From the NCBI GenBank assembly GCA_944386645.1, contig CALXBW010000014.1, forward strand, positions 1 through 42,605: 42,605 nucleotides of DNA, in the 5' to 3' direction. This document shows positions 1 to 42,605 of the stretch, in pieces. The stretch's first letter is position 1; each line of letters begins with the position of its first letter. Under the pieces are notes generated by a model. That model made no database searches and had not been told where the DNA came from. It was given only the letters and a program-made list of their open reading frames with translations. A program made the position numbers and the translations under genes. The DNA is from an uncultured Clostridia bacterium (lineage in GTDB: Bacteria; Bacillota; Clostridia; TANB77; CAG-508).

Positions 1-91
1 TTTCTTCAAACATAGATATTTTCCTTTCCTTTGTGTTCTTATCAATTCACATTTTAAAGGATTATCTATGTTTTTTCGATATTTTTTAGAT

Positions 92-136
92 AAAATTTAT
101 GTAGGCATTTTTTTATTTTTTGCCTACATTAATTTT
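92..136 (-). terminator. Hairpin terminator-like inverted repeat
   Basis: Two 16-nt arms (92-107 and 121-136) containing ATGTAGGCA and TGCCTACAT pair with one mismatch around a 13-nt T-rich loop. It lies downstream of the minus-strand ORF remnant at 173-424. The A/T-rich flanks on both arms would let it act in either direction. Confidence 0.5.
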
Positions 137-172
137 ACACTAACTTTATTTTTTACTTTATTTTCCTAATTT

Positions 173-424
173 TTATTGTTCAATAATATTTTCATCTATT
201 TTAATTCTAATATGCCTTCCACTTTCACAAACATACCCTAATACTAAATCGCCATTTTTTTAATCTGTAATATTAACTACTTTTCCTTCAGATGAATAAA
301 CTCTCATATGCCAATCATCTTGCATAATACAATTAATTATCTGTCTTTGATATTTAACTTTAATTAGTATTAATGGTCGAAATTCAGTTTTTAATCTAGC
401 AACATTTCCATCTAAATCAACAGC
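173..424 (-). pseudogene. Remnant of an unidentified small protein gene
   Basis: Reading leftwards from about 424, one frame gives about 55 plausible codons (…QDDWHMRVYSSEGKVVN…), then an in-frame TAA near 263, then about 30 more codons (…GDLVLGYVCESGRHIRIK…) to a TAA at 173-175. The residue composition looks protein-like on both sides of the stop. There is no start codon with a ribosome binding site, and the 5' end overlaps the end of the Nudix gene in another frame. I do not recognise the family. It is most likely a decayed gene; chance openness is possible. Confidence 0.35.
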
Positions 425-845
425 CTACGCTATTTAAAACATCAACAACATATTCAACTAATTTCTCGCCTTTCATTTCTTCAATAGAATTAATAAGCCT
501 ATATTCATCATGTTCATCTAATTGGAGATTAATATTTGAAATATCATCATTTTTTACATCACAAAGATAAACAAGTCTAGTAAAAACTATATCTTTCTCT
601 TCATCTAAATTGCTATCTTCATGAATTATTTTAACAATACTCGCATCAAGACCAACTTCTTCATTTATTTCTCTTAGTAATGCTTTTCTAGGAAGCTCCC
701 CTGCCTCAACCATTCCTCCAGGAATATCCCAATACCTTGGATATGAGTTTGGTTTTCCTCTTTTTATGGATGTTCGCTTAATAACTAAATACTTATTATT
801 TATTTTCATAAGCCCATGAACAATAATTCTATGTGTTGCCTTCAT
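417..845 (-). CDS. Nudix hydrolase
   Basis: Nudix-fold pyrophosphohydrolase of about 142 residues that would cleave a nucleoside diphosphate linked to another moiety; the substrate cannot be read from the sequence. The Nudix box is intact (GGMVEAGELPRKALLRE followed by INEEVGL), with the metal-binding REINEE core. An upstream in-frame ATG at 863 exists, but AAGGGTG sits just before the ATG at 845 (MKATHRIIVHG…), so the shorter form is preferred. It is monocistronic as far as can be seen. A second Nudix gene at 2933-3361 has a different sequence, so this is not a recent duplication. The family is certain, the specificity unknown. Confidence 0.9.
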   Translation of the reverse strand: MKATHRIIVHGLMKINNKYLVIKRTSIKRGKPNSYPRYWDIPGGMVEAGELPRKALLREINEEVGLDASIVKIIHEDSNLDEEKDIVFTRLVYLCDVKNDDISNINLQLDEHDEYRLINSIEEMKGEKLVEYVVDVLNSVGC

Positions 846-976
846 TTTTTCACCCTTTCTCATATTTATTTAAAACATATTATTTCTTTATAATAATTAT
901 TTTTTTATTCATCTCTTCATATTTTATTATATTAACTTTTTTTCTTCTCATCAATAAATAATCTTTATTTTCTATA

Positions 977-2185
977 CTAACTTTTTCTTTCTAACTCTAT
1001 TACAACATCTCTTGTCTTGCCTTGTAAAGTAAGTTTAAAATGAATCTTTAATTTATCTGTTGCTTTATTTTTGGTCAAATCGAAAGTTTGCCAATGTTTA
1101 AAATCTCCCGATATTCCATATATTGTTCCTGAACTCTCATTATTATCGTTTATAGGCTTAAATATTTCACCATTTTCATTTTCAATATACTCATCATCAA
1201 CATAATCAACAATGTTTTTATCTAAAAAATCTTCTATTTTTTGCATTTTTACTTCATATTCATCATTTTCATCATAAATAGGTTTATCCTTTGAAGTAAA
1301 TTCATAAGTCATACCAGTCTCATATGTACAAGCTTCTGTAATATCTATACTATCATCACTACAATTTGTAACTGTATACACAAATGATTCTCTATTATAA
1401 AATTTCTCTGATACATCAAACTCTATATTCCAATTACCATTTAAAACTAACTCTTCACCTTCTAATCTTTCTGATTCAGATATATTTATTTGAGTTAAAT
1501 CAATATATAATTTTTTACTTTTTGGATATGAATATACTGTTGTATAAAAATTATATACTACATCTAATGTGTGATTTTCTAATGATTTAGATTTTATATA
1601 GTAATTTGTTCCATTATTTATATAATTTTCATTAAAGTTTAAGTATTCATATTGTAAATTATTTTTTTCACAATATTTATCAAAAATTTCTCTATTTTCA
1701 CAATAAATTATTTTATTATTTTCATCAGTTATTATCATATTAGGAAAAGCTATATCGTGTATTTTGCTTATATCTATATCGTCATCAATTTTTATAGAAA
1801 AAGTAAAACTTAAATTGTGATCATCCATTAACATATTTTTCACTTTAATTGCTGTATTAGTTGTGCTAAATTCTGTTTTTGTAGAATTTACATATTCCAT
1901 CTCTGGCTCATCTATATACCCTTCTTGTATCGCTACATCCATACCTTTATTATGATTAAAAAAATTCTTTATTACATTTGATATATCTTTGGCATAAACT
2001 AATGATGTTGTAATTACTACACAAGCACAACCTGTTGCTAATATTTTCATTATTTTATTCTTTTTCATCTCTACATTCCTCCTTTTTCTTAAAGTATGTC
2101 TAATTATATACTTATAATCACTTGGCAATTCTATATCTTGTGATAATGCTTTTTCTATTTTTTCTTCTATATTATTCAATTTCAT
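977..2185 (-). CDS. DUF4179-type membrane anti-sigma factor
   Basis: A 402-residue protein with a short cytoplasmic N-terminus (about 1-44, basic at KRRNVEMKKNK), one hydrophobic segment at about 45-64 (ILATGCACVVITTSLVYA) and a long extracytoplasmic domain. This is the arrangement of DUF4179-containing proteins encoded next to ECF sigma factors. It probably binds the neighbouring sigma factor inside the cell and senses an envelope signal outside. Its ATG lies within the end of the sigma gene (14-nt overlap) and its AAAGGAGG site is inside sigma codons, so the pair is translationally coupled. The anti-sigma role is inferred from position and architecture; the ligand is unknown. Confidence 0.75.
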   Translation of the reverse strand: MKLNNIEEKIEKALSQDIELPSDYKYIIRHTLRKRRNVEMKKNKIMKILATGCACVVITTSLVYAKDISNVIKNFFNHNKGMDVAIQEGYIDEPEMEYVNSTKTEFSTTNTAIKVKNMLMDDHNLSFTFSIKIDDDIDISKIHDIAFPNMIITDENNKIIYCENREIFDKYCEKNNLQYEYLNFNENYINNGTNYYIKSKSLENHTLDVVYNFYTTVYSYPKSKKLYIDLTQINISESERLEGEELVLNGNWNIEFDVSEKFYNRESFVYTVTNCSDDSIDITEACTYETGMTYEFTSKDKPIYDENDEYEVKMQKIEDFLDKNIVDYVDDEYIENENGEIFKPINDNNESSGTIYGISGDFKHWQTFDLTKNKATDKLKIHFKLTLQGKTRDVVIELERKS

Positions 2186-2702
2186 CTCCTCCTTTATAAA
2201 TTTTTCTTAATTTTTGTTTAGCTCTTGAAATTCTATTTCTTATCGTGCTTTCTGGCTCTTTCAAAATTTCACTAATTTCTTTCGTTGTGAATTTTTCTAG
2301 ATAATATAAAGTTAATGAGATTCTTTCATCATAATTTAAACTTTTAATTAGTATAAAAAAATCTAATTCACTTATCTTTTTTTCTTCATTATAATTAACT
2401 GGTTGATTATTAATTGTTGAATTGTATTTTTTTATTATCTCATTTCTTTTTTCTTTTTTATAAATCTTATTACACTTATTGATTAATACTCTTATTAACC
2501 ATGTTTTAAAATATTCAGATTTTTTTACCTTCTTTATAGATTTAAATGCTTCTATAATTGTTTCTTGTACTGCTTCATTTATATCATCATTACATTCTAA
2601 TTTCATTCTAGCAATTTTATATAAATCACTTTCTAAACTAATAATTAATTCTGTAAATGCTTGCTCATCACCTTTTTTAGATTTTTCTACTAATTCTTCC
2701 AT
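2172..2702 (-). CDS. ECF-type RNA polymerase sigma factor
   Basis: A 176-residue sigma-70 family protein consisting of region 2 (about residues 10-75, including DINEAVQETIIEAFKSI, the core-binding and -10-melting part) and region 4 (about 120-170, LTLYYLEKFTTKEISEILKE then STIRNRISRAKQKLRK, a helix-turn-helix for the -35 element). There is no region 1.1 or region 3, typical of ECF factors. It is followed by, and overlaps, its probable anti-sigma gene. The start follows AAAGGAG at 12 nt. The promoter upstream (2761-2799) is nearly copied at 6739-6776, which suggests autoregulation and at least one other target. Confidence 0.88.
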   Translation of the reverse strand: MEELVEKSKKGDEQAFTELIISLESDLYKIARMKLECNDDINEAVQETIIEAFKSIKKVKKSEYFKTWLIRVLINKCNKIYKKEKRNEIIKKYNSTINNQPVNYNEEKKISELDFFILIKSLNYDERISLTLYYLEKFTTKEISEILKEPESTIRNRISRAKQKLRKIYKGGDEIE

Positions 2703-2760
2703 CTCATCTAACTTCTCCTTTCACACTCCCTTTGCTCTATTTATGCGAATATATTCGTTC

Positions 2761-2799
2761 CTATTTATTAGAGATAAAAAGTATAAAAAATTGTCTCAT
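2761..2799 (-). promoter_or_regulatory. Putative ECF-type promoter of the sigma/anti-sigma operon
   Basis: Read on the minus strand: TGAGAC, an A/T spacer, then TATCTCTAATAAATAGG. The same layout (TGCGAC … TATATCTAATAAATAGG) occurs at 6739-6776. The conserved ends with a changed spacer look like a -35/-10 pair. Recognition by the adjacent ECF factor is an inference. Confidence 0.45.
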
Positions 2800-2850
2800 T
2801 TTTTTATTTTTCTTTTATAATGTGATAATAAAATGTTGAACTTTCCTATT

Positions 2851-2902
2851 AAAATATAAAAAGCTAATTAATACTTTAATATTAATTAGCTTTTTATATT
2901 TT
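2851..2902 (-). terminator. 22-bp perfect hairpin after the Nudix gene
   Basis: Arms at 2851-2872 and 2881-2902 are perfectly complementary over 22 bp with an 8-nt loop. The hairpin follows the stop of the Nudix gene at 2933 and precedes the sigma promoter. The run of T after the GCTTTTT arm fits an intrinsic terminator. Confidence 0.65.
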
Positions 2903-2932
2903 AATTAATTTTTTATAGATTTAACCAATTAT

Positions 2933-3361
2933 CTAAAAACCATATTCTGCAAAACAAATATTGTTTTTGTAATTATTAATTGCAGTCTCTATATAAGGAA
3001 TTACATTCTTAGGAAATTTATCCAACTCATAAAAAGATAATTCATCACATTTGTTTGGTTCCATTATCTTTACCTCACCAGAAAATTTATTAGCATAAAG
3101 AAAATAATCTATACTTTCATCGTCAGATTTTCTGTGCATTATCTCAACTATTTTTAAATCTTTTTCATCTATATTTATTCCCGCTTCTTCTAGTGCTTCT
3201 CTTTTCATTGCAGATACAATTGTTTCATCTCCATCTACATGTCCTGCAACAACACTATAATTTCCATCTTCATAACCAGTATTATATCTCCTTAATAGTA
3301 AATATTTATTATTTTGTTCAAGAATTAAATGTACAGCAACCCTCATTTTTAATCTTCCCAT
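2933..3361 (-). CDS. Nudix hydrolase
   Basis: A 142-residue Nudix pyrophosphohydrolase. The box is complete: GHVDGDETIVSAMKREALEE then AGI, with both metal-binding glutamates. The N-terminus (MRVAVHLILEQNNKYLLLRR) is the usual first strand and substrate loop of the family. AGGAGG lies 6 nt before the ATG, and a good promoter (TTGATT, 17 nt, TATCAT) lies at 3401-3429, so the gene is probably transcribed alone and ends at the 2851-2902 hairpin. The substrate is unknown; the length and the R-R motif after the first strand resemble MutT/ADP-sugar type members, but that is not decisive. Confidence 0.9.
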   Translation of the reverse strand: MGRLKMRVAVHLILEQNNKYLLLRRYNTGYEDGNYSVVAGHVDGDETIVSAMKREALEEAGINIDEKDLKIVEIMHRKSDDESIDYFLYANKFSGEVKIMEPNKCDELSFYELDKFPKNVIPYIETAINNYKNNICFAEYGF

Positions 3362-3400
3362 TTTTTACCTCCTAATATAGAATATTATTTATACATTGGA

Positions 3401-3429
3401 ATGATAACATAAATATATTGAAAAATCAA
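3401..3429 (-). promoter_or_regulatory. SigA-type promoter of the Nudix gene
   Basis: Minus strand TTGATT (3424-3429), 17-nt spacer, TATCAT (3401-3406), about 40 bp before the Nudix start codon. Confidence 0.55.
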
Positions 3430-3466
3430 TAAAAATTTTTCATAAATTATTATCTATAATTTCAAT

Positions 3467-5461
3467 CTATTTATCATTTATCTTATTCCATATTCTTCTA
3501 TTTTTATACCAGTTTTCAATTGACCTTGTAAGAGCTAAATCATTAGTATCTTTGATTACATTTGATTTTAGCATTTTTACAACCTCATTAATAAATAATT
3601 CTTCAATTTTTTGCCATGAATTAAGAGATTGTTCAACTATTTCTTCATCTGTCCCTTTAAATTTTTTTATAGAAAAGTTATATTGTTGTGCAAATTTATT
3701 TAATTCATAGTCACAATCTATTTCACCTAATTGATTCATTATATAATTCAATAAAAAGTGATCAATTGATTTTGACCAAGTCATAAGTTCATAAATTTTA
3801 TTCTTAACCTCTCCCCTAGATGTTTTATATAATCCTTTTAATGAGTATAATACTGGGAAATTATAATCAATCCATCTTTGACAATAATCACTTACTAAAC
3901 CTATCCTTTTATTAAAATATATAACTTTATATCTAGCCATATTCATATCAATTCCAATCAAAAGCTTTGTATTGTTTTTCTTCTCAAAATTATTAATTTT
4001 CAATGCATATGCTGTGTCAAATAATACTTCCAAAGAAGTTAATGGATAAGATACTTTATAATATAATGGTTTACATTGTAATTTCAAATATTCTGAATCA
4101 ATATTGTTAACTATAGCATCATAAATTTCTTCTAATGTAATCTTATTAAAATCAGCATGTTTATATAAAATATCTTTTCTTTCTACAAACTTATGACTTT
4201 CTTTTATATCATTAAAGTTTTCCATCAAAGGATCAAATGAAATATATCCTATTCTAATATTTATACCCAGAGCAGTTATTAGTTTTATTGCAGTAGCATT
4301 CTGATAAGCAGTGGTTCCTTTATTAAATCTTCTTAATTGATTATCACTACCAGACTCAACTCCTAAAAATAATCTTTGTAATCCTATCTCTTTTAGTAAT
4401 TTCCACATATGTAGATGATCTATATTTTCTTTTTTTGTTGCTTCAGGTTTAAATATAGAATCTACCCTAGCTGATATATCGAATTTTATTTTTATATTTA
4501 ATTGTTTTATACCCTTACAAAATTCTTCTATTCTTTTTAATTCAAGAGCATGTGGTAATTGTCCAATAAATTCTTCATCTGCAATGTAAAAGAAAGGCTC
4601 CTTTTTTACTTTTTTACAAACTTTCTCTAGAGTCTTAAAATATAATACCATTGTATCTACTGATAAACCTCTCCATCTCGCTCCCTTATGATTTCTTGGA
4701 CAGAATATGCATTTTGAATAATTACAGCCTCTACTTAACTCTAATGTAAGCGCTCCTTTATATTTAATTACATCTTCTATAGTATCTATTGCTGGAAAAG
4801 GTAATTCATCCATCTCCAGAAAATCAATGTCATTTCGTTTATACTCACCATTTTTATTAATATATGCAATTCCTATAACATCCTCAATATTTTTTTTACC
4901 TGAAGTGTAGTCTATCAAATCTAATAACGATTTTTCTCCCTCTCTATATGAAACAATAATTTTCTTATGTTTCATCAAATACTCTTTACTATATAATGAA
5001 GGTATTACATTTCCAACAACAATTGTACTTTTATCTATTTCTTTAGATGAGCTAATTTTATTTATTAGCTCATCCGAAATATATTTTTGTCCAAAACTAA
5101 TTGATATACCAATTAATTGAAATTTATCTTTTTGCAATATTTTTATAATATCATCAACTTTTATTCTAAGTTGCATATCCAATATTCTAACTCTTGCCTT
5201 CTGATATTTTCTAATATATGCTGCAATAGAACCTGTTGACAAATTTAATCTTGGAATTGGAAAATTTTCAAGTACACACATATTTATCAAACATACTTTT
5301 GGTAAATCATTTAAGTCATATTGAAAATTTTTTATCACTGCAATACCATTATTAAATTTAATTTTATCAATACTATATTCTTTTAATAAGAAAGCATTTT
5401 CGACATCAGAATTTTCATTAAACACATAAAGCTTATCTTTTTTCTGAATATATACATACAT
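3467..5461 (-). CDS. Radical SAM protein with N-terminal B12-binding-like domain
   Basis: A 664-residue protein. Residues about 55-190 look like a cobalamin-binding Rossmann-type domain (ILDMQLRIKVDDIIKILQ, GISISFGQ, IVVGNVIPS), followed at about 240-470 by a radical SAM barrel beginning ELSRGCNYSKCIFCPR. The cluster cysteines are spaced C-x4-C-x2-C rather than the classical C-x3-C-x2-C, a spacing found in some B12-type radical SAM groups. A helical C-terminal part of about 190 residues matches nothing I recognise. AGGAG lies 11 nt before the ATG. A 37-aa ORF and a broken HD phosphohydrolase gene lie directly upstream in the same direction, suggesting one operon. The substrate is unknown. Confidence 0.82.
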   Translation of the reverse strand: MYVYIQKKDKLYVFNENSDVENAFLLKEYSIDKIKFNNGIAVIKNFQYDLNDLPKVCLINMCVLENFPIPRLNLSTGSIAAYIRKYQKARVRILDMQLRIKVDDIIKILQKDKFQLIGISISFGQKYISDELINKISSSKEIDKSTIVVGNVIPSLYSKEYLMKHKKIIVSYREGEKSLLDLIDYTSGKKNIEDVIGIAYINKNGEYKRNDIDFLEMDELPFPAIDTIEDVIKYKGALTLELSRGCNYSKCIFCPRNHKGARWRGLSVDTMVLYFKTLEKVCKKVKKEPFFYIADEEFIGQLPHALELKRIEEFCKGIKQLNIKIKFDISARVDSIFKPEATKKENIDHLHMWKLLKEIGLQRLFLGVESGSDNQLRRFNKGTTAYQNATAIKLITALGINIRIGYISFDPLMENFNDIKESHKFVERKDILYKHADFNKITLEEIYDAIVNNIDSEYLKLQCKPLYYKVSYPLTSLEVLFDTAYALKINNFEKKNNTKLLIGIDMNMARYKVIYFNKRIGLVSDYCQRWIDYNFPVLYSLKGLYKTSRGEVKNKIYELMTWSKSIDHFLLNYIMNQLGEIDCDYELNKFAQQYNFSIKKFKGTDEEIVEQSLNSWQKIEELFINEVVKMLKSNVIKDTNDLALTRSIENWYKNRRIWNKINDK

Positions 5462-5493
5462 ATTGGTTATATCTCCTGCTACAAAAACAGAAT

Positions 5494-5607
5494 TTACATG
5501 TATATTTTTTTTATTAATAATTTTTGAATTTTAACTTCCAATTCTTCATATGGTTTCCAAAATTCAGAGACAACTTTAGTAATAATATTTCTAATTTCAA
5601 TATTCAT
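5494..5607 (-). CDS. 37-residue hypothetical protein between HD and radical SAM genes
   Basis: A short ORF beginning MNIEIRNIITKVVSEFWKPY and ending KKIYM, preceded by GAGGTG 8 nt before the ATG. It starts 12 nt after the stop of the HD gene and ends 32 nt before the radical SAM start, so it fills the operon gap precisely. It is amphipathic with aromatic W/Y residues, with no membrane segment or cysteine. It could be a precursor peptide or subunit for the radical SAM protein, or a leader that couples translation. No family recognised. Confidence 0.5.
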   Translation of the reverse strand: MNIEIRNIITKVVSEFWKPYEELEVKIQKLLIKKIYM

Positions 5608-5618
5608 TTTTATACACC

Positions 5619-6189
5619 TCAATATATAATTTCAAAATTTTCTTCATCAAATAAATTATCTAAAAAGTATTTTACGTAATTGTATTTATTTGCCAATTTA
5701 TTTACATTTTCTCTCATAATTTTTAATTTATTTATGAAATCTTTATTTCCTATATGAACCTGAAATGCGCAATAACAATATCCCTCTATAACATCTGCGG
5801 CCTCAATAATATTATCTAAATGATCATTTTTTATTTGTATACTTTTAATTATATTATTACATTCTTCTGGTAATAAACCGTAATAGCCTATCTTTATAAT
5901 CATTTTTTAAAACTCTAGTTGATTCATCCATATTCTTATTGTGATGTTTAATAGGTGAAACAATATGTGATGTATAGCTTTCAAATGCATCATGATACAT
6001 TGATTTTATAAGGAGTTTGCTAATGTCAACTACCGTATTATTTAATTTTTTATCTATCTCTGCTAAAATATATGATAACATTGCAACAAAGTAGCAATGT
6101 TCTGCAACGCTTTCATCATAAATATTAAAAGATGTTCCCCATCTTTTAATTACTTTTAATCTATATACCATATTAAAAAAATTTTCCAT
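5619..6189 (-). pseudogene. HD-domain phosphohydrolase (YfbR-like 5'-deoxynucleotidase), frameshifted
   Basis: Two overlapping ORFs together make a protein of about 190 residues, the usual length of YfbR-like nucleotidases. The first part (5857-6189) has the first metal ligand H31 in AEHCYFVAML and the HD pair at 66-67 in MYHDAFE. The second part (5619-5903) has the closing aspartate in EAADVIEGYCYC. The frame changes at a run of six A near 5905 (GTTTTAAAAAATGATT); removing one A fuses the frames cleanly (…RVLKNMIIKIGYYGL…). Neither half has all the ligands, so the gene is either broken, misread in the homopolymer, or rescued by slippage. The start has AAAGGAG 9 nt upstream. Confidence 0.75.
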
Positions 6190-6561
6190 ATTAATTTCTC
6201 CTTTCTAATTATTTAAATTTTTGTTATATAAAATTAAATACATATTCAATATGATTTTTTTATAAATATTTACATTTATCATATATAATGTACTACATAA
6301 TTTCTTAATAATACTATATGTTTCTATATAATCAACAAAATATTCAACTCTACTTATTTAAATCTCATCTTTCTTATATGCACTCTCTATTTTTTACTAC
6401 TATAATATATGAATAAGGTCTCTTTCTTTAATTTTCAATAAATCTTTTTTCAGATAAATAATATTTATTACATATTTTCTATATTATACATAATTTTCCA
6501 TAATAATGTCAATATTATTTATTATAATTTACTTTTATTTTTTGATATTTGCAATATTTAA
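6190..6561 (-). other. Gene-free stretch: promoter and long 5' leader
   Basis: No convincing gene lies here. The consensus promoter at 6483-6512 points at the HD gene 285 nt away, leaving an unusually long untranslated leader. I see no strong hairpin or known riboswitch in it. One open run reading EYFVDYIETYSIIKKL (about 6240-6340) has no start signal and could be decayed coding sequence. Confidence 0.4.
6483..6512 (-). promoter_or_regulatory. Consensus SigA promoter
   Basis: Minus strand TTGACA (6507-6512), 18-nt spacer, TATAAT (6483-6488): perfect hexamers. It faces the HD/37-aa/radical SAM operon. Confidence 0.7.
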
Positions 6562-6729
6562 TCATTTTTTATACATTTTCTTTAATTTATATTTTTCTAT
6601 ATATCTAACTATATCAATAAAACATTCCTCTTTATTACAAACTCTAATATTTTTAAATTTATCAGCAATATTATTTATTATAATCCTTGTTAAATTTAAA
6701 TTTTTTTCTATTATCAATAAATTATACAT
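6562..6729 (-). CDS. 55-residue response-regulator-like fragment
   Basis: An ORF of 55 codons starting MYNLLIIEKNLNLTRIIINN after AGGTGAG (spacing 4-5 nt). The pattern NLLIIEKNLNLTRIIINNIA followed by NIRVCNKEE resembles the first strand and helix of a receiver domain (as in …ILIVEDN…L…), but the acidic pair is EK, the phospho-acceptor strand is missing, and the ORF ends after KKMYKK. It stands directly behind a copy of the ECF-type promoter block. It may be a truncated regulator or a genuine small protein; resemblance is by eye only. Confidence 0.45.
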   Translation of the reverse strand: MYNLLIIEKNLNLTRIIINNIADKFKNIRVCNKEECFIDIVRYIEKYKLKKMYKK

Positions 6730-6738
6730 ATTTCTCAC

Positions 6739-6776
6739 CTATTTATTAGATATAAAAAATATATAAAATAGTCGCA
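6739..6776 (-). promoter_or_regulatory. Putative ECF-type promoter of the 55-residue ORF
   Basis: Minus strand TGCGAC, A/T spacer, TATATCTAATAAATAGG, then AGGTGAG and the ATG at 6729. It matches the sigma operon promoter at 2761-2799 at both ends. Confidence 0.45.
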
Positions 6777-6833
6777 TTTTTTTACATTTTTTATATAATT
6801 ATTTAGTTTAAAAATTTTTTATAGTTTCATATT

Positions 6834-6885
6834 AAATTAGAAAAAGCTAATTAACACTCTCATATTAATTAGCTTTTTCTAATTT
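6834..6885 (-). terminator. 21-bp perfect hairpin after the RNA methyltransferase gene
   Basis: Arms 6834-6854 and 6865-6885 pair perfectly over 21 bp around a 10-nt loop. It lies 76 bp downstream of the stop at 6962 and shares its core with the hairpin at 2851-2902. Confidence 0.65.
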
Positions 6886-6961
6886 AATTAATTTTTTATA
6901 AGTTTCATTAATAATTTTATTTATAGATTATATTCAAAGAAATAAATATAATTAATTTACA

Positions 6962-7903
6962 CTACTCCTTCTTTAATTTAGCTATAAAAAATCCCTCCAT
7001 GCTTTTAGATGGTAATATCTTCATAGACTTATCTATTGACTTGTCTAATCTTTCATTATCTCCATGAATTGAATCCTTTATTGCCAAATTTATATCAACT
7101 ATTTTTAGTCCTAAATTTTTAATACCCCAATCTAAAATCAATTCATTTTCAAATTTATTAATAGTACATGTAGAATACACCATAACTCCATTTTTCTTTA
7201 ATGCTTTATATGCACTAGTTAATAATTTTTTCTGTAATTTTACTAAACTATTAACTTTTTTCATTGACCAATCTCTATATGTTTTTGGTTCATTTATTAT
7301 AAATCTGCCTTCTCCACTACATGGTACATCTAATAAAACTTTATCAAAATATTCAGGATATTTTTCTCCTAACTTTTCTCCTCTTGAATTAATTGATTTA
7401 ACAATTGTTGCTTCCTGCTTTTCTATATTATATTTTAATCTCTCAAACCTTATTGTATCTAACTCATTAGCAATAATTTCACCTGTATTCCTCATTAAAG
7501 CTGCCAATTGAGTAGTTTTACTACCTGGCGCAGCAGTTAAATCTAATACTTTATTTCCAGATTTAGGAGCTAATACTAATGGTGGAATCATACTAGATAA
7601 ACTTTGAATATATATATTCCCCTCATTATATATATCTAACTTTTGAATATCTTTTTCTGCTCTATTTTTTAATACAAGCCCATCATTATACCATGATACT
7701 CTCTCAAACTTTATATTATTTATTTTTAATTGTGTCATTAAATCTTGAATATTATATTTTATTGTATTTACTCTTAATGTAGTATTTCTATTTACTGCCA
7801 TTCCTAATAATATCTTATCTACAGTCAATGGCGAAAAATTTTCATATAATTCATCTACAAATTCAGAAGGTAGTCTTTTCTTAATTTCCTTTATACTATA
7901 TAT
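6962..7903 (-). CDS. NOL1/NOP2/Sun-family RNA m5C methyltransferase
   Basis: A SAM-dependent RNA cytosine-C5 methyltransferase related to RsmF. Motif I LDLTAAPGSKTTQ, motif IV LLDVPCSGEGRF (product-release cysteine) and motif VI YSTCTINKFENE (catalytic cysteine) are all present. The region before the first TTG (7828) is still clearly protein in frame: KRLPSEFVDELYENFSPLTV, typical of the family N-terminus. The frame is open back to an ATA codon at 7903-7901, preceded by GAGGAAG at 7 nt and blocked by TAA just upstream. Initiation therefore seems to use ATA (or ATT at 7890-7886), unless an ATG was lost. About 313 residues, so it lacks the C-terminal PUA-like domain of long RsmF proteins. Confidence 0.85.
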   Translation of the reverse strand: MYSIKEIKKRLPSEFVDELYENFSPLTVDKILLGMAVNRNTTLRVNTIKYNIQDLMTQLKINNIKFERVSWYNDGLVLKNRAEKDIQKLDIYNEGNIYIQSLSSMIPPLVLAPKSGNKVLDLTAAPGSKTTQLAALMRNTGEIIANELDTIRFERLKYNIEKQEATIVKSINSRGEKLGEKYPEYFDKVLLDVPCSGEGRFIINEPKTYRDWSMKKVNSLVKLQKKLLTSAYKALKKNGVMVYSTCTINKFENELILDWGIKNLGLKIVDINLAIKDSIHGDNERLDKSIDKSMKILPSKSMEGFFIAKLKKE

Positions 7904-7928
7904 TTTTTATCTTCCTCTCATAAATATA

Positions 7929-9341
7929 TTAAACATGAGAAATATTTGTATAATCAGATATCTCTCTGTTTGTTGTAACTAAATCGTCAATAGATAATTT
8001 ATGTATATCATCTTTTCCTGTTATTCTAGCAAAAGTTTTTAATTCTCCATTTACAACATTTAAATAATTTGCTAATCTTTGACTACAAGCATCTATGTTT
8101 AACCTTTTTCGTAAATCCTCTCTTTGAGTTCCTATTCCTACTGGACACATACCAGTATTACATACACGATATTGTTGACAAGCAATTGCAATCATTGCTG
8201 CAGTTCCTATTGCAATAGCATCTGCTCCCATAGCTATTGCTTTTGCAAAATCACTAGATATTCTTAATCCTCCTGTGATTATTAAATCAATATCCATATT
8301 ATTTTCATCCAGATATTTTCTTGCTCTATGTAATGCATATATTGTTGGAACACTAGTTGCATCTTTTAAAAACTTAGGACTAGAGCCTGTTGAACCACCT
8401 CTCCCATCGATTGTAATAAAATCAGGTTCTGCATAGCATATGTATTCTAAATCTTTCTCTATATGTCCTGCAGCAATTTTTATTCCAATAGGTCTTCCTT
8501 CTGATTTTTCTCTTAATTCATTTACTAATTTTTTTAAATCATCTTTATCATTTATTTCAGTAAATCTTGATGGACTCATTATACTTTCACCAACAGATTT
8601 TCCTCTTATCTTAGCTATTTCTTCAGTTACCTTTTCACCTGGTAAATGTCCTCCCATACCTGGTTTTGTACCTTGTCCAATTTTTATTTCAATTGCATCA
8701 GAATTCTTTAAATTCTCATCTGTTACACTATATTTATTTGGAATATATTCAAATATGTACTTATATGCATTTTGTCTTTCTTCTGGAAGTATTCCACCTT
8801 CTCCGCTTCCAATAGCAGTTTTAACCATACTTGTTCCTTTTGCTAAAGATATTTTAGCCTCTTTTGATAAAGCTCCAAAAGACATATGTGTAACAAATAC
8901 AGGACTTTCTATTACCATTGGTTTTTTTGCCTTTTTTCCTATTATAGTTTGAATATTTACCTTTTCATCATCCAATAATGGCATAGGATTCAATTGAGCA
9001 CCTAAAATTAATATATCATTCCATGAGACAATTGGAAGTTTTGTTCCCATTGCAGAAGAAATACTCTTTCCTGTAACTGCCATCTCATGGATATCTTTCA
9101 TCCAAATTTCTTTATCATCAGAATTTCTTTCATATTCTCTCATATAATTTGACAAATTTATATTTTCTTTTATTTCTTTTGTTTCTTTATTTATTTCACT
9201 ATTTTCAGTAATTTTTTCAAAAGAAGTTTTTGGTGCTTTACATAGAGGGCATTTCCAATCATCTGGTAAATCACTAAATTTTACTCCTTCTTTTTCTTCA
9301 TCATATATGTATCCACAAATCTTACATCTATATCTTGCCAT
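7929..9341 (-). CDS. Rubredoxin-glutamate synthase (FMN-binding) fusion
   Basis: 470 residues. Residues 1-43 are a rubredoxin domain with two CxxC iron knuckles ([20 protein letters not shown], then CPLC). From about 80 onward it is the FMN-binding synthase domain of GltB-type glutamate synthase: [56 protein letters not shown], and an iron-sulfur cysteine set [19 protein letters not shown]. There is no N-terminal glutaminase domain, so it resembles stand-alone archaeal-type GltB proteins that take ammonia and reduced iron-sulfur electrons. The rubredoxin part suggests electron delivery within one chain. AGGAGG lies 7 nt before the ATG. Confidence 0.9.
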
Positions 9342-9399
9342 ATTTTTTCCTCCTAAATATATTTTTTTAAATTATATCATATACTTTTTTTATTTATAA

Positions 9400-9588
9400 T
9401 TATTTTTTCTGTATTTTCAAAAATATTATTGCAAATATAATACTGAAAAACAAAAATATACCTGATGCGCTTAATAACCCAATATCTAAATTATTATAAT
9501 AATTATCATTTGTATATGCTTGAATAGTTTGCTTACTCTCATCAATGATATTATTATATAATGACATATTGTCTTCTGCTATATCCAT
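9400..9588 (-). CDS. Membrane-segment ORF in frame with the upstream sigma gene
   Basis: 62 codons ending with one transmembrane segment (GLLSASGIFLFFSIIFAIIF) and a basic tail LKIQKK. No ribosome binding site precedes its ATG. The frame continues without a stop back to the TAG that ends the sigma-like gene at 9619, giving ten extra codons (YNDVKSNKNF). It is therefore probably the C-terminal part of the same protein, separated by one nonsense codon, rather than an independent gene. Confidence 0.5.
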   Translation of the reverse strand: MDIAEDNMSLYNNIIDESKQTIQAYTNDNYYNNLDIGLLSASGIFLFFSIIFAIIFLKIQKK

Positions 9589-9618
9589 AAAATTTTTATT
9601 TGATTTAACATCATTATA

Positions 9619-10326
9619 CTATTCAATTTTTTCTTCTACTTCTGCATTATCTATATTTTCAAGATTCTCTTCTACATTTGTATTATCAATATTTTCAGTC
9701 TCAATATTGTTGTCTGCCACTTTATTTGTTTCAAATTTATTTTTCTCAAACCTTCTATGTAGAATAAATATTGATAGTGTTAATATAAACATAGAAATAT
9801 TTCCTATCATTAGTTTAAGACTATGTAATGCTGTATAATATCTCCATTGTACAGTTCCAATAGGTATATTTAATAAATTAGATATCTCTCGAAAAGACAT
9901 ATTTGATAAGATTTTTAAAGATATGATTTCTCTATCTTTTTCTGGTAATTTTTTTATTAAATTATTATATGAATCTTTTTCTATTATCTTTTCTATTTCT
10001 TTATCTTCTTCTAATAAAAAATACGCTTCTTCTATATTGACAACATTTTTTTGTTTTCTAATATAATTCAATGTTTCATTTTTTGTTAAAGAATATATCC
10101 AACTCATTTCATTTTTTATTGGCAATAAGTCTTTTGACATATTCATAATTTTCATAAATACTATTTGAACTATATCCTCACTATTGTCCCTATTCTTCAA
10201 TATAGAAAAAGCGATACCATATACTATTTTATTACATTTATTATATATTTCTTTTAAAGCTTCTTTGTCTCCTTCTTTTAATTTGTTAAATAATATTTTT
10301 ATATCTTTTTTGTTAATATTCTTCAT
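9619..10326 (-). CDS. Membrane-anchored ECF sigma factor
   Basis: About 235 residues: ECF region 2 (about 25-90, NSEDIVQIVFMKIMN, SWIYSLTKNETLNYIRKQ) and region 4 (about 125-175, KLPEKDREIISLKILSNMSF, REISNLLNIPIGTVQWRYY), followed directly by a hydrophobic segment (MIGNISMFILTLSIFIL) and an acidic low-complexity tail (NIETENIDNTNVEENLENID). It is thus a sigma factor built into the membrane. The ATG at 10353 overlaps an extended -10 (TGCTATAAT), so the ATG at 10326 (GGAAAG upstream) is the likely start. The single TAG at 9619-9621 is followed in frame by a second transmembrane segment. Confidence 0.8.
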   Translation of the reverse strand: MKNINKKDIKILFNKLKEGDKEALKEIYNKCNKIVYGIAFSILKNRDNSEDIVQIVFMKIMNMSKDLLPIKNEMSWIYSLTKNETLNYIRKQKNVVNIEEAYFLLEEDKEIEKIIEKDSYNNLIKKLPEKDREIISLKILSNMSFREISNLLNIPIGTVQWRYYTALHSLKLMIGNISMFILTLSIFILHRRFEKNKFETNKVADNNIETENIDNTNVEENLENIDNAEVEEKIE

Positions 10327-10351
10327 ATTTTCTTTCCATTCTTTTTTTCTC

Positions 10352-10360
10352 ATTATAGCA
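10352..10360 (-). promoter_or_regulatory. Extended -10 element of the tethered sigma gene
   Basis: Minus strand TGCTATAAT. The transcription start expected 6-7 nt downstream would lie after the ATG at 10353, which rules that codon out and favours 10326. No clear -35 is seen, as is common with TGn extended -10 promoters. Confidence 0.5.
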
Positions 10361-10443
10361 AAGAATGAAAATTAAATCTAGTATGAAGAATTTATTTACA
10401 TTCCAAAATAAATATAATAAATTATTATTTAAAATGTTTTCCT

Positions 10444-11736
10444 CTACCTTTTACATTTTCTATTTTTAATTATATTAACTACTGGTCCATATGTATAAAA
10501 ACTACCAACAATAAAGTTAACTGTATTAGTATCGTTTTTCATAATATCTTGTAATGATTCCTCCAAAGTTTTTACATATATTTTCTTATTTGCATTGTAT
10601 TTGATTGCAACATTATATAAGTCTTCACTTGATGCAAAGCTTTCAGAATTATCTCCAGAAGTTAATATGAATTCTGCATTATTATCTTGTAATAATAACT
10701 CTAGCATTTTTTCATAATTTTTTCTTTTTAATATTGATATTATATAAACTCTTTTTAATTTACTATAGTACATTTCTATTATTTTTTGTAGATTTTTGAT
10801 TGCAGACTCATTATGTGCTCCATCATATATTATCAACGGTCTCTCACTTAATGTATCCATTCTTCCCCTATGAATAACAGTTTTTAACCCTTGCCTTATA
10901 GCCATTTGTGATATTTTATATCCTAGATTATTTAGAATTTTAGTTGCTTCTATACATATACTTGCATTTTGTACCTGCATTTCTCCTTTTAGATTTATAA
11001 TTATATTATGCATATCTCCATAATCAAAATATTGATATTTATCATCGTACTTATAATTTTTTATTTCATTTTTTAATACTATATGTATTCTATTATTTTT
11101 CCTATTACATTCTTCTATAAAAACATTATTTACACCTGTGCTTTGTTCAAAAACTACTGTATCAGAATTTTGTTTTATTATTCCTGCCTTTTGATAAGCT
11201 ATTTCAGTTAATGTATTTCCTAACATGTTCATATGATCATATCCAATTGATGCAATAATAGATACTAATGGTTTAGTAATAATATTAGTACAATCATGTA
11301 ATCCTCCTATACCAGTTTCTAATATTACAAAATCAACGTTTTTTCTATAAAAATATAACAAAGCTATAATAGTTGTAATTTCAAAAAAAGTTACATTTAT
11401 GTTGTTTTCTTCTGTATATTTTTTTATTTTAGGTTCTAATTCTTCTATTATTTCTGTTAGCTCTTCATCTGATATATCGATTTTATTAACACTTATTCTT
11501 TCATTATATCTTATCAAGTGAGGTGATATAAACTTTCCAACATTATATCCTTGCTCTATTAATATATTATTTATTATTTCCGAACAACTTCCTTTACCAT
11601 TAGTACCAGCGATATGTATAAAATTCATTTTTTCATGTAAATTATTATATTCATTCATAAAATATTTCATTGTGTCTAAAGATGGATTCTTTTTAAACCT
11701 ATAATATTTTTTAAAATATTCTTCTATATTTATCAT
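10444..11736 (-). CDS. folC: Folylpolyglutamate synthase / dihydrofolate synthase
   Basis: A 430-residue Mur-ligase-family enzyme that adds glutamate to folates (and often to dihydropteroate). The ATP loop HIAGTNGKGSCSEIINN at about 41-57, the folate-binding region ISPHLIRYNERI, the metal/linker region ETGIGGLHDCTN (GGRLDATN in many homologues), YDHMNMLGNTLTEIAYQKAG with the carbamylated-lysine position, and the C-terminal domain entry YDGAHNESAI are all present. Length is normal. GGGAG lies 9 nt before the ATG. No other folate genes are nearby. Confidence 0.9.
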   Translation of the reverse strand: MINIEEYFKKYYRFKKNPSLDTMKYFMNEYNNLHEKMNFIHIAGTNGKGSCSEIINNILIEQGYNVGKFISPHLIRYNERISVNKIDISDEELTEIIEELEPKIKKYTEENNINVTFFEITTIIALLYFYRKNVDFVILETGIGGLHDCTNIITKPLVSIIASIGYDHMNMLGNTLTEIAYQKAGIIKQNSDTVVFEQSTGVNNVFIEECNRKNNRIHIVLKNEIKNYKYDDKYQYFDYGDMHNIIINLKGEMQVQNASICIEATKILNNLGYKISQMAIRQGLKTVIHRGRMDTLSERPLIIYDGAHNESAIKNLQKIIEMYYSKLKRVYIISILKRKNYEKMLELLLQDNNAEFILTSGDNSESFASSEDLYNVAIKYNANKKIYVKTLEESLQDIMKNDTNTVNFIVGSFYTYGPVVNIIKNRKCKR

Positions 11737-11804
11737 AATTTATTACTCCCTATATTCTGCATTATAATATAATTATTTAAATAGTTCAATATATATTAAA
11801 ATAC

Positions 11805-12426
11805 AAACCTTCAGTCACTTTCGCTTGCCATTTTATTACTTACTGCCCTTTAAAAGGGTCTTTATATTCTTATATTGTTATTTGATCTGATATCATGTCT
11901 TCTTTTACTTGATTTTCTACATAATTATATATGGCCGACTTGTTATTTTCTACCATACTTACATAATATCCTCTACACCAAAATACTCTATTTCCATATT
12001 TATTTTAAGTTTGCATGTTTCTCAAATATTATTAATATACTTTTTCCTTTTTAATATCCAATAAATGATATGCACTTAATTTGGGTGGTATACTTACATA
12101 CATATGTATATGGTCTGGACATGCTTCTGCATTAATTACTTCTACCTCTTTTCTTTTGCGCAATTCTCTTAATATCATTCCTATTTTTCTTCTTAATATT
12201 CCATATATTTCTTTTCTTCTAAATTTTGGTGCAAATACTATATGATATTCACATTCAAATGTTATGTGTGCTAAACTATTTGTGTATGTACTTTTCATAC
12301 GAATCACTCCTTTATTATTTTAATTTTTAATCTGTCAAACTTAAAATTATTATAACATTGAGAGTGATTTTTTGTTACTTTTATCACAACTATAAATTTT
12401 ATTTGACTTCCAAGCATGCCTGGGGG
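11805..12426 (-). mobile_element. Decayed IS200/IS605-family element
   Basis: It contains a broken tnpA (11839-12298) with end-like sequences on both sides: the imperfect palindrome CCAAGCATGCCTGG at about 12411-12424 upstream, and a short hairpin CCCTTTAAAAGGG with the tail GGCAAGCGAAAGTGACTG downstream. IS200-type elements carry subterminal hairpins and no terminal inverted repeats, and no target duplication is expected. Exact ends are not certain. No tnpB is present. Confidence 0.6.
11839..12298 (-). pseudogene. tnpA: IS200-type Y1 transposase TnpA, frameshifted
   Basis: The first part (from the ATG at 12298, AAGGAG 8 nt upstream) reads MKSTYTNSLAHITFECEYHI and contains the HUH motif in CPDHIHMYVSIPPK. 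After LLDIKK the frame must shift to give KGKSILIIFEKHANLK, then shift again to give YGNRVFWCRGYYVSMVENN and the catalytic-tyrosine region AIYNYVENQVKED, then an in-frame TAA before EYKDPFKGQ. Two frameshifts and a nonsense codon make it inactive. Intact IS200 TnpA is about 150 residues, which matches the rebuilt length. Confidence 0.85.
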
Positions 12427-12440
12427 TTAACGATAAAGTT

Positions 12441-12474
12441 AAAAAAGAGATGGATTCTAAAAAGATTCCATCTC
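12441..12474 (-). terminator. Intrinsic terminator of the ATP-grasp gene
   Basis: The 8-bp stem GAGATGGA/TCCATCTC is followed on the minus strand by TTTTTT. It lies just after the stop at 12482. Confidence 0.8.
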
Positions 12475-12481
12475 GTATTGT

Positions 12482-13416
12482 CTACTCAAATAAATATTTT
12501 AATGCTTCTCTGTATATATTTTTAATTATCTCATATCCGCCTTCTACTGATTCTATGAATATAGTTGCTCCAATTCCTGAATTAATTTCTAGTACATATA
12601 AGTCTCCATCCACGGTCTTAATTATATCAATTGTAGCAAAATTAATATTCATTGCCTTTCCAGCCGAAACAGCTAATTTTTCAATTTGATTATATAACTC
12701 ACCTTTTTGTAATACTTCTGGCATTGCTCCTCCCTAAGATTATGTTTCCAAGATATATTTATTTTTTCTCCATCTTTTGGTATATATTCCATATCTAAAC
12801 TTTTTAAATTATCTTGTACTACATTCTTGTCTGGTAATTTTAACAAATCTATCAGCTCTCTTAAAGATGACTTTCCATTTCCAATAACATATGGCTTAGT
12901 TTTTCCATATACTAGATAAACTTTTCCATTTAAATAAAAAGTTCTATATTCTGTTTCAATATCATAGTATGGACAAATACTAATTGACCCCTGTTTTTTA
13001 AATAATTTTTGAATAGCAGATTCTGTCTCTTTTAATGTATTACATAATGTTACACCCTGTCCTTCACAGCCATGATTTGGTTTAACTACTAGACAACCAT
13101 TTTTTAAAAATTCAGAAATAATTTTTACCCATATTCCGTTATTGTCAATATACTTTTCTCTTATTGCAGGATTAAATATTATTGTATGTTCAATAACTGG
13201 TATGTTCTGAGATTTTAAAACTTCAAATGTAGCATACTTATCACATGCAATATTACCTGTTGCTTCTGGATTAATATCAAACCTTGTTCCTGTAATGTGT
13301 CTTACTTTACCATCTTTAGAAAGTTGCAAAATCCAGTCGTAAGATAATTTTTCCAGCTTAATATCCATTTCAGCACACAATTCTCTCATCAAAATATGAA
13401 AAGTTCTTTCCTCCAT
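12482..13416 (-). pseudogene. ATP-grasp ligase, frameshifted
   Basis: Two ORFs (12673-13416 and 12482-12724) form one ATP-grasp protein of about 310 residues. The first gives the N-domain and nucleotide-binding parts (CLVVKPNHGCEGQGV, EYRTFYLNGKVYLVYGKTKP) up to ISWKHNL. The second continues with GGAMPEVLQKGELYNQIEKL and the metal-binding end FATIDII…DLYVLEINSGIG. A one-base loss at CTTAGGGAGGAGCA joins the frames as KHNLxGGAMPEV, a normal ATP-grasp sequence. GGAGGAGCAATG at the junction looks like a ribosome binding site, so separate translation of the second part is conceivable. The substrate is unknown (carboxylate-amine ligase fold). Confidence 0.75.
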
Positions 13417-13486
13417 AATGTCATTACTCCCTTCGCAATTTGAACTAATTTTGATGACTTAATAAAAAGCCAAATTCATAGTATAT

Positions 13487-13515
13487 ATATTACCACATTT
13501 TACATAAAGTGTCAA
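13487..13515 (-). promoter_or_regulatory. SigA promoter of the ATP-grasp gene
   Basis: Minus strand TTGACA (13510-13515), 17-nt spacer, TAATAT (13487-13492), about 70 bp before the start at 13416. Confidence 0.65.
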
Positions 13516-13584
13516 CATTTTTTAGCTATAAATATTAAAAATATTTTTCATTTAATATATTTCTGTATTTACTCTCATCACTTA

Positions 13585-14913
13585 TCACATACATTTCTCA
13601 TAAACTAATATATCCTTCTTCCTATACACAGAAAGAACTAGTGCCAAACACATCATATTAATAATTAAATTTATTCCTCCATATGATATTAATGGAATAT
13701 TAATATCTACCTTTATTCCTAAGTTGAAGTTCATTAATATGTTTAATGCACTCTGTAATATAAATAAACAAGAAATTCCTATAATTATTAATTTTCCATA
13801 TGTATCTTTTATTTTTATCGCATTAATTATAAGTTTTATATTCAACAATATTATTGCAACTATTACTCCAATAGTAATAATCCATCCATAATGCGCCAAA
13901 ATAGACATTAATACAAAATTTGTTCCTTCATCGAAAATTGTAATTAAATTACTTGTATTGTCTGCTTCACCAAATAATTGTGCCGAATTAATTATTAAAT
14001 TTTGATTTATTCCAAAATACCCATTACCATCTGGATCAATTTCCGGGTTAAATGAAGACCATATTCTATTCAAATCATAACCTGAATTTATATATAAAGA
14101 AATTACTATTACCCCTAATAATAGCGGAATTGCCCATAACATAATAATATATTTTCTATTTTCTTTTAGAAGTTTTACAGTAGATATTATTAAATATATA
14201 ACTCCTACTATAAATGTTGAAGTTACTGATTGTATCCCCATAAATAATATTAACGAAAATATACTTAATAATATTAAACTCAATATATCTATATTTATTT
14301 TAAAACCAAAGACCTCTACATTTTTTTCTTTATCAATTTTTTGTATAAATCCAATAAAAGCTAATATAAATAATGGTATTGAAATTACTGCTGGTGATAC
14401 CGAAACAAATATTATATGTAAATATGGTTTACCATTATACTTTATTCCTGCAATTAATGATAATATAATAAATAAACTTGCTATTATATATAAATGAATT
14501 GAATATTTACTTATTTTTCTGTAATCTATAAAATATATAGCTATACTTAATATAGTTCCTATTAATAAACATACGATATACTTTGAAATTATATCAGTTT
14601 GATCTGTTATTACATAATTGTTTGCTCTTGCTAATGTTACTAATACACCAAAACATGCTACAATTAATATAATAATCAATAATTTCCAATCTAATTTTGG
14701 CTTATGTACTTTATTTAAATTTTTACCTATTTCTTCTGGACTTCCCATTTGTTCTACAGCTCTTGTTTCTGCATCATTTTCTGCTAAGCCACATAACATA
14801 TATTCTTTTTTTCTTTCTTCTAAATGACTTTTTATCTCTTCAGATATCTCTTTTCTAACAGGCTTATATTTTATTTGCTCACATACCAAGTTTAAAAAAT
14901 CTTTAATTTGCAA
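13585..14913 (-). CDS. FtsW/RodA/SpoVE-family membrane protein with N-terminal HAAS-like domain
   Basis: About 442 residues. Residues 1-70 (IKDFLNLVCEQIKYKPVRKE … LEERKKEYMLCGLAENDAE … RAVEQMGSPEEIG) are a helical prefix like the HAAS/permease-prefix domains found next to PadR regulators. The remainder has about ten membrane segments of the SEDS (FtsW/RodA) type. SEDS proteins polymerise or help polymerise peptidoglycan; here the prefix suggests a regulated variant. The GTG at 14922 lies inside AGGAGGTG, so the TTG at 14913, 8 nt after AGGAGG, is the better start. It overlaps the PadR gene end, so the two are translated together. Catalytic ability was not assessed. Confidence 0.75.
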   Translation of the reverse strand: MQIKDFLNLVCEQIKYKPVRKEISEEIKSHLEERKKEYMLCGLAENDAETRAVEQMGSPEEIGKNLNKVHKPKLDWKLLIIILIVACFGVLVTLARANNYVITDQTDIISKYIVCLLIGTILSIAIYFIDYRKISKYSIHLYIIASLFIILSLIAGIKYNGKPYLHIIFVSVSPAVISIPLFILAFIGFIQKIDKEKNVEVFGFKINIDILSLILLSIFSLILFMGIQSVTSTFIVGVIYLIISTVKLLKENRKYIIMLWAIPLLLGVIVISLYINSGYDLNRIWSSFNPEIDPDGNGYFGINQNLIINSAQLFGEADNTSNLITIFDEGTNFVLMSILAHYGWIITIGVIVAIILLNIKLIINAIKIKDTYGKLIIIGISCLFILQSALNILMNFNLGIKVDINIPLISYGGINLIINMMCLALVLSVYRKKDILVYEKCM

Positions 14914-15241
14914 ATGAAGCACCTCCTAACAATTTATTTATTCCATTACTAAATACAGTCCATTCCTCTTTTTTTTCATCTAAATATTTCTTTCCTTTTT
15001 GTGTAATAGAATAATATTTTCTTTTCTTAGATGATGTTTCATCCCAATATGATGTTATTAAAGACTTTTCTTCTAAGCTATGTAATATAGGGTATAATGT
15101 TCCCTCCTTTAACTCAAAAATATTATTGGATTGTTCACTTAATTTTTTAATCATCTGATAACCATACATATTTTCTTTTGCCAACAAATTCAACACAATC
15201 ATTGTTGTACTTCCTTTTAGTAGTTCTTTATTAATTTTCAA
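14903..15241 (-). CDS. PadR-family transcriptional regulator
   Basis: A 112-residue winged-helix protein: KGSTTMIVLNLLAKENMYGY, QMIKKLSEQS, ELKEGTLYPILHSLEEKSLI, KRKYYSITQKGKKYLDEKKE. The GYQ…EGTLYP…L…G motifs are diagnostic for PadR. The GTG at 15250 falls within AAGGAGTG; the TTG at 15241, 8 nt after AAGGAG, is the likely start. A 12-bp perfect inverted repeat overlaps its promoter, so it probably represses itself and the coupled FtsW-like gene, being released by an unknown signal. Confidence 0.88.
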   Translation of the reverse strand: MKINKELLKGSTTMIVLNLLAKENMYGYQMIKKLSEQSNNIFELKEGTLYPILHSLEEKSLITSYWDETSSKKRKYYSITQKGKKYLDEKKEEWTVFSNGINKLLGGASFAN

Positions 15242-15254
15242 AAATATCACTCCT

Positions 15255-15313
15255 TATACATAGATATTCTATGCATTTTTATACATTGTATATCTATGTA
15301 TAGAAAAAGTCAA
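15255..15313 (-). promoter_or_regulatory. PadR promoter with overlapping operator
   Basis: Promoter on the minus strand: TTGACT (15308-15313), 17-nt spacer, TACAAT (15285-15290). Perfect inverted repeat TATACATAGATA (15255-15266) / TATCTATGTATA (15291-15302), with the second arm in the promoter spacer and the first over the transcription start and leader. A dimeric PadR bound there would block RNA polymerase. Confidence 0.7.
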
Positions 15314-15362
15314 GTGAAAATTTGTATATATTAAATTTACTATGATAAATAAATTACACACA

Positions 15363-15392
15363 AAAAGAAACGCCCATAATGACGTTTCTTTT
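15363..15392 (-). terminator. Intrinsic terminator after small membrane peptide gene
   Basis: 10-bp stem AAAAGAAACG / CGTTTCTTTT with a 10-nt loop and flanking A/T tracts, directly after the stop at 15398. Confidence 0.75.
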
Positions 15393-15397
15393 ATACT

Positions 15398-15586
15398 TTA
15401 TTCTATTGTTTCATTTATAGTACTAGGTGTAACTTTATTATCTAAGGTATAATATTCCGAATATTTTGATGATATATCCTCAGAATTTTTTCTCATATTA
15501 TCTTTTTTTAATAGGTATCCTATTATTCCGATTGCAATTATTATTAAAACCATTAATGTATAAATAATTATATCTTTTTTATCCAT
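15398..15586 (-). CDS. Small single-pass membrane protein, tandem copy 2
   Basis: 62 residues: a short charged start MDKKD, one transmembrane segment (IIIYTLMVLIIIAIGIIGYL), then a polar tail of about 30 residues. It is paralogous to the gene at 15639-15821 (MDKKDIIIY…LMVL.II.IGIIGYLL identical or conservative). GAGGGG lies 6-7 nt before the ATG. It ends at a good terminator. Function unknown; the tails of the two copies differ, while the membrane part is conserved. Confidence 0.7.
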   Translation of the reverse strand: MDKKDIIIYTLMVLIIIAIGIIGYLLKKDNMRKNSEDISSKYSEYYTLDNKVTPSTINETIE

Positions 15587-15638
15587 ATAGTCCCCTCTCG
15601 ATTATATTCCAACATTTTAATTACTTATATATCATTTA

Positions 15639-15821
15639 TTATTTTATTTCATTTGTAATATTTGAAGTAGATTCATTATTTAAATTTAAAATTTCTGAAT
15701 ATATTGGTATACCATTATATTTATTTTCGGTATCAATTTTTCCTAATAGATATCCTATAATTCCAATTGTAATTATTAGCAAAACCATTAATATATAAAT
15801 AATTATATCTTTTTTATCCAT
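15639..15821 (-). CDS. Small single-pass membrane protein, tandem copy 1
   Basis: 60 residues from the ATG at 15821 (AGGAGG directly upstream): MDKKDIIIYILMVLLIITIG followed by IIGYLLGK and a polar tail ending TNEIK. An upstream in-frame start at 15884 has no ribosome binding site and is rejected. It follows a 43-codon ORF (15835-15966) whose end overlaps its ribosome binding site. Together with the copy downstream it forms a tandem duplication. Confidence 0.7.
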   Translation of the reverse strand: MDKKDIIIYILMVLLIITIGIIGYLLGKIDTENKYNGIPIYSEILNLNNESTSNITNEIK

Positions 15822-15834
15822 ATATCCTCCTAAT

Positions 15835-15966
15835 CTATATATCATATTTAATTGTTTCACATGATATACTTGGTAGCAACCCATTTTCTCTATCTATTTT
15901 ATTAGTAACATTATACATATTTTCTCTTAGTTGTTGTATCGGTGGATCAGTTAATCCAAATGACAT
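15835..15966 (-). CDS. 43-residue hypothetical protein
   Basis: An ORF starting MSFGLTDPPIQQLRENMYNV and ending CETIKYDI. The composition is protein-like, with a clear helix and a DPPI turn. No obvious ribosome binding site precedes it, so it could be leaderless or part of a larger lost gene. Its last codons lie just upstream of the ribosome binding site of the small membrane protein at 15821, suggesting coupling. No family recognised. Confidence 0.4.
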   Translation of the reverse strand: MSFGLTDPPIQQLRENMYNVTNKIDRENGLLPSISCETIKYDI

Positions 15967-16060
15967 AGTATGTATATATCATAATTTGATATTTTTGTAA
16001 ATATCTTTTACTTAAATTTACATATTTTTTACATTTTTCTACATTTTTTAGCATACTCTA

Positions 16061-16471
16061 TTATTTATTCTCTTCCATATCTCCCATTGTGGTAAGCTCT
16101 TCCCCTGTATTAAATAAATACTTCATAATCAATTCTCCATCTTCTGTTGTATATGCATCTAATTGTGTAACCTTTACTTCACTTCCCAATAAATTTTTTA
16201 TTTTATTTTCAATATCGGCCTTCTTTTCTTGCTTTTCTTCTTCTGAGAATATATTATCATTTATTACATTCATTATACTATCTTTTAAATTACCATCTGT
16301 TGCTGCATTAACTGTTAAAAATGAACCTGCAAGTATAAATACAGATAATGTTGTAGCCTTAAATATATTTTTTCTTTTTCTTCTTTTTACATAATATTGT
16401 TTTTCTACATTTGATAATATTATTTTTTCTCTTGTATTTTTTATTATATTATCATTAAATTCATTCTCCAT
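16061..16471 (-). CDS. Small membrane anti-sigma-like protein
   Basis: 136-140 residues: a cytoplasmic helix-rich start (ENEFNDNIIKNTREKIILSN), a basic stretch KRRKRKN, one transmembrane segment at about 43-60 (TTLSVFILAGSFLTVNAA), and a short extracytoplasmic part with a charged helix (EEEKQEKKADIENKI). It overlaps the end of the sigma gene at 16461-17006, so the pair is coupled as in known ECF/anti-sigma modules. The ATG at 16483 immediately follows its GG and is less likely than that at 16471. The sensory part is much shorter than in the 977-2185 protein. Confidence 0.65.
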   Translation of the reverse strand: MENEFNDNIIKNTREKIILSNVEKQYYVKRRKRKNIFKATTLSVFILAGSFLTVNAATDGNLKDSIMNVINDNIFSEEEKQEKKADIENKIKNLLGSEVKVTQLDAYTTEDGELIMKYLFNTGEELTTMGDMEENK

Positions 16472-17006
16472 AATTATATCCATCCTTTTTTAAAACTTTT
16501 TCTAATTTCTTTCTTACCCTATATAATGTAATTTTAACCTTGCTTACAGATAAATTTAAATTTTTAGATATTTCTTTAATCTTTTTTCCTTCATAATAAT
16601 ACATAGTAATAATTTTGTATTCTGTATCATTTAATTTCTTTAATTTGTCTAATAGCATATTTTTATTATCTATTTTTTTATATGCATCTTCTGTTTCATT
16701 AGAAAAATCTATTAGATTTTCTTTTAATTCATCTATACTATATTCAAGATGCAATTTTTTATATTTATTCTTTATCAAGTTTTTTGTAATACCTGCAATA
16801 TATGGCTTTATATCAATAGAATAATCTATTTTATCTCTATTTTTCCATATAATAAAAAATACATCTGAAATAATTTCCTCTACATCTTCATTATTTAATT
16901 TTGATTTTGTAAAGTTATCAATTATTGTATATACATATCTACTATAACTTTTTATTAACTTTTCTATACTGAAATCTTCATTATTTTTATTACTATATGT
17001 ATTCAA
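16461..17006 (-). CDS. ECF-type RNA polymerase sigma factor
   Basis: 181 residues: region 2 at about 25-90 (NNEDVEEIISDVFFIIWKNR, KPYIAGITKNLIKNKYKK) and region 4 at about 120-172 (LNDTEYKIITMYYYEGKKIK, EISKNLNLSVSKVKITLYRV). It starts with TTG at 17004-17006, AAGGAG 11 nt upstream; no ATG lies nearby in frame. Downstream is an overlapping small membrane protein, probably its anti-sigma. It is clearly different in sequence from the sigma factor at 2172-2702, so each pair is likely to have its own regulon. Confidence 0.85.
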   Translation of the reverse strand: MNTYSNKNNEDFSIEKLIKSYSRYVYTIIDNFTKSKLNNEDVEEIISDVFFIIWKNRDKIDYSIDIKPYIAGITKNLIKNKYKKLHLEYSIDELKENLIDFSNETEDAYKKIDNKNMLLDKLKKLNDTEYKIITMYYYEGKKIKEISKNLNLSVSKVKITLYRVRKKLEKVLKKDGYNYGE

Positions 17007-17106
17007 TTTAAATTTATCTCCTTAATATCTAATGTCTTACATATATATACTGTATATTTTTCTGTATTTGGTTACATTAAATAATAAAGTTTTAAATTAG
17101 ATATAA

Positions 17107-17802
17107 TTATACTAATAAAATTCCGCCATAATCATATATTAGCTCATCTTCAAATTCTACTAACTCTAAACCATGTTTTTGGATATGGTTTAATATTGTT
17201 TCTCTATTATCCAGATATTTACTATCTCCAAATAAAATAAATTTATTATCAATTATTCCTGAAGCTCCTCCTATAAATCCTTTCATATTAGTTGGTTTTC
17301 CTGATTTATCTAATAATTTTATATTACTTTCATTTACATATAATGCATCAATTCCATTTTCAATTAATTTTTTTGATATTGATTTATCAGAGGTTATACA
17401 AGAATTTTGACTTGTTACAACTATATTACATTTTGTATATCCTTGTTTTACATCAACTTTTTTTAATTTATTATTTTCTATATAATCTAAAATTTTTTTA
17501 TCTGTATATTTAAAATTATGTATAACATAATCACCAATATTAGCAACATTATATTTTATATCAAAAGGATATTTTCTTAATACTTTACTCTCTCCAATTA
17601 CTAAATTTGGTAATTGAATTTCTGTTATATTAGGTGATAAAAAAATTTCATTTTTAATCTTACATATAAAAATATCTACATGAGAAGAAATCTCATCATA
17701 CACCTCTGGATGATAATCTATTTCTATAATATTTAGTCCAAGTTTTTTCAAGTATTCTTTTTCTTTCTTTCTCATTCTTTTATCTATAACTACATATCTC
17801 AT
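17107..17802 (-). CDS. DUF6873-like GME-fold protein
   Basis: 231 residues. The pattern KQGYTKCNIVVTSQNSCITS, DKSI, NESNIKLLD, MKGFIGGASGIIDNKFILFG, then KHGLELVEF resembles the guanidino-modifying-enzyme-fold proteins annotated as DUF6873 in Clostridia. Relatives in that fold act as amidinotransferases or deiminases, but I cannot confirm a full catalytic set and give no reaction. GAGGAG lies 9 nt before the ATG. It appears to be a single gene, diverging from the antisense RNA promoter at 17828. Confidence 0.6.
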   Translation of the reverse strand: MRYVVIDKRMRKKEKEYLKKLGLNIIEIDYHPEVYDEISSHVDIFICKIKNEIFLSPNITEIQLPNLVIGESKVLRKYPFDIKYNVANIGDYVIHNFKYTDKKILDYIENNKLKKVDVKQGYTKCNIVVTSQNSCITSDKSISKKLIENGIDALYVNESNIKLLDKSGKPTNMKGFIGGASGIIDNKFILFGDSKYLDNRETILNHIQKHGLELVEFEDELIYDYGGILLV

Positions 17803-17827
17803 ACTAATCTTTCTCCTCTAAATTTAC

Positions 17828-17856
17828 TTGACAAATACAAATTAGATAAGTATAAT
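17828..17856 (+). promoter_or_regulatory. Consensus promoter of the antisense RNA
   Basis: Plus strand TTGACA (17828-17833), 17-nt spacer, TATAAT (17851-17856): perfect hexamers and spacing, among the strongest in the window. Confidence 0.8.
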
Positions 17857-17862
17857 AAGAAA

Positions 17863-17943
17863 AGGAAATGGAGAAACCACAAACGTGGTTTGCCTGGTTA
17901 TATGTAAAAAACACATCTCCCGGTCAAGACAGATGTGTTTTTT
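17863..17943 (+). ncRNA. Putative ~80-nt antisense RNA (type I antitoxin)
   Basis: It begins about 7 nt after a perfect promoter and ends at the stem-loop 17906-17943 with a T run. It folds into a 7-bp hairpin (AAACCAC / GTGGTTT) plus the terminator. It is convergent with the 40-codon membrane peptide mRNA and complementary to its 3' end. In addition its AAACCACA can pair with TGTGGTTT in the peptide mRNA leader. The 64-codon ORF that overlaps this RNA has no proper ribosome binding site and is treated as spurious. Confidence 0.65.
17906..17943. terminator. Bidirectional terminator shared by antisense RNA and toxin mRNA
   Basis: 13-bp stem (17906-17918 / 17931-17943) around a 12-nt loop, with A6 on one side and T8 on the other, so it would terminate from both strands. 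It lies 7 bp beyond the stop of the peptide gene. Confidence 0.8.
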
Positions 17944-17950
17944 TTATTGG

Positions 17951-18073
17951 TTATTTTTGTTTGCTAATAATTACAACTATTGCTATAATTAAGGCAAACG
18001 TAATGATAGTTACCGATACTAGACCAGCCAAAAGTAATTTATTTATTATTAACATTGCTTGATTTTCTATCAT
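17951..18073 (-). CDS. 40-residue hydrophobic peptide, probable type I toxin
   Basis: Reads MIENQAMLIINKLLLAGLVS then a continuous membrane segment rich in I, V and A, ending ISKQK. It is one transmembrane helix with a short charged tail, the build of type I toxins and holin-like peptides. The ribosome binding site is exceptionally strong (GAGGAGGTGA, 6 nt from the ATG) but can be hidden by the leader hairpin at 18082-18100. The gene has its own promoter (18139-18167) and a convergent antisense RNA. Toxicity is inferred, not shown. Family not identified. Confidence 0.7.
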   Translation of the reverse strand: MIENQAMLIINKLLLAGLVSVTIITFALIIAIVVIISKQK

Positions 18074-18081
18074 ACGCCTCA

Positions 18082-18100
18082 CCTCCTCTTATGTAGGAGG
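18082..18100 (-). promoter_or_regulatory. Shine-Dalgarno-sequestering hairpin in toxin mRNA leader
   Basis: In the mRNA, CCTCC (18096-18100 on the plus strand as GGAGG) pairs with GGAGG of the ribosome binding site (18082-18086) across a 9-nt loop, with further possible pairing by flanking GC bases. It would block initiation until refolding or processing, a common trait of type I toxin mRNAs. Confidence 0.6.
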
Positions 18101-18138
18101 CAAACCACATCTGCTTATTCTCATTTCCTATGTTGTTT

Positions 18139-18167
18139 AGTATATATAATTTTCTTACAAATTACAA
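18139..18167 (-). promoter_or_regulatory. Promoter of the toxin mRNA
   Basis: Minus strand TTGTAA (18162-18167), 17-nt spacer, TATACT (18139-18144). It gives a leader of about 60 nt beginning near AGGAAATGAG. Confidence 0.6.
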
Positions 18168-18223
18168 GTAAACAAAACATATTTTTGCTATTATTTTAGT
18201 TATTCATACAAGTATCTTTTTAA

Positions 18224-18374
18224 AAGGAAAAAATAATGTACTTTTTATGAAGTAACAATTCGTGGGGACCAGCAAGCTACAGTCTGTTATATATTAATTC
18301 ATGTTATTTATATATTATATTACAGACTGTGTGATGCTGGGAGTTACAAATAAAAAATACATTATTTTTTCCTT
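18224..18374. other. Large hairpin element A (151 nt)
   Basis: A 17-bp perfect A/T-rich outer stem (18224-18240 / 18358-18374) continues with a CTTTTTAT / ATAAAAA segment, GTAAC/GTTAC, an asymmetric bulge AATTCGTGGGGA, CCAGCA/TGCTGG, ACAGTCTGT/ACAGACTGT and an A/T inner arm. Almost the whole element is paired. It lies between the toxin promoter and the DUF2798 gene promoter and encodes no protein. It could be a structured RNA, a double-stranded-RNA-like hairpin or a miniature transposable element. Confidence 0.6.
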
Positions 18375-18425
18375 GTCACGTAAAATTAGACTTGACTAAT
18401 TACTATTATTAAAATTTTTTTATTT

Positions 18426-18459
18426 TTGACTTACATAATTTTTTTAATTATGGTATAAT
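18426..18459 (+). promoter_or_regulatory. Promoter of the DUF2798 gene
   Basis: Extended -10 TGGTATAAT (TATAAT at 18454-18459) with TTGACT at 18426-18431; the spacing is 22 nt to TATAAT, or 17 nt to TATGGT. Transcription would begin near 18466. Confidence 0.5.
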
Positions 18460-18465
18460 TTTTTA

Positions 18466-18520
18466 GTCAGCGTGTAGCTTTAATTGCGTAAATCCAGTTG
18501 AAGTTCACGCAATTTTTATG
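18466..18520 (+). promoter_or_regulatory. Putative attenuator / riboswitch-like leader
   Basis: Two hairpins that cannot coexist. Fold 1 pairs GCGTG (18470-18474) with CACGC (18506-18510), and CTTTAA (18478-18483) with TTGAAG (18498-18503). Fold 2 pairs AATTGCGT (18482-18489) with ACGCAATT (18507-18514) and is followed by TTTTT, like a terminator. Choice between them could control the DUF2798 gene. The ligand is unknown and it matches no riboswitch class I know. Confidence 0.45.
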
Positions 18521-18546
18521 TAAAAAAATAAGGAAGGAGATATTTT

Positions 18547-19029
18547 ATGCCAACAAACAAAAAAGAAGGATTATTATATGGAATTTGTATGTGCTTTATA
18601 ATGGCTTATGGAATGGCTTTACTTAATATTTCTATTAATATGAACGGACTTAATTTTGATTCTGTACTAGCTACATCAAAAGCTTTTCCTATGATTTTTG
18701 TAATAGCTTTTATTATTGAAAATACTGTTGTTCATTTTCTAAGCCAAAAACTAGTTGCTAAATTTACTAGACGTAATGACAGCCAAAATGCACATATATT
18801 ATTTAATTCATTTTTTATTGTAACAATGATGTCTATTATTATGACAATTATAGGTGGGTTATTAAGTCATGGAAATATTGTTAGTGTATTAAGTAATTTC
18901 TTTTCAACTTGGCCTAGAAACTTTTGTGCTGCTTTATTTTTAAACTTATTAATAGCAGGACCTATAAGTAGATTTATTTTATCAAAATATAAATCAGTTG
19001 TAGAAGTAAGAAACAGCATCAATGATTAA
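18547..19029 (+). CDS. DUF2798-family membrane protein
   Basis: 160 residues with four predicted membrane segments arranged as two similar halves: EGLLYGICMCFIMAYGMALL and FPMIFVIAFIIENTVVHFL, then FFIVTMMSIIMTIIGGLLSH and WPRNFCAALFLNLLIAGPIS. The repeated pattern and the P-R/P-I-S helix ends resemble DUF2798 proteins, of unknown function. GGAAGGAG lies before the ATG. It is the only complete plus-strand protein gene seen in the window, and its leader carries alternative hairpins. Its terminator overlaps the stop codon. Confidence 0.75.
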   Translation: MPTNKKEGLLYGICMCFIMAYGMALLNISINMNGLNFDSVLATSKAFPMIFVIAFIIENTVVHFLSQKLVAKFTRRNDSQNAHILFNSFFIVTMMSIIMTIIGGLLSHGNIVSVLSNFFSTWPRNFCAALFLNLLIAGPISRFILSKYKSVVEVRNSIND

Positions 19030-19040
19030 TGCTGTTTCTT
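19008..19040 (+). terminator. Intrinsic terminator of the DUF2798 gene
   Basis: 12-bp stem AAGAAACAGCAT / ATGCTGTTTCTT; the first arm lies in the last codons and the second begins at the stop codon. It is followed by TTGTTCTT. Confidence 0.75.
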
Positions 19041-19075
19041 TTGTTCTTACGTTATATTCTCTTTATTTCTAATAG

Positions 19076-19173
19076 AAAAATTAATATATTATTTTTGAAA
19101 GTCGAGGTAGTTGTACATCGTATGCTCATACTTGCGGAGCATGTGAGACCGAAAAAATAATATATTAATTTTT
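19076..19173. other. Large hairpin element B (98 nt)
   Basis: 21-bp perfect A/T outer stem (19076-19096 / 19153-19173) enclosing a GC-richer 56-nt core with GGT/ACC and ATGCTC/GAGCAT pairs. It sits between convergent genes (DUF2798 and guanine deaminase), after the DUF2798 terminator. The structured core is more than a terminator needs. Sequence unrelated to element A, but similar in plan. Confidence 0.55.
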
Positions 19174-19180
19174 GATAACT

Positions 19181-19642
19181 TTAATATATAGTTCCATTAT
19201 CTTCTTTATATTTTTCAAATAATTTAATACATTCATCTCTGTCCATCTGTGTACTATTTAATATAGATTCATTTTTCCCATCAAAATACTCATAAATCAT
19301 ATCATCTCTAAACCCAATATTTGCAGCATCCTTTTTATCACATCCGTAATATATTTTTGAAATATTTGCCCAAATTATTGCAGATAAACACATTGGACAT
19401 GGCTCACAAGATGTATATAAAATACATTTTGATAAATCATATGTTTTTAATTTTCTACATGCTTCTCTTATTGCTTGAATTTCAGCATGTGCTGTTGGGT
19501 CATTATTTTTTAATACTTGATTATTAGCTACAGATATTATATTTCCCTCACTATCTGTTATAACTGCTCCAAATGGTCCTCCTTCATTATGTGCTAATCC
19601 ATATTCTGCTTGCTCTTTTGCTAACTTCATATAACTATCCAT
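19181..19642 (-). CDS. guaD: Guanine deaminase-like nucleoside/purine deaminase
   Basis: A 153-residue cytidine-deaminase-fold enzyme. Zinc site: HAEIQAIREAC (catalytic H-A-E) and SCEPCPMC. The strings GGPFGAVI, NDPTAHAE, CILYTSCEPCPMCLSAI and the C-terminal NIGFRDDMIYEY correspond closely to the B. subtilis-type guanine deaminase, which converts guanine to xanthine; tRNA adenosine deaminases (TadA) differ at these positions. AAGGAG lies before the ATG. It begins 5 nt after the flavin reductase stop, so they share an operon. Confidence 0.82.
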   Translation of the reverse strand: MDSYMKLAKEQAEYGLAHNEGGPFGAVITDSEGNIISVANNQVLKNNDPTAHAEIQAIREACRKLKTYDLSKCILYTSCEPCPMCLSAIIWANISKIYYGCDKKDAANIGFRDDMIYEYFDGKNESILNSTQMDRDECIKLFEKYKEDNGTIY

Positions 19643-19647
19643 ATATT

Positions 19648-20169
19648 TTATTCTCCTTTTTCTTTATTATATGTTGATGCTTTAGGTGGTGTTTTTCCTT
19701 TTATTACGCTATGATAATACTCATATGTCATTGGTGTTAAAGCTTCATCTAAAAACTCTCCATCTTGCATTTCTAATACAAACAAATCATGTGTACCTGA
19801 ATCTATTATATCTATTACATCACATTCCATATATGCAACAATATTTTCAGTGATAATTGGTATATTATTTTTTCCTATTTTATATTCTGTACCTTCTAGT
19901 TTATTATTATCTCTTCCTGAACGGAAACCAAATCTTCCTATCTCTAGCATATCAGCTTTATTAGATAATATTGATATATTTATTTTCTTACTTTCTTTTA
20001 CTAAACTATTAGTATAATTATCTTTATTTATTGCTACTATTAATTTTGGTTTATTTTCCGCTGTTATTTGTGTAACAGTATTTACTATACATGCCGAAAA
20101 TTTTTCTCCCGATTTTGAACTTACTATATACATTCCATAACTTAATTTAAATAATACTTTATTATCCAT
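19648..20169 (-). CDS. Flavin reductase-domain protein
   Basis: 173 residues of the FMN-binding split-barrel flavin reductase family: SYGMYIVSSKSGEKFSACIV, NTVTQITAENKPKLIVAINK, GRFGFRSGRDNNKL, and DSGTHDLFVLEMQDGEFL. The end EYYHSVIKGKTPPKASTY is exactly where high-molecular-weight rubredoxins pass into their rubredoxin domain, which is missing here. It may therefore pair with a separate rubredoxin or with the rubredoxin fusion at 7929-9341. GAGGTG precedes the ATG. Co-transcribed with guanine deaminase; the link between them is unclear. Confidence 0.82.
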   Translation of the reverse strand: MDNKVLFKLSYGMYIVSSKSGEKFSACIVNTVTQITAENKPKLIVAINKDNYTNSLVKESKKINISILSNKADMLEIGRFGFRSGRDNNKLEGTEYKIGKNNIPIITENIVAYMECDVIDIIDSGTHDLFVLEMQDGEFLDEALTPMTYEYYHSVIKGKTPPKASTYNKEKGE

Positions 20170-20237
20170 TTTTTCACCTCTTTTGTATTATATCATAATT
20201 GTGTATACAAACAAATTACATTTTTTTGACAAATATT

Positions 20238-20285
20238 AAATATGGAGAACATGTATATTATAATAACATATTGTTCCCCATATTT
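20238..20285 (-). terminator. Terminator of rho
   Basis: Stem AAATATGGAGAACA / TGTTCCCCATATTT (14 bp with one mismatch), directly after the rho stop at 20292. Confidence 0.7.
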
Positions 20286-20291
20286 TATTTA

Positions 20292-21575
20292 TTACTTTAA
20301 ACTTTTATCTATTAAATCTATGAACTCTTCATTATTTTTTGTTGATATTATTTTACTAATTAATTGCTCTGTCATATCAGCTGTAGACATATTATTCATA
20401 GTTTTTCTCAATAAATACAACGTTTCTAGCTCTTTTTTTGATAACAATAAATCTTCTCTTCTAGTTCCAGATTTATTTATATCTATAGCTGGGAAGATTC
20501 TTTTTTCTGATAGTTTTCTATCTAAGTGAACCTCCATATTTCCTGTACCCTTAAATTCTTCAAATATAACATCATCCATTTTACTTCCAGTTTCTATTAA
20601 AGCAGTTGCAAGGATTGTCAAACTACCTGCATTTTCAGTGTTTCTAGCTGCTCCAAAAAATCTTTTTGGTTTATGTAATGCATTTGGATCTAATCCACCT
20701 GATAAAGTTCTTCCTGATGTAGGAATAACTAAATTATATGCTCTTGCAAGTCTTGTTATACTATCTAATAAAACTACAACATCTTTATTTTGCTCAGTTA
20801 ATCTTTTCGCTCTTTCTAATACCATTTCTGCAACTTTAACATGATGTTCAGGCAATTCATCAAATGTAGAATATATTACATCTCCTTTAATAGATCTCCT
20901 CATGTCTGTTACTTCTTCTGGTCTTTCATCTATTAACAAAACAATTAATTCTACTTCTGGATTATTAGTAGTTATACTATTAGCTATTTTTTTCAAAATA
21001 GTTGTTTTACCTGCTTTAGGTGGTGCAACAATCATTCCTCTTTGCCCTTTTCCTATTGGTGATAATAAATCAATTAATCTCATAGTATACTCATTAGGTG
21101 TTGTTTCAAGTTTTAATCTTTCATTTGGATATATTGGTATTAATTCATCAAAAGAAGGTCTTTTCATAGAAGCCTCAGGATGTTCATCATTAACTTCTCC
21201 TACATATATAAGTGCAGGGAATTTCTCTTCCTCTTTTGGCATTCTAGATATTCCTTTTATCTTATCTCCTGTCTCTAATCTAAATCTTCTAATTTGTACA
21301 GGTGATACATATACATCCTTTGGACTAGGTAAATAATTGTCTCCTCTTAAAAATCCATATCCATCTGGTAGAACTTCTAATATTCCTTCTATTATTTCGT
21401 CTCCTTCATTTGTTAATTTATATGAATTTACGCCATCATCAATTTTATTATCTCCATTTGTTTTTTCCTTCAAAACTTCTATTAATTCACTTTTAGATAA
21501 TTTTGAAATGTTCGTTATATTATTTTCTTTAGCTATTTTTTTTAATTCCGTAAGTGTTAAATCATTATATTCCAT
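20292..21575 (-). CDS. rho: Transcription termination factor Rho
   Basis: 427 residues. N-terminal helical part ([20 protein letters not shown]), cold-shock-type RNA-binding domain ([20 protein letters not shown]), and RecA-type ATPase with Walker [12 protein letters not shown], Walker [18 protein letters not shown]-loop [20 protein letters not shown] and R-loop region [20 protein letters not shown]. It is a hexameric RNA-dependent helicase that ends transcription. Of two adjacent ATGs (21578, 21575) the second is better spaced from AAGGAG. Transcribed alone. Length is normal for Firmicutes. Confidence 0.97.
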
Positions 21576-21742
21576 CATATCTCCTTCTTAACTAATAATT
21601 ATATACTAAAATAAATATTAATTTTTTATTTATTATATAACTCATGTATTTACATAAAATAATTTTACTTGAAGTGGAATTTTGTAACACAAAAATTTAT
21701 ATTTAATTTTATTTTTTATGGGGATTTATAATTTCATGACTC

Positions 21743-21770
21743 AAAAAAACTATACAAATATATGTATAGT
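21743..21770 (-). terminator. Terminator after the yabP-yabQ-divIC cluster
   Basis: 8-bp stem ACTATACA / TGTATAGT, followed on the minus strand by six or more T; it touches the divIC stop codon. Confidence 0.75.
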
Positions 21771-22051
21771 TAGTTATATATTTTATATATTCTTTCATTT
21801 GGCAAATACATATCTAATTTTTCTCTAGCTATTTGTTCTATATATTCTGGCGAATTTATATTATCTTTCATTGCTATTAAAGTCTCTTTATATTCAGTTT
21901 CTTGTTTTATTTGAGCTGCATAATATTCTTGATTAGCTTTGTATGCATTTAAAGTTTTTTGTTGATTTATAAATATGCATGCAACATATATAAATATGAC
22001 AATAAAAAATATTCTCTTATAATTTTTCTTAATATTAATTCTTTTTTTCAT
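21770..22051 (-). CDS. divIC: Septum formation initiator (DivIC/FtsB family)
   Basis: 93 residues: a basic cytoplasmic N-terminus (KKRINIKKNYKR), one membrane segment (IFFIVIFIYVACIFI), an extracytoplasmic coiled coil (about 30-65) and the conserved end SPEYIEQIAREKLDMYLPNE RIY. It belongs to the divisome subcomplex with FtsL and DivIB. In Bacilli and Clostridia divIC follows yabP and yabQ, as here, which supports the call. GGAG lies 7 nt before the ATG. Confidence 0.85.
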   Translation of the reverse strand: MKKRINIKKNYKRIFFIVIFIYVACIFINQQKTLNAYKANQEYYAAQIKQETEYKETLIAMKDNINSPEYIEQIAREKLDMYLPNERIYKIYN

Positions 22052-22097
22052 GTAAATTACTCCACTAAAATACTTATATATTATATATTCTACAAAA

Positions 22098-22592
22098 CTA
22101 AGTAAATTCCTTCTTACTTTTCCCTTTTTCTACATTATTTTTATATAGTTTTTTTACAATATTTTTAATTGATTTTTTTACATTTATATATCCAAAAAAT
22201 ATTGGTTTAAAAATTAATTTTCGCAATATCTTAAAAATAATTTTTAAAGGATATATAATAAATTTATCTATCATTATTTTTATTATATTTATCATTTTTA
22301 CACAAAATTTTATAAAATATTTACTTATTGTTAATATATATATTAATATTCCTATTAATGCTCCTATGAAAATATATAAACGTATTTCTCCATTATTATA
22401 TGTAAAAATAGTATATGCGAATAATATACAAGTTATAAGCCAGAACAACACATCTTCTATATAAGTTACCATATCTGGTGTTTTAAAACTTTTTCGTAAT
22501 ATTCTAAATATATCAAATATAATTCCAATAATAATCCCACAGATAATAAATATAAAAAATATATTCATCTGTTCTAAAAAAAGTGCATTCAT
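22098..22592 (-). CDS. yabQ: Spore cortex biosynthesis protein YabQ
   Basis: About 164 residues with four to five membrane helices in the first half (FFIFIICGIIIGIIFDIFRI, YIEDVLFWLITCILFAYTIF, EIRLYIFIGALIGILIYILT) and a long lysine-rich C-terminal tail. The IFDIFRI…D…FW…F.Y…G.IR.YIF.G pattern is that of YabQ, needed for spore cortex formation under SigE in Bacillus. It starts 9-12 nt after yabP; the second of two ATGs is better spaced from AGGAG. It indicates an endospore former. Confidence 0.88.
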   Translation of the reverse strand: MNALFLEQMNIFFIFIICGIIIGIIFDIFRILRKSFKTPDMVTYIEDVLFWLITCILFAYTIFTYNNGEIRLYIFIGALIGILIYILTISKYFIKFCVKMINIIKIMIDKFIIYPLKIIFKILRKLIFKPIFFGYINVKKSIKNIVKKLYKNNVEKGKSKKEFT

Positions 22593-22604
22593 CATAAACT
22601 CCTA

Positions 22605-22901
22605 TTATTTAAATATTTTTCCAAGAATAGAACTACTTTTTTTATTTTCATCTTTTTGAGAATATGAAAGCGAATTAATTTCTCCTTCTAATATTACATC
22701 AGATGTATCTATGCTTAATTTGTTTATCCTTATATCTTCTCCTTTTATATTTAATAAGCCTAAATCTGTTTCAAGAATGACTATTTGGTCATCAAAGCTT
22801 AAGACATCTAAAACACCAGATATAGTTAATTTATTTCTATTTTCTAAAACAATATTTTGAATAACACTATTTGCTATTGTTTTTCTTTCATCTATATTCA
22901 T
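22605..22901 (-). CDS. yabP: Sporulation protein YabP
   Basis: 98 residues: ENRNKLTISGVLDVLSFDDQ, IVILETDLGLLNIKGEDIRI, NKLSIDTSDVILEGEINSLS. This is the all-beta YabP fold, with the LxIxGxxxVxSFDE motif in near-standard form. In Bacillus it acts with YabQ and SpoIVA/SafA in coat and cortex assembly. GGGAGG lies before the ATG. First gene of the yabP-yabQ-divIC run; the 215 bp upstream holds no clear SigA promoter, consistent with a sporulation sigma. Confidence 0.88.
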   Translation of the reverse strand: MNIDERKTIANSVIQNIVLENRNKLTISGVLDVLSFDDQIVILETDLGLLNIKGEDIRINKLSIDTSDVILEGEINSLSYSQKDENKKSSSILGKIFK

Positions 22902-23075
22902 TTTAACCTCCCATACAATAAATTAATTACTATACTGTATATATATTCACATCTTGTCTTTTTTAGAACAATATTTATTTAGATTTAATATGATTTCAAT
23001 ATATTTATATGAAACTACACTTTAAAACATTTACTTATATTGTATAAATTTTTTCAATACTTATATCAAAGAAAA

Positions 23076-23113
23076 AATAAGGCAAATATAAAATTAATTA
23101 TATCTGCCTTATT
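23076..23113 (-). terminator. Terminator of the aspartate kinase gene
   Basis: Stem AATAAGGCA / TGCCTTATT with an A/T inner arm, followed on the minus strand by TTTTTTC, just after the stop at 23117. Confidence 0.75.
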
Positions 23114-23116
23114 AAG

Positions 23117-24097
23117 TTATATTAATCTATCATGTACTGTTCTAAGGAAATCTAAAGATATTTTTTTATCAATAATTACTGATACTATATCATCATTATT
23201 ATTTATTATATAATCTTTTAATTTTTCTTCTTCTATGATTTTTTCTATAGTCAAATATGCTTCATTTTTCTTACCATACAATTTATTCTTTAAGAAGGTT
23301 ACAATATCTTTATTTATTGAACTTTCTTTTTTCGTACAACTTACTATTGGATAATTAGTTGAACTTTCCACACTACTTATTCTTGTACCAATCTCATTTG
23401 TATCCACAGCTTTTACAACAATTTCAAGATTATTATCTCTTGCATATTCGATAGCCTTTGTTGCTAAGACTCTTGCTCCCATTTTAGATAATTCAATCAT
23501 TTGATTATATCCAACGAAATTTAATTTCTTTGCATTTTTTATTATTTTCGGATCAGCTGTAAATATACATCTAGTATCTTTATAAATTTCACAATATTCA
23601 GCATTTATAGCAATTGCTAAACATATAGCTGTTGTATCTGAACCACCTCTACCTAATGTAGTTATATTCATATTTTCATCGATTCCTTGAAAACCTGCTA
23701 CAATGACTATATATCCATCATCTAATTTTTCTTCTATTTTATTTGTATTTATGTTTATTATATTTGAATTTGTATAATTACTATCTGTTTGAATTTCAGC
23801 CTGCCATCCTGTAAGACTTATTGCTTTATATCCCATATCATTAAGAATCATACTTAATAATCCAATAGATATTTGTTCTCCAACTGAAAGTACAACATCG
23901 ATTTCTCTTTTATTTGGATTTATACTAAACTTAGAGATTTGCTCTTGCAACATATTGGTTGTATCTCCCATAGCAGAAATAGTAACAATTACTCTATTTC
24001 CTTCGTCATAAGTACTTGCAATAATTTGAGCTATTTTTCTCATCTTTTCTTTATCTGCAACTAATTTTCCGCCATACTTTTGGACAATTGTTTTCAT
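23117..24097 (-). CDS. Divergent, shortened aspartate kinase
   Basis: 326 residues of the amino-acid-kinase fold followed by about 80 residues of reduced ACT region; aspartate kinases usually exceed 400 with two ACT domains. Family motifs kept: VVLSVGEQISIGLLS, GFQGIDENMNITTLGRGGSD, FTADPKII, and the end LRTVHDRLI. Motifs altered: KFGGTS reads KYGGKL, and TDVDG before the ADP loop reads KDTRC. Activity may thus be changed or lost. GAGG lies 8 nt before the ATG at 24097, so the ATG at 24112 is rejected. No lysine or threonine pathway gene is adjacent. Confidence 0.75.
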   Translation of the reverse strand: MKTIVQKYGGKLVADKEKMRKIAQIIASTYDEGNRVIVTISAMGDTTNMLQEQISKFSINPNKREIDVVLSVGEQISIGLLSMILNDMGYKAISLTGWQAEIQTDSNYTNSNIININTNKIEEKLDDGYIVIVAGFQGIDENMNITTLGRGGSDTTAICLAIAINAEYCEIYKDTRCIFTADPKIIKNAKKLNFVGYNQMIELSKMGARVLATKAIEYARDNNLEIVVKAVDTNEIGTRISSVESSTNYPIVSCTKKESSINKDIVTFLKNKLYGKKNEAYLTIEKIIEEEKLKDYIINNNDDIVSVIIDKKISLDFLRTVHDRLI

Positions 24098-24185
24098 TAT
24101 AATGTACCTCATAATACAAAGTAAAAAGCTATAATTAATTAAGTATAGCTTAATACTATATTATATTCATGTTATAATATTATGT

Positions 24186-26807
24186 TTACCCCATTTTTTC
24201 TTTTATTTTTACTATTACATTTAATGCATCAATTGGTGTTAACTCATTTACATTTATTTTATCTATTTCATGTGCTATATCTGCTAATTTATAATTGTAC
24301 ATATCCAATTGTCCTTCTACAGTTTTCTTATTATTTGTAGCATTATCATTTACTTTTCTTTCTAATGTCCTTAAAATCTCATTTGATCTTTTTATTACTG
24401 TTTGTGGTACACCTGCTAATTTAGCAACATGTATACCATAACTTTCATCTGTCCCTTCTGGAATAATTTTTCTCAAGAAAATTATATCCTCACCTTTTTC
24501 TTTAACAGCAATTGAATAATTCTTAACGCCATCTAATTTCTCTTCCAATTGTGTTAATTCATGGTAGTGAGTTGCAAATAAAGTTTTACACCCTATATTA
24601 TCCTTATTTGCCATATATTCAACCACAGACCAGGCTATTGATAAACCATCATATGTTGATGTTCCTCTACCTATTTCATCTAATATTACTAGACTATTCC
24701 TTGTTGCATTTTTTAATATATCTGCTACCTCCATCATCTCTACCATAAATGTACTCTGTCCCATTCCTAAATCATCTGAGGCTCCAACTCTAGTAAAAAT
24801 TTTATCTACTATACCTATTTTGGCATAACTTGCTGGAACAAAACTTCCAATTTGTGCCATAATTGTTATAAGTGCTACTTGTCTCATATATGTTGATTTT
24901 CCAGCCATATTAGGACCTGTGATAATTGAAAATCTATCCTCATCAAGATTTAAGTATGTATCATTATCTACAAATTCATTTCTAGGTAACATTTTTTCTA
25001 TTACAGGATGTCTTCCTGCTTTTATATCTATTTCTCCTTCATCATCTACAATAGGCATTACATAATTATAATCTTCTGCTACTATTGCATAAGATATTAA
25101 TACATCAAGTGTTGCAATTATGGAAGCGGTTTGTTGAATTCTCTCTATTTGCTTTGCAATTTTATCTCTTATATCTAAGAAAATTTCATATTCTAAGTTA
25201 ACAATTTTTTCTTGTGCTCCTAGTATTTCATCCTCCATCTTTTTTAACTCTTCTGTTATATATCTTTCGCAATTTGTCAATGTTTGCTTTCTTATAAATC
25301 TATCTGGTACTTGATTTAAATTTGATTTTGTTACTTCTATAAAATATCCAAATACTTTATTAAATCCTATTTTTAAATTTTTTATTCCAGTTCTATTTCT
25401 TTCTTCTTGTTCAAGATTTATAAGCCAATTTTTTCCCTCTGTCGTTGCTTTTTTATATCTGTCTACATCTTCATTATATCCTAACTTTATTATTCCACCT
25501 TCTTTTATTGTAATAGGTGGCTCTTCTACAATAGAACTATCTATTAATTCACAAACATCATCTATTGTATCTAAATTTTTATACAGATTTTGTAAATAAT
25601 CTGATTTTGTATTTGAAAGTAATTGCTTTATTTCAGGTAATTGCTTTAATGAATTTTTTAGTGATATCATATCTCTACCATTTGCATTACCAAATGATAT
25701 TTTGCCTATTAATCTTTCTATATCATATACTTTTTTTAGACATTCTTGTAATTCATCTCTTAACATCATGTTTTCTTTTAATTCTTTTACAGAATTTAAT
25801 CTATTTTTTATTTCATCAATATTTAATAATGGATTATTAATCCATCTTTTTAATAATCTTCCTCCCATAGATGTAGATGTTCTATCTAATACCCATAATA
25901 AAGTACCTTTTCTATTTTTATCTCTCATTTTTTCTGTTAATTCTAAGTGACGTCTTGCATTTATATCTAATATCATGTATTTATTTATATTATACATTTC
26001 TATTGTATTTATATGTTCAAGTTTTATTTTCTGAGTTTGACTTAAATAATCAAGTAATGCATTTGTTGCAACTACTGCAAAAATTTTACTACCTAAATCT
26101 TTAACTATATCACCACTATCATTTATAATTTTATAATTATTCTCTAAATCTTTATAATCTTCTCTAAAATTATTTTCTGGTAAATTAGTTATGTATATAT
26201 CAAATCTCTCTTTTATTTTTTTCATTTCTTCTTCTGTATTATAAAATATATTATTAACAATTAATTCTGCAGGATTATATCTTGCAATTTCATCTAAGAG
26301 TGTGTGAAAATTATTCGTCTGCTTTATCTCAGATGCAAAAAAATCACCTGTACTAACATCACATATTGCAATTCCAAAATATATTCCCCTTTTAAATATT
26401 GACATTATATAATTATTTTCTTTTTCATTTAACATATTTGATTCTATAACAGTGCCTGGTGTTACAACTCTTATAACATCTCTTTTTACTATTCCTTTTG
26501 CTTTAGCCGGATCTTCCAATTGTTCACAAATTGCTACTTTATATCCTTTTTCAATCAATTTTGATATATAGCTTTCAGCTGCATGAAAAGGAACACCACA
26601 CATAGGTGCTCTTTCTTCCAAGCCACAATCTCTACCTGTCAAAGTTATTTCTAGTTCTCGGGAAGCTGTTATTGCATCATCAAAAAATAACTCATAAAAA
26701 TCTCCTAATCTATAAAAAACTAGACAATCTTTATATTGTTTTCTTATATCTATATAATGTTTCATCATTGGACTTAATTTTTCTATATCTACATCATCTA
26801 TTGACAT
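24186..26807 (-). CDS. mutS: DNA mismatch repair protein MutS
   Basis: 873 residues, normal length. Mismatch-reading N-terminus with the Phe-x-Glu motif in VFYRLGDFYELFFDDA; connector, lever and clamp regions (ILDINARRHLELTEKMRDKN; RFIRKQTLTNCERYITEEL); ATPase domain with Walker A TGPNMAGKSTYMRQVA, Walker B VILDEIGRGTSTYDGLS, and FATHYHELTQLEE; then the C-terminal dimerisation part. It recognises base mismatches and recruits MutL, which is not in this window. It overlaps the miaB stop, so the two are co-translated; the miaB-mutS order is common in Clostridia. Confidence 0.97.
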   Translation of the reverse strand: MSIDDVDIEKLSPMMKHYIDIRKQYKDCLVFYRLGDFYELFFDDAITASRELEITLTGRDCGLEERAPMCGVPFHAAESYISKLIEKGYKVAICEQLEDPAKAKGIVKRDVIRVVTPGTVIESNMLNEKENNYIMSIFKRGIYFGIAICDVSTGDFFASEIKQTNNFHTLLDEIARYNPAELIVNNIFYNTEEEMKKIKERFDIYITNLPENNFREDYKDLENNYKIINDSGDIVKDLGSKIFAVVATNALLDYLSQTQKIKLEHINTIEMYNINKYMILDINARRHLELTEKMRDKNRKGTLLWVLDRTSTSMGGRLLKRWINNPLLNIDEIKNRLNSVKELKENMMLRDELQECLKKVYDIERLIGKISFGNANGRDMISLKNSLKQLPEIKQLLSNTKSDYLQNLYKNLDTIDDVCELIDSSIVEEPPITIKEGGIIKLGYNEDVDRYKKATTEGKNWLINLEQEERNRTGIKNLKIGFNKVFGYFIEVTKSNLNQVPDRFIRKQTLTNCERYITEELKKMEDEILGAQEKIVNLEYEIFLDIRDKIAKQIERIQQTASIIATLDVLISYAIVAEDYNYVMPIVDDEGEIDIKAGRHPVIEKMLPRNEFVDNDTYLNLDEDRFSIITGPNMAGKSTYMRQVALITIMAQIGSFVPASYAKIGIVDKIFTRVGASDDLGMGQSTFMVEMMEVADILKNATRNSLVILDEIGRGTSTYDGLSIAWSVVEYMANKDNIGCKTLFATHYHELTQLEEKLDGVKNYSIAVKEKGEDIIFLRKIIPEGTDESYGIHVAKLAGVPQTVIKRSNEILRTLERKVNDNATNNKKTVEGQLDMYNYKLADIAHEIDKINVNELTPIDALNVIVKIKEKMG

Positions 26808-28195
26808 TATACCATCTCACCTTTCAAATACCACATATGTTCTGAAACAATCTTTACTTTTACAATTTTACCAATATAACTATTATCCGCATCTAAAACT
26901 ACTATCTTATTTGTTTTAGTTCTACCTGTTAATGTATTTTTATTATTCTTACTAACACCTTCTACAAGTATATCTTGAGTTGTTCCTATATATTTTTTAT
27001 TATTTTCTTCTAATTGTTTTTCTACTAATTCTTTTAACCTTTCAAATCTTTCATGTTTAATTTTTTCATCTATTTGATTTTCCATCTTTGCCGCAGGTGT
27101 ACCTACTCTTTTTGAATATATAAACATAAATACTTGTTCAAAATTAACAGTTCTAATAACATCTAAAGTATCCTCAAAATCTTCTTCAGTTTCACCTGGA
27201 AATCCAACTATTATATCAGTTGAAAAAACTACATCAGGCACTTTCTGTTTTATTTTCTTTGCTAAATTTATAAATTGCTCTTTTGTATATTTTCTATTCA
27301 TTAATTTTAATATTTTAGAGCTACCTGATTGTAATGGTAAATGCAATATTCTACTTATCTTTTTACAATCCTTAATTACATCTATCACATCATCTGTAAA
27401 ATCTTTTGGATGTGGTGATATAAAATTAATTATTTCAATTCCATCTATTTCATTTACAGCTCGTAGTAAATCAGCAAAATTATATATCTCTTTATAACCG
27501 CTTCCTTTATATGAATTTACATTTTGTCCTAGTAATGTTATTTCTTTATAGCCTTCTTTTGCAAGTCCTTCAATTTCATTTAAAATATCTTCTGCCTTTC
27601 TACTTCTTTCTCTACCTCTTACATATGGAACTATACAATATGTACAAAAATTATTACATCCATACATTATTGTTACTAATGCTTTTTTATTACTTGTCCT
27701 TTTTATTGGAATACCCTCATATATCTCTCCATCTATATCTATTACATCTCTTACTTTATTTTTTGTTATAATAAGTTTATATAAATCTTCTGGTAATTTA
27801 TGTAATGTATGTGTTCCAAATATTATATCTACAAATGGATAACTTTTATTTAATTTTTCAATAATATGTTTTTGTTGCATCATACAGCCACATAAAGCAA
27901 TAATTGCATTGTTTTTTTCTTTTACTTTTTTTGCTTCACCTAATTTTCCATACATTTTATCTTCAGCATTTTCTCTTATACAACAAGTATTAAAAACAAT
28001 TAAATTAGCTTCCTGCATTTCTTCAACTTTTTGATATCCTATTTCTTCAAGCATTCCAGATATTTTTTCAGAATCATTTTCATTTAAAGTACATCCCATA
28101 GTTAATATATAATATTTTTGCCCATTAATTATTTCTTTTAATTTTTTTATATATTCATTTTGAATTTCTATTTCTTCATTTTCCAATATATTCAC
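26807..28195 (-). CDS. miaB: tRNA-2-methylthio-N6-dimethylallyladenosine synthase
   Basis: 462 residues: N-terminal domain with three cluster cysteines (GCTLNENDSEK, NTCCIRE, LCGCMMQ), radical SAM domain with CNNFCTYC in GCNNFCTYCIVPYVRGRERS, DIIVGFPGETEEDF, and a C-terminal TRAM domain (LVEGVSKNN … GRTKTNKIV). It adds a methylthio group to i6A37 of tRNA using two 4Fe-4S clusters. The GTG at 28195 lies within GGGGTG; the TTG three codons later is better placed and may be the true start. Leads the miaB-mutS operon. Confidence 0.94.
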   Translation of the reverse strand: MNILENEEIEIQNEYIKKLKEIINGQKYYILTMGCTLNENDSEKISGMLEEIGYQKVEEMQEANLIVFNTCCIRENAEDKMYGKLGEAKKVKEKNNAIIALCGCMMQQKHIIEKLNKSYPFVDIIFGTHTLHKLPEDLYKLIITKNKVRDVIDIDGEIYEGIPIKRTSNKKALVTIMYGCNNFCTYCIVPYVRGRERSRKAEDILNEIEGLAKEGYKEITLLGQNVNSYKGSGYKEIYNFADLLRAVNEIDGIEIINFISPHPKDFTDDVIDVIKDCKKISRILHLPLQSGSSKILKLMNRKYTKEQFINLAKKIKQKVPDVVFSTDIIVGFPGETEEDFEDTLDVIRTVNFEQVFMFIYSKRVGTPAAKMENQIDEKIKHERFERLKELVEKQLEENNKKYIGTTQDILVEGVSKNNKNTLTGRTKTNKIVVLDADNSYIGKIVKVKIVSEHMWYLKGEMV

Positions 28196-28304
28196 CCCAA
28201 ATGTCTATATTTTATGTATGCTTATTTTATTATATATTCATGTATTTTTCAAGTAATCTATTAAAGATATCTTTACTCAGATTACTATTTACAACTTATA
28301 AAAC

Positions 28305-28505
28305 AACCAAAAGAATTATATATTATATTAAATAAATTTTGAATGTGATTGGAGGAATTATAGAATTTCTTTAATAATTTTACGAAAAATGTTCAAACTT
28401 TTCGAAGAAAAGCTTTGAAAGGGTGCCGTAAAATTATTTTAGAAATTTTTAAATTCCGTATTGAACCGAAAAATTTATGACATATAATATATAATCCTTT
28501 TGGTT
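28305..28505. other. Large hairpin element C (201 nt)
   Basis: The stretch 28196-28534 holds no gene but a long discontinuous stem: AACCAAAAG with ATTATATATTATAT and ATAAATTT pairs with its complement at the far end; after an internal loop, GGAATT, AATTTCT and AATAATTTTACG pair with CGTAAAATTATT, AGAAATT and AATTCC. The central loop of about 40 nt has a TTCAAA/TTTGAA pair. It lies between the histidine kinase stop and the miaB start. Similar in plan to elements A and B, different in sequence. Confidence 0.55.
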
Positions 28506-28534
28506 TTAAATTGTAACCATATAAATATTTTTTA

Positions 28535-29746
28535 TCAAATAATTATAGTAAAACAAATCTTTTTTTCTTTATTAATATCTGCTGAAATTTTTCCCTTATG
28601 CGCTTCTACTATTGATTTTGCAATTGATAGCCCTATTCCATATCCTTCTTTTGATTTACTTCTTGATTTATCACCTCTATAAAATCTATCAAACATTTTT
28701 TTAGTATTTATATTTTCTACATTTTCACATGTATTTATAAATTGTATTTTTGTATTTTTACTTAGCTTTTCTACTTTTATTTCTATTTCACCATCTTCTG
28801 GTGTATATTTTAATGCATTGTCTAATAAAATAGTAACTAATTGCTTAATACTATTTATATCTGCATACATCAAAACACTTTTACTAATATCAAATATAAT
28901 TTTTTTATCTTTTGCTATTGCTTTAAATTCTTGTATCTCATCCTTGATTACATCTGTTATAGAAAATTCTGTATAATTAGTTTTTACTCCTTTTTCTTCA
29001 ATATTGGCTAAACTTAATAAACTTTTAATTAAAATATCTAATCTAGTTGCTTGATTTTTTATGCTTTTTATCCATTCTGTATTTTCCTTTGATGTCATTT
29101 CCATCACATCAGCATTTGCCATTATAACGGCTACAGGAGTTTTTAATTCATGTCCAGCATTTGTTATAAATTGTTTTTGCTTTTCTATACTTTCTATTAT
29201 TGGAGTTAATGCTTTTCTAGATAATATTGATACACATATAAATACAATTACTAGACCTATGCCTATTATAAATAGAGATTGCTCAACTATTGATCTAATA
29301 TTATTCAATTGTAAAGTACAATCTAAAAATACTATTAAACTGCCATAATCTTTTTGAGTAATTTCATATTTATAATTTTCATAATAACCTATATTTTTCC
29401 CTTTCTCCATAACTTCATCTAACATTTTTAGTGCCTCATCTTGATTTACTGACGCTATATGTTGCATATTTGTTTCTATTATTTCTCCATTTTCATCCAT
29501 TTTTATAATAAAATATCTAGTTGAAAATTGAGTTTCTTGTGTTATGATATCTGCAAGTTCATCATTTCTAGGCCTATATTCTGGAAATCTACCATCATTT
29601 TCTGATATTAAATTTAGCATTCCATCAATTTGTCTATTTGTTCTTGTATAATTTTCAACTATTATTACTCCAAATATACTTCCTGTTACTAAAATAATTG
29701 ATAACATTGAAATCATAATGAATTTTGTTTGTAAATTTCTAATCAT
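28535..29746 (-). CDS. Sensor histidine kinase
   Basis: 403 residues: membrane segment at about 10-30 (IMISMLSIILVTGSIFGVII), an extracytoplasmic sensing region of about 120 residues, a second membrane segment at about 155-175 (SLFIIGIGLVIVFICVSIL), then H-box FITNAGHELKTPVAVIMANA, N-box LVTILLDNALKYTPEDGEIE, and G-boxes RGDKSRSKSKEGYGIGLSIA. No clear HAMP domain. It phosphorylates the response regulator encoded just upstream, whose stop overlaps this ATG by 4 nt. Signal unknown. Confidence 0.93.
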   Translation of the reverse strand: MIRNLQTKFIMISMLSIILVTGSIFGVIIVENYTRTNRQIDGMLNLISENDGRFPEYRPRNDELADIITQETQFSTRYFIIKMDENGEIIETNMQHIASVNQDEALKMLDEVMEKGKNIGYYENYKYEITQKDYGSLIVFLDCTLQLNNIRSIVEQSLFIIGIGLVIVFICVSILSRKALTPIIESIEKQKQFITNAGHELKTPVAVIMANADVMEMTSKENTEWIKSIKNQATRLDILIKSLLSLANIEEKGVKTNYTEFSITDVIKDEIQEFKAIAKDKKIIFDISKSVLMYADINSIKQLVTILLDNALKYTPEDGEIEIKVEKLSKNTKIQFINTCENVENINTKKMFDRFYRGDKSRSKSKEGYGIGLSIAKSIVEAHKGKISADINKEKKICFTIII

Positions 29747-30417
29747 GATAATTTCTCCAAAACATACCCATTTTTATCACTAATTTTTATATTAGCACCT
29801 AAAGCTGAAAATTTTTCCTGTAAATATGAAATATACATTGTAACTATATTATCATCATTATTACCTTTCACCCATATTCGCTTTTTTAATTCTTTTTTAC
29901 TAACATTTCTTTCTTGATTTTTTACTAAAAATTCCATTATTTCACATTCTTTATTATTTAAATGTAAAGATGCCTTGTCACTTGATAATGCTGATGTTTC
30001 TTTATCAAATACAATATTTCCTATTTCATATTTTTCTTCATTTTCCTCTTTTATTCTTGTTAGCGCTCTTATTCTTGCTAATAATTCTTTTTTATCAAAT
30101 GGTTTTGTTAAATAATCGTTTGCTCCAGAATCTAAGCCCTCTACTTTATCATCTACTTGTGATTTAGCTGTTAATAAAATCACTGGTGTTTTTATATTAT
30201 TTTTTCTTATTTCTTTTAAAGCCTGTATTCCATCCATTACCGGCATCATAATATCTAAAATTATTAAATCATATATTGTATTATTTATTTTTTCTAAAGC
30301 CTCTTTTCCATTACTTACAATATCTACATCATAATTACTATATGTCAAAATTGTCCCAACTGCCTTAGACAAATCTTTCTCATCATCTGCTAATAATATT
30401 TTTATTTTATCACCCAT
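29743..30417 (-). CDS. OmpR/PhoB-family response regulator
   Basis: 224 residues: receiver domain (1-120) with the acidic pair in LADDEKD, phospho-acceptor Asp in YDLIILDIMMPVMDGI, Thr in PVILLTAKSQ and Lys in YLTKPFDKKELLARI; winged-helix DNA-binding domain (130-224) with NNKECEIMEFLVKNQERNVS and VTMYISYLQEKF. The DNA-binding domain is somewhat atypical in its recognition helix. It starts 2 nt after the alarmone synthetase gene (AAGGAG upstream) and overlaps the kinase gene: three genes in one operon. Confidence 0.93.
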   Translation of the reverse strand: MGDKIKILLADDEKDLSKAVGTILTYSNYDVDIVSNGKEALEKINNTIYDLIILDIMMPVMDGIQALKEIRKNNIKTPVILLTAKSQVDDKVEGLDSGANDYLTKPFDKKELLARIRALTRIKEENEEKYEIGNIVFDKETSALSSDKASLHLNNKECEIMEFLVKNQERNVSKKELKKRIWVKGNNDDNIVTMYISYLQEKFSALGANIKISDKNGYVLEKLS

Positions 30418-30419
30418 AA

Positions 30420-31028
30420 TTATTTCTCCTTTTCATTTATCATATTTCTTATTGTTAACATATTTATATCTGTTGTAGCAATCTCATCTGCACATCTTTT
30501 TAATTCTTCTACTATCATTTTTTGATTTTTTACATCTTTTTTATATTTCATTTGATGCTCTAAACTTGCCCAAAAATCCATAGCTATTGTTCTAATTTGA
30601 ATTTCAATATTTACTGGATGTACTTCTCCTGCTATGTCTAATGGAACCTGAAATATTATATGATAACTTCTATATCCATTAGGTTTTGGATTTTTTATAT
30701 AATCCTTTTCTTCTATTAATTTTAAATCCTTGAATTTCTTTAACATTTTTACTACTGCATAAACATCATCTATATATGCACATATTATTCTAATTCCTGC
30801 TGCATCGTATATTTTAGTTAATGCATTTTCTAAATTCACTGGTAAATTTTTTCTCTTTAACTTTTCTTTCATACTTTCCTCTGTTTTTACTCTTGATGTT
30901 ATATATTCAATTGGATCTCTATCATTATGCACTATTTTATATTTTCTTATTATATCTAACCTTGCTTGTACTTCTGCTATCACTCCTTCCAATAAAACTA
31001 TTGAATCTTTATAGAATGAATCTTGCAT
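30420..31028 (-). CDS. Small alarmone synthetase (RelA/SpoT domain, RelQ/YjbM type)
   Basis: 202 residues with only the (p)ppGpp synthetase domain: RKYKIVHNDRDPIEYITSRV, KTEESMKEKLKRK (ATP/GTP binding), IYDAAGIRIICAYIDDVYAV, the G-loop region DYIKNPKPNGYRSYHIIFQV, and VNIEIQIRTIAMDFWASLEH with the catalytic Glu and the EIQIRT motif. No hydrolase, TGS or ACT domains, so it is a SAS rather than long Rel. It makes pppGpp/ppGpp from ATP and GTP/GDP. Being first in an operon with a two-component system suggests the alarmone and envelope signals are linked. GAGGT lies before the ATG. Confidence 0.92.
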   Translation of the reverse strand: MQDSFYKDSIVLLEGVIAEVQARLDIIRKYKIVHNDRDPIEYITSRVKTEESMKEKLKRKNLPVNLENALTKIYDAAGIRIICAYIDDVYAVVKMLKKFKDLKLIEEKDYIKNPKPNGYRSYHIIFQVPLDIAGEVHPVNIEIQIRTIAMDFWASLEHQMKYKKDVKNQKMIVEELKRCADEIATTDINMLTIRNMINEKEK

Positions 31029-31210
31029 TTATTTTTATACCTCTTTCTTTAATTTTTCTGCATTATATATTTAATTTGTTGCCAGATTATTTATTTTTTA
31101 TGTTTTTTTTGTGAAATTTTGTTATTTATTTTCATATTTTAATAAACGCATCCTTACTGATTTTTTTAATTATACTAAATCTATCACTTTTTAATTTTAA
31201 AATCTAAAAC

Positions 31211-31243
31211 AAAAAAATATATACTAAATTAATAGTATATATT
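31211..31243 (-). terminator. Terminator after the 31-residue peptide gene
   Basis: 11-bp stem AATATATACTA / TAGTATATATT, then seven or more T on the minus strand; it begins at the stop codon of the small gene. Confidence 0.65.
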
Positions 31244-31338
31244 CAAACTTTTCTTTTTCCAATTGATATACAGGCAAATATTATTAATGCTATATTAGCA
31301 CCTATAATTAATCCTATTATTAAACCCATCCAAAACAT
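31243..31338 (-). CDS. 31-residue membrane peptide (DUF3789-like)
   Basis: Reads MFWMGLIIGLIIGANIALII then FACISIGKRKV: one membrane segment with an F-W start and a basic end, as in the tiny DUF3789 proteins of Clostridia and their phages. AAGGAGATAGGAAAATG gives an excellent ribosome binding site, and a terminator follows at once, so it looks like a real gene. It starts 73 bp downstream of the P-loop kinase stop and may share its transcript. Function unknown. Confidence 0.6.
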   Translation of the reverse strand: MFWMGLIIGLIIGANIALIIFACISIGKRKV

Positions 31339-31411
31339 TTTCCTATCTCCTTATATTAATTTTAGTACATTTTATTATCTTTATGCATTATTGTTTTGGA
31401 TTTATAAATAT

Positions 31412-31870
31412 CTATTTTATTATTGTGACTTTATCTTTATATTTGTCCAACATTTCCATAAGCTCTTTTTTATTTTTATCATATTTTTCTGACCACTTAT
31501 ACATACTTTTTAACATTTTTAAACTTGGAGTATAATTAACTTGTTCTAGTTTTAATTTTTGTTTTATGTACCTTATTAATATCCTTATGTTTCTTTTTCT
31601 TCTATTAACATCTAAAAGTATAATTTTATCTGATAAATCTAGTAAGTAAAATAAATTTTCTCTTAACACACCCTCAATAATCCATTTATTATTTTTATTT
31701 ATTTCTTTTATTATTTCATCTTGCTGTTTAAATGTTCTTTTTATTCCTCCATTATTGTCATCATGTACAATTGAATCTATTTCATAATATTCTATATTAT
31801 ATTGTTTTGATAATCTTTTGGCTAATGTCGTTTTTCCTGTGCCTACTGTTCCTATTATTAATATTTTCAT
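31412..31870 (-). CDS. P-loop NTPase, adenylate-kinase-like (FlaR/topology modulation type)
   Basis: 152 residues: Walker A MKILIIGTVGTGKTTLAKRL, an acceptor-side motif YYEIDSIVHDDN, WIIEGVLRENL, and a lid-like arginine stretch NRRKRNIRILIRYIKQKLKL. This is the P-loop kinase group sometimes called DNA topology modulation protein; the phosphate acceptor is not known. AAAGGG lies before the ATG. The CRISPR array ends only 37 bp upstream in the same direction and no terminator or clear promoter lies between, so the gene may be read from array transcripts. Confidence 0.75.
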   Translation of the reverse strand: MKILIIGTVGTGKTTLAKRLSKQYNIEYYEIDSIVHDDNNGGIKRTFKQQDEIIKEINKNNKWIIEGVLRENLFYLLDLSDKIILLDVNRRKRNIRILIRYIKQKLKLEQVNYTPSLKMLKSMYKWSEKYDKNKKELMEMLDKYKDKVTIIK

Positions 31871-31907
31871 ATAAATTTTTCCCTTTCTTGTTTTATTATT
31901 ATTTGTT

Positions 31908-33516
31908 GTATTAATACATCTTATGTTAAAGTTTAACGGGCGCAGATACTTTATTGCATAAATTAATTGGGTAATTTAAATACATCTTATGTTAAAGTTT
32001 AACAAAATATAATTCTATGAATGATACTTTATTAGAATTATTTAAATACATCTTATGTTAAAGTTTAACATATACAAACACAGAAGAACCAGCAACAATT
32101 ACTTATTTAAATACATCTTATGTTAAAGTTTAACTCTCTATCAGATATTATTGTATTATCTAATGCTTTTATTTAAATACATCTTATGTTAAAGTTTAAC
32201 ATATATTCTAACATTAAATCTATTTGTCTTTTTATTTATTTAAATACATCTTATGTTAAAGTTTAACACAGCATAAAAGATATAAATAATTTTAAAAGAG
32301 AATATTTAAATACATCTTATGTTAAAGTTTAACATATTGTTTTTATGCAATATCTATTTTTAGTTTAATAAATTTAAATACATCTTATGTTAAAGTTTAA
32401 CATGCTTAGGCAACTTATAAGCAAATGGGGAATTAATTTAAATACATCTTATGTTAAAGTTTAACGCACATAAAGGATACACATTTTGGGAAAAAGATTT
32501 ATTTAAATACATCTTATGTTAAAGTTTAACGCAGAAATATTAGATAAAAGCAAATTAGAAAATTGATTTAAATACATCTTATGTTAAAGTTTAACAAGAG
32601 TCCCCGTTCCCGGCTCTAGTCCCGCAAGCTTATTTAAATACATCTTATGTTAAAGTTTAACAGATAAAGATAGCAAATATTATGATAAATTTTTATGATT
32701 TAAATACATCTTATGTTAAAGTTTAACTTAATAAATGAGATGAAAGTTAAAGGCGTAGAAGTATTTAAATACATCTTATGTTAAAGTTTAACATTAAAGC
32801 TCTTTTTCTTCTTTTAAAAGTCTCCTCATTTAAATACATCTTATGTTAAAGTTTAACTTTCATATAAGTTATTTCTTCAAAATCGAATGGCTTTATTTAA
32901 ATACATCTTATGTTAAAGTTTAACTTATATTAGTAAAATTTACTATCCCATTTTTATCTATTTAAATACATCTTATGTTAAAGTTTAACTTAAAATTAAT
33001 AATACTAGATAAGTTAATTTTAATAATTTAAATACATCTTATGTTAAAGTTTAACATAGCTCAAATAAGTGGAACTTTTGCTAAAATTAAATTTAAATAC
33101 ATCTTATGTTAAAGTTTAACATTTATTTCTGTTATAACACCTGTTGTTTTTAATTTATTTAAATACATCTTATGTTAAAGTTTAACTGAAAATGAAATTA
33201 TTTCAACTATTAATCAATCTGCATTTAAATACATCTTATGTTAAAGTTTAACTATTTAAATTCGGCAGAGGCTTATAAAGATGTAAATGATTTAAATACA
33301 TCTTATGTTAAAGTTTAACAAAACACGGACTAATGTTAAGTAGTGTAGAATCAATATTTAAATACATCTTATGTTAAAGTTTAACGCATTCATCACTTGT
33401 ATATAGTCCATTACTTTCTTTATTTAAATACATCTTATGTTAAAGTTTAACAAAATATGGGAAGATAAAGGAATTGCTTGGTTTTGATTTAAATACATCT
33501 TATGTTAAAGTTTAAC
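31908..33516 (-). CRISPR. Type I-B CRISPR array, 25 repeats and 24 spacers
   Basis: The repeat is 30 bp. In the transcribed (minus) direction it begins GTTAAACTTTAAC and ends GATGTATTTAAAT, the form seen with type I-B systems of Clostridia. Spacers are 34-38 bp, mostly 35-36. All repeats are identical except the leftmost (31908-31937), which has three changes, as expected at the leader-distal end. The leader is therefore at the right, beside cas2. One spacer (32596-32631) is 61% GC, far above the rest. Spacer origins cannot be determined without a search. Confidence 0.98.
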
Positions 33517-33652
33517 TATTGAAAAATAAGCAGTTATCAATATATCAATATTTATAATTTAGCTAATATATTGACTTTTTCATTATTTTTTCCAGATATA
33601 ATTTTTTTTTAATAGCCTTATATATCAATAAAAAACTTTATAGTCTGGAAAA
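33517..33652 (-). promoter_or_regulatory. CRISPR leader
   Basis: 136 bp of very A/T-rich sequence between cas2 and the first repeat. It holds an inverted repeat TTTTCCAGA (33588-33596) / TCTGGAAAA (33644-33652), extended by TATA on both arms, directly after the cas2 stop, and two copies of TATATCAATA. The repeat-proximal half would carry the array promoter and the adaptation signals. Confidence 0.65.
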
Positions 33653-33940
33653 TTACAAGAATATATCTTCTGTATTTATCTTATTATTTCCTATTGTTGT
33701 CTCACCAATTGTCTTAAAATCCATTATTTTAATAATAGATATAAAATCTTTTTCTTTATTTATTATTAATTTCAACTCATTTTCTAATTCCATTATTTGA
33801 GAATTTGTTAGTGCTCCCCTAAATACAGATTTTTGCCAATGATTTAAATATTTTTTACATTTCTTAAATACTTTATTAACTCTTTTCTCTTCTATATCAT
33901 AAAACAAAAATACATAATTATAATTTATTTTTTTATTCAT
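33653..33940 (-). CDS. cas2: CRISPR-associated endonuclease/scaffold Cas2
   Basis: 95 residues with the ferredoxin-like Cas2 fold: first strand NYVFLFYDIEEKRVNKVFKK (Asp of YDIE is the usual metal ligand), NHWQKSVFRGALTNSQIMEL and the end strand FISIIKI. Cas2 dimers bridge two Cas1 dimers in the spacer-integration complex. AAGGAG lies before the ATG; it begins 2 nt after the cas1 stop. Last gene of the operon, next to the leader. Confidence 0.95.
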   Translation of the reverse strand: MNKKINYNYVFLFYDIEEKRVNKVFKKCKKYLNHWQKSVFRGALTNSQIMELENELKLIINKEKDFISIIKIMDFKTIGETTIGNNKINTEDIFL

Positions 33941-33942
33941 TT

Positions 33943-34944
33943 TTACTCCTTTTTCTCTAAGTCAAATGGAATAAATTCTTTACCTTCTATAATATATTTT
34001 ATAAGCTTATATCCATCTAATCTTATTGCTTGTTTATATGTTATCTTTCTCTTCAATTTTGGATGTTCAAATGTTTGATTTATTCTATTTTCAAAAGCAT
34101 CTATGAAAATCTTTTTTCCATCTTCGTTTAGCAATGAATAGTTTAGTTTTTCTTCGAAATGTTTTTCAACTTTTATTTTTTTATTATTTACTAAATCAAA
34201 TATTGTCCTAAAGACTATAACTGGTTTAAATACTTCACTTAAATCTAAACTTAGAGAAAACCTCGCTTCACCTGGTTCATGTAAAAAAGATATTGATTGT
34301 TCTAAATGAGTATTATAGATTTGAGAAATTGTCTTTGTATATAATAATGTATTTCCGAATGATATCATCGCATTCATTGGATTATCTGGTGGTCTTTTTA
34401 CTCTCTTATTTATTATAAAATTCTCTGGTAAAAAGTATTTAAATGATGAATAAAAATTTGCCCATATTTTTCCTTCTATTGATAATATTTGTTTTATATC
34501 TTTAGCCTTTTCTAATAATTTTTTTACATCTTTATTATAAAAATCTATAATTTCCTTTAATTCTTTTGAACCATGTCTATAATAATGATATAAAACAAAC
34601 TTTATATTTTTGGCTATACCATTTACTATCGCTCTTGATATTATTAATCGTTTTTTTTCAAATGTACTTGCTTGTTTAACTATTAATCTTCCACTTATTA
34701 ATGATTTTTTCGGATAAAATGTTCCTACATAATTTTCATAATAATTAAAAAAATGTACTACAATGCCAGCTGTTGATAATATATCTAATAATTTTGTAGA
34801 TATTGTAATATCATTAAAACAATATAACTCTTTTATTTTCTCTATTGGTAAATAAAAATTTCCTTTATCATTTTTATATTTGATACTAAAATCTTGTCTA
34901 GCCAAATCTCCTCTTGAAAATATATATTTAGTTTCTGATTTCAT
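33943..34944 (-). CDS. cas1: CRISPR-associated integrase Cas1 (type I-B)
   Basis: 333 residues, the usual length. N-terminal beta domain (TKYIFSRGDLARQDFSIKYK; HFFNYYENYVGTFYPKK), helical catalytic domain with the metal ligands Glu in LSIEGKIWANFY, His in SISFLHEPGEARFSLSLDLS and the Asp following, and PPDNPMNAMISFGNTLLY. It integrates new spacers with Cas2 and Cas4. GAGGAG lies before the ATG. The 40-bp gap from cas4 holds no promoter. Confidence 0.97.
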   Translation of the reverse strand: MKSETKYIFSRGDLARQDFSIKYKNDKGNFYLPIEKIKELYCFNDITISTKLLDILSTAGIVVHFFNYYENYVGTFYPKKSLISGRLIVKQASTFEKKRLIISRAIVNGIAKNIKFVLYHYYRHGSKELKEIIDFYNKDVKKLLEKAKDIKQILSIEGKIWANFYSSFKYFLPENFIINKRVKRPPDNPMNAMISFGNTLLYTKTISQIYNTHLEQSISFLHEPGEARFSLSLDLSEVFKPVIVFRTIFDLVNNKKIKVEKHFEEKLNYSLLNEDGKKIFIDAFENRINQTFEHPKLKRKITYKQAIRLDGYKLIKYIIEGKEFIPFDLEKKE

Positions 34945-34984
34945 TTTTTTCTCCTCAAACTTTTACTTTTTTATCTTCACAGTT

Positions 34985-35482
34985 TTATATATAACAATAT
35001 TCATAATAAGCACATCTTTTACATTTATTTTCTTTTTCTACATCTGGCACAGTATTTCCATTTATTAACATCTCTATTTCTTTTATGCAATTATTTAATT
35101 TTTCTATGTTTTTATCATTTAATTCTACTATTTCTGATTTTTTATTTTCTTTATTATTTTTCTCATTGTAAATTAATCTTCCTTTTTTATAAATTCCCTT
35201 ATCTCTTAATTTTTTTAAATAAAACAATAGTTGCATTTTAGCAGCTTCTGTATCTGAATCACTTTTTTTATATTCTTCTACATAGTTTGCTGTTACTTTA
35301 TCTACTACCATATCTTCATATTTTATCTCTGTATTTTTTCCATCTTTAGATTTTATTTCATGCAAAACTCTACCAATTCTAACATCCTCTGAATTATCTT
35401 CTAAATTAATTTTATTTGCAAATAGATAACATTGTCTTTTACAATGAAAATAATAATTTATAACTGTCCCTGTTATTTTCAT
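34985..35482 (-). CDS. cas4: CRISPR-associated exonuclease Cas4
   Basis: 165 residues: the first cluster cysteine in YYFHCKRQCYLFANKI, RecB-type nuclease motifs GRVLHEIKS and the lysine/Asp region, and the C-terminal CKRCAYYEYCYI giving the other 4Fe-4S ligands. It trims prespacers and selects PAM orientation for Cas1-Cas2. Its ATG overlaps the cas3 stop by 4 nt, so translation is coupled. Confidence 0.95.
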   Translation of the reverse strand: MKITGTVINYYFHCKRQCYLFANKINLEDNSEDVRIGRVLHEIKSKDGKNTEIKYEDMVVDKVTANYVEEYKKSDSDTEAAKMQLLFYLKKLRDKGIYKKGRLIYNEKNNKENKKSEIVELNDKNIEKLNNCIKEIEMLINGNTVPDVEKENKCKRCAYYEYCYI

Positions 35483-37887
35483 AAGAATAGTCCTTCCCCT
35501 TCTTCTATATACTTTCCTCTGTTAAATCTTCCATCTTTTATATATTTTTTTCCTTCTTCTACATAATACATGCCACATATCTTTTCGCCCTCTATCTGTT
35601 GTATACTATTTATTGGCAAAGAGTATACAAATAAATTTAACTTTTCAGCTATTTGTGATAACTTTACTTTTCTTTCTGAATATGAAATATTTCTATCCTC
35701 ATATATTTCTACATATTTTCTAAAAATATCTTTACCATTCACTTCTTGTCCATCTATTTTAATAGTATAATTAATAAAAATATCTATTGAATTAGTTTTT
35801 ATTAACTGCATTTTTTCTTCGATTTTCTTATAATTAATAGTACTACAATATTTTCTAAATTCTTCAATATTTTCACTAGTATATTTTGAACTTTCTTCTT
35901 TTATTATTTCTAAAATCTTATCGTAAAACAAATCAAATCTTTTATTTTCTAGCCATCTTCTACTTTCATTTTTGTTTAAATTATATTCCAATCTTTTGTC
36001 TTTTTTATAAATAATATTTGCATCATCTAGATTAAAAAAATATGCTACACAGTTTTTCTTTTTATTTGACCTATTTATTCTACCAATAAACTGTTCTTCA
36101 CTGTCAAGAAATGATATATCTTTAAAACCTACATCCATATCTATATCCACTCCAGCTTCAATTGTCTGAGTTGCTACTAAAATCATTTCTTTACACTCTT
36201 TTGCTTTTTTTATTATTTTTTGTCTTGAATACTTATTATCATCACCTGTTATAATATATGTATTGTTACTTTTATTTTTTAGTTTTTCATATAATTCTTC
36301 AGCACTATCCTTTTTTATAAATTCTATTACAACCTTTTTATTTTTATGTTTTAATATTTCACTCATTAATAACTCAATACTAATTTTTTTATCTAGTAAT
36401 TCATAATTCAATATAACTCTTTTTCCAAATATTTTATTTTCATAATATTTTTTAGTATCACTAATTAATTGACAAAAATTTGATATATTTTTATTCAGTA
36501 ATTTGTCTAGTCTTGGTAAAGTAGCAGACATTATAATAAATTTTATATTTAGTAATTTTGCATATTTATCAAACATTTCTACCATTTCGTACCAAATATT
36601 ATTTGAATAAGATTGAATCTCATCTAATATAACAATACTGTTAACATAATTATATAAACTATAATTTTTCTCTTTACCTGTTCCAAAAAAAGTGTTAAAT
36701 AGATTAATATGAGATGTTATTACAATTGGATATTGATTAAAAACATTTTTCATATAAATCATTTCATAATCTAAATTTTCTTTTTCATCCATTGCCATTG
36801 CAGAAATAGAATTAATAACTACATAATCTTCATATTTATTAAAATACTCACTAAATGTTTTATCTGTTTGTTCTATAATATTATTAAATGGAAATATATA
36901 ATGTATAGAATTAATATCTTCAATATTTTCATATAATATTCTAGCTAAGTTAATTGCTATATTTGTCTTTCCAGCTCCAGTAGGAGCTTCTAAATAAAAT
37001 ATATTTTTATCCAAATTTTTATTTAATGTACTTTCTGCTTCTAAAAACATATCACTTCTTAATTCATTTATTCCTTCTAATTCTATTTCTCTTCTCTCAT
37101 ACTTTTTTATTGTTTTAAAAAGCTTTGACTCCTCATATTTTTTGAATAAATTATTTTTCTTATCTATTCTAAAATTTACTTTTTTTCCTATCATATAATC
37201 ATATGTAGCATAAAAATCTGCTGATATCATACATGAATATAGCATTTTACATAATATATACATTTCTAAACCATTAATTTTTAATTTTTCTAGTACTTTA
37301 TTTAAACTATCCATATTCAATTGTTTTTCATATATATTTATCAGTGGCTCTGGTATTTCTGGTATTTTCTTATCTTTTATAGAATCCAATAAATTACTTA
37401 GTGTTTCTAATTTTGTATGATGCCTTGAAATAATATATCCAAAATAGTATCCAGAATATAAAATAATTATATTTTCATATTGATTTCTTTCATTGTTATT
37501 TTTTATTTCATCTATTATTGAATCTATGTATATTCTAGCTGATAATGCTGCATGAGTATCATCAGCATTATCAACTTTTATATTCAAATCATTATTCATT
37601 TTATTTTTTTGGAATGATGGATTTATTTTTCCTATATCATGATAATAAATAGCTTGCTTAAATAATTTATATATTTCTTCTGTAATTATATTATTAGTAT
37701 TAAATGTTTTTTCAATAATATTTTTTATTATATATTCTAAATTTTTATCTTTTTCCATTTTTTTATAATATTCATAAGTTAAATCTAAATGTGAAATTAA
37801 TAATTCACTTTCTCCATTATCTTTCGTATGTGCATAATATTTATGTTTTAAATTTTTTAATAACTTTTCTATGTACTCATTATCCAT
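35479..37887 (-). CDS. cas3: CRISPR-associated nuclease-helicase Cas3
   Basis: 802 residues. N-terminal HD nuclease domain (first His near 33, HD at 83-84 in IYYHDIGKINPSFQ, further His in DDTHAALSA and SRHHTKLE), then an SF2 helicase with Walker A LEAPTGAGKTNIAINLA, motif II IVILDEIQSYS, motif III MSATLPRL, and motif VI FIGRINRSNKKK. It degrades target DNA after Cascade binding. The start has no close ribosome binding site (AAAGGA is 18 nt away), so it may depend on coupling or be weakly translated. Confidence 0.97.
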   Translation of the reverse strand: MDNEYIEKLLKNLKHKYYAHTKDNGESELLISHLDLTYEYYKKMEKDKNLEYIIKNIIEKTFNTNNIITEEIYKLFKQAIYYHDIGKINPSFQKNKMNNDLNIKVDNADDTHAALSARIYIDSIIDEIKNNNERNQYENIIILYSGYYFGYIISRHHTKLETLSNLLDSIKDKKIPEIPEPLINIYEKQLNMDSLNKVLEKLKINGLEMYILCKMLYSCMISADFYATYDYMIGKKVNFRIDKKNNLFKKYEESKLFKTIKKYERREIELEGINELRSDMFLEAESTLNKNLDKNIFYLEAPTGAGKTNIAINLARILYENIEDINSIHYIFPFNNIIEQTDKTFSEYFNKYEDYVVINSISAMAMDEKENLDYEMIYMKNVFNQYPIVITSHINLFNTFFGTGKEKNYSLYNYVNSIVILDEIQSYSNNIWYEMVEMFDKYAKLLNIKFIIMSATLPRLDKLLNKNISNFCQLISDTKKYYENKIFGKRVILNYELLDKKISIELLMSEILKHKNKKVVIEFIKKDSAEELYEKLKNKSNNTYIITGDDNKYSRQKIIKKAKECKEMILVATQTIEAGVDIDMDVGFKDISFLDSEEQFIGRINRSNKKKNCVAYFFNLDDANIIYKKDKRLEYNLNKNESRRWLENKRFDLFYDKILEIIKEESSKYTSENIEEFRKYCSTINYKKIEEKMQLIKTNSIDIFINYTIKIDGQEVNGKDIFRKYVEIYEDRNISYSERKVKLSQIAEKLNLFVYSLPINSIQQIEGEKICGMYYVEEGKKYIKDGRFNRGKYIEEGEGLFL

Positions 37888-37920
37888 ATAAATATAATTA
37901 TTTTTCCTTTCTTCATAATG

Positions 37921-38691
37921 TTAAAAATAGTATATATTTTCACCCTGAACTCTATAAATATTAAAATTTTCTTTAACATCTAATTCTTGGTTTGTAAACA
38001 TAAAATTAGAAAATTTACTATATCCTATTTTCTCATTTAATTCTATTGGCAATAATTCTTTATATAAATACTCTTTTCTTTCTTTATTATCAAATCCTAA
38101 TATTTCATCAAATAAAGTGTCTTTTAATTCTGCAATTTTTTCTTCAAAAATGCTATTTATTACTGAAATTTTTTCATTTATATTAAACACATTCTCTATT
38201 TTTACATTTGATATATCTGCAAAATGGTCATTTTTTCCTATATATGGAATATATTCACATTTTTTATTAAGCAAATATTCCTTTATTTTTTTATATTCAC
38301 AGCTATCATTTTCTAGTATATATATTATCCATCTTGGTCTTTCTAACCACTGTTCTTTCACAATAAGATTATTTCCTTGTTCTTTAGATGCATATCCTAC
38401 TGAATTATTAAAGCTTTGAATTTTTCTTGAAAAATTCTCTTTTCCTATTTTAGGAAGAATCCCAATTTTTAAATTTTTTAACTTATCATAAAACTCAGGA
38501 ATTTCTTTCACTTCTTTTCCTATGCTTTTTTGAAAAGAGTAATAATTATATCCATTTAAACCAATAATAGCACCTAATAATCCTAAAAGCATAATTTTAT
38601 GAGGAAAATTATATGTATAATATGTTTCATTACTATCAGGCTTTTTAATAATAGCCATATTTGATTTTAATTCAAATTTTAAAGTTTCCAT
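37921..38691 (-). CDS. cas5: Type I-B Cascade subunit Cas5
   Basis: 256 residues of the RAMP superfamily. The N-terminus (LKFELKSNMAIIKKPDSNET) followed by HKIMLLGLLGAIIGLNGYNY is typical of Cas5 of the Hmari/Csh/Tneap group, with a glycine-rich turn NSVGYASKEQGN and the end FNIYRVQGENIYYF. It caps the 5' handle of crRNA in Cascade. GAGAGGA lies before the ATG; it begins 14 nt after cas7. Confidence 0.93.
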   Translation of the reverse strand: METLKFELKSNMAIIKKPDSNETYYTYNFPHKIMLLGLLGAIIGLNGYNYYSFQKSIGKEVKEIPEFYDKLKNLKIGILPKIGKENFSRKIQSFNNSVGYASKEQGNNLIVKEQWLERPRWIIYILENDSCEYKKIKEYLLNKKCEYIPYIGKNDHFADISNVKIENVFNINEKISVINSIFEEKIAELKDTLFDEILGFDNKERKEYLYKELLPIELNEKIGYSKFSNFMFTNQELDVKENFNIYRVQGENIYYF

Positions 38692-38705
38692 TTTTTCCTC
38701 TCTTT

Positions 38706-41430
<2,725 letters not shown>

Positions 41431-41441
41431 TTTTTCACCTC

Positions 41442-42122
41442 CTATCTTGCCTTACAAAAGCCAAAACCTATTGAATTTTTTTCCAAGCAGCCGATCGATA
41501 ATATAAGAAAAGCTAAATCTTGTGACATCTGATCTTCTTTTATAAATATCTCAAATTTATTTCCTAACATATTTATATTTTTGTATGGTATTTTTATTGG
41601 TTTTATATTTATCTTTCTTATTTCTTTTATAAAATCTGTATCTATACTATTTCCAAATATATTTCTATATTTTTTCTGTGTATTTGCAAGAATTCGTTTC
41701 TTGACAAAATCTAAATTTTCTTTTATATCAAAATCTCCCTTTTCTGTAGTAATAATTGTTGGTGTCAAAGTAATTAATTTTTTTATTTTTCTTTGCTCGT
41801 TTGTTTGAAACAAAACTTGAATAACTTTAAAATAATCATTTTCCATATAATTCAAAACTTGTTTTAATTTCATAATTTTTTCTATTTCCAATCCTCTTAA
41901 GTCAAATGTATATATATTATTTTTCTTATATATACCATCACTTTCAACCGGATATAAGTTACAAAATACATAATTTTTATATGTATTCTTCTCATGTATT
42001 TGCTTTAACTTAATATCTTTTAACATTGCAAATGATATTAAATTTGATATTTTTTCATATGTACCGAAACTTTTCAAATTCTGTTTTAATAATACAAATA
42101 CTTTTAAGTTATAATATTTCAC
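41442..42122 (-). CDS. cas6: CRISPR RNA endoribonuclease Cas6
   Basis: 226 residues with two RAMP ferredoxin-like halves and the signature glycine-rich loop at the very end (EKNSIGFGFCKAR). It cuts each repeat of the precursor RNA to leave an 8-nt 5' handle, here probably AUUUAAAU. The start is GTG, 9 nt after AAGGGTG. First gene of the cas operon. A His in the first third (QIHEKNTYKN) could be catalytic; this is not certain. Confidence 0.93.
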   Translation of the reverse strand: MKYYNLKVFVLLKQNLKSFGTYEKISNLISFAMLKDIKLKQIHEKNTYKNYVFCNLYPVESDGIYKKNNIYTFDLRGLEIEKIMKLKQVLNYMENDYFKVIQVLFQTNEQRKIKKLITLTPTIITTEKGDFDIKENLDFVKKRILANTQKKYRNIFGNSIDTDFIKEIRKINIKPIKIPYKNINMLGNKFEIFIKEDQMSQDLAFLILSIGCLEKNSIGFGFCKAR

Positions 42123-42194
42123 GTTATCACACCCTTTATTTTTAATACCCCTTTATTTCATCCTTTCCACTTTCATTTGTACTATATCAAAAAA

Positions 42195-42223
42195 AATATA
42201 CATATCCTGTCGAAACTTGTCGA
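42195..42223 (-). promoter_or_regulatory. Putative promoter of the cas operon
   Basis: Minus strand TCGACA (42218-42223), 17-nt spacer, TATATT (42195-42200). A second TCGACA lies in the spacer 11 nt on, making a direct repeat that could be a regulator site. Leader of about 70 nt to the cas6 GTG. Confidence 0.5.
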
Positions 42224-42315
42224 TAAAAATAAATTTTTTTACTTTTTCTTGTTTCAAAATATTATATAATTATCCATACAACAAAAATAAAATTATATTA
42301 AGAAGGATTCATATT

Positions 42316-42605
42316 ATGAAATTTAATATGAAACTATTAAAAGAACCATTTGACAATATAAAAAATGGTACAAAAACAATTGAATTTAGACTATATGATG
42401 AAAAACGAAAACAGATAAAAATTGGTGATATAATAGAATTTTCATTACTCCCAGACCTAAATGAAAAAATAGAAACAAAAGTAATAGAATTATATAGAGC
42501 CAATACATTTAAAGATTTATTCAGAAAATTTTATACTGATGAAAATGAAATAAAAAATAAATTAGAAAATATCCATTCAATTTATACTCTCGAAAAAGAA
42601 AAAAA
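42316..42605 (+). CDS. ASCH-domain protein (partial, runs off the window)
   Basis: Starts MKFNMKLLKEPFDNIKNGTK and continues TIEFRLYDEKRKQIKIGDII and so on for 96 codons without a stop to the window end. The KNGTKTIEFRLYDEKR.KIKIGD.I.F pattern is the ASCH (PUA-like) fold, thought to bind RNA or modified nucleotides. AAGAAGG lies 10 nt before the ATG. It is divergent from the cas operon, sharing its 193-bp upstream region. An ORF on the opposite strand here is its shadow. Confidence 0.8.
   Translation, partial: MKFNMKLLKEPFDNIKNGTKTIEFRLYDEKRKQIKIGDIIEFSLLPDLNEKIETKVIELYRANTFKDLFRKFYTDENEIKNKLENIHSIYTLEKEK

Follow-up and report, generated by a model that had tools for sequence, protein, structure and literature searches.

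The stretch of DNA analysed here (the window, 42,605 nucleotides of an uncultured Clostridia bacterium whose assembly comprises 1.69 Mb in 72 contigs) contains a DUF2798 membrane protein gene that is separated from its promoter by a short leader, and the question raised by this locus is whether the leader is a transcription switch and, if so, which of its folds terminates transcription, which fold competes with the terminator, and what decides between the two. A sequence-only reading had proposed a terminator/antiterminator arrangement outside the known families, built on two stems that share the letters CACGC, and had assigned the terminator to the shorter stem. The features around the leader are the following:

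18430-18459, + strand: sigma-A type promoter (CTTACA at 18430-18435, 18 nt, TATAAT at 18454-18459, with TG before the -10 box)
18466-18546, + strand: leader, between the promoter and the DUF2798 gene
18470-18510, + strand: terminator hairpin of type II, part 1, GCGTG (18470-18474) with CACGC (18506-18510), based on folding and covariation
18476-18486 with 18495-18505, + strand: the same hairpin, part 2, AGCTTTAATTG with CAGTTGAAGTT
18482-18514, + strand: the shorter stem of the earlier reading, AATTGCGT (18482-18489) with ACGCAATT (18507-18514), which can form, its conservation not being general
18513-18517, + strand: U-run of the terminator, from the sequence
18530-18539, + strand: ribosome binding site AAGGAAGGAG, from the sequence
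18547-19029, + strand: gene for a membrane protein of the DUF2798 family (PF11391), 160 aa with four long helices predicted

The gene is flanked by two different MITE-like repeats: an inverted-repeat element of about 150 bp at 18224-18374, just upstream of the promoter, with 25-nt arms that are 96% complementary (complete or in part, it occurs about 40 times in the 1.69-Mb genome, at 70-96% identity), and an unrelated inverted-repeat element at 19076-19173, just after the gene, with perfect 21-nt arms (more than 20 near-full copies at 86-96% identity). Elsewhere in the window, a CRISPR array of 24 repeats (Rfam CRISPR-DR3) occupies 31974-33516.

In the minimum-energy fold of the leader, the GCGTG/CACGC stem is stacked on AGCTTTAATTG/CAGTTGAAGTT; the whole leader of 81 nt folds with -21 kcal/mol (z -3.5, matched by none of 200 shuffles), and its 54-nt core with -19 kcal/mol (z -5.4). 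The letters AATTTTT sit right at the end of this outer hairpin, which is therefore terminator-like; a simple terminator scan of the window listed nothing at the leader. The stem AATTGCGT/ACGCAATT is far weaker, at -6.8 kcal/mol (z -1.9). The sharing of CACGC at 18506-18510 is present in the sequence as had been claimed, and both stems exist, but the shorter and weaker one was wrongly taken as the terminator: the terminator is the stronger, outer hairpin. Nor does the shorter stem qualify as a conserved alternative, being formable in only nine of 45 comparable relatives of the same terminator type; it is retained in the nearest relatives.

The conserved competitor of the terminator, which the earlier reading had missed, is a different and compact fold of 35 nt, placed by comparative sequence analysis at the 5' end of the transcript; it consists of an outer stem (P1), an internal loop of 14 nt and a small hairpin (P2):

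18467-18471, + strand: 5' strand of P1, UCAGC, paired with 18497-18501, with covariation of P1 seen across 78 sequences
18472-18476, + strand: 5' side of the internal loop, GUGUA (consensus GNGUA), with G1 and G3 the same in all 78 copies
18477-18487, + strand: P2 hairpin, GC-UUUAAUU-GC, of 2 bp in the window and 2-5 bp in most relatives
18488-18496, + strand: 3' side of the internal loop, GUAAAUCCA (consensus GUAARUCCR), with U2, A3, A4 and U6 the same in all 78 copies
18497-18501, + strand: 3' strand of P1, GUUGA, from the parsed copies, folding and covariation

The 79 copies that we have parsed follow one consistent plan, P1 - GNGUA - P2 hairpin - GUAARUCCR - P1', with at least 10 positions of the internal loop nearly invariant (78 parsed copies); the registers were chosen partly by stem length, but the near-invariance of the anchors gave this choice little freedom. 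When 18 copies are lined up, invariant letters stand on both sides of a small variable hairpin, 94% of the cells are paired and 10 cells are changed on both sides, a pair count that is equalled by none of 500 shuffles (permutation p 0.0002) and that is far lower in slid versions of the alignment. The changes preserve pairing in both stems: P1 alternates between CG, UA and UG at position 1 and between AU, UA, GC and GU at position 2, while P2 alternates between GC and AU at position 1, CG and UA at position 2, and UA, GC, CG and AU at position 3, giving variants such as GCC/GGC, GUU/AAC, GCA/UGC, GUG/CAC and ACC/GGU, among others. Among 27 representatives below 80% identity, 81 of 81 pairs are kept in P1 and 69 of 75 in P2 (p about 5e-5). 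Because related sequences inflate pair counts, we have also run 300 structure-free simulations on the inferred tree, where the summed covariation reached a maximum of 0.43, against 1.68 in the real copies.

The leader also stands before DUF2798 in a genome of the same genus (86% protein identity) and in L007 (47%), and is carried by four further DUF2798 relatives; thus, the comparative expectation has been borne out, as homologues keep the leader and the competing helices covary. A covariance model built from six leaders (A2/R1) extended the matches to other families and, within the phylum, to other classes, where they lie ahead of MATE and MFS exporters. A second model, R2, restricted to the P1/loop/P2 element, located 69 places, which are spread over 61 of the 391 Clostridia genomes and 44 of the 223 genera. 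Of the simpler searches, the strict pattern GTGTAGC..TCCAGTTG returned mostly chance matches within the order. A viral scan gave nothing with a strict pattern; a looser one led to a metagenomic contig (L205) on which two copies, both convincing, stand in tandem, about 330 nt apart (4267-4626), the first preceding a 79-aa reading frame (MKRVKAACICQTLHF...) and the second a MATE gene, its other matches being chance-like. The DUF2798 leader of Paenibacillus polymyxa, a candidate raised through GTGTGTAG, was rejected: it is devoid of GUAARUCC and is unmatched by R2.

Folding from P1 to the U-run has assigned 46 copies, including the window, to type II and 27 to type I, with six in neither, several of which had been ended early at a T-run in the loop. 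In type II, the 5' side of the loop and the 5' strand of P2 pair with the 3' arm of the terminator; in type I, the 3' strand of P2 and GUAARUCC make up its 5' arm. Nearly all copies carry a terminator that destroys the element, by capturing the 5' side in type II and the 3' side in type I, and the expression platform and the aptamer-like fold are mutually exclusive in both types, as judged by sequence and folding. In the window, the terminator takes bases of P1, of both loop sides and of P2, and therefore excludes the aptamer-like fold. The terminator of the 46 type II copies covaries in its own right, also at the N position that varies in GNGUA (UA in 18, AU in 14, CG in 6) and at position 2 of P2 (CG in 19, UA in 18). 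That the leader is structured, with mutually exclusive terminator and aptamer-like folds, is well supported, and we hold it with high confidence.

Of 60 relatives, 52 have a TATAAT-like box (5/6) no more than 26 nt ahead of GNGUA (shuffled mean 25), mostly at a distance of 9-11 nt; the start of transcription is therefore probably close to the first base of P1, and with the element opening the transcript a leader peptide would have no space. Since the same bases enter two exclusive helices, and the aptamer and the terminator are incompatible in both types, we infer an ON switch. In the mechanism that we propose, the first ~35 nt of the transcript, starting at P1, could fold into P1, the 14-nt internal loop GNGUA/GUAARUCCR and the P2 hairpin; if nothing stabilised this fold, the 3' half of the leader would invade and pair with the 5' side of the element, giving the strong hairpin with its U-run, and RNA polymerase would stop before DUF2798; a ligand would hold the element together, block the terminator and allow the gene to be transcribed, the most likely ligand being a toxic small molecule expelled by the transporters encoded downstream. 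The aptamer-like fold on its own is weak in the window (about -2.9 kcal/mol, against -19 kcal/mol for the terminator), so that strong stabilisation or kinetic trapping would be needed.

The genes below the element suggest what kind of ligand this could be. Gene calls were made with Pfam and NCBIfam on group representatives, the remaining frames being joined by BLASTP, and the 62 downstream reading frames comprise 32 MATE exporters, 12 CarD-like genes (CarD_TRCF_RID), four ABC exporters, four MFS exporters (three of the EmrB/LmrB type and one other), two DUF2798 genes beyond the known ones, one UvrA and one TetR, the rest being single cases; one copy in front of a CarD-like gene belongs to Subdoligranulum variabile. 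Thus, the element precedes several genes that are non-homologous yet functionally related, while the CarD-like regulators below 12 of the 62 copies show no obvious exporter context. The leader is shared by DUF2798 relatives, as the earlier reading had supposed, but it is not specific to them, most copies preceding MATE, ABC, MFS and CarD-like genes. As for DUF2798 itself, the Pfam match to PF11391 is clear of its cut-off (30.2 against 23.5 bits) and the predicted model has four long helices (pLDDT 78); a comparison of this model with the PDB gave no significant match, which makes an export role a guess.

DUF2798 genes seem to have acquired terminator leaders of many kinds. Apart from the leader described so far (type A), a second conserved type consists of AUUGGAAACGNACAU, a hairpin and AUGAUAACGAACAACACA, sometimes with a terminator after it, and is possibly another orphan RNA; we have found it in ten of the sequences compared, a search matched it in 5 of 148 genomes, and those scanned had no Rfam match. 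A third conserved type has ACGCGUAUAAUNGUUCAGCGUG followed by a strong terminator (six sequences), a fourth is a long hairpin, resembling a terminator, that carries conserved bases close to the tip (three sequences), and a fifth is marked by CAGUCGCAGUGAAAAAUAAGUAGCGAGACGUAAGUUUUGCUGCUUAUUUUUU (two sequences). In one genome (G629; L038, L137), the DUF2798 gene with a leader of the fourth type is closely followed by a type A copy.

Taken together, we consider it likely that the leader belongs to an orphan class of transcription-terminating, riboswitch-like RNAs that act as ligand-stabilised ON switches of exporters, and sensing of a small molecule is the likely candidate function of the class. 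In a wider picture, which we favour only slightly, an undescribed class of riboswitches that is common among Clostridia would detect a toxic compound of host, dietary or microbial origin and turn on several unrelated exporter families; DUF2798 would be a new family that exports or detoxifies this compound, and a single aptamer would have been combined with two opposite terminator designs (5' or 3' side sequestered). The candidate class is compact and concrete, with a clear gene set (MATE, ABC, MFS, DUF2798, CarD-like), and searches for the ligand can therefore focus on compounds that are exported by Clostridia; it offers a possible toxin-responsive sensor of only about 50 nt, a route by which the DUF2798 family could gain a function, and a clean natural case of two different terminator designs driven by one aptamer.

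A protein could take the place of the small molecule, binding the conserved internal loop and preventing termination in the manner of BglG/LicT-type antiterminators, possibly with the involvement of the CarD-like proteins whose genes follow 12 of the 62 copies. The LicT/SacY RAT antiterminator sites are likewise small hairpins with asymmetric loops that exclude a terminator, and a conserved asymmetric loop overlapping the terminator is their architecture; they differ from the present class in that they are protein-bound, belong to sugar genes and have a different sequence. The regulated genes here are unrelated exporters, one element is combined with two different terminators, which is aptamer-like behaviour, Rfam gives no match, and no shared neighbouring regulator was seen in the neighbourhoods, which were looked at unsystematically; we regard a protein-bound element as unlikely, if worth keeping in mind.

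Control could also be exerted with no ligand, by the kinetics of transcription: the aptamer-like fold would be a transient antiterminator with a lifetime set by the speed of RNA polymerase, and drugs that slow transcription or deplete nucleotides would raise exporter expression. The element does form first, right at the 5' end, and UvrA and CarD-like factors are among the genes, but such an attenuator needs helices and not a 14-nt internal loop with at least 10 nearly invariant positions, and we find it quite improbable. Least credible of the explanations is a plain intrinsic terminator, or attenuation through translation of an upstream reading frame: the hairpin would make a good terminator and GTG TAG does occur within the motif, but the motif begins about 6 nt past the probable start site, too close for a ribosome to bind, the triplet that would serve as start codon (GNG) has T, A or C at its N across copies, no conserved translatable reading frame or start codon was found in the leader, where a ribosome site would have no room before the terminator, and the conservation of the internal loop and the covariation would be left unexplained.

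Returning to a ligand-stabilised ON switch, the class can be compared with systems already described. Rfam 15 gave nothing above the gathering cut-off for the window leader or the related leaders, in agreement with the claim that the leader lies outside known families; a resemblance to PyrR sites was dropped as it had no Rfam support. In the main texts of open-access papers, searched for DUF2798, guanidine-IV and MATE/CarD riboswitches, the motif was nowhere described; a prior or supplementary listing elsewhere is possible.

The closest relatives in behaviour are the guanidine-IV (GGAM-1, mepA motif) and Gd4v riboswitches, which are ON switches that control MATE genes through a terminator in which conserved bases are embedded (PMC7736828, PMC9788692); MATE genes, terminator control and hairpins joined by a pseudoknot are also described in PMC11611296 and PMC12186494. 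The class described here shares the terminator-linked ON control, the MATE genes downstream and the conserved bases in the terminator region, and it could conceivably be a divergent guanidine-IV or Gd4v riboswitch. We consider this very improbable: those riboswitches are about 95 nt long, with two consecutive hairpins and a loop-loop pseudoknot (PMC7736828, PMC9788692), whereas ours is a single P1-loop-P2 element of 35 nt that overlaps the terminator and has no separate 5' hairpin. Their genes are sugE/PnuC/GNAT or PRK07324 transaminase, whereas here CarD-like, ABC, MFS and DUF2798 genes occur besides MATE, and sugE was not seen among the 62 downstream genes. R2 does not match the Listeria SugE leader L192, the only likely guanidine-IV sequence compared, which appears by eye to fit the guanidine-IV description (CCACCGG and AGGUC loops). 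A route to guanidine-IV through the SugE genes of Clostridia was abandoned, their leaders reading by eye as guanidine-I. A SerC-like aminotransferase lies 239 nt downstream in a single case (L137).

The HMP-PP (thiS) riboswitch resembles the class in having its aptamer embedded in the terminator (PMC6478431), and differs in its thiamin genes, the class here having no Rfam match. The azaaromatic (yjdF) riboswitch, RF01764, resembles it in the link to toxic compounds and differs in being about 100 nt long and a separate Rfam family, by which the type A leaders are not matched; in one sequence (L062, 1289-1386, minus strand), an azaaromatic riboswitch adjoins the type A element of a CarD-like gene. 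Transcription-terminating riboswitches are a known kind, and the present case is best described as new in the class itself, in its exporter regulon and in its two opposite terminator designs, set apart from guanidine-IV and Gd4v mainly by comparison with their published descriptions.
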